Source: a virus | Reading direction: 5' to 3' (one strand) | DNA length: 39,333 nt | Virus record (IMG/VR): IMGVR_UViG_3300005577_000059 | Location: 1 to 39,333 of that record | In this document: positions 1-39,333 of the stretch, one piece after another | Position numbering within the stretch: position 1 is the stretch's first letter | Layout: the number at the start of each line of letters is the position of its first letter | Notes under the pieces: model-generated | What the model was told of the DNA's origin: nothing | Database searches by the model: none | Seen by the model: only the letters and a program-made list of their open reading frames with translations | Translations under genes and position numbers: made by a program

Positions 1-1682
1 CTTACATTTCCCACACTAACAGCATGGCTCGCATATGTTTTATTTGCGTTATTTATTATCTGACTTGCAGATAAACCGCCAAGGTCAGAGTTAGATTTCA
101 AAGTCTGAGCACTAAATATTGCAGATGCCATTGAATTAGGATTGGAAGAAAGTAATTTTTTTGCACCATCTAAACCAAATCTCTCACCTAAATAAATTTC
201 TCCACCGGTTGGTTTTCTATTTAGAAAACTAGATAGTCCTTGAGATATACTTTTTAAATTTCCTATCCCTGCTATAGAGTTTTTAATCGGGTCATTTTTA
301 TCATTAAGATCACCAGCTTGGTCAAGGAAAGTACTGTCGATAACTTGAAATAACCCTGAAGCACTACTTGTTTTAGATTTAGCGTTTGGGTCTAATCCAC
401 TTTCAATATTTGCAATTGTTGCAGCAACAGAAGGGTCGAAACCTTGACTCTTTGCGACGCTTGCAATCATATCTGTGATAAAATTTCTATTTGTACCTTG
501 TTGACTTAAAGGGATATAATTTTCAGCTTGTTTAGTAAACTCTTCGTCTGTAAGTTTTTTATCTCCGCCACCGAATTTAGAAAAGAATCCATAGATTAAA
601 CCTAAGGGACTCAATGCCGCAAATAAATATTTTGAAACTGTTGTAACCCTAAGAATGGAACTCGCTAAATGGTCGAATTTCTTTGCTAAACCACCTATGA
701 ATTTATAATAATCTTCGAAAGCGGATTTACCTCCGCGAAGATAAACTACAAAATCTTGAATAACTAAACCAACTGCAATAAGTGCAGCTGCTAAAACATA
801 TAGCTCAGGATTAGCCGCAACAATCGCAATAAGTGCAGGAATTAAACGAGTAGTAATTGCAGAAGCAATCGCAACTATAGAATTGAGTATTGCACCACCT
901 AAAAGAATAGATATTGCTAATAAAACTGCTTTAGCGAGTTGAGCATGTTCTTGCATAAATCGAAAAGATTTTACAAGCATCTCACTAAATTTAGTCAAAA
1001 CTGGAATCAAACCATTTGCAATCGTTAATTTAATATCTTGCCAAATCAACTGGATATCGTAGAGAGAATTTCTAAATCGAATATTCTTTTCAGTATTCTC
1101 GTCTCTAACAGCGCCAAGTTGACGCATTTTATCAACAAGCTCTATTGCACTTTTACTGCCGCTCGAAAGTAATCTAATTGTAGCGGCGTCTAGACCTAAC
1201 TGCTGTCCAAGATTTAACTGCCAAACTTTAGGCAAGCTTTTAAACTTATCTCCAATGTTTGCTAAAAGTTCTGTTGCAGTCTTCATCTCGCCGTTAGATT
1301 TTTGGAGATTTAATCCAAGTCTTGCAAAAACAAGTTGACCTGCGCTTCCAAAATTTGTTTGGACATCGCGAAGCTTTTGAGCAAGATTAGAAATAGAAGA
1401 ATAAAACCCTTCAGTAGTTCCACCAGTTCTTTTAACAGCTTCGCCCCAAGCATTTAAACTTTGAATATTTTCATTTGTTACATAAGCAAGGTTATCTAAT
1501 TTTGTAGTAAGTGCAACAGTTTGCTCAATAGCTTTTTTAAGAAAATCAAACGCTTCTATTCTTGCAAAGGAACGAAGTATCTTATCGGTAAGACTATTGA
1601 TTGTTTGCTCAACTTTATCAGATGAGTCTTTTGTCTTAGCATTATCAAAGACAAGGGATAAAAAAAACGTATCTAAATTCAT
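1..1682 (-). CDS. Tape measure protein with lytic transglycosylase domain (3' end outside window)
   Basis: The tape measure sets tail length and travels through the tail at injection; an embedded muralytic domain would open peptidoglycan locally. The frame is open from an ATG at 1682 to the window edge (560 codons), so the C-terminus is missing. An alpha-helical N-terminus is followed by a long hydrophobic stretch at about residues 249-315, typical of tape measures. A transglycosylase SLT-like domain begins near residue 412, with catalytic Glu at about 427 in IESGLDPNAKS followed by SGLFQV. The start overlaps the stop of the chaperone frame as ATGA, and position directly after the tail chaperone is the canonical order. 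Family assignment is firm; the SLT call rests on the Glu-Ser and GLFQ motifs. Confidence 0.88.
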   Translation of the reverse strand, partial: MNLDTFFLSLVFDNAKTKDSSDKVEQTINSLTDKILRSFARIEAFDFLKKAIEQTVALTTKLDNLAYVTNENIQSLNAWGEAVKRTGGTTEGFYSSISNLAQKLRDVQTNFGSAGQLVFARLGLNLQKSNGEMKTATELLANIGDKFKSLPKVWQLNLGQQLGLDAATIRLLSSGSKSAIELVDKMRQLGAVRDENTEKNIRFRNSLYDIQLIWQDIKLTIANGLIPVLTKFSEMLVKSFRFMQEHAQLAKAVLLAISILLGGAILNSIVAIASAITTRLIPALIAIVAANPELYVLAAALIAVGLVIQDFVVYLRGGKSAFEDYYKFIGGLAKKFDHLASSILRVTTVSKYLFAALSPLGLIYGFFSKFGGGDKKLTDEEFTKQAENYIPLSQQGTNRNFITDMIASVAKSQGFDPSVAATIANIESGLDPNAKSKTSSASGLFQVIDSTFLDQAGDLNDKNDPIKNSIAGIGNLKSISQGLSSFLNRKPTGGEIYLGERFGLDGAKKLLSSNPNSMASAIFSAQTLKSNSDLGGLSASQIINNANKTYASHAVSVGNV

Positions 1683-1906
1683 TTTGCGTTTTCATTCCTC
1701 ATCTGTTGGATTTCTTGATAAGTTAATTCATTGTAATTATTTACAAGAATTATTTCATACAGATCCAAGGCGTCTTCATAGCAATACACACTTTTAAGTT
1801 CGTGTAGTGTTGCCAATTTTTGGTTTATGATAGCTACAAAAATCGGCAGTAATCCTTTACAATAAATATGTGGGTATGATTCCACATATTTATATGGAAT
1901 ATTCAT
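1679..1906 (-). CDS. Tail assembly chaperone, downstream (-1) frame
   Basis: This 75-codon frame lies in the -1 frame of the gene before it, starts with an ATGA overlap and ends overlapping the tape measure start. In many tailed phages the chaperone gene before the tape measure makes a short form and a -1 frameshifted long form. A T-TTT-TTT heptamer at 1927-1921 lies in the right phase in the upstream gene, and no stop lies between it and this frame. It is probably expressed as the C-terminal part of a fusion of about 234 residues. Independent initiation at the ATG cannot be excluded. Residues include a hydrophobic helix and an acidic C-terminal helix. Confidence 0.7.
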   Translation of the reverse strand: MNIPYKYVESYPHIYCKGLLPIFVAIINQKLATLHELKSVYCYEDALDLYEIILVNNYNELTYQEIQQMRNENAK

Positions 1907-2382
1907 CCTGGTTTTTGAGAAAAAAAACCTAAATTTATCTTAATTAATTCAAATATTAGTTTAAAAAATGCTTGGAAACTACACAATCTAGTGTTTAATT
2001 CCTGAAGAGTTACTGGTGTTTTAAAAACAGCACTTTCTATAATTTCTACTCCGGTAATTAAAGTAGAAATAAGCTCATCACGATCTTTATTTGAAAGTGT
2101 AGCAATCGCACCTTTAACTGCGCTAAGAACTACACCCCCAACACTTCCTGCATCAGTCGTATTTTTTACACCCTCGACAGTGTATCCAGTTTGAAAAAGA
2201 TTATGTAAAATTTGCTCGAGATAAGCATCAACTCTATCTCCAGCTCCCCTTGCTACAATTCCAATAATTTTTATAACTAAAAAACCAGCTTCTACAGATG
2301 ACATTTTCTTAGTTACAAAATTAATGACAACTTTCTCACCGTCTTCATTTTTATCTTCAATACTAAAATTAACTATTTTCAT
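1903..2382 (-). CDS. Tail assembly chaperone, upstream frame
   Basis: A protein of 159 residues by position a tail assembly chaperone: it sits between the tail tube gene and the tape measure. I chose the ATG at 2382 (MKIVNFSIED), which overlaps the tube gene stop as TAATG; a longer frame exists upstream but would be buried in the tube gene. The middle is rich in Gly, Ala and Val helices. Near its 3' end the codons GGT TTT TTT TCT provide a canonical T-TTT-TTT slip site, after which the zero frame ends in nine codons. It probably wraps the tape measure before the tube polymerises. The family was not recognised by sequence alone. Confidence 0.7.
   Translation of the reverse strand: MKIVNFSIEDKNEDGEKVVINFVTKKMSSVEAGFLVIKIIGIVARGAGDRVDAYLEQILHNLFQTGYTVEGVKNTTDAGSVGGVVLSAVKGAIATLSNKDRDELISTLITGVEIIESAVFKTPVTLQELNTRLCSFQAFFKLIFELIKINLGFFSQKPG
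1921..1927 (-). promoter_or_regulatory. Probable -1 programmed frameshift slippery heptamer
   Basis: Read on the minus strand the heptamer is T-TTT-TTT, in phase with the codons of the upstream chaperone frame (last base of GGT, then TTT TTT), inside a run of eight T. A -1 slip leads into the 75-codon frame without a stop. A stimulatory hairpin downstream was not established. Confidence 0.6.
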
Positions 2383-2852
2383 TAGCCAAAGTTTCCTATT
2401 ATTGTTGCAGCTGCAGCCCCTAGGCTTGCATAATTCGGTAATTGAGCAGACCACTTGATTTTTATCGGCTTAACTTCATCGGCAAGTTCAAAGCCCTTAG
2501 GACCGCTATCAAAACTAAAATCAGGGTATGTAAACGAAACTGCTAGTGATGGAATGATGACGTTTAAATTTCCATTGACAACAAAACCAGTATTATAGAC
2601 TGCTTGTTGAAGACGATAGATGAAAGTCATCGCAGGAGAACCTGACCAAAAAATAAAACTTCCCTCAACTTTTTTAGCCATAACTGATTTTTGAAGAAAT
2701 CCGTCACAACCCATTGTTGATTTAACAATATCAACATCGGGTATTTCTAAAATATTATCGTTCGCAAAACCTGTTAGAAGTTTTGGGGGGCCTGTTAAAA
2801 CAGATGTAAAAGTAATAATCGCATTCTTACTTGTAGCTATATATGCTGGCAT
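2382..2852 (-). CDS. Tail tube protein (DUF3277-like)
   Basis: A 156-residue protein directly after the sheath gene, the normal place of the tail tube. It is beta-rich, with conserved-looking blocks around MGCDGFLQKSVMAKK and a strand-rich second half (NVIIPSLAVSFTYPDFSF), matching the phage structural family DUF3277, which accompanies DUF3383 sheaths. A good Shine-Dalgarno (AAAGGGG) precedes the ATG. It would polymerise inside the sheath around the tape measure. Assignment to tube rests on both family resemblance and gene order. Confidence 0.75.
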   Translation of the reverse strand: MPAYIATSKNAIITFTSVLTGPPKLLTGFANDNILEIPDVDIVKSTMGCDGFLQKSVMAKKVEGSFIFWSGSPAMTFIYRLQQAVYNTGFVVNGNLNVIIPSLAVSFTYPDFSFDSGPKGFELADEVKPIKIKWSAQLPNYASLGAAAATIIGNFG

Positions 2853-2865
2853 TTCTATTTCCCCT

Positions 2866-4410
2866 TTAGAAGTATGTTCGTGTATTGATTGGGAGGAATT
2901 GGTATGCAGACCCTTTAGTATAAAGGATGTACCATGGAGAGCTTTCCCTTAATTTTCTTAAACCCGCTGGCGGTAGTGTATTAAGGATAGCATATCCATT
3001 GTTGGTTAGTTCAATTGAATCTATACCAAAAGTTGTTTTAATTTCAATTGAGGTATCTGTATCAAAAGTCAAACCGGTAGCTATGATGCCATTTGCTTTT
3101 GAACCCTCTAATGCAGTATGCAATGCCGATCTAACTTGGCCTTGCCCATCCGGGTCAATTGGCACTTGACCTACGCTTAAAAAGAGATCTTCTGTTTCAA
3201 ATTGACATTGATAAGCAATCCAAACAGCGGCTACTAAATTATCAACAAATGTCCACTTACCAGTGATAGCTCCAGGATAAAAGAAATTTTGAGTAAGAGC
3301 TGAACCTGTAGTGACAACTTTACCATAATAATTAATACCTTTTTGACCTAAAATTCTTGCAATACTTGTACTTGTTACAGAAGGTAAAAGACCATTTTGT
3401 TGTTTCCATGCAAGCGTAATCGCAGAATTCGGCTGAGTTAAATCAACAGAAGCAAAAATACCTGAAGCTGCAGAAACTCTGTCAGAATTATTGTAAATTA
3501 CTTCATCAAAAACAGAGCAGTTGTTAATCCCTGCTTGAGTAATTTGATACCAAATGCTTGTTGTGTCAGTAAGAGACTCAAGAGCAACTTCATTACTCCA
3601 AACTAAAGACCAAAATCTATCACCTTGATCACTTACCCATTGTGCAAGTTCTAAATTCTTAGAATTGTCTAAAGAACCACCTAAATCATCGACAAAATAC
3701 AAGCTAAATTGATCAGTAAAACTTTCTTTTAAAGATTCTAAGCATTCTGTAACTGTTTTGGCATCAGACCCATTAGAAATAATGGCTCCAGTTGCCGCTG
3801 TAGTCTTTAAAATAGTCGCTAAGTTTGTTGTAGCAGAACTAAAGAATCCAAGGGTTGAAGCTGCTCCGGTTGTAGTATTTATCGCATAAAATTGACTATT
3901 TACCCCGTCATAAGCAAAAGAGAAAATAGATGCGATAGGGTGAGCAGAGATAATTGCACTCTCAATTAAAGAAGCTGCATCAGATAGACTCGTAGCCCCA
4001 GTTAAATCAATTGCGGTTGTATTATATGAAGTTCCATTTACAACAACGTTAATCACTCCAGCTGAAAGAGCTTGAAGAGCTGTTAAAGTCCCTGTTGGGT
4101 CTGTAATAGTACCGCCTCTTAAATTAGAATCTGTTGCTGTAAGAGTAAGTAACCCAAAATAGATATATGGAGGGAAAGTTATCGCAGTGTTACAACTTGC
4201 AAAATATTTTCTTGCACTTGCATACTCAGCAGAACCTGTCCCGAAAAAAGTTCCTACGTCAGGTAAATTTGTAAACTGAAGAATAGGGGTTGTAGGTGGA
4301 ATTGCAGTGTTAGTTGTTAAAGCTAACCCTGCAAAAGATTTTGCATTATTAAGTGGGTTTTCAACCGTGTTCGTGACAGGAATATATAAACCAATGTCTA
4401 TGGCAGCCAT
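2866..4410 (-). CDS. Tail sheath protein (DUF3383-like)
   Basis: At 514 residues this is the largest complete tail protein in the window and has the usual length of DUF3383 proteins, the sheath-type proteins of a group of myophages. Typical features are the N-terminal block ending in GTFFGTGSAEYASARKYF, a Thr/Ser/Gly-rich middle (about residues 105-215) and a C-terminal region with GLTFDTDTSIEIKT. It overlaps the next upstream gene by one base and is followed by the tube gene. Contraction of the sheath drives DNA injection. This gene is the reason to call the phage a myovirus. Confidence 0.88.
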   Translation of the reverse strand: MAAIDIGLYIPVTNTVENPLNNAKSFAGLALTTNTAIPPTTPILQFTNLPDVGTFFGTGSAEYASARKYFASCNTAITFPPYIYFGLLTLTATDSNLRGGTITDPTGTLTALQALSAGVINVVVNGTSYNTTAIDLTGATSLSDAASLIESAIISAHPIASIFSFAYDGVNSQFYAINTTTGAASTLGFFSSATTNLATILKTTAATGAIISNGSDAKTVTECLESLKESFTDQFSLYFVDDLGGSLDNSKNLELAQWVSDQGDRFWSLVWSNEVALESLTDTTSIWYQITQAGINNCSVFDEVIYNNSDRVSAASGIFASVDLTQPNSAITLAWKQQNGLLPSVTSTSIARILGQKGINYYGKVVTTGSALTQNFFYPGAITGKWTFVDNLVAAVWIAYQCQFETEDLFLSVGQVPIDPDGQGQVRSALHTALEGSKANGIIATGLTFDTDTSIEIKTTFGIDSIELTNNGYAILNTLPPAGLRKLRESSPWYILYTKGSAYQFLPINTRTYF

Positions 4411-4913
4411 TATGTGTACTCCGTAAAATTAAGTTCAACATCTGCGAGGCCAAAACCTGGCATCGGAATTCTTACGATATTTGTATTTAAAACAGTGAAG
4501 GTTACTATGTACCTTTTCATGTATCGGTCTCTGTCATTAACAGGACTTGCGTTTGGCGGTATCATTTTTACTTTTCCAATTCCTCTTTTATAATCCAGCA
4601 AGTAATTACTTCCCGCTGATGAATCAACATAAGTGTGGAGAATATGCGCACAGATATCCGCATTATCTCCATACAAATCAACTTGAAATTCATAATCACC
4701 AAATGGAGTTAGAACTTTTTCTTGAGCTAAAACATCGAAATCTCTTAAAGGATAGGCGGGTGCCTTTCCAATATCTTTTTGTGTAATGACAATGAAATTA
4801 TTAGAGACAGGGAAAGTAATATTATTTTGATATGCATCAAAAATATTATCTGGAAAGTAATACCCAGTTAATAAAGTGCTTATCATTGTCCAAATAATTT
4901 GAAGGTCATTCAT
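4410..4913 (-). CDS. Neck/tail terminator protein (LIC_12616-like)
   Basis: This 167-residue protein resembles the phage neck terminator family (LIC_12616 family): an N-terminal helix with a short hydrophobic stretch, the FIVITQKDIGK strand and a FQVDLYGDNA block that fits the conserved Q-x-D-x-Y/F-G pattern. These proteins cap the tail tube and join it to the head connector. It sits just upstream of the sheath gene and overlaps the previous gene by eight bases, as expected for translational coupling. Confidence is moderate because identification is by short motifs and order. Confidence 0.65.
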   Translation of the reverse strand: MNDLQIIWTMISTLLTGYYFPDNIFDAYQNNITFPVSNNFIVITQKDIGKAPAYPLRDFDVLAQEKVLTPFGDYEFQVDLYGDNADICAHILHTYVDSSAGSNYLLDYKRGIGKVKMIPPNASPVNDRDRYMKRYIVTFTVLNTNIVRIPMPGFGLADVELNFTEYT

Positions 4914-5310
4914 TACTTAAATCACTCTGTACACAAGTTAATAAAACCCAGCCTGTCCTAAATTTTTCATCTACTCCAACAACTTTATATTTTAGATTAT
5001 CAAGAACTAAAAAATCACCACCTGTTGATATATTTCTATTTAACCCAGTTAGTTGTTCTTTATTTATCCAGAAATCTCTAAATATTTCAGTAACGTTGTA
5101 CCCATTTTTATAAATAAGAGTTTCAGATGATTTAAACGCTCCGCTTCCTCTTGAAGAAAATTGTATGTTTGCATCTACAATAAAAGGGTCATTATATGCA
5201 GGTGTAACAGCCCCTAAAAAATTTGTTTGCCCAGAAAAAGTATGAACTTCTACTTGAACAATCGGATAGACTGGAGTTAAAGCGCGACTAGCGATGAAAT
5301 TAATATTCAT
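4906..5310 (-). CDS. Putative head-tail connector/collar protein
   Basis: A 134-residue protein between the gpG/gp10-like completion protein and the neck terminator. It is beta-rich (VQVEVHTFSG, DFLVLDNLKYKVVGVDEK). Its location in the connector cluster suggests a neck or collar subunit. It overlaps both neighbours by a few bases. No decisive family motif was recognised. Confidence 0.5.
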   Translation of the reverse strand: MNINFIASRALTPVYPIVQVEVHTFSGQTNFLGAVTPAYNDPFIVDANIQFSSRGSGAFKSSETLIYKNGYNVTEIFRDFWINKEQLTGLNRNISTGGDFLVLDNLKYKVVGVDEKFRTGWVLLTCVQSDLSNE

Positions 5311-5792
5311 TTTTTCACCACATAGTTAACGGACTCTTGCATTTTACCAGTCCAAATTAAAGGCGAATCATATCCTTTTAATTTAATAACTTTAGGACCG
5401 TTTCTAGGAGTTCCTTCTCTTGCGAACCAGCTAATTGTTTCTTGAATATCTCTTTTAACTACAAAACCAACTACACGTAAAGCTTGTAAAACATCTATGT
5501 TTTCTTTTTGAGCATAAATAATATTAATGAGTTCTTGTCGCCATTTTTTATTATTTTCATCAAAAGTTTTTTGCATAAATGGACGAGCAGGGATTATCTC
5601 TCCATATTTTTCTGCATCTAAACCAAAATTTATTTTTCCATATTCCATATCAAAAGCCACTTGGGCCACTTGAGTTCCATCATCATAAATAGACTCTGGA
5701 AAGAATCCTGCGTCAATTTGTCCAGTTTGGTTTTTAACTTTGCCTAAGAATTTTTTTAAATTCTCACCGCCGCTAATAGTAGAGAGAGCCAT
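5307..5792 (-). CDS. Tail completion protein (HK97 gp10 / Mu gpG-like)
   Basis: I start the protein at the ATG at 5792 (MALSTISGGENL, 161 residues) because GGAGGG lies at ideal spacing before it; the frame stays open further upstream within the preceding gene. The order of elements matches gp10/gpG-like tail completion proteins: an N-terminal helix, VAFDMEYGK, the signature IIPARPFMQKTFDE, a helical middle, and a C-terminal LIWTGKMQESVNYVV block. Such proteins sit at the head-tail interface. It overlaps the DUF4054 gene by 20 bases and the next gene by four. Confidence 0.75.
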   Translation of the reverse strand: MALSTISGGENLKKFLGKVKNQTGQIDAGFFPESIYDDGTQVAQVAFDMEYGKINFGLDAEKYGEIIPARPFMQKTFDENNKKWRQELINIIYAQKENIDVLQALRVVGFVVKRDIQETISWFAREGTPRNGPKVIKLKGYDSPLIWTGKMQESVNYVVKK

Positions 5793-6192
5793 AGTAGCAC
5801 CCTCCAAAAACTGAACCGAAATTTTGACAAGTATTGACGGATTGAAACCCACCATGCATCTTCATTAAATATGCAATCTTCGCGCCCCAAGCGGTTTGAT
5901 TCCACCAAATTAAAGCATTTGATTCATCAACAAAGAATTTGCCGTCAACAGTGCCTTGTTTAGCTTCTGTAACAATTCCACCAGCACCAGGTCCGCGATT
6001 CCATAATTCAGCAAGATGAGCTTCAACCACATAGTAATAATGCTCTTGTTTATCAATGGGAAGTAAAGAAACAATTGGAGTACCAACTTCATCAACTTCT
6101 ATCCATAAATTAATAAGCACAGCATCCGGTATATTTGCATACATCGGGTACTGAGCTCTAAATAAATTTATATCAAAAGCTGGAATCGCCAA
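5773..6192 (-). CDS. Head-tail adaptor protein (DUF4054-like)
   Basis: This 139-residue protein begins with the FRAQYPMYANIPDAVLINLW block, followed by a YYYVVEAHLAEL helix and a C-terminal region with WWNQTAWGAKIAYLM. This order is typical of DUF4054 phage adaptors, which assemble on the portal. It lies in the connector cluster downstream of the capsid genes and starts four bases after the previous stop. The C-terminal tail is Cys/Gly/Tyr-rich (FGGCYYGSLYY), which is unusual. Confidence 0.75.
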   Translation of the reverse strand: MAIPAFDINLFRAQYPMYANIPDAVLINLWIEVDEVGTPIVSLLPIDKQEHYYYVVEAHLAELWNRGPGAGGIVTEAKQGTVDGKFFVDESNALIWWNQTAWGAKIAYLMKMHGGFQSVNTCQNFGSVFGGCYYGSLYY

Positions 6193-6195
6193 TTT

Positions 6196-6564
6196 TTACT
6201 CTCTTTCATCTTTAAATTTCGAAATACCTGTGACTTTAGAAACCATTTCGTTTTGTGTAATAACTGGCTTACTATCATCCATTTTCTTTTTAGCTTCAGA
6301 TTCATTTTTCGCTAAATAGATTTGAGCGTCTAATGTTCTTCCGCTGATTGGGTCTTTTCCACCGAATAAACCAATATGGTCAACATATTTTGCTTTAATT
6401 GCATTAAATACAGACTCTTCCATTTCAGTTTTAAAAGGAACTTCTGCACCACCAGTAAGAACTTGATGTGAATTTGTTCCTTTAATTACATAAACATTCT
6501 CAATACCGTTTTGGATAATTGAAAACTGATGGCCAATTGGTGAACGACTAAAAACAAAACTCAT
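6196..6564 (-). CDS. Hypothetical virion-cluster protein
   Basis: A 122-residue protein overlapping the major capsid stop by four bases and followed by the DUF4054 adaptor. It has a beta-rich N-terminus (HQFSIIQNGIENVYVIKG) and a Lys/Glu-rich C-terminal half. The position between capsid and connectors suggests a minor head protein, but no family was recognised. Confidence 0.6.
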   Translation of the reverse strand: MSFVFSRSPIGHQFSIIQNGIENVYVIKGTNSHQVLTGGAEVPFKTEMEESVFNAIKAKYVDHIGLFGGKDPISGRTLDAQIYLAKNESEAKKKMDDSKPVITQNEMVSKVTGISKFKDERE

Positions 6565-7658
6565 GCTAAAATCCCCGATACTGTTACGATTGGCGCATAT
6601 TGAAATATTGCGCAGCCTGAACTACCAAATGACCATTTTTGTCTCTTAGAAGACATTTGGGGCACAAGGGTATGTCCACGTAATTTGTAAGTAAATAAAT
6701 CAGCCACCATGTCGCCACCTTGTGGGCTTGGGCCAATTAATTGAAAAGATTTAAGGGTGTTATATTCAGGAGTAGAAACAATTTCTAGACCTGGAAGAGT
6801 TGCTTTAATAATTGCAGTAGCATTCAAACCAAAGGAGTTGGTTGAATTCATATAAGAAACAGCTGCAGTTGGCACGCATAATTTATATTTTGCACCGAGT
6901 TCAACATTTCCACCCATTTGATTTTGCATAACAGTCATTGCAGTAACAATAACATCATTCGCAATATCATTTGCACCCGTTGCAGTATTCGCAGCTTTAA
7001 CAGACCACAAGGGAGAACCTGAGGAGCCGTTGGTTGCAGGAGTTGCAGCGTTTAATTGAGGGTCATTCAAAAGACCAAAAATTTGTGAAACAAATGCGCC
7101 TGCGCCATTGATATTTCCGTAGAAAAATAATCTATTTTGTGCGATAGCAATTTGCATCGCTGCAGAATATTGTTTACGAGAAACTGCATCAACTTTAGCT
7201 TCTGCAAGGGTTGCAACTTCTAGATCACCGTATTGAATTACAGTTTGACCACGATAAACATCGCGGGTTGGGAATGTTTCATTAATGTCAGAGATTAAAG
7301 TGCTACCGTAATCAGTGTAAGGCTCAATTTGACCCTCAAGGCCAATCATCGCGTATTGAGCTTTATTTGTAGTGAAGCCACCATATTGAAGCGGTCCACC
7401 AATTTGTTCATATCGCCGAACAGGCAATAGCTGGTCAATAATTTTATTGATGTTGACCAAAGTGTACCAACCAGGCACGCCATTAGAATTTGGGTTATAG
7501 GTATATGTGTCTACGTCACCAACAAGTTGATTTGCTTTTTCTCTAAAACTATGGTTAGAGTCAGCAACAACCGGAGTATAGCCACTTTCAAATTTAATAC
7601 CAAAATCTTTGTCGAGCATCTGTAAAAAATCGTGCTCGCTCATGTTATCTAGATTCAT
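6561..7658 (-). CDS. Major capsid protein (DUF2184-like)
   Basis: This 365-residue protein resembles the DUF2184 major capsid family, which has an HK97-like fold. Evidence: an N-terminal arm, a P-x-R-x-x-Y-E-x-I block (LLPVRRYEQIGG), FPTRDVYRGQTVIQYGDLEV, a helix with IAIAQNRLFFYG, and a C-terminal VPQMSSKRQKWSFGSSGCAI. It follows the cement protein and protease-scaffold genes, the normal order. The GGGAG before its ATG lies over the end of the preceding gene. Confidence 0.85.
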   Translation of the reverse strand: MNLDNMSEHDFLQMLDKDFGIKFESGYTPVVADSNHSFREKANQLVGDVDTYTYNPNSNGVPGWYTLVNINKIIDQLLPVRRYEQIGGPLQYGGFTTNKAQYAMIGLEGQIEPYTDYGSTLISDINETFPTRDVYRGQTVIQYGDLEVATLAEAKVDAVSRKQYSAAMQIAIAQNRLFFYGNINGAGAFVSQIFGLLNDPQLNAATPATNGSSGSPLWSVKAANTATGANDIANDVIVTAMTVMQNQMGGNVELGAKYKLCVPTAAVSYMNSTNSFGLNATAIIKATLPGLEIVSTPEYNTLKSFQLIGPSPQGGDMVADLFTYKLRGHTLVPQMSSKRQKWSFGSSGCAIFQYAPIVTVSGILA

Positions 7659-7660
7659 CT

Positions 7661-8206
7661 TTAAGCTCCCGCATTTTGAGTATTTGTAATTTCAACTGGC
7701 ACACCAGATGACCAACTCGAGTAAACTTTTCCAACTTTGAAATTGGTTTTAGCTGTGTTAGATGGAGGTGTTCCACCCAAGCCGACAACTACCCAAGTTC
7801 CCGTTGCGTAATTCACATAAACGTCATCGCCGCGAACAGGAGAGCCGAAAGTACTAGAACAAGTGGTAATTGGAACAGGAACACTGCCGCGAGTTTGAAC
7901 TTGAACATTGCTACCCGCACTAATAGTTGTTGAAAAACCAAGTACAGAATCGCCGAATGCCATCGCACTTGCGTTAGAACGCATAACGACACCCGCTAAT
8001 ACACCACCAATCCCTGCAGAGTAGTTACCAAGTGCTTGTACAGTTTGGTCTGCAATGCCTGTATAAAAACAAGGATTACCAACGGTTAAATCATTTAGAG
8101 CGATGCTTCCGAAAGTGTAGCCGTCAAGCAAAGCTTGAGTGGGTACACCGACTTGGTATGGATTAGGATTTTGAGCAATCTGCTGCCCAGCTGCATAAAC
8201 TGCCAT
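7661..8206 (-). CDS. Capsid cement/decoration protein (gp24-like)
   Basis: A 181-residue, Gly/Ser/Val-rich, low-charge protein of the capsid cement (gp24) type. The N-terminus AAGQQIAQNPNPYQVGVPTQ and the following alternation of beta-strands and glycine turns (GVLAGVVMRSNASAM, VYVNYATGTWVVVG) fit that family. It lies between protease-scaffold and major capsid genes. These proteins bind the capsid surface and stabilise it after DNA filling. Confidence 0.7.
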   Translation of the reverse strand: MAVYAAGQQIAQNPNPYQVGVPTQALLDGYTFGSIALNDLTVGNPCFYTGIADQTVQALGNYSAGIGGVLAGVVMRSNASAMAFGDSVLGFSTTISAGSNVQVQTRGSVPVPITTCSSTFGSPVRGDDVYVNYATGTWVVVGLGGTPPSNTAKTNFKVGKVYSSWSSGVPVEITNTQNAGA

Positions 8207-8210
8207 GTTA

Positions 8211-9377
8211 TTAATTCCTTCTTTCTAAAAATGAACGAAAATCAGCATTCATAGTAACTTTAGGTATAGAGTTGCTATCCAAAGTCACTTTTGGCGAAAC
8301 GTAACTTTTTACACTAGAGAAGGCTTCAACCATCGCTTGTTTTTGCTCAAAAGTTTTGCCTTCAGGATTTCTTTTTTGATTCTTAATGATAGTATCCAAA
8401 ACAGATTCAGCACTATCAAAGGCCATTTTGTTTACTCTTCCACAAACTCTTTCGTATTCAGCAAAAGCAGAATCAAGAGCCATCGATTCTTGTTTGAATT
8501 TACGAATCTTTTCTTCAGCAATTTTTTCAGCAAGAGCAGCAACATCTACAACAGAAGCAGCGTCTTTAGACATGCAATCTTTCTTATCCATTGCTTTTTT
8601 ATCCATAGTCGGCTCATCATCTTCCATGTCTGAGTCTTTGACTTTTTTCTTATCTTTAACTTTCTTCTCGTCTTCAACTTCGCCTTTTACACGCTTAGCT
8701 TTAGATTTGACTTTTTCAATTGCTTCAGCTTTTTCATCTTCTGACATTTTGTCATTGTCTAAAATAGCTTTGTGGGCATCAAAAGCCTCATCTAAAGTTA
8801 AAAGGCCATCGACCTCTTTGTCTTTTTGCCAAAAAAACTTCATTTTTGTTCCCTTTTCTACGGAGTTTTCATCGGCCACCGTGGCCGGTTTGTATCTTGG
8901 GTCATTCACCATCGCGACATGGTTTGCTCTAATTTTTGTCATTCTGATATCATAGGGCATTCCATTATGGGAGCCTTTTTCAATCACAGGTTCATAGAGA
9001 TACCCACATGACAGATGCTTTTTCGTACCTTTTTCTAGTTCATCAATTGCTGACTGTTTCCAAAAAACAACAGTAGCTAGTTTTTCACTACCTTCATCTC
9101 GACTTTCTCCAGTTGTCCCAACTACAAATTTTTCTTTGTAGTCAGTTGCAGAGAAATCCATATGCTGAGAAAGAAGCGGCTTATTAGAAAAATCAGAGTC
9201 TTCAATCTCTTCTCGGGGTCTATAAACGCGATAAACTTTTTTCGGGTCAAGCTTGTGTTTTTGATAATTAGGGACTTCATACCCATAATACAAAGCAACA
9301 TCTTCACCAGTCAAAACACAGTTAGTAACAGTCAAATATCCGAATTCGTCTTTTGTTCTGTTGCTATCGAATTGCAT
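8211..9377 (-). CDS. Prohead protease-scaffold fusion (DUF2213-like)
   Basis: A 388-residue protein with an N-terminal DUF2213 protease domain (about 1-165) and a Lys/Glu/Asp-rich scaffold-like region (about 180-300). Likely catalytic elements are His72 (KPLLSQHMDF), Ser123 (HLSCGY) and His153 (NHVAMV). The start at 9377 is preceded by an in-frame stop and by AAAGGAGGT twelve bases upstream. Such proteins guide capsid assembly and then cleave themselves and capsid components. An in-frame ATG at 8843 (Met179), after AAAAGGGAACAAAA, could give a separate scaffold of about 210 residues. Long KK and DKK runs make the scaffold region highly charged. Confidence 0.8.
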   Translation of the reverse strand: MQFDSNRTKDEFGYLTVTNCVLTGEDVALYYGYEVPNYQKHKLDPKKVYRVYRPREEIEDSDFSNKPLLSQHMDFSATDYKEKFVVGTTGESRDEGSEKLATVVFWKQSAIDELEKGTKKHLSCGYLYEPVIEKGSHNGMPYDIRMTKIRANHVAMVNDPRYKPATVADENSVEKGTKMKFFWQKDKEVDGLLTLDEAFDAHKAILDNDKMSEDEKAEAIEKVKSKAKRVKGEVEDEKKVKDKKKVKDSDMEDDEPTMDKKAMDKKDCMSKDAASVVDVAALAEKIAEEKIRKFKQESMALDSAFAEYERVCGRVNKMAFDSAESVLDTIIKNQKRNPEGKTFEQKQAMVEAFSSVKSYVSPKVTLDSNSIPKVTMNADFRSFLERRN

Positions 9378-9402
9378 TTATGCTAAAAGACCTCCTTTTG
9401 TA

Positions 9403-9430
9403 GTTATTCACAAAAATTAACAAAAGTCAA
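9403..9430 (-). promoter_or_regulatory. Possible promoter for the capsid gene block
   Basis: On the minus strand, TTGACT (9430-9425) and AATAAC (9408-9403) are separated by 16 bases in the 104-base gap before the protease-scaffold gene. The -35 box is good and the -10 box is mediocre. The same TTGACT box appears upstream of two plus-strand operons. Confidence 0.35.
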
Positions 9431-9481
9431 ATTTTTGTCATAAGTATTATTTATTTTGTGAAAAATTGGTAAATTACGAAT

Positions 9482-9724
9482 CTATGAGAGTTTAATATCA
9501 GTTGTGGTAAATGTACGCGGTTCTTCTTTTAGATGTTTCCAAGTGTCATCGATAGAAGTAGTGCAATGAGGGTCCTCTCCTCTATTTATTCTTTCTAAAG
9601 CTGCTAATAATGCTATTTTCATCTCATCAACAGCTGCTTTATAGACTTCTTTCATATCAAATATTTCACATTTTGTTTCTAAGTATCTTAATTGTTTTAA
9701 ACAAAATTCTATTCCTTCTTTCAT
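9482..9724 (-). CDS. Hypothetical small protein
   Basis: An 80-residue helical protein, overlapping the previous gene by four bases (ATGA). The middle is a predicted helix (AAVDEMKIALLAALERIN). It is one of three non-structural small genes inserted between the minor head and protease genes of the late operon. No family recognised. Confidence 0.6.
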   Translation of the reverse strand: MKEGIEFCLKQLRYLETKCEIFDMKEVYKAAVDEMKIALLAALERINRGEDPHCTTSIDDTWKHLKEEPRTFTTTDIKLS

Positions 9725-9999
9725 GTTAATTTCTCTCTACGTTGAATCTCATCTAATGGATGTAAATCAAGGTTAAATTTCAAATCCATTGTTAGTGTAG
9801 CTCCTTTGTAATCTTGCTCTCCTAAACAAACCTCGTTTACATATTCTTCTAATAATTGGTTAACAAAATCGAGAGTAAGAGGAGGAATACATTGATTATT
9901 AAAACAAAAAATATTGTCGCATCCTGATTTTTCTAAAGACCATTGTTTTAGAAATTCCCAGTATTTATCTTTTAATTTTTTAGAATTATTACATATCAT
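9721..9999 (-). CDS. Hypothetical small protein with DEIQRRE tail
   Basis: A 92-residue protein with four cysteines (C3, C27, C32, C37) in its first half. Start at 9999 follows AAGGAGAGAGG. The C-terminal DEIQRREKLT is nearly the same as the end of the DUF3310 protein just upstream, although the bodies are unrelated. This suggests a duplicated junction. No family recognised. Confidence 0.6.
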   Translation of the reverse strand: MICNNSKKLKDKYWEFLKQWSLEKSGCDNIFCFNNQCIPPLTLDFVNQLLEEYVNEVCLGEQDYKGATLTMDLKFNLDLHPLDEIQRREKLT

Positions 10000-10289
10000 C
10001 CTCTCTCCTTTTCTCTTCTTTGAATTTCATCTTGAATATACCAAATAGCTTTTTTAAGGTCTTCAAGAGCATCGTTCTTTAAATCAGCTCTCCAAATATA
10101 TTTTATTGCATTTCCTAAATTAAAGTTCATGTGGCGGGTAATTTCAATACATTCAATTCCTGATGGGTGTCTAACATAATGAACTGGATGATTTATCTTT
10201 TCAGGATTCCAACTCCACTTAAAATCAGGATTTTCCTCCCCTTCAAACTTATGGGTGCTTATAGTATCTCCAAAAACAGCGACTGGCAT
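9996..10289 (-). CDS. DUF3310 protein
   Basis: A 97-residue protein with the DUF3310 signature: HPVHY, SGIECIEITRHM, GNAIKYIWRADLKND and EDLKKAIWYIQ (about residues 35-90). DUF3310 proteins are common in phages, where they are often labelled nucleotide kinase-like; biochemical function is not settled. GGAGATTAAT precedes the ATG. Its presence in the late operon beside head genes is unusual, as DUF3310 is normally with early genes. The end DEIQRREKERG contains the AAGGAG used by the next gene. Confidence 0.85.
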   Translation of the reverse strand: MPVAVFGDTISTHKFEGEENPDFKWSWNPEKINHPVHYVRHPSGIECIEITRHMNFNLGNAIKYIWRADLKNDALEDLKKAIWYIQDEIQRREKERG

Positions 10290-10298
10290 ATTAATCTC

Positions 10299-11276
10299 CT
10301 ATTTTAAAATCAATTTATAAGAGCATTTACAATTTATTTTCCATCGAGGCATAATGTACTCACCTTCAATTAGACAACCTTTTTTTATATCAAACTCTTT
10401 ATTGTTAGCTTCGGCATGAGTTTTTCGATGAGTCTTACCAGCTATAGACTTCTTCCAAATCGCTTTAGTAAAGCCCATTTCAATAGCTTCTTGCTGGTCT
10501 AACAAAGCAGTCGCTTTAGCAATTTGGTCATTTGCAATAAGCTTAATTCTTTTAGAGGACCTATCACTAATTTTTGATAACTCAGCAACAAGTTTCTGAG
10601 CATTTCCACCCACTGCTACATTTCGCATTACAGCGCCTTGAACTTGCTCATGATATTGTTTTGGTATTGATTTAATCAAAGCTACATTCTCGGCAATTCC
10701 TGATTCAATGATATTAACTTTTGCATTTCTCTCAACCATGTTTGGTTTAATGATAAATGGATTCTTAAACTGATGCTCGTTGAATTCTACAACTTCAAAA
10801 AATCCTGGTTCAGGTAACGGCTGCTTTAATATCTTTTGAACTGGTGTTAATTGTTGTTTCTTAAATTGTTCATTCTCTTCTTTAATTTGACGTTCTAAAG
10901 TATCAACTAAGGTAATATTCTCTTGTAATTTTTGGGGTTCAATTAACTTATCTGGATATCTTTTGTATATATTTTCAAATTTCTTTTGAGATGCTCTATT
11001 AGCATCTAATATAACTTTTCTTGCTAATTTGAGACTTCTACTGTTAAAAGCTCGTGACCATTTCTCACCCAATTCATCAATCATCTGATTCAATCTAATA
11101 ATTGGATCATCATCTTTTACTAAATATGAACTATTTTCTTTATAGAAGCTTTTTATACTTAATAAATAATCTCGAGACATAGCATTCTTTAATAACATCA
11201 ATTTAGATGTATACCATGCAACAGATGCAGCGCTTTCTTGTTTTATCGGAATCTCAATCGGTTTACGCCGCTTCAT
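10299..11276 (-). CDS. Minor head protein (Mu gpF / SPP1 gp7-like)
   Basis: A 325-residue protein following the portal and overlapping its end by 14 bases. The N-terminal two-thirds are helical. The C-terminal domain (about 280-325) carries the signature of Mu gpF-like head morphogenesis proteins: GKTHRKTHAEANNKEF, GEYIMPRWKINCKCSY, with two closely spaced Cys. These proteins are injected or help assembly at the portal vertex. Order terminase, portal, gpF-like is canonical. Confidence 0.85.
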   Translation of the reverse strand: MKRRKPIEIPIKQESAASVAWYTSKLMLLKNAMSRDYLLSIKSFYKENSSYLVKDDDPIIRLNQMIDELGEKWSRAFNSRSLKLARKVILDANRASQKKFENIYKRYPDKLIEPQKLQENITLVDTLERQIKEENEQFKKQQLTPVQKILKQPLPEPGFFEVVEFNEHQFKNPFIIKPNMVERNAKVNIIESGIAENVALIKSIPKQYHEQVQGAVMRNVAVGGNAQKLVAELSKISDRSSKRIKLIANDQIAKATALLDQQEAIEMGFTKAIWKKSIAGKTHRKTHAEANNKEFDIKKGCLIEGEYIMPRWKINCKCSYKLILK

Positions 11277-12780
11277 TCAAGCTATCCTTTTCAGGTTCTG
11301 CATCTTCAAAATCTTCTTCCGGCAGGTCTTGTAAACCTGCATATCCAGAATCAGGGTCTTTTGCTATAGCTTCTCTAATCTCATTTCCTTCAAGTATATT
11401 ATCAGCAAAATAAGCAGTATTAATTTCAGCTTTAATCTTTTGAACCTCCCAAATTTCTTTCGGAGTCTGTTTCCAAAGCGGATTAAACTTAAAATCTAAA
11501 TCTTCATCTACACTACCAAATAAACTCATTTGAGTTAATTGAAAAATCCATTCATAAGTTGGTTTAATATTTACATCTTGGAACGAGCCAACATTATCAT
11601 AGTAAAGTCTAACTTCATTATTATCACCGCTATGCAACCCCCCTTTTGATTTTTTCATAAATAGAACAATCTCAGGCATACCAGTAAGCGCACAGAGGTA
11701 TCCGGCATTCTCATTCAAAATCTCAACCAACCCCGCCATCGTCATATTGAATTGTTGCCATTCTTCAGGAGCAGTTGGGTTGTTATCTAACGCAAATATC
11801 GAATAATTGTTTTGGAGGGCTTGAGCCAATTTCATTCTAGAAAGAACATCTTCACCTCCCTGAAATGAAGATCCTTCTTTATAATTCAGCAGTGCAGCCA
11901 TGTTGGTTTTGAAAATATTGATATTATATCGCCCAGAAATCCCAATAATATTCTGTCTAACAGTTTCAAATCCCCATAGATAATCAAGGCAGAGTTGAAC
12001 AAGTGGCATGCCATTAAACCAATAAATTGGCTTAAGTAGAGTAGGGACGTCATTATAACGAAAATGCCCAAGTCTTGAATGATGCATGCGAGTATTTAAA
12101 ATGAGCCAATCACTGGGCACGTAATAATCTTCAGCAAGCGGATTCACAGCATTAAAATTGCCGGGGGTTGCATAGAGCGGCTCAATCGGTTTTAAGTAAA
12201 GAAGCCCGTTTTTTGGTACTTTTTCAAGAGTCAAAGGGGTGAGATATTCTTCTCCTCCTTCTCTGCTGTCATCTCCAAGAATTTTTGGATAGAGTTTGCA
12301 TCCGCCGAACATCAACATCATTTCAACACATTCGCGAATTTTACCCTGCACATTTAGGCGTTTCATCTCATTTTCAATAGCAGTAATTTTTTCATTGCCA
12401 GATGAACTACCTGTTTTTTTAGAAAATATTTTAATACCTTCTCTTACACAGTCACGCGAAAGTGTTTGAATGATGCGCTGAACAATCCCATTTTGAGAAA
12501 GTAACGAATATTCAGGATAGCCAAGGAATCGGCTGTTTAATAGAGTGTTATTAATTTTACCAAATGGTCCAAAGTTACACTGATTAATTGGTAAGGAATC
12601 TGTTGTTAATTTGTCGCCATCTTTAGCTAAAATGGAAGGGGGATTATCAGGAGTCTTAAACCCACTAACAAAATTGGGAGGGTATTGTTTACGCTCATAA
12701 TCCCTGATAATCTCCTTAGCAGTATCGGATAAAAAGAAGTCTTTGTACAGTTGTTGCGATTCTCTCTTATTTTTACTCAT
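11263..12780 (-). CDS. Portal protein (DUF1073-like)
   Basis: A 505-residue portal placed directly after the large terminase. Blocks such as IVQRIIQTLSRDCVREGIKI, MMLMFGGCKLYPKI, LCALTGMPEIVLFMKKSKGG and a C-terminal IREAIAKDPDSGY match DUF1073 portals. It forms the dodecameric DNA channel at one vertex and docks the terminase motor. The C-terminus is acidic (DLPEEDFEDAEPEKD). The gene starts one base after the terminase stop. Confidence 0.88.
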   Translation of the reverse strand: MSKNKRESQQLYKDFFLSDTAKEIIRDYERKQYPPNFVSGFKTPDNPPSILAKDGDKLTTDSLPINQCNFGPFGKINNTLLNSRFLGYPEYSLLSQNGIVQRIIQTLSRDCVREGIKIFSKKTGSSSGNEKITAIENEMKRLNVQGKIRECVEMMLMFGGCKLYPKILGDDSREGGEEYLTPLTLEKVPKNGLLYLKPIEPLYATPGNFNAVNPLAEDYYVPSDWLILNTRMHHSRLGHFRYNDVPTLLKPIYWFNGMPLVQLCLDYLWGFETVRQNIIGISGRYNINIFKTNMAALLNYKEGSSFQGGEDVLSRMKLAQALQNNYSIFALDNNPTAPEEWQQFNMTMAGLVEILNENAGYLCALTGMPEIVLFMKKSKGGLHSGDNNEVRLYYDNVGSFQDVNIKPTYEWIFQLTQMSLFGSVDEDLDFKFNPLWKQTPKEIWEVQKIKAEINTAYFADNILEGNEIREAIAKDPDSGYAGLQDLPEEDFEDAEPEKDSLNEAA

Positions 12781-12781
12781 T

Positions 12782-14074
12782 TTAATAAATTCCTAATTGT
12801 TGCCACACAGCAGGATTAACTTTTATAGGTTTTCTACCATTTGCAGCGATTTGTTCACATAAAGCATAACGTAAAGCATCCCAACCGTGATTGTGAGCGT
12901 CTACGATGTCAGTTGTGATGATACCAGTGTTTTTATCTTTTTTGTATTTATAATTAAAACATTCAAAAATGAAATTCTTGCAACGGGGATGTACTATTAT
13001 GTTTTTTCCAAGAAGGTATTGAATTCCTGCTTCAACTGAACCTTTTCCCTTGGGTGCTGCTTCAATGTGCAAACCGTCATAAGCGAGTTGAGCAATCGTG
13101 TCGGGACGCGATTCATCACCCCGCCACTTGCCGTGTAGTTTTTCTCTCTCACCGAAACTTGTTTGAATAACATTCATATACTGTGTGGGCAAAAGCTGAT
13201 GCTCATAATGCTCTCTATGTATATAGATAGTGTCGTCATCTGGAAAACAAACTTCGATCATAGCAGCTGGGTCAGTGCTAAATCCAAAATCCATTCCATA
13301 TAGAAAATAAATCCGTTCATTTCGAGGAATAGCAGCCTTAGTTCTGTAATAAAACCCGTTTTCTTCTACAAAACCTAAATCGAGAATCTTAAATTTATTT
13401 TTAAAAATCACATCTTCAGACATACTAATAACTTTACCAAGATAAATATGCTCATATTTGGCATAGTCATATTGCTTTAGCCATGCGATTTTCTTTAAAA
13501 CTACATCAGAATTAAACGGATTATCATAATAATTCATCTCAAGTCTGAAAATATCTTCTTCGGGTTTTGGATCTATTAACCACATTTGATAAGTAGCACT
13601 CTGTTCTTCGCGAGGATTAAACGCAATGATTAACTGACACCCAGCTTGCCGAAGAGTAGGGTCTAAAATATCCCATAAATCACGACTAATTGTTTCTGCT
13701 TCTTCTACAAAACAAGCAACAATATTAGGAATAGATTTTATTTGCATTATGTCGCGAGCTAAACCTTTAAATATAAATTTCAATCCATTTTTCTTACATA
13801 GAACATGGTCATATTTAACATCAAATAAATGCAATAGATTATCTTCATAAATCATATGCTTTAATTCCGCATATGTAGAAGTTGCAAGCGATGATTGAAA
13901 TTCACGTGCGCATACAATATGTCCTGGTAGTGTCTGTTCTAGGGCGATATTAAGTAATTTTTTTAACACCATATTAGTCTTAGCTGATGAGCGTCCACCA
14001 TGTAAAACTTGATACATTTTTTTTGTTTTAAAAAATTCTATTCCTTTTGCGGGAATCCTCCACTTAATTTTCAT
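12782..14074 (-). CDS. terL: Terminase large subunit
   Basis: The packaging motor: ATPase (Walker A GGRSSAKT at 26-33, Walker B VACFVEEAE at 119-127) followed by an RNase H-like nuclease (GMDFGF with Asp262, GDESRPDT with Asp320, and the DAHNHGWDALRY block with Asp392 and Asp399). The 430-residue length and motif forms fit the Terminase_3 / PBSX type. It overlaps the small subunit by four bases. All expected catalytic residues are present, so the enzyme should be active. Confidence 0.93.
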   Translation of the reverse strand: MKIKWRIPAKGIEFFKTKKMYQVLHGGRSSAKTNMVLKKLLNIALEQTLPGHIVCAREFQSSLATSTYAELKHMIYEDNLLHLFDVKYDHVLCKKNGLKFIFKGLARDIMQIKSIPNIVACFVEEAETISRDLWDILDPTLRQAGCQLIIAFNPREEQSATYQMWLIDPKPEEDIFRLEMNYYDNPFNSDVVLKKIAWLKQYDYAKYEHIYLGKVISMSEDVIFKNKFKILDLGFVEENGFYYRTKAAIPRNERIYFLYGMDFGFSTDPAAMIEVCFPDDDTIYIHREHYEHQLLPTQYMNVIQTSFGEREKLHGKWRGDESRPDTIAQLAYDGLHIEAAPKGKGSVEAGIQYLLGKNIIVHPRCKNFIFECFNYKYKKDKNTGIITTDIVDAHNHGWDALRYALCEQIAANGRKPIKVNPAVWQQLGIY

Positions 14075-14664
14075 TGAGACGCTTCGACAGGCAAAAATTC
14101 AATTGTAATGGGAGGGGTAGTAGAAGATACTTGGTCTCCTAATTGAGAATTATTTTGATTAATCTGAGTGTTGGTTGTTAAATTAATTGGTCTTTGAATC
14201 TGAGTGATAACATCACTGGCATTCAATAACGCTGCCATGGGGCTAAATATCTCCGAAATAAGACCGTATGTTGTGCCTTTTTCATCATCTTTTTTAATAT
14301 ACCTGCCATCTGGGTGCGCTTTAATAAACGCACTCATCGCGATTTTTGCTTCTAATATTAAATCAAGTAACTCAGATTGTACTGCTCGCGCTTTTTTACG
14401 TAATTCGAAAACTGTTTCTGATTCTTTCTCTGTGTTCTCAATTTCAAGCACTTCAGCACGCTCAAGCACTTCAGCCGCTTTTTGAAATGCAGCATCTGTA
14501 ATAGAAGACGGCTTCATTTCAATCGGTTTCTCCCAATTTTCTTTTTTTATTCGTCGCCATATCTGTGACACACTCACATCATGAATAGAAGATATGTAAG
14601 ATGGAGGTGCTCCATCCTCATATAATTTTCTTATTTTAGTCCATGTTCGCGTAGAAAGACTCAT
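14071..14664 (-). CDS. terS: Terminase small subunit
   Basis: I start this gene at the ATG at 14664 (MSLSTRTWTKIRK, 197 residues), preceded by AAAGGATAAAA; the frame is open further but upstream ATGs lack good ribosome-binding sites. The N-terminus is a helix-turn-helix (PPSYISSIHDVSVSQIWRR, about 18-38) for recognising phage DNA. The middle is helical and likely oligomerises; the C-terminus is Gln/Asn/Thr-rich. It is the first gene of the late operon and overlaps terL by four bases. Confidence 0.82.
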   Translation of the reverse strand: MSLSTRTWTKIRKLYEDGAPPSYISSIHDVSVSQIWRRIKKENWEKPIEMKPSSITDAAFQKAAEVLERAEVLEIENTEKESETVFELRKKARAVQSELLDLILEAKIAMSAFIKAHPDGRYIKKDDEKGTTYGLISEIFSPMAALLNASDVITQIQRPINLTTNTQINQNNSQLGDQVSSTTPPITIEFLPVEASQ

Positions 14665-15174
14665 TTTTATCCTTTTCATAAAAATAAATAAAATGATAAC
14701 CCTTTTATTTAAACATAAAAAATGCGACAAAAGCAAGGTTTTTCCCATCTACATAAGAACCATAACTATTTTAGTCGCATTTTCTTCTCAAAAATAAAGT
14801 ACCTATACCATTAAAAATGAGAAAATGCGACAAGATTGTTATCTTACTTATACTTACAAAAATATATAAAAATGCGACAAAAATGCGAGCGTGATTTTTA
14901 CATAAAGGTAGGCTAATGAGGTAGGAAGAGCAGGCAGATTTAAAGATGTGTGTAAATAGCAGATAGAATCGAGGTAGGTTGCTTCTATAGTAACTAGGTT
15001 TTGAGCAGTAATCAATAACTCATTGTCAAGATTTCGACAGGGTCAAAAAACTGACAAAAAATAATTTCAAAATAATTTTTAAATAAACTTGACTTAATAA
15101 AATTTTTAAACTATATTTATTTTATGAGAGTGAGGTCACTTTCTAGGATGAACAAACGCAAAGGAGATGAACTT
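14665..15174. promoter_or_regulatory. Divergent control region between late and early genes
   Basis: A 510-base gene-free stretch between the leftward late operon and the rightward early genes. It holds four copies of the word AAAATGCGAC and a shorter fifth. Forward copies are near 14719, 14822 and 14869, the partial one is at 14879, and an inverted one is at 14774-14783. Read leftwards each forward copy is TTGTCGCATTTT, with a TATA-like hexamer roughly 17-22 bases downstream (TATAAG, TATAGG, TAAAAG). Three AGGTAGG words occur at 14906-14978. A strong rightward promoter lies at 15089-15117. No gene was seen. Confidence 0.6.
15089..15117 (+). promoter_or_regulatory. Sigma70-like early promoter
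   Basis: TTGACT (15089-15094) and TATATT (15112-15117) with exactly 17 bases between, upstream of two plus-strand genes. Each box matches the consensus in five of six positions. The preceding AAATAAACTTGACTTAA is repeated word for word upstream of 29797. Confidence 0.7.
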
Positions 15175-15348
15175 ATGAACAACCAACCAATTAATAAAGA
15201 TGATAATGATAGCTTAGCAATTTTACAGTATACTCAAGATAAAAATCTTAATAAAGAAGAAAATGAAAAAACTTTACGTAAAATCGCAGCAGCACGAAAA
15301 GAAAATGAAGAAGCAGATGTTACTCCCTTAATTAATTTTAAATTATAA
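15175..15348 (+). CDS. Hypothetical small charged protein
   Basis: The start at 15175 follows AAAGGAGATGAACTT, an ideal ribosome-binding site; in-frame ATGs at 15124 and 15148 could extend it. The 57-residue product is hydrophilic, with a Lys/Glu-rich helix (NKEENEKTLRKIAAARKE). It is first behind the early promoter, a place often taken by host-takeover proteins, but nothing shows its function. Its leader is duplicated before the next gene. Confidence 0.6.
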   Translation: MNNQPINKDDNDSLAILQYTQDKNLNKEENEKTLRKIAAARKENEEADVTPLINFKL

Positions 15349-15391
15349 CAATGAACTTTCAAGGATGAATAAATACAAAGGAGATGAACTT

Positions 15392-15910
15392 ATGAAAAAA
15401 CTATTATGGGTCTTATCACTCCCATTTTTTATCAGTTGTGGAAAGGATGGAAGCTCACCAAATCCAACAATTCCTATGGTAGACGCTGAACTTCAACCTT
15501 ATTACCAAAATTTTAAACAAGAAGCTGACAAATACAATGTGGGATACGGGGATGTGCATCTTGTTTCAATTCGCATTGCTCACAGTCCTGCATTCGTTGT
15601 GACACGAGAAGCAGCGATCGGAGTGACTCAATGTAACATCACTGAAAATAAAACTGGAGTGACGTCTTTCACTCGAGAAATTACAGTCGACCCTATTTTT
15701 GAAAAAATCTCTTCCGAAGATTTTAAAAACAAAATCTTTCTTCATGAAATGGGACGATGTGCTTATCATCTTCCTGACGCTATAGAAACTGATATAAACA
15801 ACATCATGCACTTTTCTGTTTATGTTCCTTCCCCACAGTTTTTTGAAGCCGCAAAACAAGTCTTTTTTGCACAAGCCAAGGCAAACGAGCCAAATTGGAA
15901 TCTCCCTTAA
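15392..15910 (+). CDS. Lipoprotein with degenerate zinc-metallopeptidase motif
   Basis: The start at 15392 follows AAAGGAGATGAACTT. The 172-residue product begins with a lipoprotein signal peptide (MKKLLWVLSLPFFISCGKDG, lipid-modifiable Cys at 16). Near its middle is FLHEMGRCAYHLPDA, which resembles the HELGHC...H zinc site of small bacterial secreted peptidases, but the second His is Arg and the third position is Asp. It may be inactive or bind metal differently. A phage lipoprotein made early could act in superinfection exclusion; that is inference. The gene ends at the repeat-rich region, without an obvious terminator other than the first hairpin there. Confidence 0.7.
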   Translation: MKKLLWVLSLPFFISCGKDGSSPNPTIPMVDAELQPYYQNFKQEADKYNVGYGDVHLVSIRIAHSPAFVVTREAAIGVTQCNITENKTGVTSFTREITVDPIFEKISSEDFKNKIFLHEMGRCAYHLPDAIETDINNIMHFSVYVPSPQFFEAAKQVFFAQAKANEPNWNLP

Positions 15911-15920
15911 TCATCTCATC

Positions 15921-15991
15921 TGCCCCAGTTGCCTGTCCCAGTGTACCAGCTGTCCCAGTACCGTTTTGAACTGGGACAGGCAACTGGGGCA
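15921..15991. repeat. 22-base perfect inverted repeat (hairpin 1)
   Basis: Arms 15921-15942 and 15970-15991 are perfect reverse complements around a 27-base loop. It lies eleven bases after the lipoprotein stop. It could end transcription of the two-gene early unit, but no U-run follows on the plus strand. Confidence 0.85.
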
Positions 15992-16312
15992 CTTACTTAT
16001 TCATATTCTGATAGTATAACTTTAATTCGTGTCCCAGTGTACCAGTTAGTTGGACTCTTTTTTATATAATATTTTATTTTTTATTTTTCTTCTTTCCTAT
16101 TTCTTTTTTATTTTTTTAACTCTTATTAGATAAAAAGGGTCCAACTAACTGGTACACTGGGACAAACGCTTAGATATCCTTCTCTCCCATGCACAAATAG
16201 GTGCCCCAGTTGTTTTCCAGGAAATAGAGAAGTGCACTAAACTTATCTTACTCTCCCAATGCTGTACCAGTGCCCCAGTTGCTCCTGTCCCAGTTCAAAC
16301 GGTACTGGGACA
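15951..16312. repeat. Long-range inverted copy of the hairpin 1 segment
   Basis: The segment 15951-15992 reappears inverted at 16270-16312, differing only by one extra T in the first and two extra bases in the second. This gives the whole region an approximate mirror symmetry around the T-rich core. Confidence 0.8.
16030..16164. repeat. 33-base inverted repeat around a T-rich core
   Basis: Arms 16030-16055 and 16139-16164 are perfect 26-base complements. They extend inward to 16062 and 16132 with one G-T pair, giving 33-base arms. The 69-base loop contains long T runs and pyrimidine tracts (TTTTTATTTTTTT near 16107). Confidence 0.85.
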
Positions 16313-16435
16313 CTGGGACAAAATATCACACCTTTCAGAATCACTACCAATTGATATATTTGATATTTTATCTATTTTTGGTTTTCACATACACTTTCGG
16401 AAAATTTCTCTAAAAAATATAATCATTTTGAAAAG

Positions 16436-16464
16436 TTGACAAATACTCATAAATACGCTAGCTT
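16436..16464 (+). promoter_or_regulatory. Promoter for the replication operon
   Basis: TTGACA (16436-16441, perfect -35) and TAGCTT (16459-16464) with 17 bases between, 27 bases before the helicase start. The -10 box is weak. Confidence 0.55.
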
Positions 16465-16491
16465 GCTAACAACAATTCAAACGAGGTCTTT

Positions 16492-17718
16492 GTGCTTTAC
16501 GAACATCAAAAAACAGCTATACGAAAATGTATCGAGAATAAGAGATACGCGTTATATCACGAACAAGGCTTGGGAAAGACGATTTCAGCAATTTTAGCCG
16601 CGGATTATATTTTATCAAAAATGCAATTTGGAAAAAGTGTAATTGTTGTTTGCCCCTCTTTTTTGCAACCAAATTGGGCAAAAGAGGTTGCAAAATGGTC
16701 AAAATTTGAAAGTTTCTACAAAATTTACAGTTACGAAACTTTTTGGAGACTGCCTGTTCCAGCTCGCAAAACAAAAATGATTATCGTCGACGAAGCTCAC
16801 TATATTAAAAATCGTCGAGCAAAGCGCACTGAAGCCGTCGTAAACACATGCATCGGAGCAGAGCGTGTCATTCTTTTGACTGGGACACCAATCGGCAATC
16901 GTAACATTATCGATCTCTACACTCATCTCGTTTGCCTCGATCCAACCAACGCTTACTCAGATTACCGAAACTTCAGACAGCGGTACATGCGAGTAAAGAC
17001 CCATAAATTTCAAAAAGACGAATCACGAAATGAAGATGAATTCTTAAAGATGCTTGCACCAATGTCTGAGCGAAGGCTTAAAGTCGACTGCTTAGACCTC
17101 CCAGAAAAAATCTATCACGAGTTCGGTTGTAAGGGGACTCGAGTTCACCAGGGTCTTCATGTAGCTCATAAAATGCAAGCTCAGGAAGGATTTGGTTTTT
17201 TTATTGAAGATAAATCGACTGGTGAAGTTGTAGAAATGATAGACCCTACTTCAGAAAAACATATTGTTTTGCAAGATTTAATAGACTCAATTCCTTCTAA
17301 CAATCAGATTGTTATCTATGTAGCGTTTAGAAAGTCTATTGAGTTTATTCAACAGTTTTTCTCAACAGAAAAGAATTTATATTTAAAGCCACATGAATTT
17401 CATGGTGATTTAACTTCTAGTCAAAAAGAAAAAGTTTTGACAGATTTCAAAGAAAACAAATTTAGAATACTAATCGCTACAATGCAATCAATGAATGTGG
17501 GAGTCACATTAACAAATTGTAGTGAAGTCATATATTATTCACGTACATTCTCATGTACAGAAAGGGCACAGAGTGAAGATAGATTTCATAGAATCGGCCA
17601 ACGGAATGTTGTTAATTATTATGATATTGTTGCTAGCGGTGTGGATAGAAAAGCATTTGAAATGATTAAACAGAATAAATCTTATGATGAAATCAAAAAG
17701 GAGATAGAGGATGCATGA
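16492..17718 (+). CDS. SNF2-family DNA helicase
   Basis: A 408-residue superfamily 2 helicase of the compact phage SNF2 type. Visible motifs are YEHQ, GLGKT (26-30), DEAH (100-103), LTGTP (129-133), HGDLTSSQK, MNVGVTLT and EDRFHRIGQR (about 362-372). All catalytic residues are in place. Start is GTG at 16492 after GAGGTCTTT. Such helicases accompany DUF2800, DUF2815 and family A polymerase genes in phage replication modules. The last eleven residues, YDEIKKEIEDA, are encoded by a DNA stretch repeated exactly at the end of the 17874 gene and containing the ribosome-binding site of the next gene. Confidence 0.9.
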   Translation: MLYEHQKTAIRKCIENKRYALYHEQGLGKTISAILAADYILSKMQFGKSVIVVCPSFLQPNWAKEVAKWSKFESFYKIYSYETFWRLPVPARKTKMIIVDEAHYIKNRRAKRTEAVVNTCIGAERVILLTGTPIGNRNIIDLYTHLVCLDPTNAYSDYRNFRQRYMRVKTHKFQKDESRNEDEFLKMLAPMSERRLKVDCLDLPEKIYHEFGCKGTRVHQGLHVAHKMQAQEGFGFFIEDKSTGEVVEMIDPTSEKHIVLQDLIDSIPSNNQIVIYVAFRKSIEFIQQFFSTEKNLYLKPHEFHGDLTSSQKEKVLTDFKENKFRILIATMQSMNVGVTLTNCSEVIYYSRTFSCTERAQSEDRFHRIGQRNVVNYYDIVASGVDRKAFEMIKQNKSYDEIKKEIEDA

Positions 17719-18100
17719 TATATGTAACAGATGCTCTAAATGCGGGGATTGGAGGACATATGTTCTTACAAAAGAAAATGCGGCATTTGTGTGGGAACCA
17801 CTTCCAAATAAAAAAGAATATATTATTATAGTTTGTATAGAGTGTAGATACGAAGAAATAAAGGAGATAGAGGATGCAGATTAGAAAGTTTATAGAGCTT
17901 ACTTGTTTAAGGGGAGTTAAATTTTTATTAAATGTTGATGATGTCCATGCTATTTTCCCACAGAGTAATTCAGAAGGGTCTAAAATACTTTTTAAGAGAG
18001 TTGATTTTAAAAGTTTATCTTCTGATTGTGAATTTTATAACTACGAAGTGATGTACGTTCAAGAATCTTATGATGAAATCAAAAAGGAGATAGAGGATGC
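17678..18100 (+). repeat. 37-base perfect direct repeat at two gene ends
   Basis: Copies at 17678-17714 and 18064-18100 are identical. Each encodes the tail SYDEIKKEIEDA-like end of one gene, contains AAAAAGGAG, and includes the ATG of the next gene. The host genes (a helicase and a FlbD-like protein) are otherwise unrelated. Confidence 0.9.
17711..17884 (+). CDS. Small zinc-ribbon protein, copy 1
   Basis: A 57-residue protein starting inside the tail of the helicase gene (ATG after GGAGATAGAGG). It has CNRCSKC near the N-terminus and CIEC at 42-45, a likely zinc ribbon. It is clearly paralogous to the 18537 gene: both share VW..L..KK.YIIIVC..CRYE and end in an IKEIE-type tail. Function unknown; perhaps a nucleic-acid or protein-binding adaptor. 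Confidence 0.7.
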   Translation: MHDICNRCSKCGDWRTYVLTKENAAFVWEPLPNKKEYIIIVCIECRYEEIKEIEDAD

Positions 18101-18107
18101 TGTATGA
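17874..18107 (+). CDS. FlbD-like small protein, copy 1
   Basis: A 77-residue protein with the pattern of FlbD-like small proteins seen in phages: KFIELTCLRGVKFLLNVDDV at the N-terminus and VMYVQESYDEIKKEIE at the C-terminus, with a beta-rich middle. It is paralogous to the 18320 gene. In this family the ESYDEI.K.I end is natural, so the shared tail of neighbouring genes may have originated here. It overlaps the next gene by eleven bases. Confidence 0.65.
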   Translation: MQIRKFIELTCLRGVKFLLNVDDVHAIFPQSNSEGSKILFKRVDFKSLSSDCEFYNYEVMYVQESYDEIKKEIEDAV

Positions 18108-18327
18108 TAAAAACGGTGATAAAACTCAAAAACTATTGAGACATTTTATTATGAATAATTTAAAAGATATTATTCCTACGACTGTAATAAAGGATACTGA
18201 GTTGAGTTTTAGTTTATGTACTCGTTATACAGATAAAAAAGGTGTAAAACAAAAACGTGAAAATTTCTATTACATAGATTTAAGTTTTTTATCTGATGAA
18301 ATTAAAAAGGAGATAGAAAGTGAGTAA
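18097..18327 (+). CDS. Hypothetical protein with EIKKEIE tail
   Basis: A 76-residue protein, Lys-rich, with a beta-like middle (LSFSLCTRYTD, ENFYYIDLSFL). No family recognised. It ends in SDEIKKEIESE, whose DNA carries AAAAAGGAG for the next gene, which begins with GTG. Confidence 0.55.
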   Translation: MLYDKNGDKTQKLLRHFIMNNLKDIIPTTVIKDTELSFSLCTRYTDKKGVKQKRENFYYIDLSFLSDEIKKEIESE

Positions 18328-18547
18328 AAGATTTATAGAGTTAACTAACAAAAAGAGTGGAGATAAAGAATTAATAAATATAAGCAATATCCATTTATTA
18401 ATAGATGAAAAAACACATCGAGTCATTATTACTTGTCTTTTAGATAAGACTAATTTAATTGAGGGGGCCAATCATTTTCTTTATCACAATCATCATGTTT
18501 TAGAAAGTTATTATGAGATTAAAAAGGAGATAGAGAATGACATCTGA
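18320..18547 (+). CDS. FlbD-like small protein, copy 2
   Basis: A 75-residue paralogue of the 17874 gene: KRFIELTNKKSGDKELINIS at the start and HHVLESYYEIKKEIE at the end. Start is GTG at 18320, six bases after AAAAAGGAGA. Together with the two zinc-ribbon genes it forms a duplicated pair in swapped order. Confidence 0.65.
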   Translation: MSKRFIELTNKKSGDKELINISNIHLLIDEKTHRVIITCLLDKTNLIEGANHFLYHNHHVLESYYEIKKEIENDI

Positions 18548-18725
18548 AAAAGGATATGCATGTGATAAATGTGCAAGTTTGAGTACATTTATTCTGACAG
18601 AAGAAAACACAAAAGCAAACTCTAGTATAGTATGGAAGAAATTATCTAGTAAAAAAGACTATATAATTATTGTTTGTAAACATTGTAGATATGAAAAAAT
18701 AAAGGAGATAGAGAGTGCAAGCTAG
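18537..18725 (+). CDS. Small zinc-ribbon protein, copy 2
   Basis: A 62-residue paralogue of the 17711 gene, with CDKC at 9-12 and CKHC at 47-50 and the shared DYIIIVCKHCRYEKIKEIE end. A zinc ribbon is likely from the two CxxC pairs. It starts inside the previous gene's tail. Confidence 0.7.
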   Translation: MTSEKGYACDKCASLSTFILTEENTKANSSIVWKKLSSKKDYIIIVCKHCRYEKIKEIESAS

Positions 18726-18897
18726 TTTTCCATATTCAGAGAAAATTTTACTTCAATTATATAGATGGGAGGAATTTAGTGAAGAGCTTTTAGAAGAATG
18801 CAAGCAACGAAATGCACGAATTCCATACCCTCTTAATGAAATGTGGGAAATACTTAGACAAGAAACTTCTCAGTTATTAGATGAAGATAGGAGGTAG
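18715..18897 (+). CDS. Hypothetical helical protein
   Basis: A 60-residue acidic, helical protein with a GTG start at 18715. The N-terminus is aromatic (FPYSEKILLQLYRWEEF). The end DEDRR comes from the AGGAGG that serves the next gene. No family recognised. Confidence 0.5.
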   Translation: MQASFPYSEKILLQLYRWEEFSEELLEECKQRNARIPYPLNEMWEILRQETSQLLDEDRR

Positions 18898-18900
18898 AGG

Positions 18901-19113
18901 ATGCTAACTGAAAAACAAAATTTAATTTTAACATTAAGATGGGCTGATAATTGTATTGGTAGAATTCTATGGCTGGTAGAAAATAGGAAGAGAATAGGGG
19001 ACCAGGATTATGTTTTTATTGATGATTGTAGAGATAAAATAGAATCGTGTTTATTAGAGATATTAAAGGATGATTATGAAATTAAAAAGGAGATAGAGAA
19101 TGAAATTAGATGA
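18901..19113 (+). CDS. Hypothetical helical protein with EIKKEIE tail
   Basis: A 70-residue helical protein (LILTLRWADNCIGRILWLVE). It ends in YEIKKEIENEIR, another occurrence of the junction tail, and overlaps the next gene by 14 bases. No family recognised. Confidence 0.55.
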   Translation: MLTEKQNLILTLRWADNCIGRILWLVENRKRIGDQDYVFIDDCRDKIESCLLEILKDDYEIKKEIENEIR

Positions 19114-19297
19114 ACATGATTATATTCTTTGTAGAGGGGATCTATATACAATTTTTAGAAATCTATCTACTTTGTTAGAAAGGCTAAAGAAAAATCCTCA
19201 GAGTGTACTTTTATTAAAAAATATTTATAAAGAAAGCGTTTCCCTTCAGAGTTTAATAGAGTCTTTATATAAAAAAGAGGAAGAAAATGACAGATAA
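19100..19297 (+). CDS. Hypothetical helical protein
   Basis: A 65-residue protein, ATG at 19100 after AAAAAGGAGATAGAGA. Helical, with repeated Leu spacing (LSTLLERLKK, LQSLIESLYK). The tail KKEEENDR overlaps the next start. No family recognised. Confidence 0.55.
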   Translation: MKLDEHDYILCRGDLYTIFRNLSTLLERLKKNPQSVLLLKNIYKESVSLQSLIESLYKKEEENDR

Positions 19298-19469
19298 AGA
19301 AAGAGAATTAATTTATAATATTGAGCTGTTTTATGTAAAGTTTGGAGGCTCTTTAGTAGAGCATTATATACCTAAGAGTCAAAAAGAATTAGAGGCTCTT
19401 AGTGTATTTTTAGAAAAATATATGAGACCAGCAATAGATAATTTTAAAAAGGAAATGAATAATGGATAG
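19287..19469 (+). CDS. Hypothetical small protein
   Basis: A 60-residue protein with a helical second half (LEALSVFLEKYMRPAIDNFK). It overlaps both neighbours by about ten bases. The end FKKEMNNG contains the AAAAAGGAA for the next gene. No family recognised. Confidence 0.5.
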   Translation: MTDKERELIYNIELFYVKFGGSLVEHYIPKSQKELEALSVFLEKYMRPAIDNFKKEMNNG

Positions 19470-20067
19470 AGAAAAAGATATCTTAGATTGGTGTAAAAAG
19501 ACTTACGGAGAGTATGAAAAGTATACCGACTGGCACTATTCGACAGAGACATACGTCTATAAATATAAAAAAAGAAACTGGCTATATAGAGGTTTACCTA
19601 ATATGTCTGTGGATGATTTACATAATTTTTGGCCTTCTTCTCAAATACGTTATGAATTTTATCCCTTTGAAGATTTTATCCCCCCAATTATAATTAGTAA
19701 AGAAGAGGATTTCTTTTTAAGTGCAGTTTATTTAGGTGAGCTTGTACATTTTATTCGTATAGATTTAGAAAATAACTATGTTTCTCTTTTTAATATAAAA
19801 GTCAAGTACATTGATGATATGGATAAATTAAATAAAATAGTTAATCTTTCCAGAGAGTACTATGAGAAATATTTTAAAAAAGTAACGTTAGAAACTGTTT
19901 TAAAATATGAGGAAGATGAACGTAAAAAACAAGAAGAAAAAAATCAACAAGCTGTAAGGAGAATGCGGGATGAGATTGAAGTTAGTAGACGAATTAAAAG
20001 ATATGGTGCAATCATACTCTCCTCGTTGCTAATCGGATTAACAGTATATTTAATTTTAATGAGATAA
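19462..20067 (+). CDS. Tail-anchored membrane protein of unknown function
   Basis: A 201-residue protein. About residues 1-130 are soluble and aromatic (NWLYRGLPNM, YEFYPFEDFIPP). About 140-175 form a charged coiled-coil-like helix (KYEEDERKKQEEKNQQ). The last 20 residues are a hydrophobic segment (IILSSLLIGLTVYLILM), so the protein is probably anchored in the inner membrane by its C-terminus. It is much larger than its neighbours. No family recognised. Confidence 0.65.
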   Translation: MDREKDILDWCKKTYGEYEKYTDWHYSTETYVYKYKKRNWLYRGLPNMSVDDLHNFWPSSQIRYEFYPFEDFIPPIIISKEEDFFLSAVYLGELVHFIRIDLENNYVSLFNIKVKYIDDMDKLNKIVNLSREYYEKYFKKVTLETVLKYEEDERKKQEEKNQQAVRRMRDEIEVSRRIKRYGAIILSSLLIGLTVYLILMR

Positions 20068-20080
20068 AAGGAGATAGAGA

Positions 20081-20272
20081 ATGACTCGTGAGGAAAAATT
20101 AATGTTAGTTTATGCTTTAGAGAAAGCTCAGAAATCTTTTATTAATAGAATAATAAGAGAACTTTCTGATGTTAAAATCACTGAATCCATAGGCTTAGTT
20201 ATTGCGAAAATAAATATTGACCTTAAAGAATTAATAGAAGAGGCTACTTTAAAATTATATGAACCAACTTAA
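20081..20272 (+). CDS. Hypothetical small protein
   Basis: A 63-residue helical protein beginning MTREEKLMLVYALEKAQ, preceded by AAAAGGAGATAGAGA at ideal spacing. A similar MTREE start recurs at 30411 and 36687. No family recognised. Confidence 0.55.
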   Translation: MTREEKLMLVYALEKAQKSFINRIIRELSDVKITESIGLVIAKINIDLKELIEEATLKLYEPT

Positions 20273-20351
20273 AAAAACAGCAAAAACTCTAATGGGAGTA
20301 AAACGCAGACCAGAAGATGCTTTTAAAAAGGAGATAGGAAATGAAAAATAA
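20259..20351 (+). pseudogene. Truncated duplicate of the VRR-NUC 5' end
   Basis: A 30-codon frame whose codons for AKTLMGVKRRPEDAFKK match the start of the VRR-NUC gene downstream; 47 bases (20280-20326) are identical to 20564-20610. After the match the frame runs into AAAAAGGAGATAGGAA, the ribosome-binding site of the 20341 gene, and ends. It looks like the stump left when the 20341 gene was inserted with duplication of the target. Confidence 0.75.
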
Positions 20352-20610
20352 AACAATCAGTCTGTTAGAAAATGTGAGAGATACATTAAACGATTTAAAA
20401 AGTCGTCTATACGACAGTGCTACTGGAATGGATGAAGGTGAGTTTGATGATATAAATCTATTAATAAAAGAGTTCGATGGATTTATTGAAGGTTTAAAAG
20501 AAGATTTTAAGGAAATAAGTGATAAGTGATATATGATATATGATAAAAGAGACTAAATCAATGGCAAAAACTCTAATGGGAGTAAAACGCAGACCAGAAG
20601 ATGCTTTTAA
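20280..20610 (+). repeat. 47-base perfect direct repeat flanking the 20341 gene
   Basis: Copies 20280-20326 and 20564-20610 are identical. The spacer holds one complete gene (20341-20529). Recombination between the copies would delete that gene and restore a single VRR-NUC start. Confidence 0.9.
20341..20529 (+). CDS. Hypothetical small protein in inserted cassette
   Basis: A 62-residue helical protein (LLENVRDTLNDLKSRLY, LLIKEFDGFIEGLKEDFKE). Its ribosome-binding site AAAAAGGAGATAGGAA belongs to the end of the truncated VRR-NUC copy. It is bracketed by the 47-base repeat, so it was probably acquired recently. No family recognised. Confidence 0.6.
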   Translation: MKNKTISLLENVRDTLNDLKSRLYDSATGMDEGEFDDINLLIKEFDGFIEGLKEDFKEISDK

Positions 20611-20902
20611 GAAGAAAAAATTAATTCCATTTTTAAAAACCATCAAAGATGGGTTTTTAGAAGAAAGGACTTACTCAAGTGGCTTTTATTCAAATAAGGA
20701 GGGAATTCCTGATGTAGATTTTACTCATCATGGTCAGAGGTATGTTTTTGAAACGAAGAGTAAAACAGGTAAAGCGAGTAAAATACAAAAAATTAGGCAT
20801 GAGGAAATGCGAAGAGCAGGTATTATAGTCATTATTGTTAATGAAAATAATTTTGAAGCTACTAAACAATATTTATTAGAGAACTGTAAGGAGGTAGAAT
20901 GA
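20540..20902 (+). CDS. VRR-NUC domain nuclease
   Basis: A 120-residue nuclease of the VRR-NUC (PD-(D/E)XK) superfamily. Motifs: RRPEDAFKKK at 18-27, GIPDVD with Asp58, VFETKSKTGK with Glu71 and Lys73, and a following helix with Gln83. Small phage VRR-NUC proteins accompany SNF2 helicases and are thought to act on branched or flap DNA in replication. The start at 20540 lacks a clear Shine-Dalgarno; Met at 20561 is an alternative. Its first 47 coding bases are duplicated upstream. Confidence 0.85.
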   Translation: MIKETKSMAKTLMGVKRRPEDAFKKKKLIPFLKTIKDGFLEERTYSSGFYSNKEGIPDVDFTHHGQRYVFETKSKTGKASKIQKIRHEEMRRAGIIVIIVNENNFEATKQYLLENCKEVE

Positions 20903-21141
20903 AGGTTGAACAGTTGATAAATAAGCTATCGGAATTAAAAAAAGACGCAGAAGTAATTTTTTATGATGAATCTTGTTTTCCTTTAACAATAAATAATTTA
21001 GAGGATATCAAAACCACTACATGTGGGGAGCTTGTTGTGATTAATTTTGATATCCCTAGAAAATATGACGAAAATCTTTTATTAGACCATATGGAAAAAA
21101 CAGTAGCTTATTTTAGGCATCTTTTAGATTGTAGGAGGTAA
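20899..21141 (+). CDS. Small phage protein of the PDAEV type
   Basis: An 80-residue protein starting MKVEQLINKLSELKKDAEVIF, the pattern of a widespread phage family with N-terminal LxxLPxDAxV. The 32789 gene has the same pattern. Function is unknown. It overlaps the VRR-NUC stop by four bases after AAGGAGGTAGA. Confidence 0.6.
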   Translation: MKVEQLINKLSELKKDAEVIFYDESCFPLTINNLEDIKTTTCGELVVINFDIPRKYDENLLLDHMEKTVAYFRHLLDCRR

Positions 21142-21142
21142 A

Positions 21143-21364
21143 ATGAGTGAGAAGATAGAAAAGTTAAAGGAAATAATTAATGGAGTTCTAACAACAGATA
21201 GTGAGTTAGAGATGGAATTATTAACAGTTAAAGGTGAAATACTTATAGAAAGTCTTTCACCAGAAGAAAAAAAGTCAGCAGAAGTTAAAGAGCTTTTAGT
21301 GTATCTTTGTGCTTGTATAAGAGAATCAACGAGAAGAAACTCTTTAAGAAAGGAAGTCAATTAA
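21143..21364 (+). CDS. Hypothetical helical protein
   Basis: A 73-residue acidic helical protein with a cluster of Arg at its end (CIRESTRRNSLRKEVN). AGGAGGTAAA precedes the ATG. The stop overlaps the next ATG by one base as TAATG. No family recognised. Confidence 0.55.
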   Translation: MSEKIEKLKEIINGVLTTDSELEMELLTVKGEILIESLSPEEKKSAEVKELLVYLCACIRESTRRNSLRKEVN

Positions 21365-21651
21365 TGAAAGAGAAAAATGAAGCAGTGAGAAAATTGGGGT
21401 TTGTAAGTACCTCATATTTGCTTGAGAATTTAGGAATTAGTAGCACAGTTTTATCTCAGTTAAAGTCTTATGGGATTATAAAAAATTGTGAAACTTCAAG
21501 AGGTGTGATGCGTGGTTATTATACTTACACTTCATTTAAACGTTTAAAAGATTTTATGGATGAATATAAAGGCTATTTTGGCCATCCTGCTTCATTAAAA
21601 GCATGTTTGACTGCATTAGAGAAAAGGAAAAAAGATGATTCGAAAACTTAG
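21364..21651 (+). CDS. Putative helix-turn-helix protein
   Basis: I start at 21364 (MKEKNEAVRKLG, 95 residues), coupled to the previous stop and preceded by AAGGAAGTCA; the frame is open further upstream. Residues 14-37 (STSYLLENLGISSTVLSQLK) resemble a MerR/excisionase-like winged helix, followed by YTYTSFKRLKDF as possible wing and second helix. It may regulate phage transcription. Confidence in DNA binding is moderate. Confidence 0.55.
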   Translation: MKEKNEAVRKLGFVSTSYLLENLGISSTVLSQLKSYGIIKNCETSRGVMRGYYTYTSFKRLKDFMDEYKGYFGHPASLKACLTALEKRKKDDSKT

Positions 21652-21874
21652 AAATTTAAAAAATGTAATTAGATTTTTATTTAATAATGAACAGAAGTTG
21701 CTTGTAAAAGATTATGCTAGCGACCCTCTTTTATGTGTAATTACCGTTACAAAAAATCATATCTTCACAACAGATGATTTTTCGAGCTTGACAGTAGATA
21801 GAATTGAGAAAGTTATAGAAGAACTGCAAGATAGAATATTAATTTTAAAAATGGAGGGAGAGAATGAAAATTAA
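21635..21874 (+). CDS. Hypothetical protein of a four-member local family
   Basis: A 79-residue protein with a basic N-terminal helix (MIRKLRNLKNVIRFLFNN), a beta-like centre and a C-terminal helix (VEKVIEELQ-like). The same plan occurs in the next three genes, suggesting a diverged tandem family. It overlaps both neighbours. Confidence 0.55.
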   Translation: MIRKLRNLKNVIRFLFNNEQKLLVKDYASDPLLCVITVTKNHIFTTDDFSSLTVDRIEKVIEELQDRILILKMEGENEN

Positions 21875-22064
21875 TTCTTTAGGCTATAAGATTATTTGTT
21901 TTGTTAATAAATTACAAGGAAAAGAAACGTGTGGATTTACCGACCCATATACTTCTATCACCCATATTGTGTCATATAAACTAGAAGATGTCTCTTATAT
22001 TCTACCCTCTTTTGATCGAATACTTAGATTACTTACAAGAGCTGAAAAGGAGGAAGAATGTTAA
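21864..22064 (+). CDS. Hypothetical protein of local family with KEEEC tail
   Basis: A 66-residue protein of the same size class and plan as its neighbours. Its last codons, AAG GAG GAA GAA TGT TAA, include the AAGGAGGAAGA ribosome-binding site and the ATG of the next gene. Confidence 0.55.
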   Translation: MKINSLGYKIICFVNKLQGKETCGFTDPYTSITHIVSYKLEDVSYILPSFDRILRLLTRAEKEEEC

Positions 22065-22324
22065 AGGCCACTCTTAATCTACTAAGAGGAATTAAATTTA
22101 GGTTAAAAAGAAAAGTCTTGGTCTATTCTTATAAATATGAAAATAAAGACGTAATATTCTTCATGTCTGCATACGAAATAAGAAAAATAGAGACTGATTC
22201 TCTTTTATGGATAGTAAATAATTTACAAAAAGAGATTGCTAGGCGACAAAATATAAAATCTACAAAAGATATTATAGAAGAAGCTGAGAAATTACTTATA
22301 AAATTAAAGGAGGAAGAATGCTAA
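22058..22324 (+). CDS. Hypothetical protein of local family with KEEEC tail
   Basis: An 88-residue protein starting MLKATLNLLRGIKFRLKRK, with a basic N-terminal helix and a long C-terminal helix (DIIEEAEKLLIKLKEEEC). The end is again built from AAGGAGGAAGAATG, overlapping the next ATG. No family recognised beyond the local one. Confidence 0.55.
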   Translation: MLKATLNLLRGIKFRLKRKVLVYSYKYENKDVIFFMSAYEIRKIETDSLLWIVNNLQKEIARRQNIKSTKDIIEEAEKLLIKLKEEEC

Positions 22325-22563
22325 AAATAGTTAATTGGATGAGTGTTAGATTAAGAGGTATTTATTTAATTTTTACAAAAAAAGATTATCATATGTGGTG
22401 TACAAATAGTGGTATGTTTCCTAAGGAAAAATGCATAACTGCTATATTTTTATATGAAGACAAAGTATGTTATGACTTAGACGCTAAAAATATCCCTCAG
22501 GAAACTATTAACACAGTAAGAAGATTACTGATAAAATGGGAGGAAGAAAATGCTAAAAATTAG
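22318..22563 (+). CDS. Hypothetical protein of local family
   Basis: An 81-residue protein starting MLKIVNWMSVRLRGIYLIF and ending VRRLLIKWEEENAKN. The end overlaps the start of the DUF2800 gene by 14 bases. Similar plan to the three preceding genes. Confidence 0.55.
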   Translation: MLKIVNWMSVRLRGIYLIFTKKDYHMWCTNSGMFPKEKCITAIFLYEDKVCYDLDAKNIPQETINTVRRLLIKWEEENAKN

Positions 22564-23629
22564 CTGTTCCAATTTATTTCGATATTTTATATGCCCTGCT
22601 GCATTAAATCATGAGCAAGAGTACGTAGAGAAAGAGAAGACTAAATACGCTGAAGAAGGCATTGCTAAACACTTAGAAATGCAAAATGCTATTGAAGGAA
22701 CTTCTCAAGAACGTTCAGTTGCAGCGGAAGAATTAAGACAAGAGTTTTTAAAAATAGAACCTAATTTCTCTTTTGATGATTGTGTTTGTGAGGAAAGATA
22801 TACGACTCAAAGTGAGATCACATATGATTTTATAAAAACATTAACTTTTTCTTTAAATGGACAACCTGATTTAATTTATATAAGTTTAGATTCATCTACT
22901 ATTTATATTATTGATTATAAATTCGGATACGTTAACGTGAGCCCTAAAAATAACCCTCAGCTATTAGGATATGTAAATTTATTATACAATAACTTAGATA
23001 TGTCTAAACTAACTATAAAAGTAGGGATTTTTCAAGATAGTCGTTTGAATTTAATAGAAGTATCAAAAAAAGAACTTGATATATTTTGGAATTGTGACCT
23101 ACTTGAGATTCTTGTTAATTCGACTAGAAAAGTCTATCAACCCTCTCCAACAGCATGTAAATGGTGCTCATATAGATCAGAGTGCCCTGCGTTAAATCAA
23201 CAAGTAAATGAATGTGTCAAAAAAATTACATCGACAGACTTGCAGCAATTAAGCGAGCCTGATATGTTACAGTTTCGAAAATTTCTGTTAATGAACAAAA
23301 AACTCATTGAGTATGTGCTAGATGATAGTGAAACTTTTTTTAAGAAAAATTTACAAAAAGGAGGATTCTATGATTGGTGCTCTCTTAAGTCTAACGGTTC
23401 TATACAGAGTTGGTCAGATGATTTGAATGAAGATGAGATTGCAGATAAGCTTGCTGACCTGTCGAGCAAAGATAAGAGTGTCTTTTACGAGAAGAAACTC
23501 AAATCGGTTAGCCAGATTAAAAAGCTTTTGGATGTGCCTGCAAACCTCATCGTCACCAAAGATAAGGCAAAAAGCTTAAAAATAAAGGAGGAGCATGAGT
23601 TAAAAACCGCAACTGACGAATTGTTTTAG
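22550..23629 (+). CDS. Cas4-like PD-(D/E)XK nuclease (DUF2800)
   Basis: A 359-residue nuclease of the DUF2800 type. Motifs: SCSNLFRYFICPAA with Cys15, EEGIAKHLEM with His41, NGQPDLIY with Asp107, IIDYKFG with Asp122 and Lys124, and NPQLLGY with Gln137. Cys203, Cys206 and Cys212 (CKWCSYRSECPA) with Cys15 probably bind an iron-sulphur cluster, as in Cas4 and AddB. It is likely a replication or recombination exonuclease. DUF2800 genes are typically followed by DUF2815 genes, as here. The C-terminal third is Lys-rich and helical. Confidence 0.9.
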   Translation: MLKISCSNLFRYFICPAALNHEQEYVEKEKTKYAEEGIAKHLEMQNAIEGTSQERSVAAEELRQEFLKIEPNFSFDDCVCEERYTTQSEITYDFIKTLTFSLNGQPDLIYISLDSSTIYIIDYKFGYVNVSPKNNPQLLGYVNLLYNNLDMSKLTIKVGIFQDSRLNLIEVSKKELDIFWNCDLLEILVNSTRKVYQPSPTACKWCSYRSECPALNQQVNECVKKITSTDLQQLSEPDMLQFRKFLLMNKKLIEYVLDDSETFFKKNLQKGGFYDWCSLKSNGSIQSWSDDLNEDEIADKLADLSSKDKSVFYEKKLKSVSQIKKLLDVPANLIVTKDKAKSLKIKEEHELKTATDELF

Positions 23630-23676
23630 TTTTTATTGTTTTACATACATTTACCATTTATTTAAAGGAACACTTT

Positions 23677-24525
23677 ATGTCTTGTCTTATTCGTTATAAT
23701 CACTCAAAAAATCAGTTAGAAGTTGATACTCCGTATTGCATTTTAGATAGTGCATCGCTCATTACAGCGGTACAATTTCAGCAAGATGGCAAAGGGCAAG
23801 GAGAACCGCGCCATAGTATTCGCGCACTCTTTGATTTGAGCTTCACCGGCGCTCAAGAATTCTTGCAAGAGCTTCGTGAAGAATGCAAACAGCTTGTTGA
23901 TAATGTTGAACAATTTCATCCTGCCTTTGCTCCACCGGGAACCCCCATTAATCAAATCGTGACTGATTGTGTGAAGATTGGTAGTGAAGTAATTGCAGAG
24001 AAAAAGGCTCAGGATGCTCGAGCTGAGAAAAAAGCCAAAGCCGCCGGACAAGCAGCTGCATCTAAAAAAGCCTACAATCCAGCCATGGATTACCTCGATG
24101 GTCTTTTTTATATGTATGCTCGAGCAAGCTCTAAGTTCCGGCTGCGTATTTTTGATAGAGATAATCAAGTTTTATCCCCCCAATCTGATGAGTTTTTTGC
24201 ACCAAGCTTCAAGGGGCGTTTACGTTTAGTCATTAAACGTGCACCTGCGTTTGGCTCAAAAGACCCCGATGTTGGTGGTTCTTTAGTTGCGTACATGAAT
24301 TCTGTGCAGTTCATACGGTCTACTCCTGAAATTGATTATCGTCGTGCATTGTCTGGCTTTAGCACAGTTGAGTCTGACGACGATGCAGAGTGCATGTTTA
24401 ATATTCCTAAAAAAGACATTTATACAGGTCCAAGGGCGACTTCTAAAGCTGTCGGAGAAGTAAAGTTCAATGACAAGAAAAAGGCGGCTAAAGATGAGAT
24501 AGAGGATTACGTCGAGCAGTATTAA
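23677..24525 (+). CDS. Single-stranded DNA-binding protein (DUF2815-like)
   Basis: A 282-residue protein directly after DUF2800, the place of DUF2815, a T7 gp2.5-like OB-fold binding protein. Features are a Lys/Ala-rich helical insert (AEKKAKAAGQAAASKKAY, about 110-128), beta blocks such as LRLVIKRAPAFG, and an acidic C-terminal end (DEIEDYVEQY) as found in many single-strand binding proteins that recruit partners. GC content and codon use look higher than in the small genes upstream. AAAGGAACACTTT precedes the ATG. A rho-independent terminator overlaps its end. Confidence 0.75.
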   Translation: MSCLIRYNHSKNQLEVDTPYCILDSASLITAVQFQQDGKGQGEPRHSIRALFDLSFTGAQEFLQELREECKQLVDNVEQFHPAFAPPGTPINQIVTDCVKIGSEVIAEKKAQDARAEKKAKAAGQAAASKKAYNPAMDYLDGLFYMYARASSKFRLRIFDRDNQVLSPQSDEFFAPSFKGRLRLVIKRAPAFGSKDPDVGGSLVAYMNSVQFIRSTPEIDYRRALSGFSTVESDDDAECMFNIPKKDIYTGPRATSKAVGEVKFNDKKKAAKDEIEDYVEQY

Positions 24526-24546
24526 AGCTCGACTTTTCTTTTTCTC
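24511..24546 (+). terminator. Rho-independent terminator
   Basis: Stem GTCGAGC (24511-24517) and GCTCGAC (24527-24533), nine-base loop, followed by TTTTCTTTTTCTC. The left arm lies inside the last codons of the single-strand binding protein gene, and the loop holds its stop codon. Confidence 0.8.
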
Positions 24547-24571
24547 ACTTAAAACACAAGGATGTGATGTT

Positions 24572-26632
24572 ATGTACTTATTCATGGACTTTGAAACTTA
24601 CTCCCCTGTTAATTTAATCAATACTGGCGTACAAAAATACGCTCGTCACCCCGATGCTGACGTCATCTGTGGTGTGTTTAGTTTAGTTAGTAATACACGC
24701 GGCAATGTGAGTACTTTAAAAATCTCTAATTATGAAATTAAAGATGAGATACTAGCTCGGCCAATTCACCATACCCTTGATTTGATGTTTGATGCCGCAC
24801 AGTTCATCATAGCTCATAACATTGAGTTCGATTTAGAAATTTATCGCTCAATCTTAGAAAAGAAATATAATTTTTTAGAAATCGATGCAAGCAAAAAATT
24901 GGTGTGTACAAAAAAAAGACAAGCTTTCTTGAATCAGATTAAGCAGAAGAGCTCTCTCGATTACGCTTCAAAATGGTTTGGGTTATCTACACAAAAGAGT
25001 GGAAAAGGGAAAGATTTAATTGAAAAACTCTCTATTCCAGATAAAAAGACGGGGCTAAGAAATTATGATGATGCTCTCGAAGCTCAAATGCTTGAGTATT
25101 GTTTGCAAGATGTCAAAACTCTCGAGTGTCTATTTTTCGCACAACAAGACTTTGCGAAGTTGTTTCGTATCCGAAACAATGACTATAAAATCCAAACTTT
25201 GGACCTTGAAATCAATAACACAGGATTTCCTGTCAATCTCGAACTCGCATCAAAAATCTCAGAAGTAGCTGAAGAAGAAAAAGCATCTGCTCAGCTTAAA
25301 TTTTGTCAAATGTTTAATGACTTTAATTTACCTTCTCTTTCCCAGGACGCTCAGATTAAGAAGTTTATCAAAGCTAAATTCGATTATCAGATTGATTCTT
25401 TTACTGACAATCTTTCAGATGCCCCGGCAGAAGTCGCGCAGGTGCTTGATTTACGTGAAGCTGTGAGAAAGAGCTCACTCGCGAAAGCTCAAGATATGCT
25501 TGCGAGAGAAGTGAATGGAAGAATTTATGGGGCGTTCCAATATGCAGGAGCTCACACAGGTCGGTGGGCTGGGTATGGAGTTCAGCCACATAATTTTCCA
25601 AGGACTAAAGATGAGAAAGACCCTAAAGCTTTTCTTCGTAACTTAATTGCGACAGGTGCGGATTCTTCTCTTATTATTCTGGATTACAGTCAAATTGAAC
25701 ATCGAGCTGTATTCTATATGCTTATGAAATATCTAGAGCATTTTGAGTTAAGAGATGCTTCAGTTGAAAGACATTTTGATAATTTTTTCAAAGGCGTCGA
25801 TTCTTATCTTGATTTAGCTGCTGATATTTACGGAGTTGATGTTGAGACTCTTACTAATAAATCTCCAGAACGTGTAGCGGGGAAAACAGCTCACCTGGGA
25901 CTAGCTTATGCCATGGGTAAAGATAAGTTTTATGCAACAACTAAACGAGATGGAATTGATTTAGCGAGATATAAAAAACTAAAGCCATCTAGAGAAGACT
26001 TAGAAGAAGATTGGAGTGAGGAAGAGTTAAGCGCGCTCTTATCCACTGATACAATTATCGCTTCTCACGAAGAAGAATGCGCTCGCATCGTAAAAGTCTA
26101 CCGTGAAAAATACCCTACGCTTAAGAAGCTTTGGGCTTATTTACAAGATAATTTTATCGCTTGTGTCAGACAAAATGAAGACCGCGTAATTGATTTAATT
26201 TGGGGTATGCAGATTCGGTATGTAGCTAAACTCCCTTTTCGAGATAGCAATTGTCTCTCTTTAGTTCTTCCAAATGGCAGACCTCTTTTTTACTATGATT
26301 TAACAATAAGTGAAGGAGAAACACCGTGGGGCACACCAAACTATTCTTTACAAATTGAAGGTCTTAATGTTCACGGGGGGTTATTGCTGGAGAATATCAT
26401 CCAGGGGCTTTGTCGGGACTTGCTTGCAGAACATATGTTAGAGATTTCTGGAAAGCTCAAGCTTGCTAAAATCGTTTTGCATGTGCACGATGAAATCGGC
26501 GTGGAGTCTTTAGATGAAACTCTAAATTTTAACAAAGAACTTATCGAAAGTATATGCAAAACACCCCCAAAATGGATGGAAGGCTTTCCTTTATCTTACG
26601 AAATCATGATTACAAAATTCTATAGGAAATAA
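24572..26632 (+). CDS. Family A DNA polymerase with 3'-5' exonuclease
   Basis: A 686-residue replicative polymerase. The N-terminal DEDD exonuclease has Asp6/Glu8 (FMDFETYS), Asp88 (HNIEFDLEIY) and Asp180 (YCLQDVKTL). The polymerase domain has motif A LDYSQIEHR (Asp371), motif B with RVAGKTAHLGLAYAMG (Lys438, Tyr446) and motif C HVHDE (639-641, Asp640). No 5'-3' exonuclease domain is present, as usual in phages. The leader AAAACACAAGGATG is repeated before the primase gene. The strong terminator upstream means it may need its own promoter or readthrough. Confidence 0.95.
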   Translation: MYLFMDFETYSPVNLINTGVQKYARHPDADVICGVFSLVSNTRGNVSTLKISNYEIKDEILARPIHHTLDLMFDAAQFIIAHNIEFDLEIYRSILEKKYNFLEIDASKKLVCTKKRQAFLNQIKQKSSLDYASKWFGLSTQKSGKGKDLIEKLSIPDKKTGLRNYDDALEAQMLEYCLQDVKTLECLFFAQQDFAKLFRIRNNDYKIQTLDLEINNTGFPVNLELASKISEVAEEEKASAQLKFCQMFNDFNLPSLSQDAQIKKFIKAKFDYQIDSFTDNLSDAPAEVAQVLDLREAVRKSSLAKAQDMLAREVNGRIYGAFQYAGAHTGRWAGYGVQPHNFPRTKDEKDPKAFLRNLIATGADSSLIILDYSQIEHRAVFYMLMKYLEHFELRDASVERHFDNFFKGVDSYLDLAADIYGVDVETLTNKSPERVAGKTAHLGLAYAMGKDKFYATTKRDGIDLARYKKLKPSREDLEEDWSEEELSALLSTDTIIASHEEECARIVKVYREKYPTLKKLWAYLQDNFIACVRQNEDRVIDLIWGMQIRYVAKLPFRDSNCLSLVLPNGRPLFYYDLTISEGETPWGTPNYSLQIEGLNVHGGLLLENIIQGLCRDLLAEHMLEISGKLKLAKIVLHVHDEIGVESLDETLNFNKELIESICKTPPKWMEGFPLSYEIMITKFYRK

Positions 26633-26634
26633 AC

Positions 26635-26721
26635 ATGGAAATTCTTCATTGGATGGCTGAGCATTGGATCTTAACAATTGTTTTATTTTTAATAGTTTTT
26701 GGGAGGGGTTGTGACTGCTAA
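26635..26721 (+). CDS. Small transmembrane peptide
   Basis: A 28-codon frame two bases after the polymerase stop, with one hydrophobic segment (ILTIVLFLIVFG) and ending RGCDC. The upstream sequence gives only a weak ribosome-binding site (AGGAAATAAAC). Its end covers the GGGAGGGG of the next gene, so its translation may couple the two. Real but unproven. Confidence 0.45.
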   Translation: MEILHWMAEHWILTIVLFLIVFGRGCDC

Positions 26722-26983
26722 AAAAAAAGAATACATGGACCTTAGATTTTTAACATTTTTAAACGGTGGTATGAAGTTAAGACATACTGATTGGCCACTA
26801 AATAATTATATACAGATAAAAGATATCCCTTCTCATTACTATCTTCCTATTTCTGCTTATTCTAAGCGTTCGATAAAAATATACAGTCTTTATAAAGATG
26901 AAGTAGTTGACATAAAAGATTATTTTTTAACTGCATATGATTTATTTGAAGCAACATGGGTTGAATTCACAGAAGACAAATAA
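26711..26983 (+). CDS. DUF2829/Tad2-like small protein
   Basis: Start is GTG at 26711 after GGGAGGGGTT; product of 90 residues. The pattern FLTFLNGGMKLRHTDWPLNN at the start and AYDLFEATWVEFTE at the end fits the small phage domain family DUF2829 (FxxxLxxGxxxRxxxW ... DLxAxDWE). Some DUF2829 members (Tad2) sequester the signal of Thoeris defence. Resemblance is by short motifs only, so anti-defence function is speculative. Confidence 0.5.
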   Translation: MTAKKKEYMDLRFLTFLNGGMKLRHTDWPLNNYIQIKDIPSHYYLPISAYSKRSIKIYSLYKDEVVDIKDYFLTAYDLFEATWVEFTEDK

Positions 26984-26986
26984 AAA

Positions 26987-27004
26987 AGCGCCTCGAAAGG
27001 CGCT
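26987..27004 (-). terminator. Hairpin with U-run on the minus strand
   Basis: AGCGCC and GGCGCT with a six-base loop lie between the DUF2829-like gene and the primase. The T run follows only when read leftwards, so as a terminator it would stop antisense transcription. In the sense mRNA it would be a bare hairpin just before the primase leader. Confidence 0.5.
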
Positions 27005-27023
27005 AAAACACAAGGATGAACTT

Positions 27024-29690
27024 ATGATGTTCAAAAACTTACAAGACTATCAAACACAAGTCAAGCTTTTTTGTGAGCATCTAGAGCAAGACTTTTTAGC
27101 TGGTTTTGTTATCGGTTCAACAGTGTCTAAAAAGTTAAATAGAAACTGTAATCTTCTATTAACTGATGTCTATGATAAACCTGGTTGGAGTATTTCATTA
27201 AATGGAGATGAAAATCTTTATTTTGTTCCTCAAGTCTGTGAACAATATGGGAAAGAAGATTGCGTAAAAGCGATTAAGACCCTTTTCGTTGACTTAGATG
27301 AAACATCAGAAATTCCAAATTTTGAAGAAACTCAAGTTCCTAATCTTGTCATTCGCCGAACTGATGGTCGAGCTTATCAGTGGTTTTATTTTTTAGAAGA
27401 TGCAATTACTGAGAAAGAATTTAGAAATTATCAAAAATTACTTTCGGATAGGTATAAAAGCGACGACAGTATTAAAAACCCAAATCGTCTCATGCGGATG
27501 GCAGGAGTTCGCCGGGGAGATAAATCTAAAGATAAAAAGGCTAATATTGAAGCAGGGCTTCACTATGAAGTAATTTCTCATCACTCTCAAAAACTATCTA
27601 AAGAAAAATTAGATGAATTTTTTTCTATTAAAGGGGAGTCTACTAAAAGCGCTGACAAGGCGCTAACACAACCAAAAAAAATATCTGACTTTTTAACTGA
27701 GGATGAAGAAGATGAGAAAGGGAGGATTTATCCGGCTGAAGAGGCATTTTTCTATGATTTATTCCGAGGGAAGTCTAAAGGAGAAGGTACTTCGGGTATC
27801 TTATATCGCTTTGCTTGTTATTTGCTGGACCGAGGTATTAAGCTCAGTAAATTTAAAAAATACTGTGATGACAATGGTATACCTGCAAATGATATATCGC
27901 ACTGCGATGATGAAGAATTTGAGACTGTTCAAATAAACGCTAATAAATACGCTAAAAATCAAAAAGCGCTAGCTCAGAAACAAGAACAAAAAGAGATTCA
28001 GAAGCAAGTTGAAAACCCAAATAAAATGAATTTTGATGAGTTATTTGAAACTTACCCCCTTCTAAATGAAGTCTATCACACAGAGCTTAAGAATTATTAT
28101 TTTGTTGAAAGCGAAGATACTTTTTACAGACAAGACCCTGGAAATCGTTTGACTAAAATAAGCAAAACTTTATTTGATAAGACTTTCCAACGCAATGTAG
28201 TGATAAAGACTAAAAAGGGTAAGTCCGTAAAAGGTAATGCAACTAATCTTTTCCTCGCTTATGAAACTCGTCACTTTTTTAACATCACAAGCATGACTGG
28301 CTACCAACCTCACGGGCCAAGAATGTATTTTGACGGCAGTCAAATTCTTAACACCTGGTTTGCACCAAATCACAAGAAGGAAAAAAGAGGTGATTTAGCT
28401 ATCTTTTTAAATCACATCAGATGGCTTTTTAAAGACCAAAAATCAATTACAGGAGAAGATTTAGGGGAATTCTTTTTAGATTATCTAGCTTATGTTTATT
28501 GTAATCCTGCACCTGCTAATTTTGCTTGGCTTATTTATGCGAGAAATATGGGTATTGGTCGTAGCTTCTTTACAGAATTATTGCGGCAGCTGATGGGTAG
28601 TGAGAATGTTTCTGCGCCTACTCCCAAAATCGCATATGATCAGTATACCTCATGGCATTCAACGAAGCAGTTTGCTGTTGTAGAAGAATTAACAACTGAC
28701 AAAGGTTTTTATGACCAGCTAAAGCCTATCATTTCAAACGAAATTGTGGCTCACAGAGAGATGCATAAGAACCCTACGAACGTGACGAATTACTGTAATA
28801 TGATGTTGCTCTCAAATCAGATGGATTGTTTAAAAATAGCTGAAAAAGACCGTCGTATTTTAGTTGTGCATATGCATCAAGAAGTACAAGCCCCTGAATA
28901 TTATGATGCGCTTTACGGCTGGAAAAAAGACAAAGATAACGTCGCTGAATTAGCTGATTATCTGATTGCGAGAAATAAACAAGTGGATCAAAGGAAGATG
29001 CTCGGGCATGCTCCAATTACAAATGCTAAACTTCTCATGCAACGCGTTAATAAAAATAACTCTCTACAAGAGTTAGAGGAGCGCGTAGAGGCAGTTTCAT
29101 TCGGTAAAAATAATGAATTCGTTGACCAAAAATCTCTCATTGATAGTTTATTCCCAAATATTCAAGATGCTGTTATTAAATACCGTAATATTGTCGCGTC
29201 TAACATGCAAAAAATTGGGTATGTGCCTTTATTTACAGGGAAACAATTACGTATCGCAGGTAAAAAAGAACGCTTAACAATTTTTATTGAAGCTAAATAT
29301 GCTGAAAATTACGTGAAAGAAATTAATTTTGACAGTGTGATTGAAGAATACTCTATTTATAAGAAGATACCCCTTGAGAAAAAAGAAATCGCAAAAGTTG
29401 AAAATTCAGTTATTTTGGCCCCAATTTCTGAGCCAGTTCGACAAGAGGCTCAATCAACCAACGTTGCTTCAGAACCCGTCATTAAAGCCGATAAATCTGT
29501 TGTTAAGGCCGATCCGGTTAAGAAGTCAAGCTCTCCAAAAAAAGAAAAGATAAATGCTTTAGTAGCGGAAGCGCGGCGTCGAGCAGAAGAAAAAGACAGC
29601 GGGCGGAAAGTGCCGACAGTTCAAGATCTCATTGAAATACGCACAAAACGAATGAGTCAGAAAATTGACGTATCAATTTTGTATCATTAG
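27024..29690 (+). CDS. Primase-helicase (AEP-like primase plus SF3/D5-type ATPase)
   Basis: An 888-residue protein starting at 27024 after AAGGATGAACTT; the open frame extends 29 codons upstream into the previous gene. The N-terminus (1-200) resembles RepB-type archaeo-eukaryotic primases: TLFVDLDET (Asp90, Asp92), RRTDGRAYQWFYFL and NPNRLMRMAGVRR. The C-terminal half is an SF3/D5-like ATPase: WLIYARNMGIGRSFF at the Walker A site, FAVVEEL at 550-556, SNQMD as sensor and DRR at 609-611. The Walker A Lys is Arg513, which is unusual. The C-terminal 100 residues are Pro/Ser/Lys-rich and end in a helical segment. It should start and unwind replication forks for the polymerase. Confidence 0.85.
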   Translation: MMFKNLQDYQTQVKLFCEHLEQDFLAGFVIGSTVSKKLNRNCNLLLTDVYDKPGWSISLNGDENLYFVPQVCEQYGKEDCVKAIKTLFVDLDETSEIPNFEETQVPNLVIRRTDGRAYQWFYFLEDAITEKEFRNYQKLLSDRYKSDDSIKNPNRLMRMAGVRRGDKSKDKKANIEAGLHYEVISHHSQKLSKEKLDEFFSIKGESTKSADKALTQPKKISDFLTEDEEDEKGRIYPAEEAFFYDLFRGKSKGEGTSGILYRFACYLLDRGIKLSKFKKYCDDNGIPANDISHCDDEEFETVQINANKYAKNQKALAQKQEQKEIQKQVENPNKMNFDELFETYPLLNEVYHTELKNYYFVESEDTFYRQDPGNRLTKISKTLFDKTFQRNVVIKTKKGKSVKGNATNLFLAYETRHFFNITSMTGYQPHGPRMYFDGSQILNTWFAPNHKKEKRGDLAIFLNHIRWLFKDQKSITGEDLGEFFLDYLAYVYCNPAPANFAWLIYARNMGIGRSFFTELLRQLMGSENVSAPTPKIAYDQYTSWHSTKQFAVVEELTTDKGFYDQLKPIISNEIVAHREMHKNPTNVTNYCNMMLLSNQMDCLKIAEKDRRILVVHMHQEVQAPEYYDALYGWKKDKDNVAELADYLIARNKQVDQRKMLGHAPITNAKLLMQRVNKNNSLQELEERVEAVSFGKNNEFVDQKSLIDSLFPNIQDAVIKYRNIVASNMQKIGYVPLFTGKQLRIAGKKERLTIFIEAKYAENYVKEINFDSVIEEYSIYKKIPLEKKEIAKVENSVILAPISEPVRQEAQSTNVASEPVIKADKSVVKADPVKKSSSPKKEKINALVAEARRRAEEKDSGRKVPTVQDLIEIRTKRMSQKIDVSILYH

Positions 29691-29702
29691 CAAAAAAATC
29701 AC

Positions 29703-29746
29703 AAAATAAACTTGACTTAAAAATTTGTTTAAGTTAAGTTTATTTT
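29703..29746. promoter_or_regulatory. Near-perfect 18-base palindrome with promoter-like TTGACT
   Basis: Arms 29703-29720 and 29729-29746 pair over 18 bases with one G-T, around an eight-base loop. The left arm contains TTGACT (29712-29717) in a context identical to the early promoter at 15089; the -10 candidate (TAAGTT, 29735-29740) is weak. It is either a regulated promoter with an operator, or an AT-rich terminator after the primase. Confidence 0.55.
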
Positions 29747-29796
29747 AGTAAGAATGGTTCTTACAACAATTAAATAATATGACAAGGATGGACGTC

Positions 29797-29982
29797 ATGA
29801 TTGCACAGTATTTTCAGAATGGTACAGTTCGTTTAGTAAAAGAGACAATTAAATATCACAGAACTCCAGTTTTTCGAGTTTGGGTTTTTGTTAACAATAT
29901 GTGGGTTTTTGAGAAACGAGTCTGCGCTCAGAGTTTCGATCAAGCATATGAAGTCTATGTAAATGAAGGAGGGGTGGTATGA
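29797..29982 (+). CDS. Hypothetical small protein with EGGV tail
   Basis: I start at 29797 (MIAQYFQNGTVRL, 61 residues) after AAGGATGGACGTC; an in-frame ATG at 29779 would add six residues. Aromatic beta-rich sequence (FRVWVFVNNMWVFEK). The tail NEGGVV is encoded by GAAGGAGGGGTGGT, the ribosome-binding site of the next gene. First gene after the palindrome. Confidence 0.6.
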   Translation: MIAQYFQNGTVRLVKETIKYHRTPVFRVWVFVNNMWVFEKRVCAQSFDQAYEVYVNEGGVV

Positions 29983-30200
29983 GAGTAGAATTATCAGAAC
30001 AGAGTTTTAACCTTGTTAAATCGATTCTATCTTATACCTATGTTGAATTAAATATTCAAAAAGAAAGAGATGAACTGCTCCCCCTTCGGAAACGACATGT
30101 TTGCGATACTGCTGAATTAGTTAAAACTGCATTAAATGAAATTGGAGTTAAAGTGTTACCGACTAAAATTGATTTAGATAAAGAAGGGAATCTTAAATGA
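29979..30200 (+). CDS. Hypothetical helical protein
   Basis: A 73-residue protein, ATG overlapping the previous stop, with helices either side of a CDTAELVKTALNEIGVKVLP segment. No family recognised. Confidence 0.55.
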   Translation: MRVELSEQSFNLVKSILSYTYVELNIQKERDELLPLRKRHVCDTAELVKTALNEIGVKVLPTKIDLDKEGNLK

Positions 30201-30418
30201 CTAAGGATGAGTTATTGATTTTATTAAACAAGACAAATAAGTTAAGAGTTCAAAATATTGAAAATTTGATTGATTTATATGAAAAAGACGCATTTAAGAA
30301 AAATCCAGTGTCTTTATTAAATTTTATAAATGGAGAACAACAATTAACAGATATTTTAGTAGACGTTCTTCATAAAGTAGGTAAAGAGATGTTAAACGAA
30401 AGGAAAATAAATGACTAG
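30197..30418 (+). CDS. Hypothetical helical protein
   Basis: A 73-residue, largely helical protein (MTKDELLILLNKTNKL; LTDILVDVLHKVGKEML). It overlaps both neighbours by four or more bases. No family recognised. Confidence 0.55.
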   Translation: MTKDELLILLNKTNKLRVQNIENLIDLYEKDAFKKNPVSLLNFINGEQQLTDILVDVLHKVGKEMLNERKIND

Positions 30419-30884
30419 AGAAGATGTAATGTTATTAATAGAGTTAGCTAAGAAAAATGGAACATATGTAGATTTATACGGTCAGGATTTATCATTTTTA
30501 AATTTAAGTGAATTGAATTTAAAGAATGCAAATCTTTGCCGAGCGTGTTTAGAGGGAACAAATCTCACTGATGCTAATCTCTCTTATGCTAATCTCGTTC
30601 GCACTAATCTAACACGGGCTAATCTAACAGGCGCTCGCTTATATAGAGCTTTATTACGTGATGCAGATGCGATAAGTGCTAATTTTACAAATGCAAGATT
30701 GTGCGGTGCAGATTTAGAGGGGGTTAATTTATCTGGCTCTAATCTTACAAATACCACATTTAAAGATGCAAATCTTAATTTAGCTGATTTAACCTATACT
30801 AAAATCATCTTAACTGAACTAACAGGTGCTATTTTAAATGATGTTAATTTTAGACACGCTTATATTGAAGGAGGGGTATTTTAA
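30411..30884 (+). CDS. Pentapeptide-repeat protein
   Basis: A 157-residue protein with about twenty A(D/N)LxX-type repeats from residue 25 on (for example LTDANLSYANLVRTNLTRAN), which fold as a right-handed square beta-helix. Members such as Qnr and MfpA mimic DNA and bind gyrase, so protection or inhibition of host gyrase is one possibility, but the fold alone does not fix the target. It ends in IEGGVF, the same type of RBS-encoded tail as at 29979. Confidence 0.85.
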   Translation: MTREDVMLLIELAKKNGTYVDLYGQDLSFLNLSELNLKNANLCRACLEGTNLTDANLSYANLVRTNLTRANLTGARLYRALLRDADAISANFTNARLCGADLEGVNLSGSNLTNTTFKDANLNLADLTYTKIILTELTGAILNDVNFRHAYIEGGVF

Positions 30885-31045
30885 TGAAGTATGATGATGT
30901 TTTACGAATGTTTTCGAATAACTTAAATATCTATCGTTTAGATGTTTTAATTGATAAAAGAACTGCTCAGAGATTTTTAGACACTGGCTATAAAATAATC
31001 AAGCTCGGTGCTTGTAATTATGAAATTTATAGAAGAGGGAATTAA
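30884..31045 (+). CDS. Hypothetical small protein, possible HTH
   Basis: A 53-residue frame, ATG after GGAGGGGTATTTTA and coupled to the pentapeptide gene. It ends exactly where the next gene begins. Sequence DVLIDKRTAQRFLDTGYKII resembles a short helix-turn-helix, but this is uncertain. Confidence 0.6.
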   Translation: MKYDDVLRMFSNNLNIYRLDVLIDKRTAQRFLDTGYKIIKLGACNYEIYRRGN

Positions 31046-31246
31046 ATGAATTTGAATGAAGAAGGAGCAATACGTTTTTTTATTAGTATACTTAATAGAA
31101 AAATGCATGACTTATTTGACGAAGAATGGCGGAACTCTGTTGACCCAGATTGTGACCCCATCTTAACTAGATGGATATATGAAAGAGAAATTAAAAATGC
31201 ACTTAAGGAAAGTTTATATGCATTGAAAAAGGGAGATTTAAAGTGA
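31046..31246 (+). CDS. Hypothetical small protein
   Basis: A 66-residue acidic helical protein (FFISILNRKMHDLFDEEW; REIKNALKESLYALKKG). AGAGGGAATTAA precedes the ATG. No family recognised. Confidence 0.55.
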   Translation: MNLNEEGAIRFFISILNRKMHDLFDEEWRNSVDPDCDPILTRWIYEREIKNALKESLYALKKGDLK

Positions 31247-31530
31247 AAAAAACAAATCTTTCAAAAATTAACATCCCAGATTGGTTAGTGAAATTACCGG
31301 CGGGTGAGTACTGTATACCGCAATTATGTGAGATGTTTAAGCTCACATATCATCAAGTATACCAACGGCTATATGTTCTAAACATTCAAAATTACAAAAA
31401 AGAAGTGAATTTTGGAATGGGTGTAGTTAGACCAATGATTTTTTATGTTTGGAAAGGATTTGAAGAAGAATCTAAAAAAATAAACACAATGAGGATAGAG
31501 AAATTAAACAAAGGAGGGAAAAATAAATGA
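31243..31530 (+). CDS. Putative helix-turn-helix protein
   Basis: A 95-residue basic protein with a GTG start at 31243. Residues 23-47 (YCIPQLCEMFKLTYHQVYQR) fit a helix-turn-helix of the type used to choose DNA sites, and the C-terminal part is Lys-rich. It could regulate transcription of the accessory block. No family named. Confidence 0.55.
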   Translation: MKKTNLSKINIPDWLVKLPAGEYCIPQLCEMFKLTYHQVYQRLYVLNIQNYKKEVNFGMGVVRPMIFYVWKGFEEESKKINTMRIEKLNKGGKNK

Positions 31531-31661
31531 AGCTTATTCTAGCAATTATGCTTATAGTTACTCTTATAATAGTGACGTATAAATTCCACAATCGTAGAGA
31601 AAGATTTCGTAAAAAAATTATTCAGTTGAATAACAGGAACAAAAAGAGGAGTTATCGGTGA
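31527..31661 (+). CDS. Small membrane protein
   Basis: A 44-residue protein with an N-terminal hydrophobic helix (LILAIMLIVTLIIVTY) followed by a strongly basic cytoplasmic-type tail (RRERFRKKII, NRNKKRSYR). AAAGGAGGG precedes it. First of three adjacent single-span membrane proteins. Confidence 0.65.
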   Translation: MKLILAIMLIVTLIIVTYKFHNRRERFRKKIIQLNNRNKKRSYR

Positions 31662-31984
31662 GTATACTGGATATTGTTTTGCTATTTATTGTTCTATTAT
31701 ATGCATTTATTATTTTTAGAATTTTAGTAAATATGGAGCTTGCTGAGAAGAAGATTGAGTCAGTATATAAAGAGTTAAGTGAGCGATTAGAGAATATTGA
31801 ACAAAAACATAATTCTCTTGTTGATGCACAGGCTTCTTTTATGAAAGCTTCATCTAAACAAGTTATACAAGAAGTTAATAAAGAAATAGGGGAGGCTAAT
31901 CGTAAACACTCGGAGAATACTAAACAAGTTTTAGAGGAATTAGAGTATGTAAAAGATATTGTAAAGACTTTTTTAAGGAGATAA
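31658..31984 (+). CDS. Membrane-anchored coiled-coil protein
   Basis: A 108-residue protein with a GTG start. An N-terminal hydrophobic helix (DIVLLFIVLLYAFIIFRIL) is followed by a heptad-rich helix (about 28-105). AAGAGGAG precedes the start. The plan resembles an i-spanin or a scaffold for membrane-bound phage proteins, but no lysin is adjacent. Confidence 0.65.
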   Translation: MSILDIVLLFIVLLYAFIIFRILVNMELAEKKIESVYKELSERLENIEQKHNSLVDAQASFMKASSKQVIQEVNKEIGEANRKHSENTKQVLEELEYVKDIVKTFLRR

Positions 31985-31986
31985 AA

Positions 31987-32124
31987 ATGGATAAGATACT
32001 AAACTATGTTTCAGAAAATACCATAAGTGTGATTTTTGTATCGGTGTTAGTTATATTTTCTCTATTTTTACAGATAATAGTTATGAAAGATAAAAACAAA
32101 AATAATAAGGATGATGACAAATGA
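31987..32124 (+). CDS. Small membrane protein
   Basis: A 45-residue protein with one central hydrophobic helix (VIFVSVLVIFSLFLQIIV) and a charged tail (DKNKNNKDDDK). AAGGAGATAAAA precedes it. Together with the two genes before it, it forms a membrane cluster; a holin role is possible but unproven. Confidence 0.6.
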   Translation: MDKILNYVSENTISVIFVSVLVIFSLFLQIIVMKDKNKNNKDDDK

Positions 32125-32543
32125 AAATTTTTAAAAGACAAAATAGAGAATGGGATTTCGAAACATACACTAAGCCAAAAACTAGGTTTATAAAAGGAGA
32201 CTCTGCTCTTACCGTATATAAGAATGGTGTGATTATATTAAACTCAAAGTTTATCTGTGAAGCGAATGAAGAACTTAAAAAAGCGGAGTATGCTAAGCTT
32301 TTTTATGATAAAAATACCAATTCTATGGGATTAAAATTTGTTAATAGCCCCAATGAAACAGGAACTAGTAAATTAACTTCAGATAAATTTCCTAATCGGC
32401 ACTTTTCTGCTCGTGCTTTTATTAACTATTATGGTTTAAATTTAGAAACTATACAAGGGAAGTACAAACCAACCAAGGAATTTATTAATGATGCAATAGG
32501 CTATCTTTGGGTTATTCAGCTTAAAAAGAAAGAGGCAGTTTAA
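32121..32543 (+). CDS. Hypothetical protein
   Basis: A 140-residue protein with alternating strands (SALTVYKNGVIILNSKFI, SMGLKFVNSP) and a helical end. Pattern suggests a small beta-rich nucleic-acid-binding or enzyme-like domain, but no family was recognised. ATG overlaps the previous stop. Confidence 0.6.
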   Translation: MKIFKRQNREWDFETYTKPKTRFIKGDSALTVYKNGVIILNSKFICEANEELKKAEYAKLFYDKNTNSMGLKFVNSPNETGTSKLTSDKFPNRHFSARAFINYYGLNLETIQGKYKPTKEFINDAIGYLWVIQLKKKEAV

Positions 32544-32789
32544 ATGACAATTGATGAACTAGAATTAGAGAGACTCACTCAAGAAGTAATGGAATATATA
32601 AGTAAATACCTTGCTTATACTGTCGATTATGATGAGTGGCTTAAGGATATTAACCACTATGAATTTAAAATCTATATTAAAGAGGTTATAAAAACAGGAA
32701 TTGCGACTTTCGGCCGAGACGATTCTTTAATAGTTCCTATGTATAAAAGTTTTGTTTTAGGGTTAAAAATAGCAAGAGGGAAATTATAA
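32544..32789 (+). CDS. Hypothetical helical protein
   Basis: An 81-residue protein, start directly after the previous stop. Helical, aromatic (YDEWLKDINHYEFKIYIKEV). No family recognised. Confidence 0.55.
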   Translation: MTIDELELERLTQEVMEYISKYLAYTVDYDEWLKDINHYEFKIYIKEVIKTGIATFGRDDSLIVPMYKSFVLGLKIARGKL

Positions 32790-33031
32790 TGATAGACGGA
32801 GAGATAGCTTCTAATAAAGGAGAACAATTAACTATTAGGACGTTAATACAACACTTACTTACTTTTGAGGATCTAGATACAGAAATTTGGATTTATGGGC
32901 ATGATGATAAAGGAAATAAGATGCTAGGTTATTTCACAGTGAATGATATAGAGATGAGTGCTTTTCATTATTTAGGTGGACAAACGTCGGATGTTTTAAA
33001 AATAAATGCGAGGTGGGATAGTGAAAATTGA
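32789..33031 (+). CDS. Small phage protein of the PDAEV type
   Basis: An 80-residue protein; TIRTLIQHLLTFEDLDTEIW matches the pattern of the gene at 20899 and a widespread phage family. Function unknown. It starts one base before the end of the previous gene. Confidence 0.6.
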   Translation: MIDGEIASNKGEQLTIRTLIQHLLTFEDLDTEIWIYGHDDKGNKMLGYFTVNDIEMSAFHYLGGQTSDVLKINARWDSEN

Positions 33032-33542
33032 ATTTAATCCAGGTGATACACTAATGTTTAACGGCAAAAAAGTTGAAGGGATAGAGATAAAGAAAAACTC
33101 TGAAGGAGAGTTTATAGAAGACTTAAGTATAGAAAATTTAGTACCTATAGTTAATGAAGAGCAATATAGAAGAGAATTACATGCTAAATGGGATAAAATA
33201 TCTGAAGAGTCTCCAATCCCATGGCGTTATCAACACAGATGTACTGAGCTCTTCTATCTAGCTAAACAACAACTTAATCTTCCAAAAAATGCTGCAAAGG
33301 GAAATTTTGAAGATTTATGTGATTTCAGACAAATAATGCAATTTTTAAAAAGTGAGGTTGATGAAGTAGAAAGAGAACTAACTGATGTACAACTATGCTG
33401 TGAAACTTGTATGGAGTTTAATGAAGTCGAAAAAGAAAAAATTAATTATCAAAGGGCTCGCGAAGAGATTGGTGACGTAGCTGCATGTCTTGTTGGTTTA
33501 TTAGCTAAATTAGATAAAATGGAAAAGGAAGAAGAGAGATGA
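33021..33542 (+). CDS. MazG-like nucleotide pyrophosphohydrolase
   Basis: Start is GTG at 33021, after GAGGTGGGATA; the longer frame from 33006 is less likely. The 173-residue protein has a MazG-like helical core: FLKSEVDEVEREL (Glu112, Glu115, Glu117, Glu119) and AREEIGDVAACLVGLLAK (Glu148, Glu149, Asp152). These acidic residues bind Mg for NTP or dNTP hydrolysis. Phage MazG-like enzymes may act on dNTP pools or alarmone signalling. The end LDKMEKEEER is nearly repeated at the end of the next gene. Confidence 0.75.
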   Translation: MKIEFNPGDTLMFNGKKVEGIEIKKNSEGEFIEDLSIENLVPIVNEEQYRRELHAKWDKISEESPIPWRYQHRCTELFYLAKQQLNLPKNAAKGNFEDLCDFRQIMQFLKSEVDEVERELTDVQLCCETCMEFNEVEKEKINYQRAREEIGDVAACLVGLLAKLDKMEKEEER

Positions 33543-33790
33543 AAAATAGCGAATATGAATGTGCTCATTGTAATGGTATTTTTGAAAAAGAATGGTCAGA
33601 TGAAGAAGCTATGCAGGAGAGTGAAGTTATTCATGGAAGTAGACTCCCTAATGAAGATTTAGCAATTGTTTGTGATGATTGTTTTAAAGAAATGGATTTG
33701 CACTATAATTTTGATAAGATGATACATTCTAATAAAATACCGGCAAAAATACTAGATAAAATGGAGGAAGAAGAGAAATCAAATGGATGA
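33539..33790 (+). CDS. Zinc-binding phage protein
   Basis: An 83-residue protein with CAHC (8-11) followed by WSDEEAMQE and CDDC (45-48), a pattern common in small phage zinc-binding proteins. Function unknown. The end LDKMEEEEKSNG shares wording and DNA with the end of the MazG-like gene. Confidence 0.7.
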   Translation: MKNSEYECAHCNGIFEKEWSDEEAMQESEVIHGSRLPNEDLAIVCDDCFKEMDLHYNFDKMIHSNKIPAKILDKMEEEEKSNG

Positions 33791-33804
33791 ATTAGATTAT
33801 AAAG

Positions 33805-34185
33805 ATATTGTTAAGGAGGGGTGAATGGAGGTTAAAATAGATGCTTACATACACATATGGAGCAAAATATTTAGCCCTGAAATATTAGAGAGTATCATTG
33901 AATTTCCAACAGACCTAGATGAAGACACACAATATCATTTAGAAGAAGATATAATGTGCCATCTTTCTCAATTACAAGAGTTTAAAAATTTAGAAGAAGG
34001 TACATTCTATAGATGTTTTGGTACTGCAATGCTAACTTATGACTCTTATTATTCAGAGTACTATGGTTCTAGAGAATATGATTCTGACTTAGAGTTAAAT
34101 GATGGCTTTCAATTAATTAAAATAACTGAAATGGAAGCAAGAAAGAAAGGGTTTATAGATGAATGAAATATTGTTAAGGAGGGGT
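33805..34185 (+). repeat. 18-base direct repeat carrying the ribosome-binding site
   Basis: ATATTGTTAAGGAGGGGT occurs at 33805-33822 and 34168-34185, each just before a gene start. Here the repeat is between genes, not inside a tail. Confidence 0.85.
33825..34166 (+). CDS. Hypothetical acidic protein
   Basis: A 113-residue, very acidic protein rich in Tyr (SYYSEYYGSREYDSD). AAGGAGGGGTGA precedes the ATG. Strong negative charge could suit a DNA mimic, but nothing else supports that. No family recognised. Confidence 0.55.
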   Translation: MEVKIDAYIHIWSKIFSPEILESIIEFPTDLDEDTQYHLEEDIMCHLSQLQEFKNLEEGTFYRCFGTAMLTYDSYYSEYYGSREYDSDLELNDGFQLIKITEMEARKKGFIDE

Positions 34186-34187
34186 AG

Positions 34188-34400
34188 GTGATCGAATTTG
34201 AAGGGCAAAAATACAATACTTTAGAAGATTTAGCTTCTAATTTAGAGGCAGCAAGTGCAGGCTGGGAGTATATCTATTGTCATTGTAGTGATAGTGCATG
34301 TGCTGAATATAAGCTTACTAAAAAAGATATTTTAAATAGAATTACTTTTCTTAAAGAATCACTGAGTTTACTTAAACAGTTAAGTGAGAATGTTAAATGA
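34188..34400 (+). CDS. Hypothetical small Cys-containing protein
   Basis: A 70-residue protein with GTG start after AAGGAGGGGTAG. CHCSDSAC at 31-38 may bind metal. C-terminal helix. No family recognised. Confidence 0.55.
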   Translation: MIEFEGQKYNTLEDLASNLEAASAGWEYIYCHCSDSACAEYKLTKKDILNRITFLKESLSLLKQLSENVK

Positions 34401-34957
34401 TTTACTTCACATCAGACCATCATTTTGGCCATAAAAATATCATTCAACTATGTAATCGTCCATTTAACTCTGTAGAAGAGATGGACGAGGAAATGATTCG
34501 ACGTTGGAATGAAACTGTAAAGCCTGAAGATTTTGTTTACTATTTAGGAGATTTTAGCCTCTCGATTAAACCTGTGAAAGAGTATGTAAAGCGGCTAAAC
34601 GGTAAAAAAATTTTGATTGCTGGTAATCATGATAGATGTCATCAGTTTCAAAAAAACAACTTAAAGTATAAATATGAATATAGGGAAATGGGTTTTTATG
34701 ATGTTTATGATTGTGACGTTACTCATTTTTCTGAAGACTTAACCGCTGATTTATCTCATTTTCCATATGATAATGGTGATGATGTGAGATATTTTAAACT
34801 GTTTCCAAGAGATGATGGTAGGTGGCTTCTTCACGGTCATGTTCATAATAAGTGGAGAGTTAAAGATAAAATGATAAACGTTGGTGTTGACGTTTGGGAT
34901 TTTTATCCTGTTAGTTTAGATAAAATTTTAGAGATTATGCGAGGAGCTAATAAATGA
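34397..34957 (+). CDS. Metallophosphoesterase
   Basis: A 186-residue calcineurin-like phosphoesterase with every metal motif: SDHHFGH (Asp7, His9), GDFS (Asp52), GNHD (76-79), SHFP (120-123) and HGHVH (146-150). Small phage enzymes of this type are common; substrates (nucleotides, nucleic-acid ends, cyclic nucleotides) are not determined by sequence. A signalling-nucleotide role in counter-defence is speculative. It overlaps the previous gene by four bases. Confidence 0.9.
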   Translation: MIYFTSDHHFGHKNIIQLCNRPFNSVEEMDEEMIRRWNETVKPEDFVYYLGDFSLSIKPVKEYVKRLNGKKILIAGNHDRCHQFQKNNLKYKYEYREMGFYDVYDCDVTHFSEDLTADLSHFPYDNGDDVRYFKLFPRDDGRWLLHGHVHNKWRVKDKMINVGVDVWDFYPVSLDKILEIMRGANK

Positions 34958-35214
34958 ACTTATTTAAATATCTCAAAGAAATAATAGAATCATATAGGTT
35001 GGTTAAAGAGCGAAAAATTTCTGAAATAGAAATAAAAATTAGAGGTGAAGTTAGCCAACTTAAATATAATATCACTAAACTAGAAGAAGAGATTAAAGAG
35101 TTACATAGACTTAGAGAAGTAAATTCAAATACAATTAAAAAATGTATTGACAGTGTAAATGATAGACTACAGACACAGATTAATGAACTAAATTTTAAGG
35201 AGAATAAAGAATGA
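34954..35214 (+). CDS. Hypothetical coiled-coil protein
   Basis: An 86-residue protein, mostly one heptad-bearing helix (KYNITKLEEEIKELHRLRE). No membrane segment. No family recognised. It overlaps both neighbours by four bases. Confidence 0.6.
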   Translation: MNLFKYLKEIIESYRLVKERKISEIEIKIRGEVSQLKYNITKLEEEIKELHRLREVNSNTIKKCIDSVNDRLQTQINELNFKENKE

Positions 35215-35792
35215 AATTTAAAGAAGGTGATAAGGTAAGAGTTATTAAAGATATGCAGCTCTCAAATATAATACCACCAAGTTATAGAAGATTTATAATA
35301 GGGGAAACTGGTGTTTTAAGTAAGTCATATTTTAATTTTCCACATTTTATTTTTGAGACCAAAAGAGGAGATTATACAGTTAGAGAAGACGCCTGTGAAG
35401 AATATTTTGAAAAAATAGAGGAGAGTATGAAACTCGAAAAGATAATACCACTTATAAGAGAAAATAAGAAAATTGAATTTCTTGGATTTGATAGAAATGG
35501 TCTCCAAGTGTGGAAAGAGTTAAATTTAAAGCCAGACAGGCCTCGTGATTATTGTTGTGATATTTTAGATATGTCCTTATCAGAATTAATGACATTGGAA
35601 TTTAGAGTTAAAAAAGAAAAAGAATATCAAGCTCTTTATTATTATGTAAGGTGTGATGGGATAAAAATATTTGATACAACATCTAGTTTTTATAAGAGTA
35701 AAGAAGAGTTTTTAGATTCTGCTATGTATAAAGCAATGCCAGGAAGTATTTTTCATAGTTTAATTTTAGAATCAGAAAGGAATGCTGAATGA
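35211..35792 (+). CDS. SH3-like plus DUF2829-like protein
   Basis: A 193-residue protein. The N-terminus FKEGDKVRVIKD with a later GETGVLSK is a KOW/SH3-like pattern. Residues about 74-135 (KIIPLIRENKKIEFLGFD ... LMTLEFRVKKE) have the layout of the DUF2829-like domain proposed at 26711. The C-terminal 55 residues are aromatic and unassigned. Function unknown; possibly a fusion of small phage modules. Confidence 0.5.
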   Translation: MKFKEGDKVRVIKDMQLSNIIPPSYRRFIIGETGVLSKSYFNFPHFIFETKRGDYTVREDACEEYFEKIEESMKLEKIIPLIRENKKIEFLGFDRNGLQVWKELNLKPDRPRDYCCDILDMSLSELMTLEFRVKKEKEYQALYYYVRCDGIKIFDTTSSFYKSKEEFLDSAMYKAMPGSIFHSLILESERNAE

Positions 35793-36067
35793 AAATAGAA
35801 CTAAATAAAGTTTATAGAGATAGACTTAAAAGAGAATGGAAAATTGTTGTTAAGTATGAAACTTATGATCACACAACAGGAAAGACTCGAGTTCGTTGTA
35901 TTTATATAAATAAAGAACAAAATGACTATGGGCCATGTGATGAAAATGGTAAATCTTGGGGAATGGAACACCTAGAGAATTACGAGGACTTGATAGAGTT
36001 AGTTGGCGATGATTTTACCACACAGGAGTTTGATGAATGAAAATAGAACTAAATAAAGTTTATAGAG
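35786..36067 (+). repeat. 34-base perfect direct repeat at two gene starts
   Basis: Copies at 35786-35819 and 36034-36067 include the stop overlap, the ATG and the first nine codons (MKIELNKVYR) of two adjacent genes. This marks a tandem duplication with later divergence, or conversion of the 5' ends. Confidence 0.9.
35789..36040 (+). CDS. Hypothetical protein, tandem paralogue 1
   Basis: An 83-residue protein starting MKIELNKVYRDRLKREWKI and ending near IELVGDDF. It pairs with the next gene, which shares both ends. The pattern resembles small phage domains that begin xIExGxxYxxRxG. Function unknown. Confidence 0.6.
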   Translation: MKIELNKVYRDRLKREWKIVVKYETYDHTTGKTRVRCIYINKEQNDYGPCDENGKSWGMEHLENYEDLIELVGDDFTTQEFDE

Positions 36068-36444
36068 CAAGAAATGGAACACAATGGAAAGTTATCTTTA
36101 TAAAAGAGAGTGAAAATTTAATCGCATGTGTGAATAGAAAACACGATGAGATACATTTTTGGTTTATCTCAGGTTATTACTCTAGGAGTGGTGAAGCTAA
36201 TAATAGAGATTTAGTAGAATTAATTGGCGATGATTTTATTGAAGAGAAAAAACCTAGATATTTTGAATTTGAAGGTTGGATAGGAGAATCCCCCGCTGAA
36301 ACAACGAGTATCTGTCCATATTTTACTTTAAATAAAGTATTTGGTTATGATGTTTCTAGTTTTGTTGATGATGTAACGTTTTTAGATAAGCATAGAAACA
36401 AAACATCAAAATGGAGAGTAACTATGCAGGAGATTATTGAATGA
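36037..36444 (+). CDS. Hypothetical protein, tandem paralogue 2 with extra domain
   Basis: A 135-residue protein. Residues 1-70 repeat the preceding gene's plan (MKIELNKVYRARNGTQWKV ... LVELIGDDF). Residues about 75-135 add a module (FEFEGWIGES ... KWRVTMQEIIE) that recurs at the C-terminus of the 37784 gene (QFEGYLY ... KWKVTMEE). So it appears to be a two-domain mosaic. Confidence 0.6.
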   Translation: MKIELNKVYRARNGTQWKVIFIKESENLIACVNRKHDEIHFWFISGYYSRSGEANNRDLVELIGDDFIEEKKPRYFEFEGWIGESPAETTSICPYFTLNKVFGYDVSSFVDDVTFLDKHRNKTSKWRVTMQEIIE

Positions 36445-36677
36445 AATTATATAAAATAAGCCAAAACGTTAATAATGATTATGATACATATGACAGTGCG
36501 GTTGTAGTAGCAGAAAGTGAAGAAGATGCTAGGAAAATACAACCTGGTGGTGACTATGAATGTTGGAATGATATCAGTTGGGTTGACCATCCCTCTAAAG
36601 TAGATGTTTTATATTTAGGAGAAGCAGAGTCTACTCTTGAAAAAGGCATTGTAATTGCAAGTTATAATGCAGGTTAG
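36441..36677 (+). CDS. Conserved phage protein of unknown function
   Basis: A 78-residue protein of a type often seen in phages: MKLYKISQNVNNDYDTYDSA, VVVAESEEDARKIQPGG, VDVLYLGEAES and a final VIASYNAG. Function not known. Four-base overlap with the previous gene. Confidence 0.7.
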   Translation: MKLYKISQNVNNDYDTYDSAVVVAESEEDARKIQPGGDYECWNDISWVDHPSKVDVLYLGEAESTLEKGIVIASYNAG

Positions 36678-36686
36678 GGGATTAAA

Positions 36687-37025
36687 ATGACACGTGAAGA
36701 ACAACTAATGAAATTTGAAAACGCTTTCTATGCTTATTGTAATGGTAATGTTATTCAATCTCCCGATGGAACTTTATATCATCAGAAGTCAAAAAAATTA
36801 GACTACGTTAAAGCAGAATTAGTTTTAAAATTGTGGCTTGTTATCTATCCTAAAAAAGTTAATAAGTATATTTTTGTCTATAAAAATTGTGGGAAGTATA
36901 GTGTGTCTGAAAAACATTTTGAAACAGAACAAGAGTGTTATATATGGCTACATTATGTTATGGGTGCAAATATCGAAATAATATGTAGGATTGATGAGTC
37001 TAAAAAAGGATTTGAGAGGTATTAA
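36687..37025 (+). CDS. Hypothetical protein
   Basis: A 112-residue protein, basic and aromatic (LVLKLWLVIYPKKVNKYIFV). It starts MTREEQLMKFENAF, like the 20081 and 30411 genes. GTTAGGGGATTAAA precedes it. No family recognised. Confidence 0.55.
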   Translation: MTREEQLMKFENAFYAYCNGNVIQSPDGTLYHQKSKKLDYVKAELVLKLWLVIYPKKVNKYIFVYKNCGKYSVSEKHFETEQECYIWLHYVMGANIEIICRIDESKKGFERY

Positions 37026-37026
37026 A

Positions 37027-37302
37027 ATGACAAAACGAATAATCCATGTAGATTTTTATAAAAACTCAGGAAAATGGTACGACGGTGGGGATATGGAGAT
37101 TGGTGATATGATTGAGTATCTTGATCGAGCAGATATCGCAAAAAGAATAGAAAACAATCAAAATATACTTATTAAAGGTGCGATTGATGAATTTTTTATT
37201 GTTACAAGCATACCTAATCAAGAAGATAACGATACATTTTTTGCAAACTATTTATATAAACCAGGTGAAGTCTCTGGCTATGTAGATGAGGGGGTATTCT
37301 GA
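37027..37302 (+). CDS. Hypothetical protein with EGVF tail
   Basis: I start at 37027 (MTKRIIHVDFYK, 91 residues) after GAGAGGTATTAAA; the frame is open further upstream. Ends VDEGVF, where GATGAGGGGGTATTCTG is the ribosome-binding site of the endolysin. No family recognised. Confidence 0.6.
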   Translation: MTKRIIHVDFYKNSGKWYDGGDMEIGDMIEYLDRADIAKRIENNQNILIKGAIDEFFIVTSIPNQEDNDTFFANYLYKPGEVSGYVDEGVF

Positions 37303-37787
37303 TGATAAAACAAGAAAGAGCAACCGAATTAATTAAAAGTCTAGAAAACTTCAGCTCAAAAGCTTATATAGATGCCACTGGAAGTGTATTGACAATTGGA
37401 TACGGTTTAGCTTTTAAATACATAGACGGGATTACAATTCAACCAAATGATACCTGCACTGAATTACAAGCAGAAATATGGCTACAAGAATCTTTGAATA
37501 GAGATGTTTTTCCTTTTGTTAATGAACTTCAAGAAAGATATCAATTTAATGATGATATTTATGTTGCTATCAGTTCTCTTGTTTATAATATCGGGAAAAA
37601 TCGTTTAGGACCGTTTTTCTATAAATCTCTTTCAATTAATCAAGAAGTAGGAAAGCCTGATTTAATTGCTACTGCATTTCGTATGTACAATAAAATTAGA
37701 AAGAATGGGGTGTTGGTTGTTTGTGAAGGACTTGTTAATAGAAGAGAAAAAGAAATTGCTGTATTTATGAAAGGAGATAAGAAATGA
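37302..37787 (+). CDS. Endolysin, GH24 lysozyme
   Basis: A 161-residue T4-type lysozyme that cuts peptidoglycan at lysis. The catalytic triad region is LENFSSKAYIDATGSVLTIG: Glu15, Asp24 and Thr31, with one residue more than T4 between Asp and Thr. The C-terminal VVCEGLVNRREKE is the usual R-R-x-E block. There is no signal peptide or anchor segment, so a holin is needed to release it. TGATG overlap with the previous gene. Confidence 0.85.
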   Translation: MIKQERATELIKSLENFSSKAYIDATGSVLTIGYGLAFKYIDGITIQPNDTCTELQAEIWLQESLNRDVFPFVNELQERYQFNDDIYVAISSLVYNIGKNRLGPFFYKSLSINQEVGKPDLIATAFRMYNKIRKNGVLVVCEGLVNRREKEIAVFMKGDKK

Positions 37788-38131
37788 AATTAGAGGAAGT
37801 TTTGGAAGAAGCTAGAGAAGGTCGTAAAATAAGATTTAGAGAGGGTGAATATGAAGATTTATATTCTCTTCTTTCTGGGTTGAAGTTAGGAGATATAATT
37901 AGTGGGGAGTTTGAATTAGAACCCAGAGAACTTAGACGCGTTCAGTTTGAAGGTTATTTATATGTGAACGATAGCTTTTATGATAATTTAGACCCAATGA
38001 GTAATGCATTAAAATGTGCCCTTTCTGAAAAACATTTTTTTCTTAAAGAACCGTTAGAAGATACAAGTGATTTTTGGCCAGGAACTGAATTAACTAAATG
38101 GAAGGTTACTATGGAAGAGGAAGAAATATGA
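37784..38131 (+). CDS. DUF2829-like protein with shared C-terminal module
   Basis: A 115-residue protein. Residues 1-50 (LEEVLEEAREGRKIRFREGE ... DIISGEFELEPRE) fit the DUF2829-like pattern seen at 26711. Residues 54-115 (QFEGYLY ... KWKVTMEE) match the C-terminal module of the 36037 gene. It lies between endolysin and membrane genes, yet looks unrelated to lysis. Confidence 0.5.
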   Translation: MKLEEVLEEAREGRKIRFREGEYEDLYSLLSGLKLGDIISGEFELEPRELRRVQFEGYLYVNDSFYDNLDPMSNALKCALSEKHFFLKEPLEDTSDFWPGTELTKWKVTMEEEEI

Positions 38132-38331
38132 AAGAAGTAAAAGTGAGCGACGTTAAACAAATTTTTATTTTATTATCCTTTATTTTAGTTTTTATTGGTG
38201 GGGTTTATCGAGGTTCTTTCGCTATTGAATTTAATACAAAAGAAGCTTGTGAATTCGTTATTAGAGATATGAAAAAAGATCTATCTTTTACAGATACGAT
38301 GAAATGTTACCCAAAAGGTGATGTTAAATGA
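38128..38331 (+). CDS. Small membrane-anchored protein
   Basis: I start at 38128 (MKEVKVSDVKQIFILL, 67 residues), coupled to the previous stop, with AAGAGGAAGAA upstream. One N-terminal hydrophobic helix (IFILLSFILVFIGGVY) is followed by a probably periplasmic part with two Cys that could pair. Its place after the endolysin suggests a role in lysis, but it does not look like a typical holin. Confidence 0.6.
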   Translation: MKEVKVSDVKQIFILLSFILVFIGGVYRGSFAIEFNTKEACEFVIRDMKKDLSFTDTMKCYPKGDVK

Positions 38332-38876
38332 GTGATACTAAACAAATACTTCAGCATTTCTTTGGTCCAAAAGCAATTTTCAACACTCTTGGGCTTATGA
38401 TAATCTTTTCCATAGGTTTTATTACGGGCCATAATTGGTATAAGTATAAACTTGAGCAAAAAGAAGTTATTAAACAACAAGTTAATACAACCCAAACAAC
38501 GGCTGCTATTCAGAATAAAGTAGAGGTTAATCAACTTGATAGTTCTTCTTATACAGAAAAATTTTTTAATAAAAAAGGTATTTTAGTCCATGAAATAGAG
38601 AAGAAGCATGAAAATCGCGCTAGTGACTTTAGTTTTACCAAACATACCGACCAAAGTGAGATTAGTTCAGAAGTCACTAGCGCAACATTCTCTAGCATAG
38701 AAGAAAGACAAGAGTCAAATTGGCTTATAGGATTTTCTACTCCAGTGAAAATTCACCTAACAATTCAGGATGTAGATGTTCATTTGGGGTATCGATTGCT
38801 AGGTCCGGTATATATCACTGGGCAAACTGACTATAAATTTAGCAAACCAACTGTTGGTTTTTTAATTAATTTTTAA
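38328..38876 (+). CDS. Membrane-anchored periplasmic protein, spanin candidate
   Basis: A 182-residue protein with an N-terminal transmembrane helix (LGLMIIFSIGFITGHNWY, about 21-40), a charged helical linker and a C-terminal beta-rich end (VHLGYRLLGPVYITGQTDY, VGFLINF). Topology and position after the endolysin suit an inner-membrane spanin, but no embedded or separate o-spanin lipoprotein was found. Identity is uncertain. Confidence 0.5.
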   Translation: MSDTKQILQHFFGPKAIFNTLGLMIIFSIGFITGHNWYKYKLEQKEVIKQQVNTTQTTAAIQNKVEVNQLDSSSYTEKFFNKKGILVHEIEKKHENRASDFSFTKHTDQSEISSEVTSATFSSIEERQESNWLIGFSTPVKIHLTIQDVDVHLGYRLLGPVYITGQTDYKFSKPTVGFLINF

Positions 38877-39166
38877 AAGGAGATTTTTATGGATTTATGG
38901 GATAGACCTTGTGATATTTGTCAGAATAAACATGACCATGAAATGACGTATGTTCTTAGAACTAAAGAAATGTTATGTAAAACCTGCTTTCACCAAAATT
39001 ATAGGCAAGTAATATATAAAAATGAGCGAACTGAAAAATTTGAAATATCTATTGACGGTTTTAAAACAAAAGAAGACTTTAATGAAGTTATGGATTCAGT
39101 ACGTAATCGTTATAAATTTCACAGTCTATTATCTAATTATTTAGATTAATTTTTAAAAGGAGATTT
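38865..39166 (+). repeat. 22-base direct repeat carrying the ribosome-binding site
   Basis: Copies at 38865-38886 and 39145-39166 are identical (a TAATTTTTAAAAGGAGATTT core) and lie before two consecutive genes. Confidence 0.85.
38889..39149 (+). CDS. Small zinc-binding protein
   Basis: An 86-residue protein with CDIC (8-11) and CKTC (30-33), separated by a short strand pair, a likely zinc ribbon. The C-terminal half is helical. AAAAGGAGATTTTT precedes the ATG. Function unknown. Confidence 0.65.
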   Translation: MDLWDRPCDICQNKHDHEMTYVLRTKEMLCKTCFHQNYRQVIYKNERTEKFEISIDGFKTKEDFNEVMDSVRNRYKFHSLLSNYLD

Positions 39167-39170
39167 CTTT

Positions 39171-39333
39171 ATGATTGAAAAATATTACGTAAGGCAAAAT
39201 TTTTCTAGTATAGACCTTATTACTGTTAAGCAACATCCGCTATATGAAACTCTATATGAAGTTTGTAGTAGTTTTACAGGAATTTCAAATGTACCAAAAA
39301 GCCTCTGTTTTGATACACGAAGAGAAGCTATAA
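39171..39333 (+). CDS. Hypothetical protein, 3' end outside window
   Basis: An ATG at 39171 after AAAAGGAGATTTCTTT opens a frame of 54 codons to the window edge (MIEKYYVRQNFSSIDLITVK). It shares its leader with the previous gene. No family recognised from this fragment. Confidence 0.6.
   Translation, partial: MIEKYYVRQNFSSIDLITVKQHPLYETLYEVCSSFTGISNVPKSLCFDTRREAI

Follow-up and report, generated by a model that had tools for sequence, protein, structure and literature searches.

The DNA analyzed here, a window of 39,333 nucleotides with 33.6% GC, is a fragment of a phage genome in which the beginning of a nuclease gene is present twice, once intact and once as a stump, on either side of a small gene. 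This arrangement is most likely an ordinary scar of illegitimate recombination in a lively array of small genes, a scar that is real, recent and readable. Most small phage genes are without a known origin, and a junction scar as fresh as this one captures a single step in the turnover of such genes; it shows one ordinary route by which such viruses gain or lose small genes.

The duplicated nuclease start

The repeat consists of 47 nt of the plus strand that are identical at 20280-20326 and 20564-20610 (0/47 differences), the two copies lying 284 bp apart. Extended into its flanks, it reaches 51 nt at 98% identity with a single mismatch (20280-20330 versus 20564-20614; self-BLAST E = 6e-18). 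By comparison, the longest exact repeat arising by chance measured 14-18 nt in 20 first-order Markov simulations of the window. Self-comparison places the downstream copy within the intact nuclease gene (20561-20902, plus strand), and the upstream copy, which corresponds to the 5' coding sequence of this gene, forms part of a stump ORF of 30 codons (20259-20351, plus strand). This ORF is composed of seven codons of its own, followed by nuclease codons 2 to 17-18 and by the ribosome-binding site (SD) of the small gene located between the copies, hereafter gene X. It is in frame with ATG 20259, passes through AAAAAGGAGATAGGAA, the SD of the gene starting at 20341, and stops 11 nt into that gene; at the place where the stump carries AAAAAGGAGATAGGAA, the intact nuclease gene reads TTTAAGAAGAAA. 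A previous sequence-only reading had described the first 47 coding bases of the nuclease gene as copied 284 bases upstream in frame. The identity, spacing, coordinates and frame that it gave are confirmed, but the copy spans codons 2 to about 17: the repeat begins at nuclease codon 2, the start codon ATG 20561 was not copied and the stump has ACA (20277-20279) instead. The complete identity of the 47 nt indicates that the event was recent.

Direct repeats may be misassembled, and one contig of the same virus, 3300026078_000096, terminates at 17864 inside a repeat copy (L010 end, 17809-17878), which corresponds either to an assembly break or to a population variant. Nevertheless, a second IMG/VR record, 3300005459_000234 (L003), is 99.98% identical to the window over 13.3 kb and harbors the identical duplication, the two samples being possibly not different. 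Since two nearly identical but separate contigs share this structure, misassembly is unlikely; the repeat is in addition shorter than a typical read. A false repeat created by assembly, the objection which the sequence-only reading had itself raised, is thus largely refuted and retains hardly any probability.

The stump encompasses only the N-terminal lysine-rich part of the nuclease, without any of the PD-ExK residues, and judging from their absence in the predicted product it cannot act as a nuclease. Probably it persists as a neutral remnant; at most it would serve as a short leader that is read through into X. A functional role as such a leader, in which a short ORF overlapping both the upstream gene A (14 nt) and X (11 nt) would couple translation from A to X, appears very improbable. 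The overlaps at both ends do fit the pattern of the array, where the usual overlaps are of 7-17 nt and where the stump ATG covers the 3' end of gene A by 14 nt. However, X owns a strong SD (-8.9 kcal/mol), the SD available to the stump ATG is poorly spaced and the stump displays no sign of conservation.

The nuclease gene and the accessory array

The replication module present in the window encodes an SNF2-type helicase, the nuclease, a DUF2800 protein and a family A DNA polymerase, to which we would add what we take to be a DUF2815-like gene and a VirE-like primase. The interval between the helicase and DUF2800 genes is occupied by many small genes, mostly overlapping, with a median gap of -8 nt. 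The accessory array proper extends from helicase to nuclease (17711-20529, plus strand) and is missing between these genes in three relatives from IMG/VR, L089, L090 and L091 (L089 being equal to L091 here), whose helicases are 55% identical to that of the window. In these relatives helicase, nuclease and DUF2800 genes are adjacent; in L089 they are separated by an 82-nt gap and then joined by a 7-nt overlap. This adjacency in three distant relatives indicates that the small genes of the window, including X, are accessory. If the compact order is ancestral, every array gene between helicase and nuclease would represent a gain in the lineage of the window.

The entire IMG/VR set was searched using as baits the nuclease, its N-terminal pattern, the SD-junction pattern, the helicase, DUF2800, the polymerase and the terminase, and genome contigs were searched with the terminase bait. 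These searches recovered just the same virus, one sister sharing 75% nucleotide identity and distant relatives; the relatives spanning the locus are all distant, with nucleases 32-41% identical. The contig of the sister, G001, which is the closest relative (~75% nucleotide identity), breaks off on either side of precisely this region and contains no match to the nuclease. The same contig bridges window ends 1 and 39333 through ~11 kb absent from the window, which is therefore probably an incomplete circularly permuted genome.

The nuclease gene (phrog_93 endonuclease, 2.4e-8) may alternatively start at 20540. Its alignment with relatives L090 and L091 reveals invariant P50 D51, E64-x-K66 and Q76, the PD...ExK...Q catalytic residues. 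The gene had been designated VRR-NUC. Conservation of these residues and the phrog_93 match agree with this identity, but the window nuclease remained unmatched by PF08774 and its relative L090 scored 18.5 bits, below the cut-off of 23.8; we therefore refer to it as VRR-NUC-like. A single-sequence AlphaFold model of the protein was uninformative (pLDDT 41), and a VRR-NUC-like candidate from a Neisseriaceae bin (L172) turned out to be another gene. The SD of the intact nuclease is poor at either start, -2.3 (20540) and -2.9 (20561) kcal/mol versus about -6 to -12 for most neighbors. Because this weakness is common to all histories of the locus, SD strength is no guide to which copy is ancestral. 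The likeness between the window start MAKT and the L091 start MART was considered as an argument for the native ATG and rejected as decisive, since the alignment requires a 4-residue gap; it may count as weak evidence.

Two small genes of unknown function border the stump. Gene A (20081-20272, plus strand; 63 aa) is an ORF preceded by the SD AAAAGGAGATAGAGA, and gene X (20341-20529, plus strand; 62 aa) is the ORF flanked by both repeat copies. Family searches with both proteins detected no relatives of either. The possibility that X is a tandem duplicate of A was discarded, as the two genes lack similarity although the repeat is identical. The gap from A to X, 68 nt, is the largest of the array, versus 13 nt before A. 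The junction of gene X with its SD, TTAAAAAGGAGATAGGAAATG (20323-20343, plus strand), has its first 15 nt in common with the junctions at 18302, 18519 and 19082. More generally, the junction AAAAAGGAGATAGARRATG recurs at most array genes as far as X; in it, the SD of one gene constitutes the coding 3' end of the preceding gene. Ten such junctions lie between 17697 and 20343, and, with the SD of each following gene encoded in frame, many small genes end alike in Y-x-EIKKEIE or KEIE. Among IMG/VR contigs, only those of this virus contained the pattern GARATYAARAAGGAGATAGARRRTG. The array also contains paralogous pairs in mirrored order, 17711-17884/18537-18725 and 17874-18107/18320-18547 (a Cys-rich pair and an RKFIELT pair).

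A second junction in the array has been duplicated. A block of 37 nt comprising the helicase 3' end, an SD and the next ATG (17678-17714, plus strand) is repeated exactly at 18064-18100 (plus strand), where it forms the 3' end of R1 (17874-18107), a small gene unrelated to the helicase. The helicases of the relatives end with NKSFDDIKKELE and NKSIDEIQAELE, which assigns the repeated tail to the helicase, and the R1 tail matches the helicase tail at 37/40 nt and the tail of its own paralogue R2 at 32/40. The copy carried by R1 is a further recent event at a junction and speaks for recombination recurring at these sites, two events not being proof of a system. We propose tentatively, as a possibility to which we attach limited credence, that the repeated junctions (gene 3' end, SD and next start, with the tail EIKKEIE) serve as portable homology tracts devoid of promoter or recombinase. 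Small genes would thereby be captured, lost or given a shared tail, the stump and the R1 tail corresponding to two recent events. Repeats of this kind offer a simple and testable proposal for gene swaps without dedicated machinery.

Possible histories of the scar

Three histories can be envisaged for the scar, and the weights that we give them are judgements rather than computed likelihoods. The one that we place foremost, with an even chance of being right, is that two closely related phages, in which different small genes preceded one and the same nuclease allele, underwent a single recent crossover of the illegitimate (microhomology) type. In one parent the nuclease would have lain behind A, with ATG 20259 as its start and a 14-nt overlap with A; in the other it would have lain behind X, with its start at ATG 20540 or 20561. 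Recombination would have fused TTAAGAAG, the nuclease lysine codons 17-19 of the first parent, to TTAAAAAG, the beginning of the SD block before X in the second, generating the order A, truncated nuclease start, X and intact nuclease. With the event running in this putative direction, X would be the gene gained.

The right joint lies within TTTTAA(A/G)AAG. The nuclease sequence TTTTAAGAAG and the SD junctions at 18302, 18519, 19082 and 20323 (TTAAAAAGGAGATAG) share the 8-nt TTAARAAG in the same codon phase, and the short shared sequence characteristic of a microhomology joint is thus found both in the nuclease codons and at the SD junctions of X and other genes. The left edge of the repeat coincides with the nuclease gene start, and no significant similarity indicative of hidden homology was detected upstream of the repeat (p 0.10-0.28), as expected if one gene sits behind two different neighbors. 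A single crossover between an A-nuclease and an X-nuclease arrangement accounts for both edges without coincidence, as well as for the in-frame ATG 20259 overlapping A. Exchange between the repeat copies would keep the nuclease frame open from this ATG, and the second recent duplication, the 37-nt helicase tail on R1, indicates that recombination at these junctions recurs. Against the crossover stand three observations. The IMG/VR baits, for which only distant relatives span the locus, found neither a phage in which a single nuclease start immediately follows A nor one with X and the nuclease without the stump; the nuclease of the first parent would have had ACA in place of the usual-start ATG, with only a poorly spaced SD; and deleting the 54-nt stump yields a tidy A-to-X junction, TTAAAAAGGAGATAGGAAATG, with a 14-nt gap.

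This last observation leads to the main rival of the crossover, a local copy, which we consider possible and appreciably less probable. A and X would already have been neighbors when some 47 nt from the 5' end of the nuclease were copied 284 bp upstream into their junction, either through polymerase template switching at A-rich microhomology or through tandem duplication of X together with the nuclease start and subsequent loss of the first X. The newcomer would then be the stump and not X. The sequence left upon removal of the 54 nt (stump and AAAAACA filler), CTTAAAAAGGAGATAGGAAATG, is a canonical stop/SD junction whose 14-nt gap compares with 13 nt before A, the present A-to-X gap exceeds all others in the array and the copy lacks the nuclease start codon, all of which speak for a local copy. 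On the other hand, it leaves the 7-nt filler unaccounted for and demands two coincidences, a beginning exactly at codon 2 and an in-frame ATG overlapping A. Insertion of an SD-X cassette into a single nuclease start behind A with duplication of a 47-bp target, the mechanism favored by the sequence-only reading, seems rather improbable. The repeat copies do flank X, and the SD of X is of the repeated junction type. Transposase target duplications, however, usually measure 2-14 bp, far below the 47 bp of this direct repeat, which moreover begins at nuclease codon 2; and the last three bases of the cassette would have to be an in-frame ATG placed exactly at the nuclease start. X is accompanied by no transposase or endonuclease and matches no family, including recombinases, and a repeat search around it found no terminal inverted repeats.

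The earlier interpretation was therefore partly right: its observation stands and its stated mechanism does not. X does belong to an accessory array that three relatives lack, A-rich lysine codons are indeed joined to a repeated-type SD, and the event happened recently. What lacks support is the 47-bp target duplication, since its left edge coincides precisely with the start codon of the nuclease, a codon absent from the stump, and since a crossover or a local copy produces the same anatomy. To call the structure direct evidence of how small genes are gained was too strong, the data being silent on whether X or the stump came last.

Comparison with known systems and other repeats of the window

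Morons are accessory genes located between core phage genes and equipped with their own promoter and terminator. X resembles them as an accessory insertion among core genes and differs from them as a member of an overlapping gene array. Phage mosaicism through illegitimate recombination is already well described. In mycobacteriophages, illegitimate recombination joins unrelated sequences at or near gene boundaries and creates new neighbors (PMC3203893). The window shares with this tailed-phage mosaicism joints located at gene boundaries and differs in that the joint has left part of a gene start duplicated in readable form. The nearest known gene-start repeat is the SAS of Cluster K mycobacteriophages, a 13-bp motif that partly pairs with 16S rRNA, precedes many translation starts at short distance within the non-structural half of the genome and has no demonstrated role in recombination (PMC3203893). 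The repeats of the window are likewise short and close to starts. In contrast to SAS, they combine a strong SD with the coding 3' end of the gene that comes before, and their longer exact copies point to recombination; the SAS consensus GGGATAGGAGCCC was not encountered upstream of starts in the window, where the junctions read AAAAAGGAGATAGARRATG. The PeSLs, or mobile regulatory cassettes, of T4-type phages are repeated intergenic units thought to shuffle small genes (Arbiol 2010; Comeau 2014; both as cited in PMC4503421). PeSLs carry a promoter and a terminator, whereas the window junctions carry an SD only.

Several other repeats were noticed in the window. The pair 35783/36031 was rejected as a second scar: it belongs to tandem paralogous genes (35789-36040 and 36037-36444) that both start with MKIELNKVYR and of which the sister phage has a single copy (L004:11485-11868). 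A near-palindromic intergenic element occurs twice, at 29703-29746 and 15081-15124, as a 44-nt match of 88-93% that is kept in the sister (L004:6875-6919). Finally, the gene-poor stretch preceding the helicase contains nested inverted repeats (91-93%) at 15942-15993/16269-16320 and 16030-16071/16124-16164.
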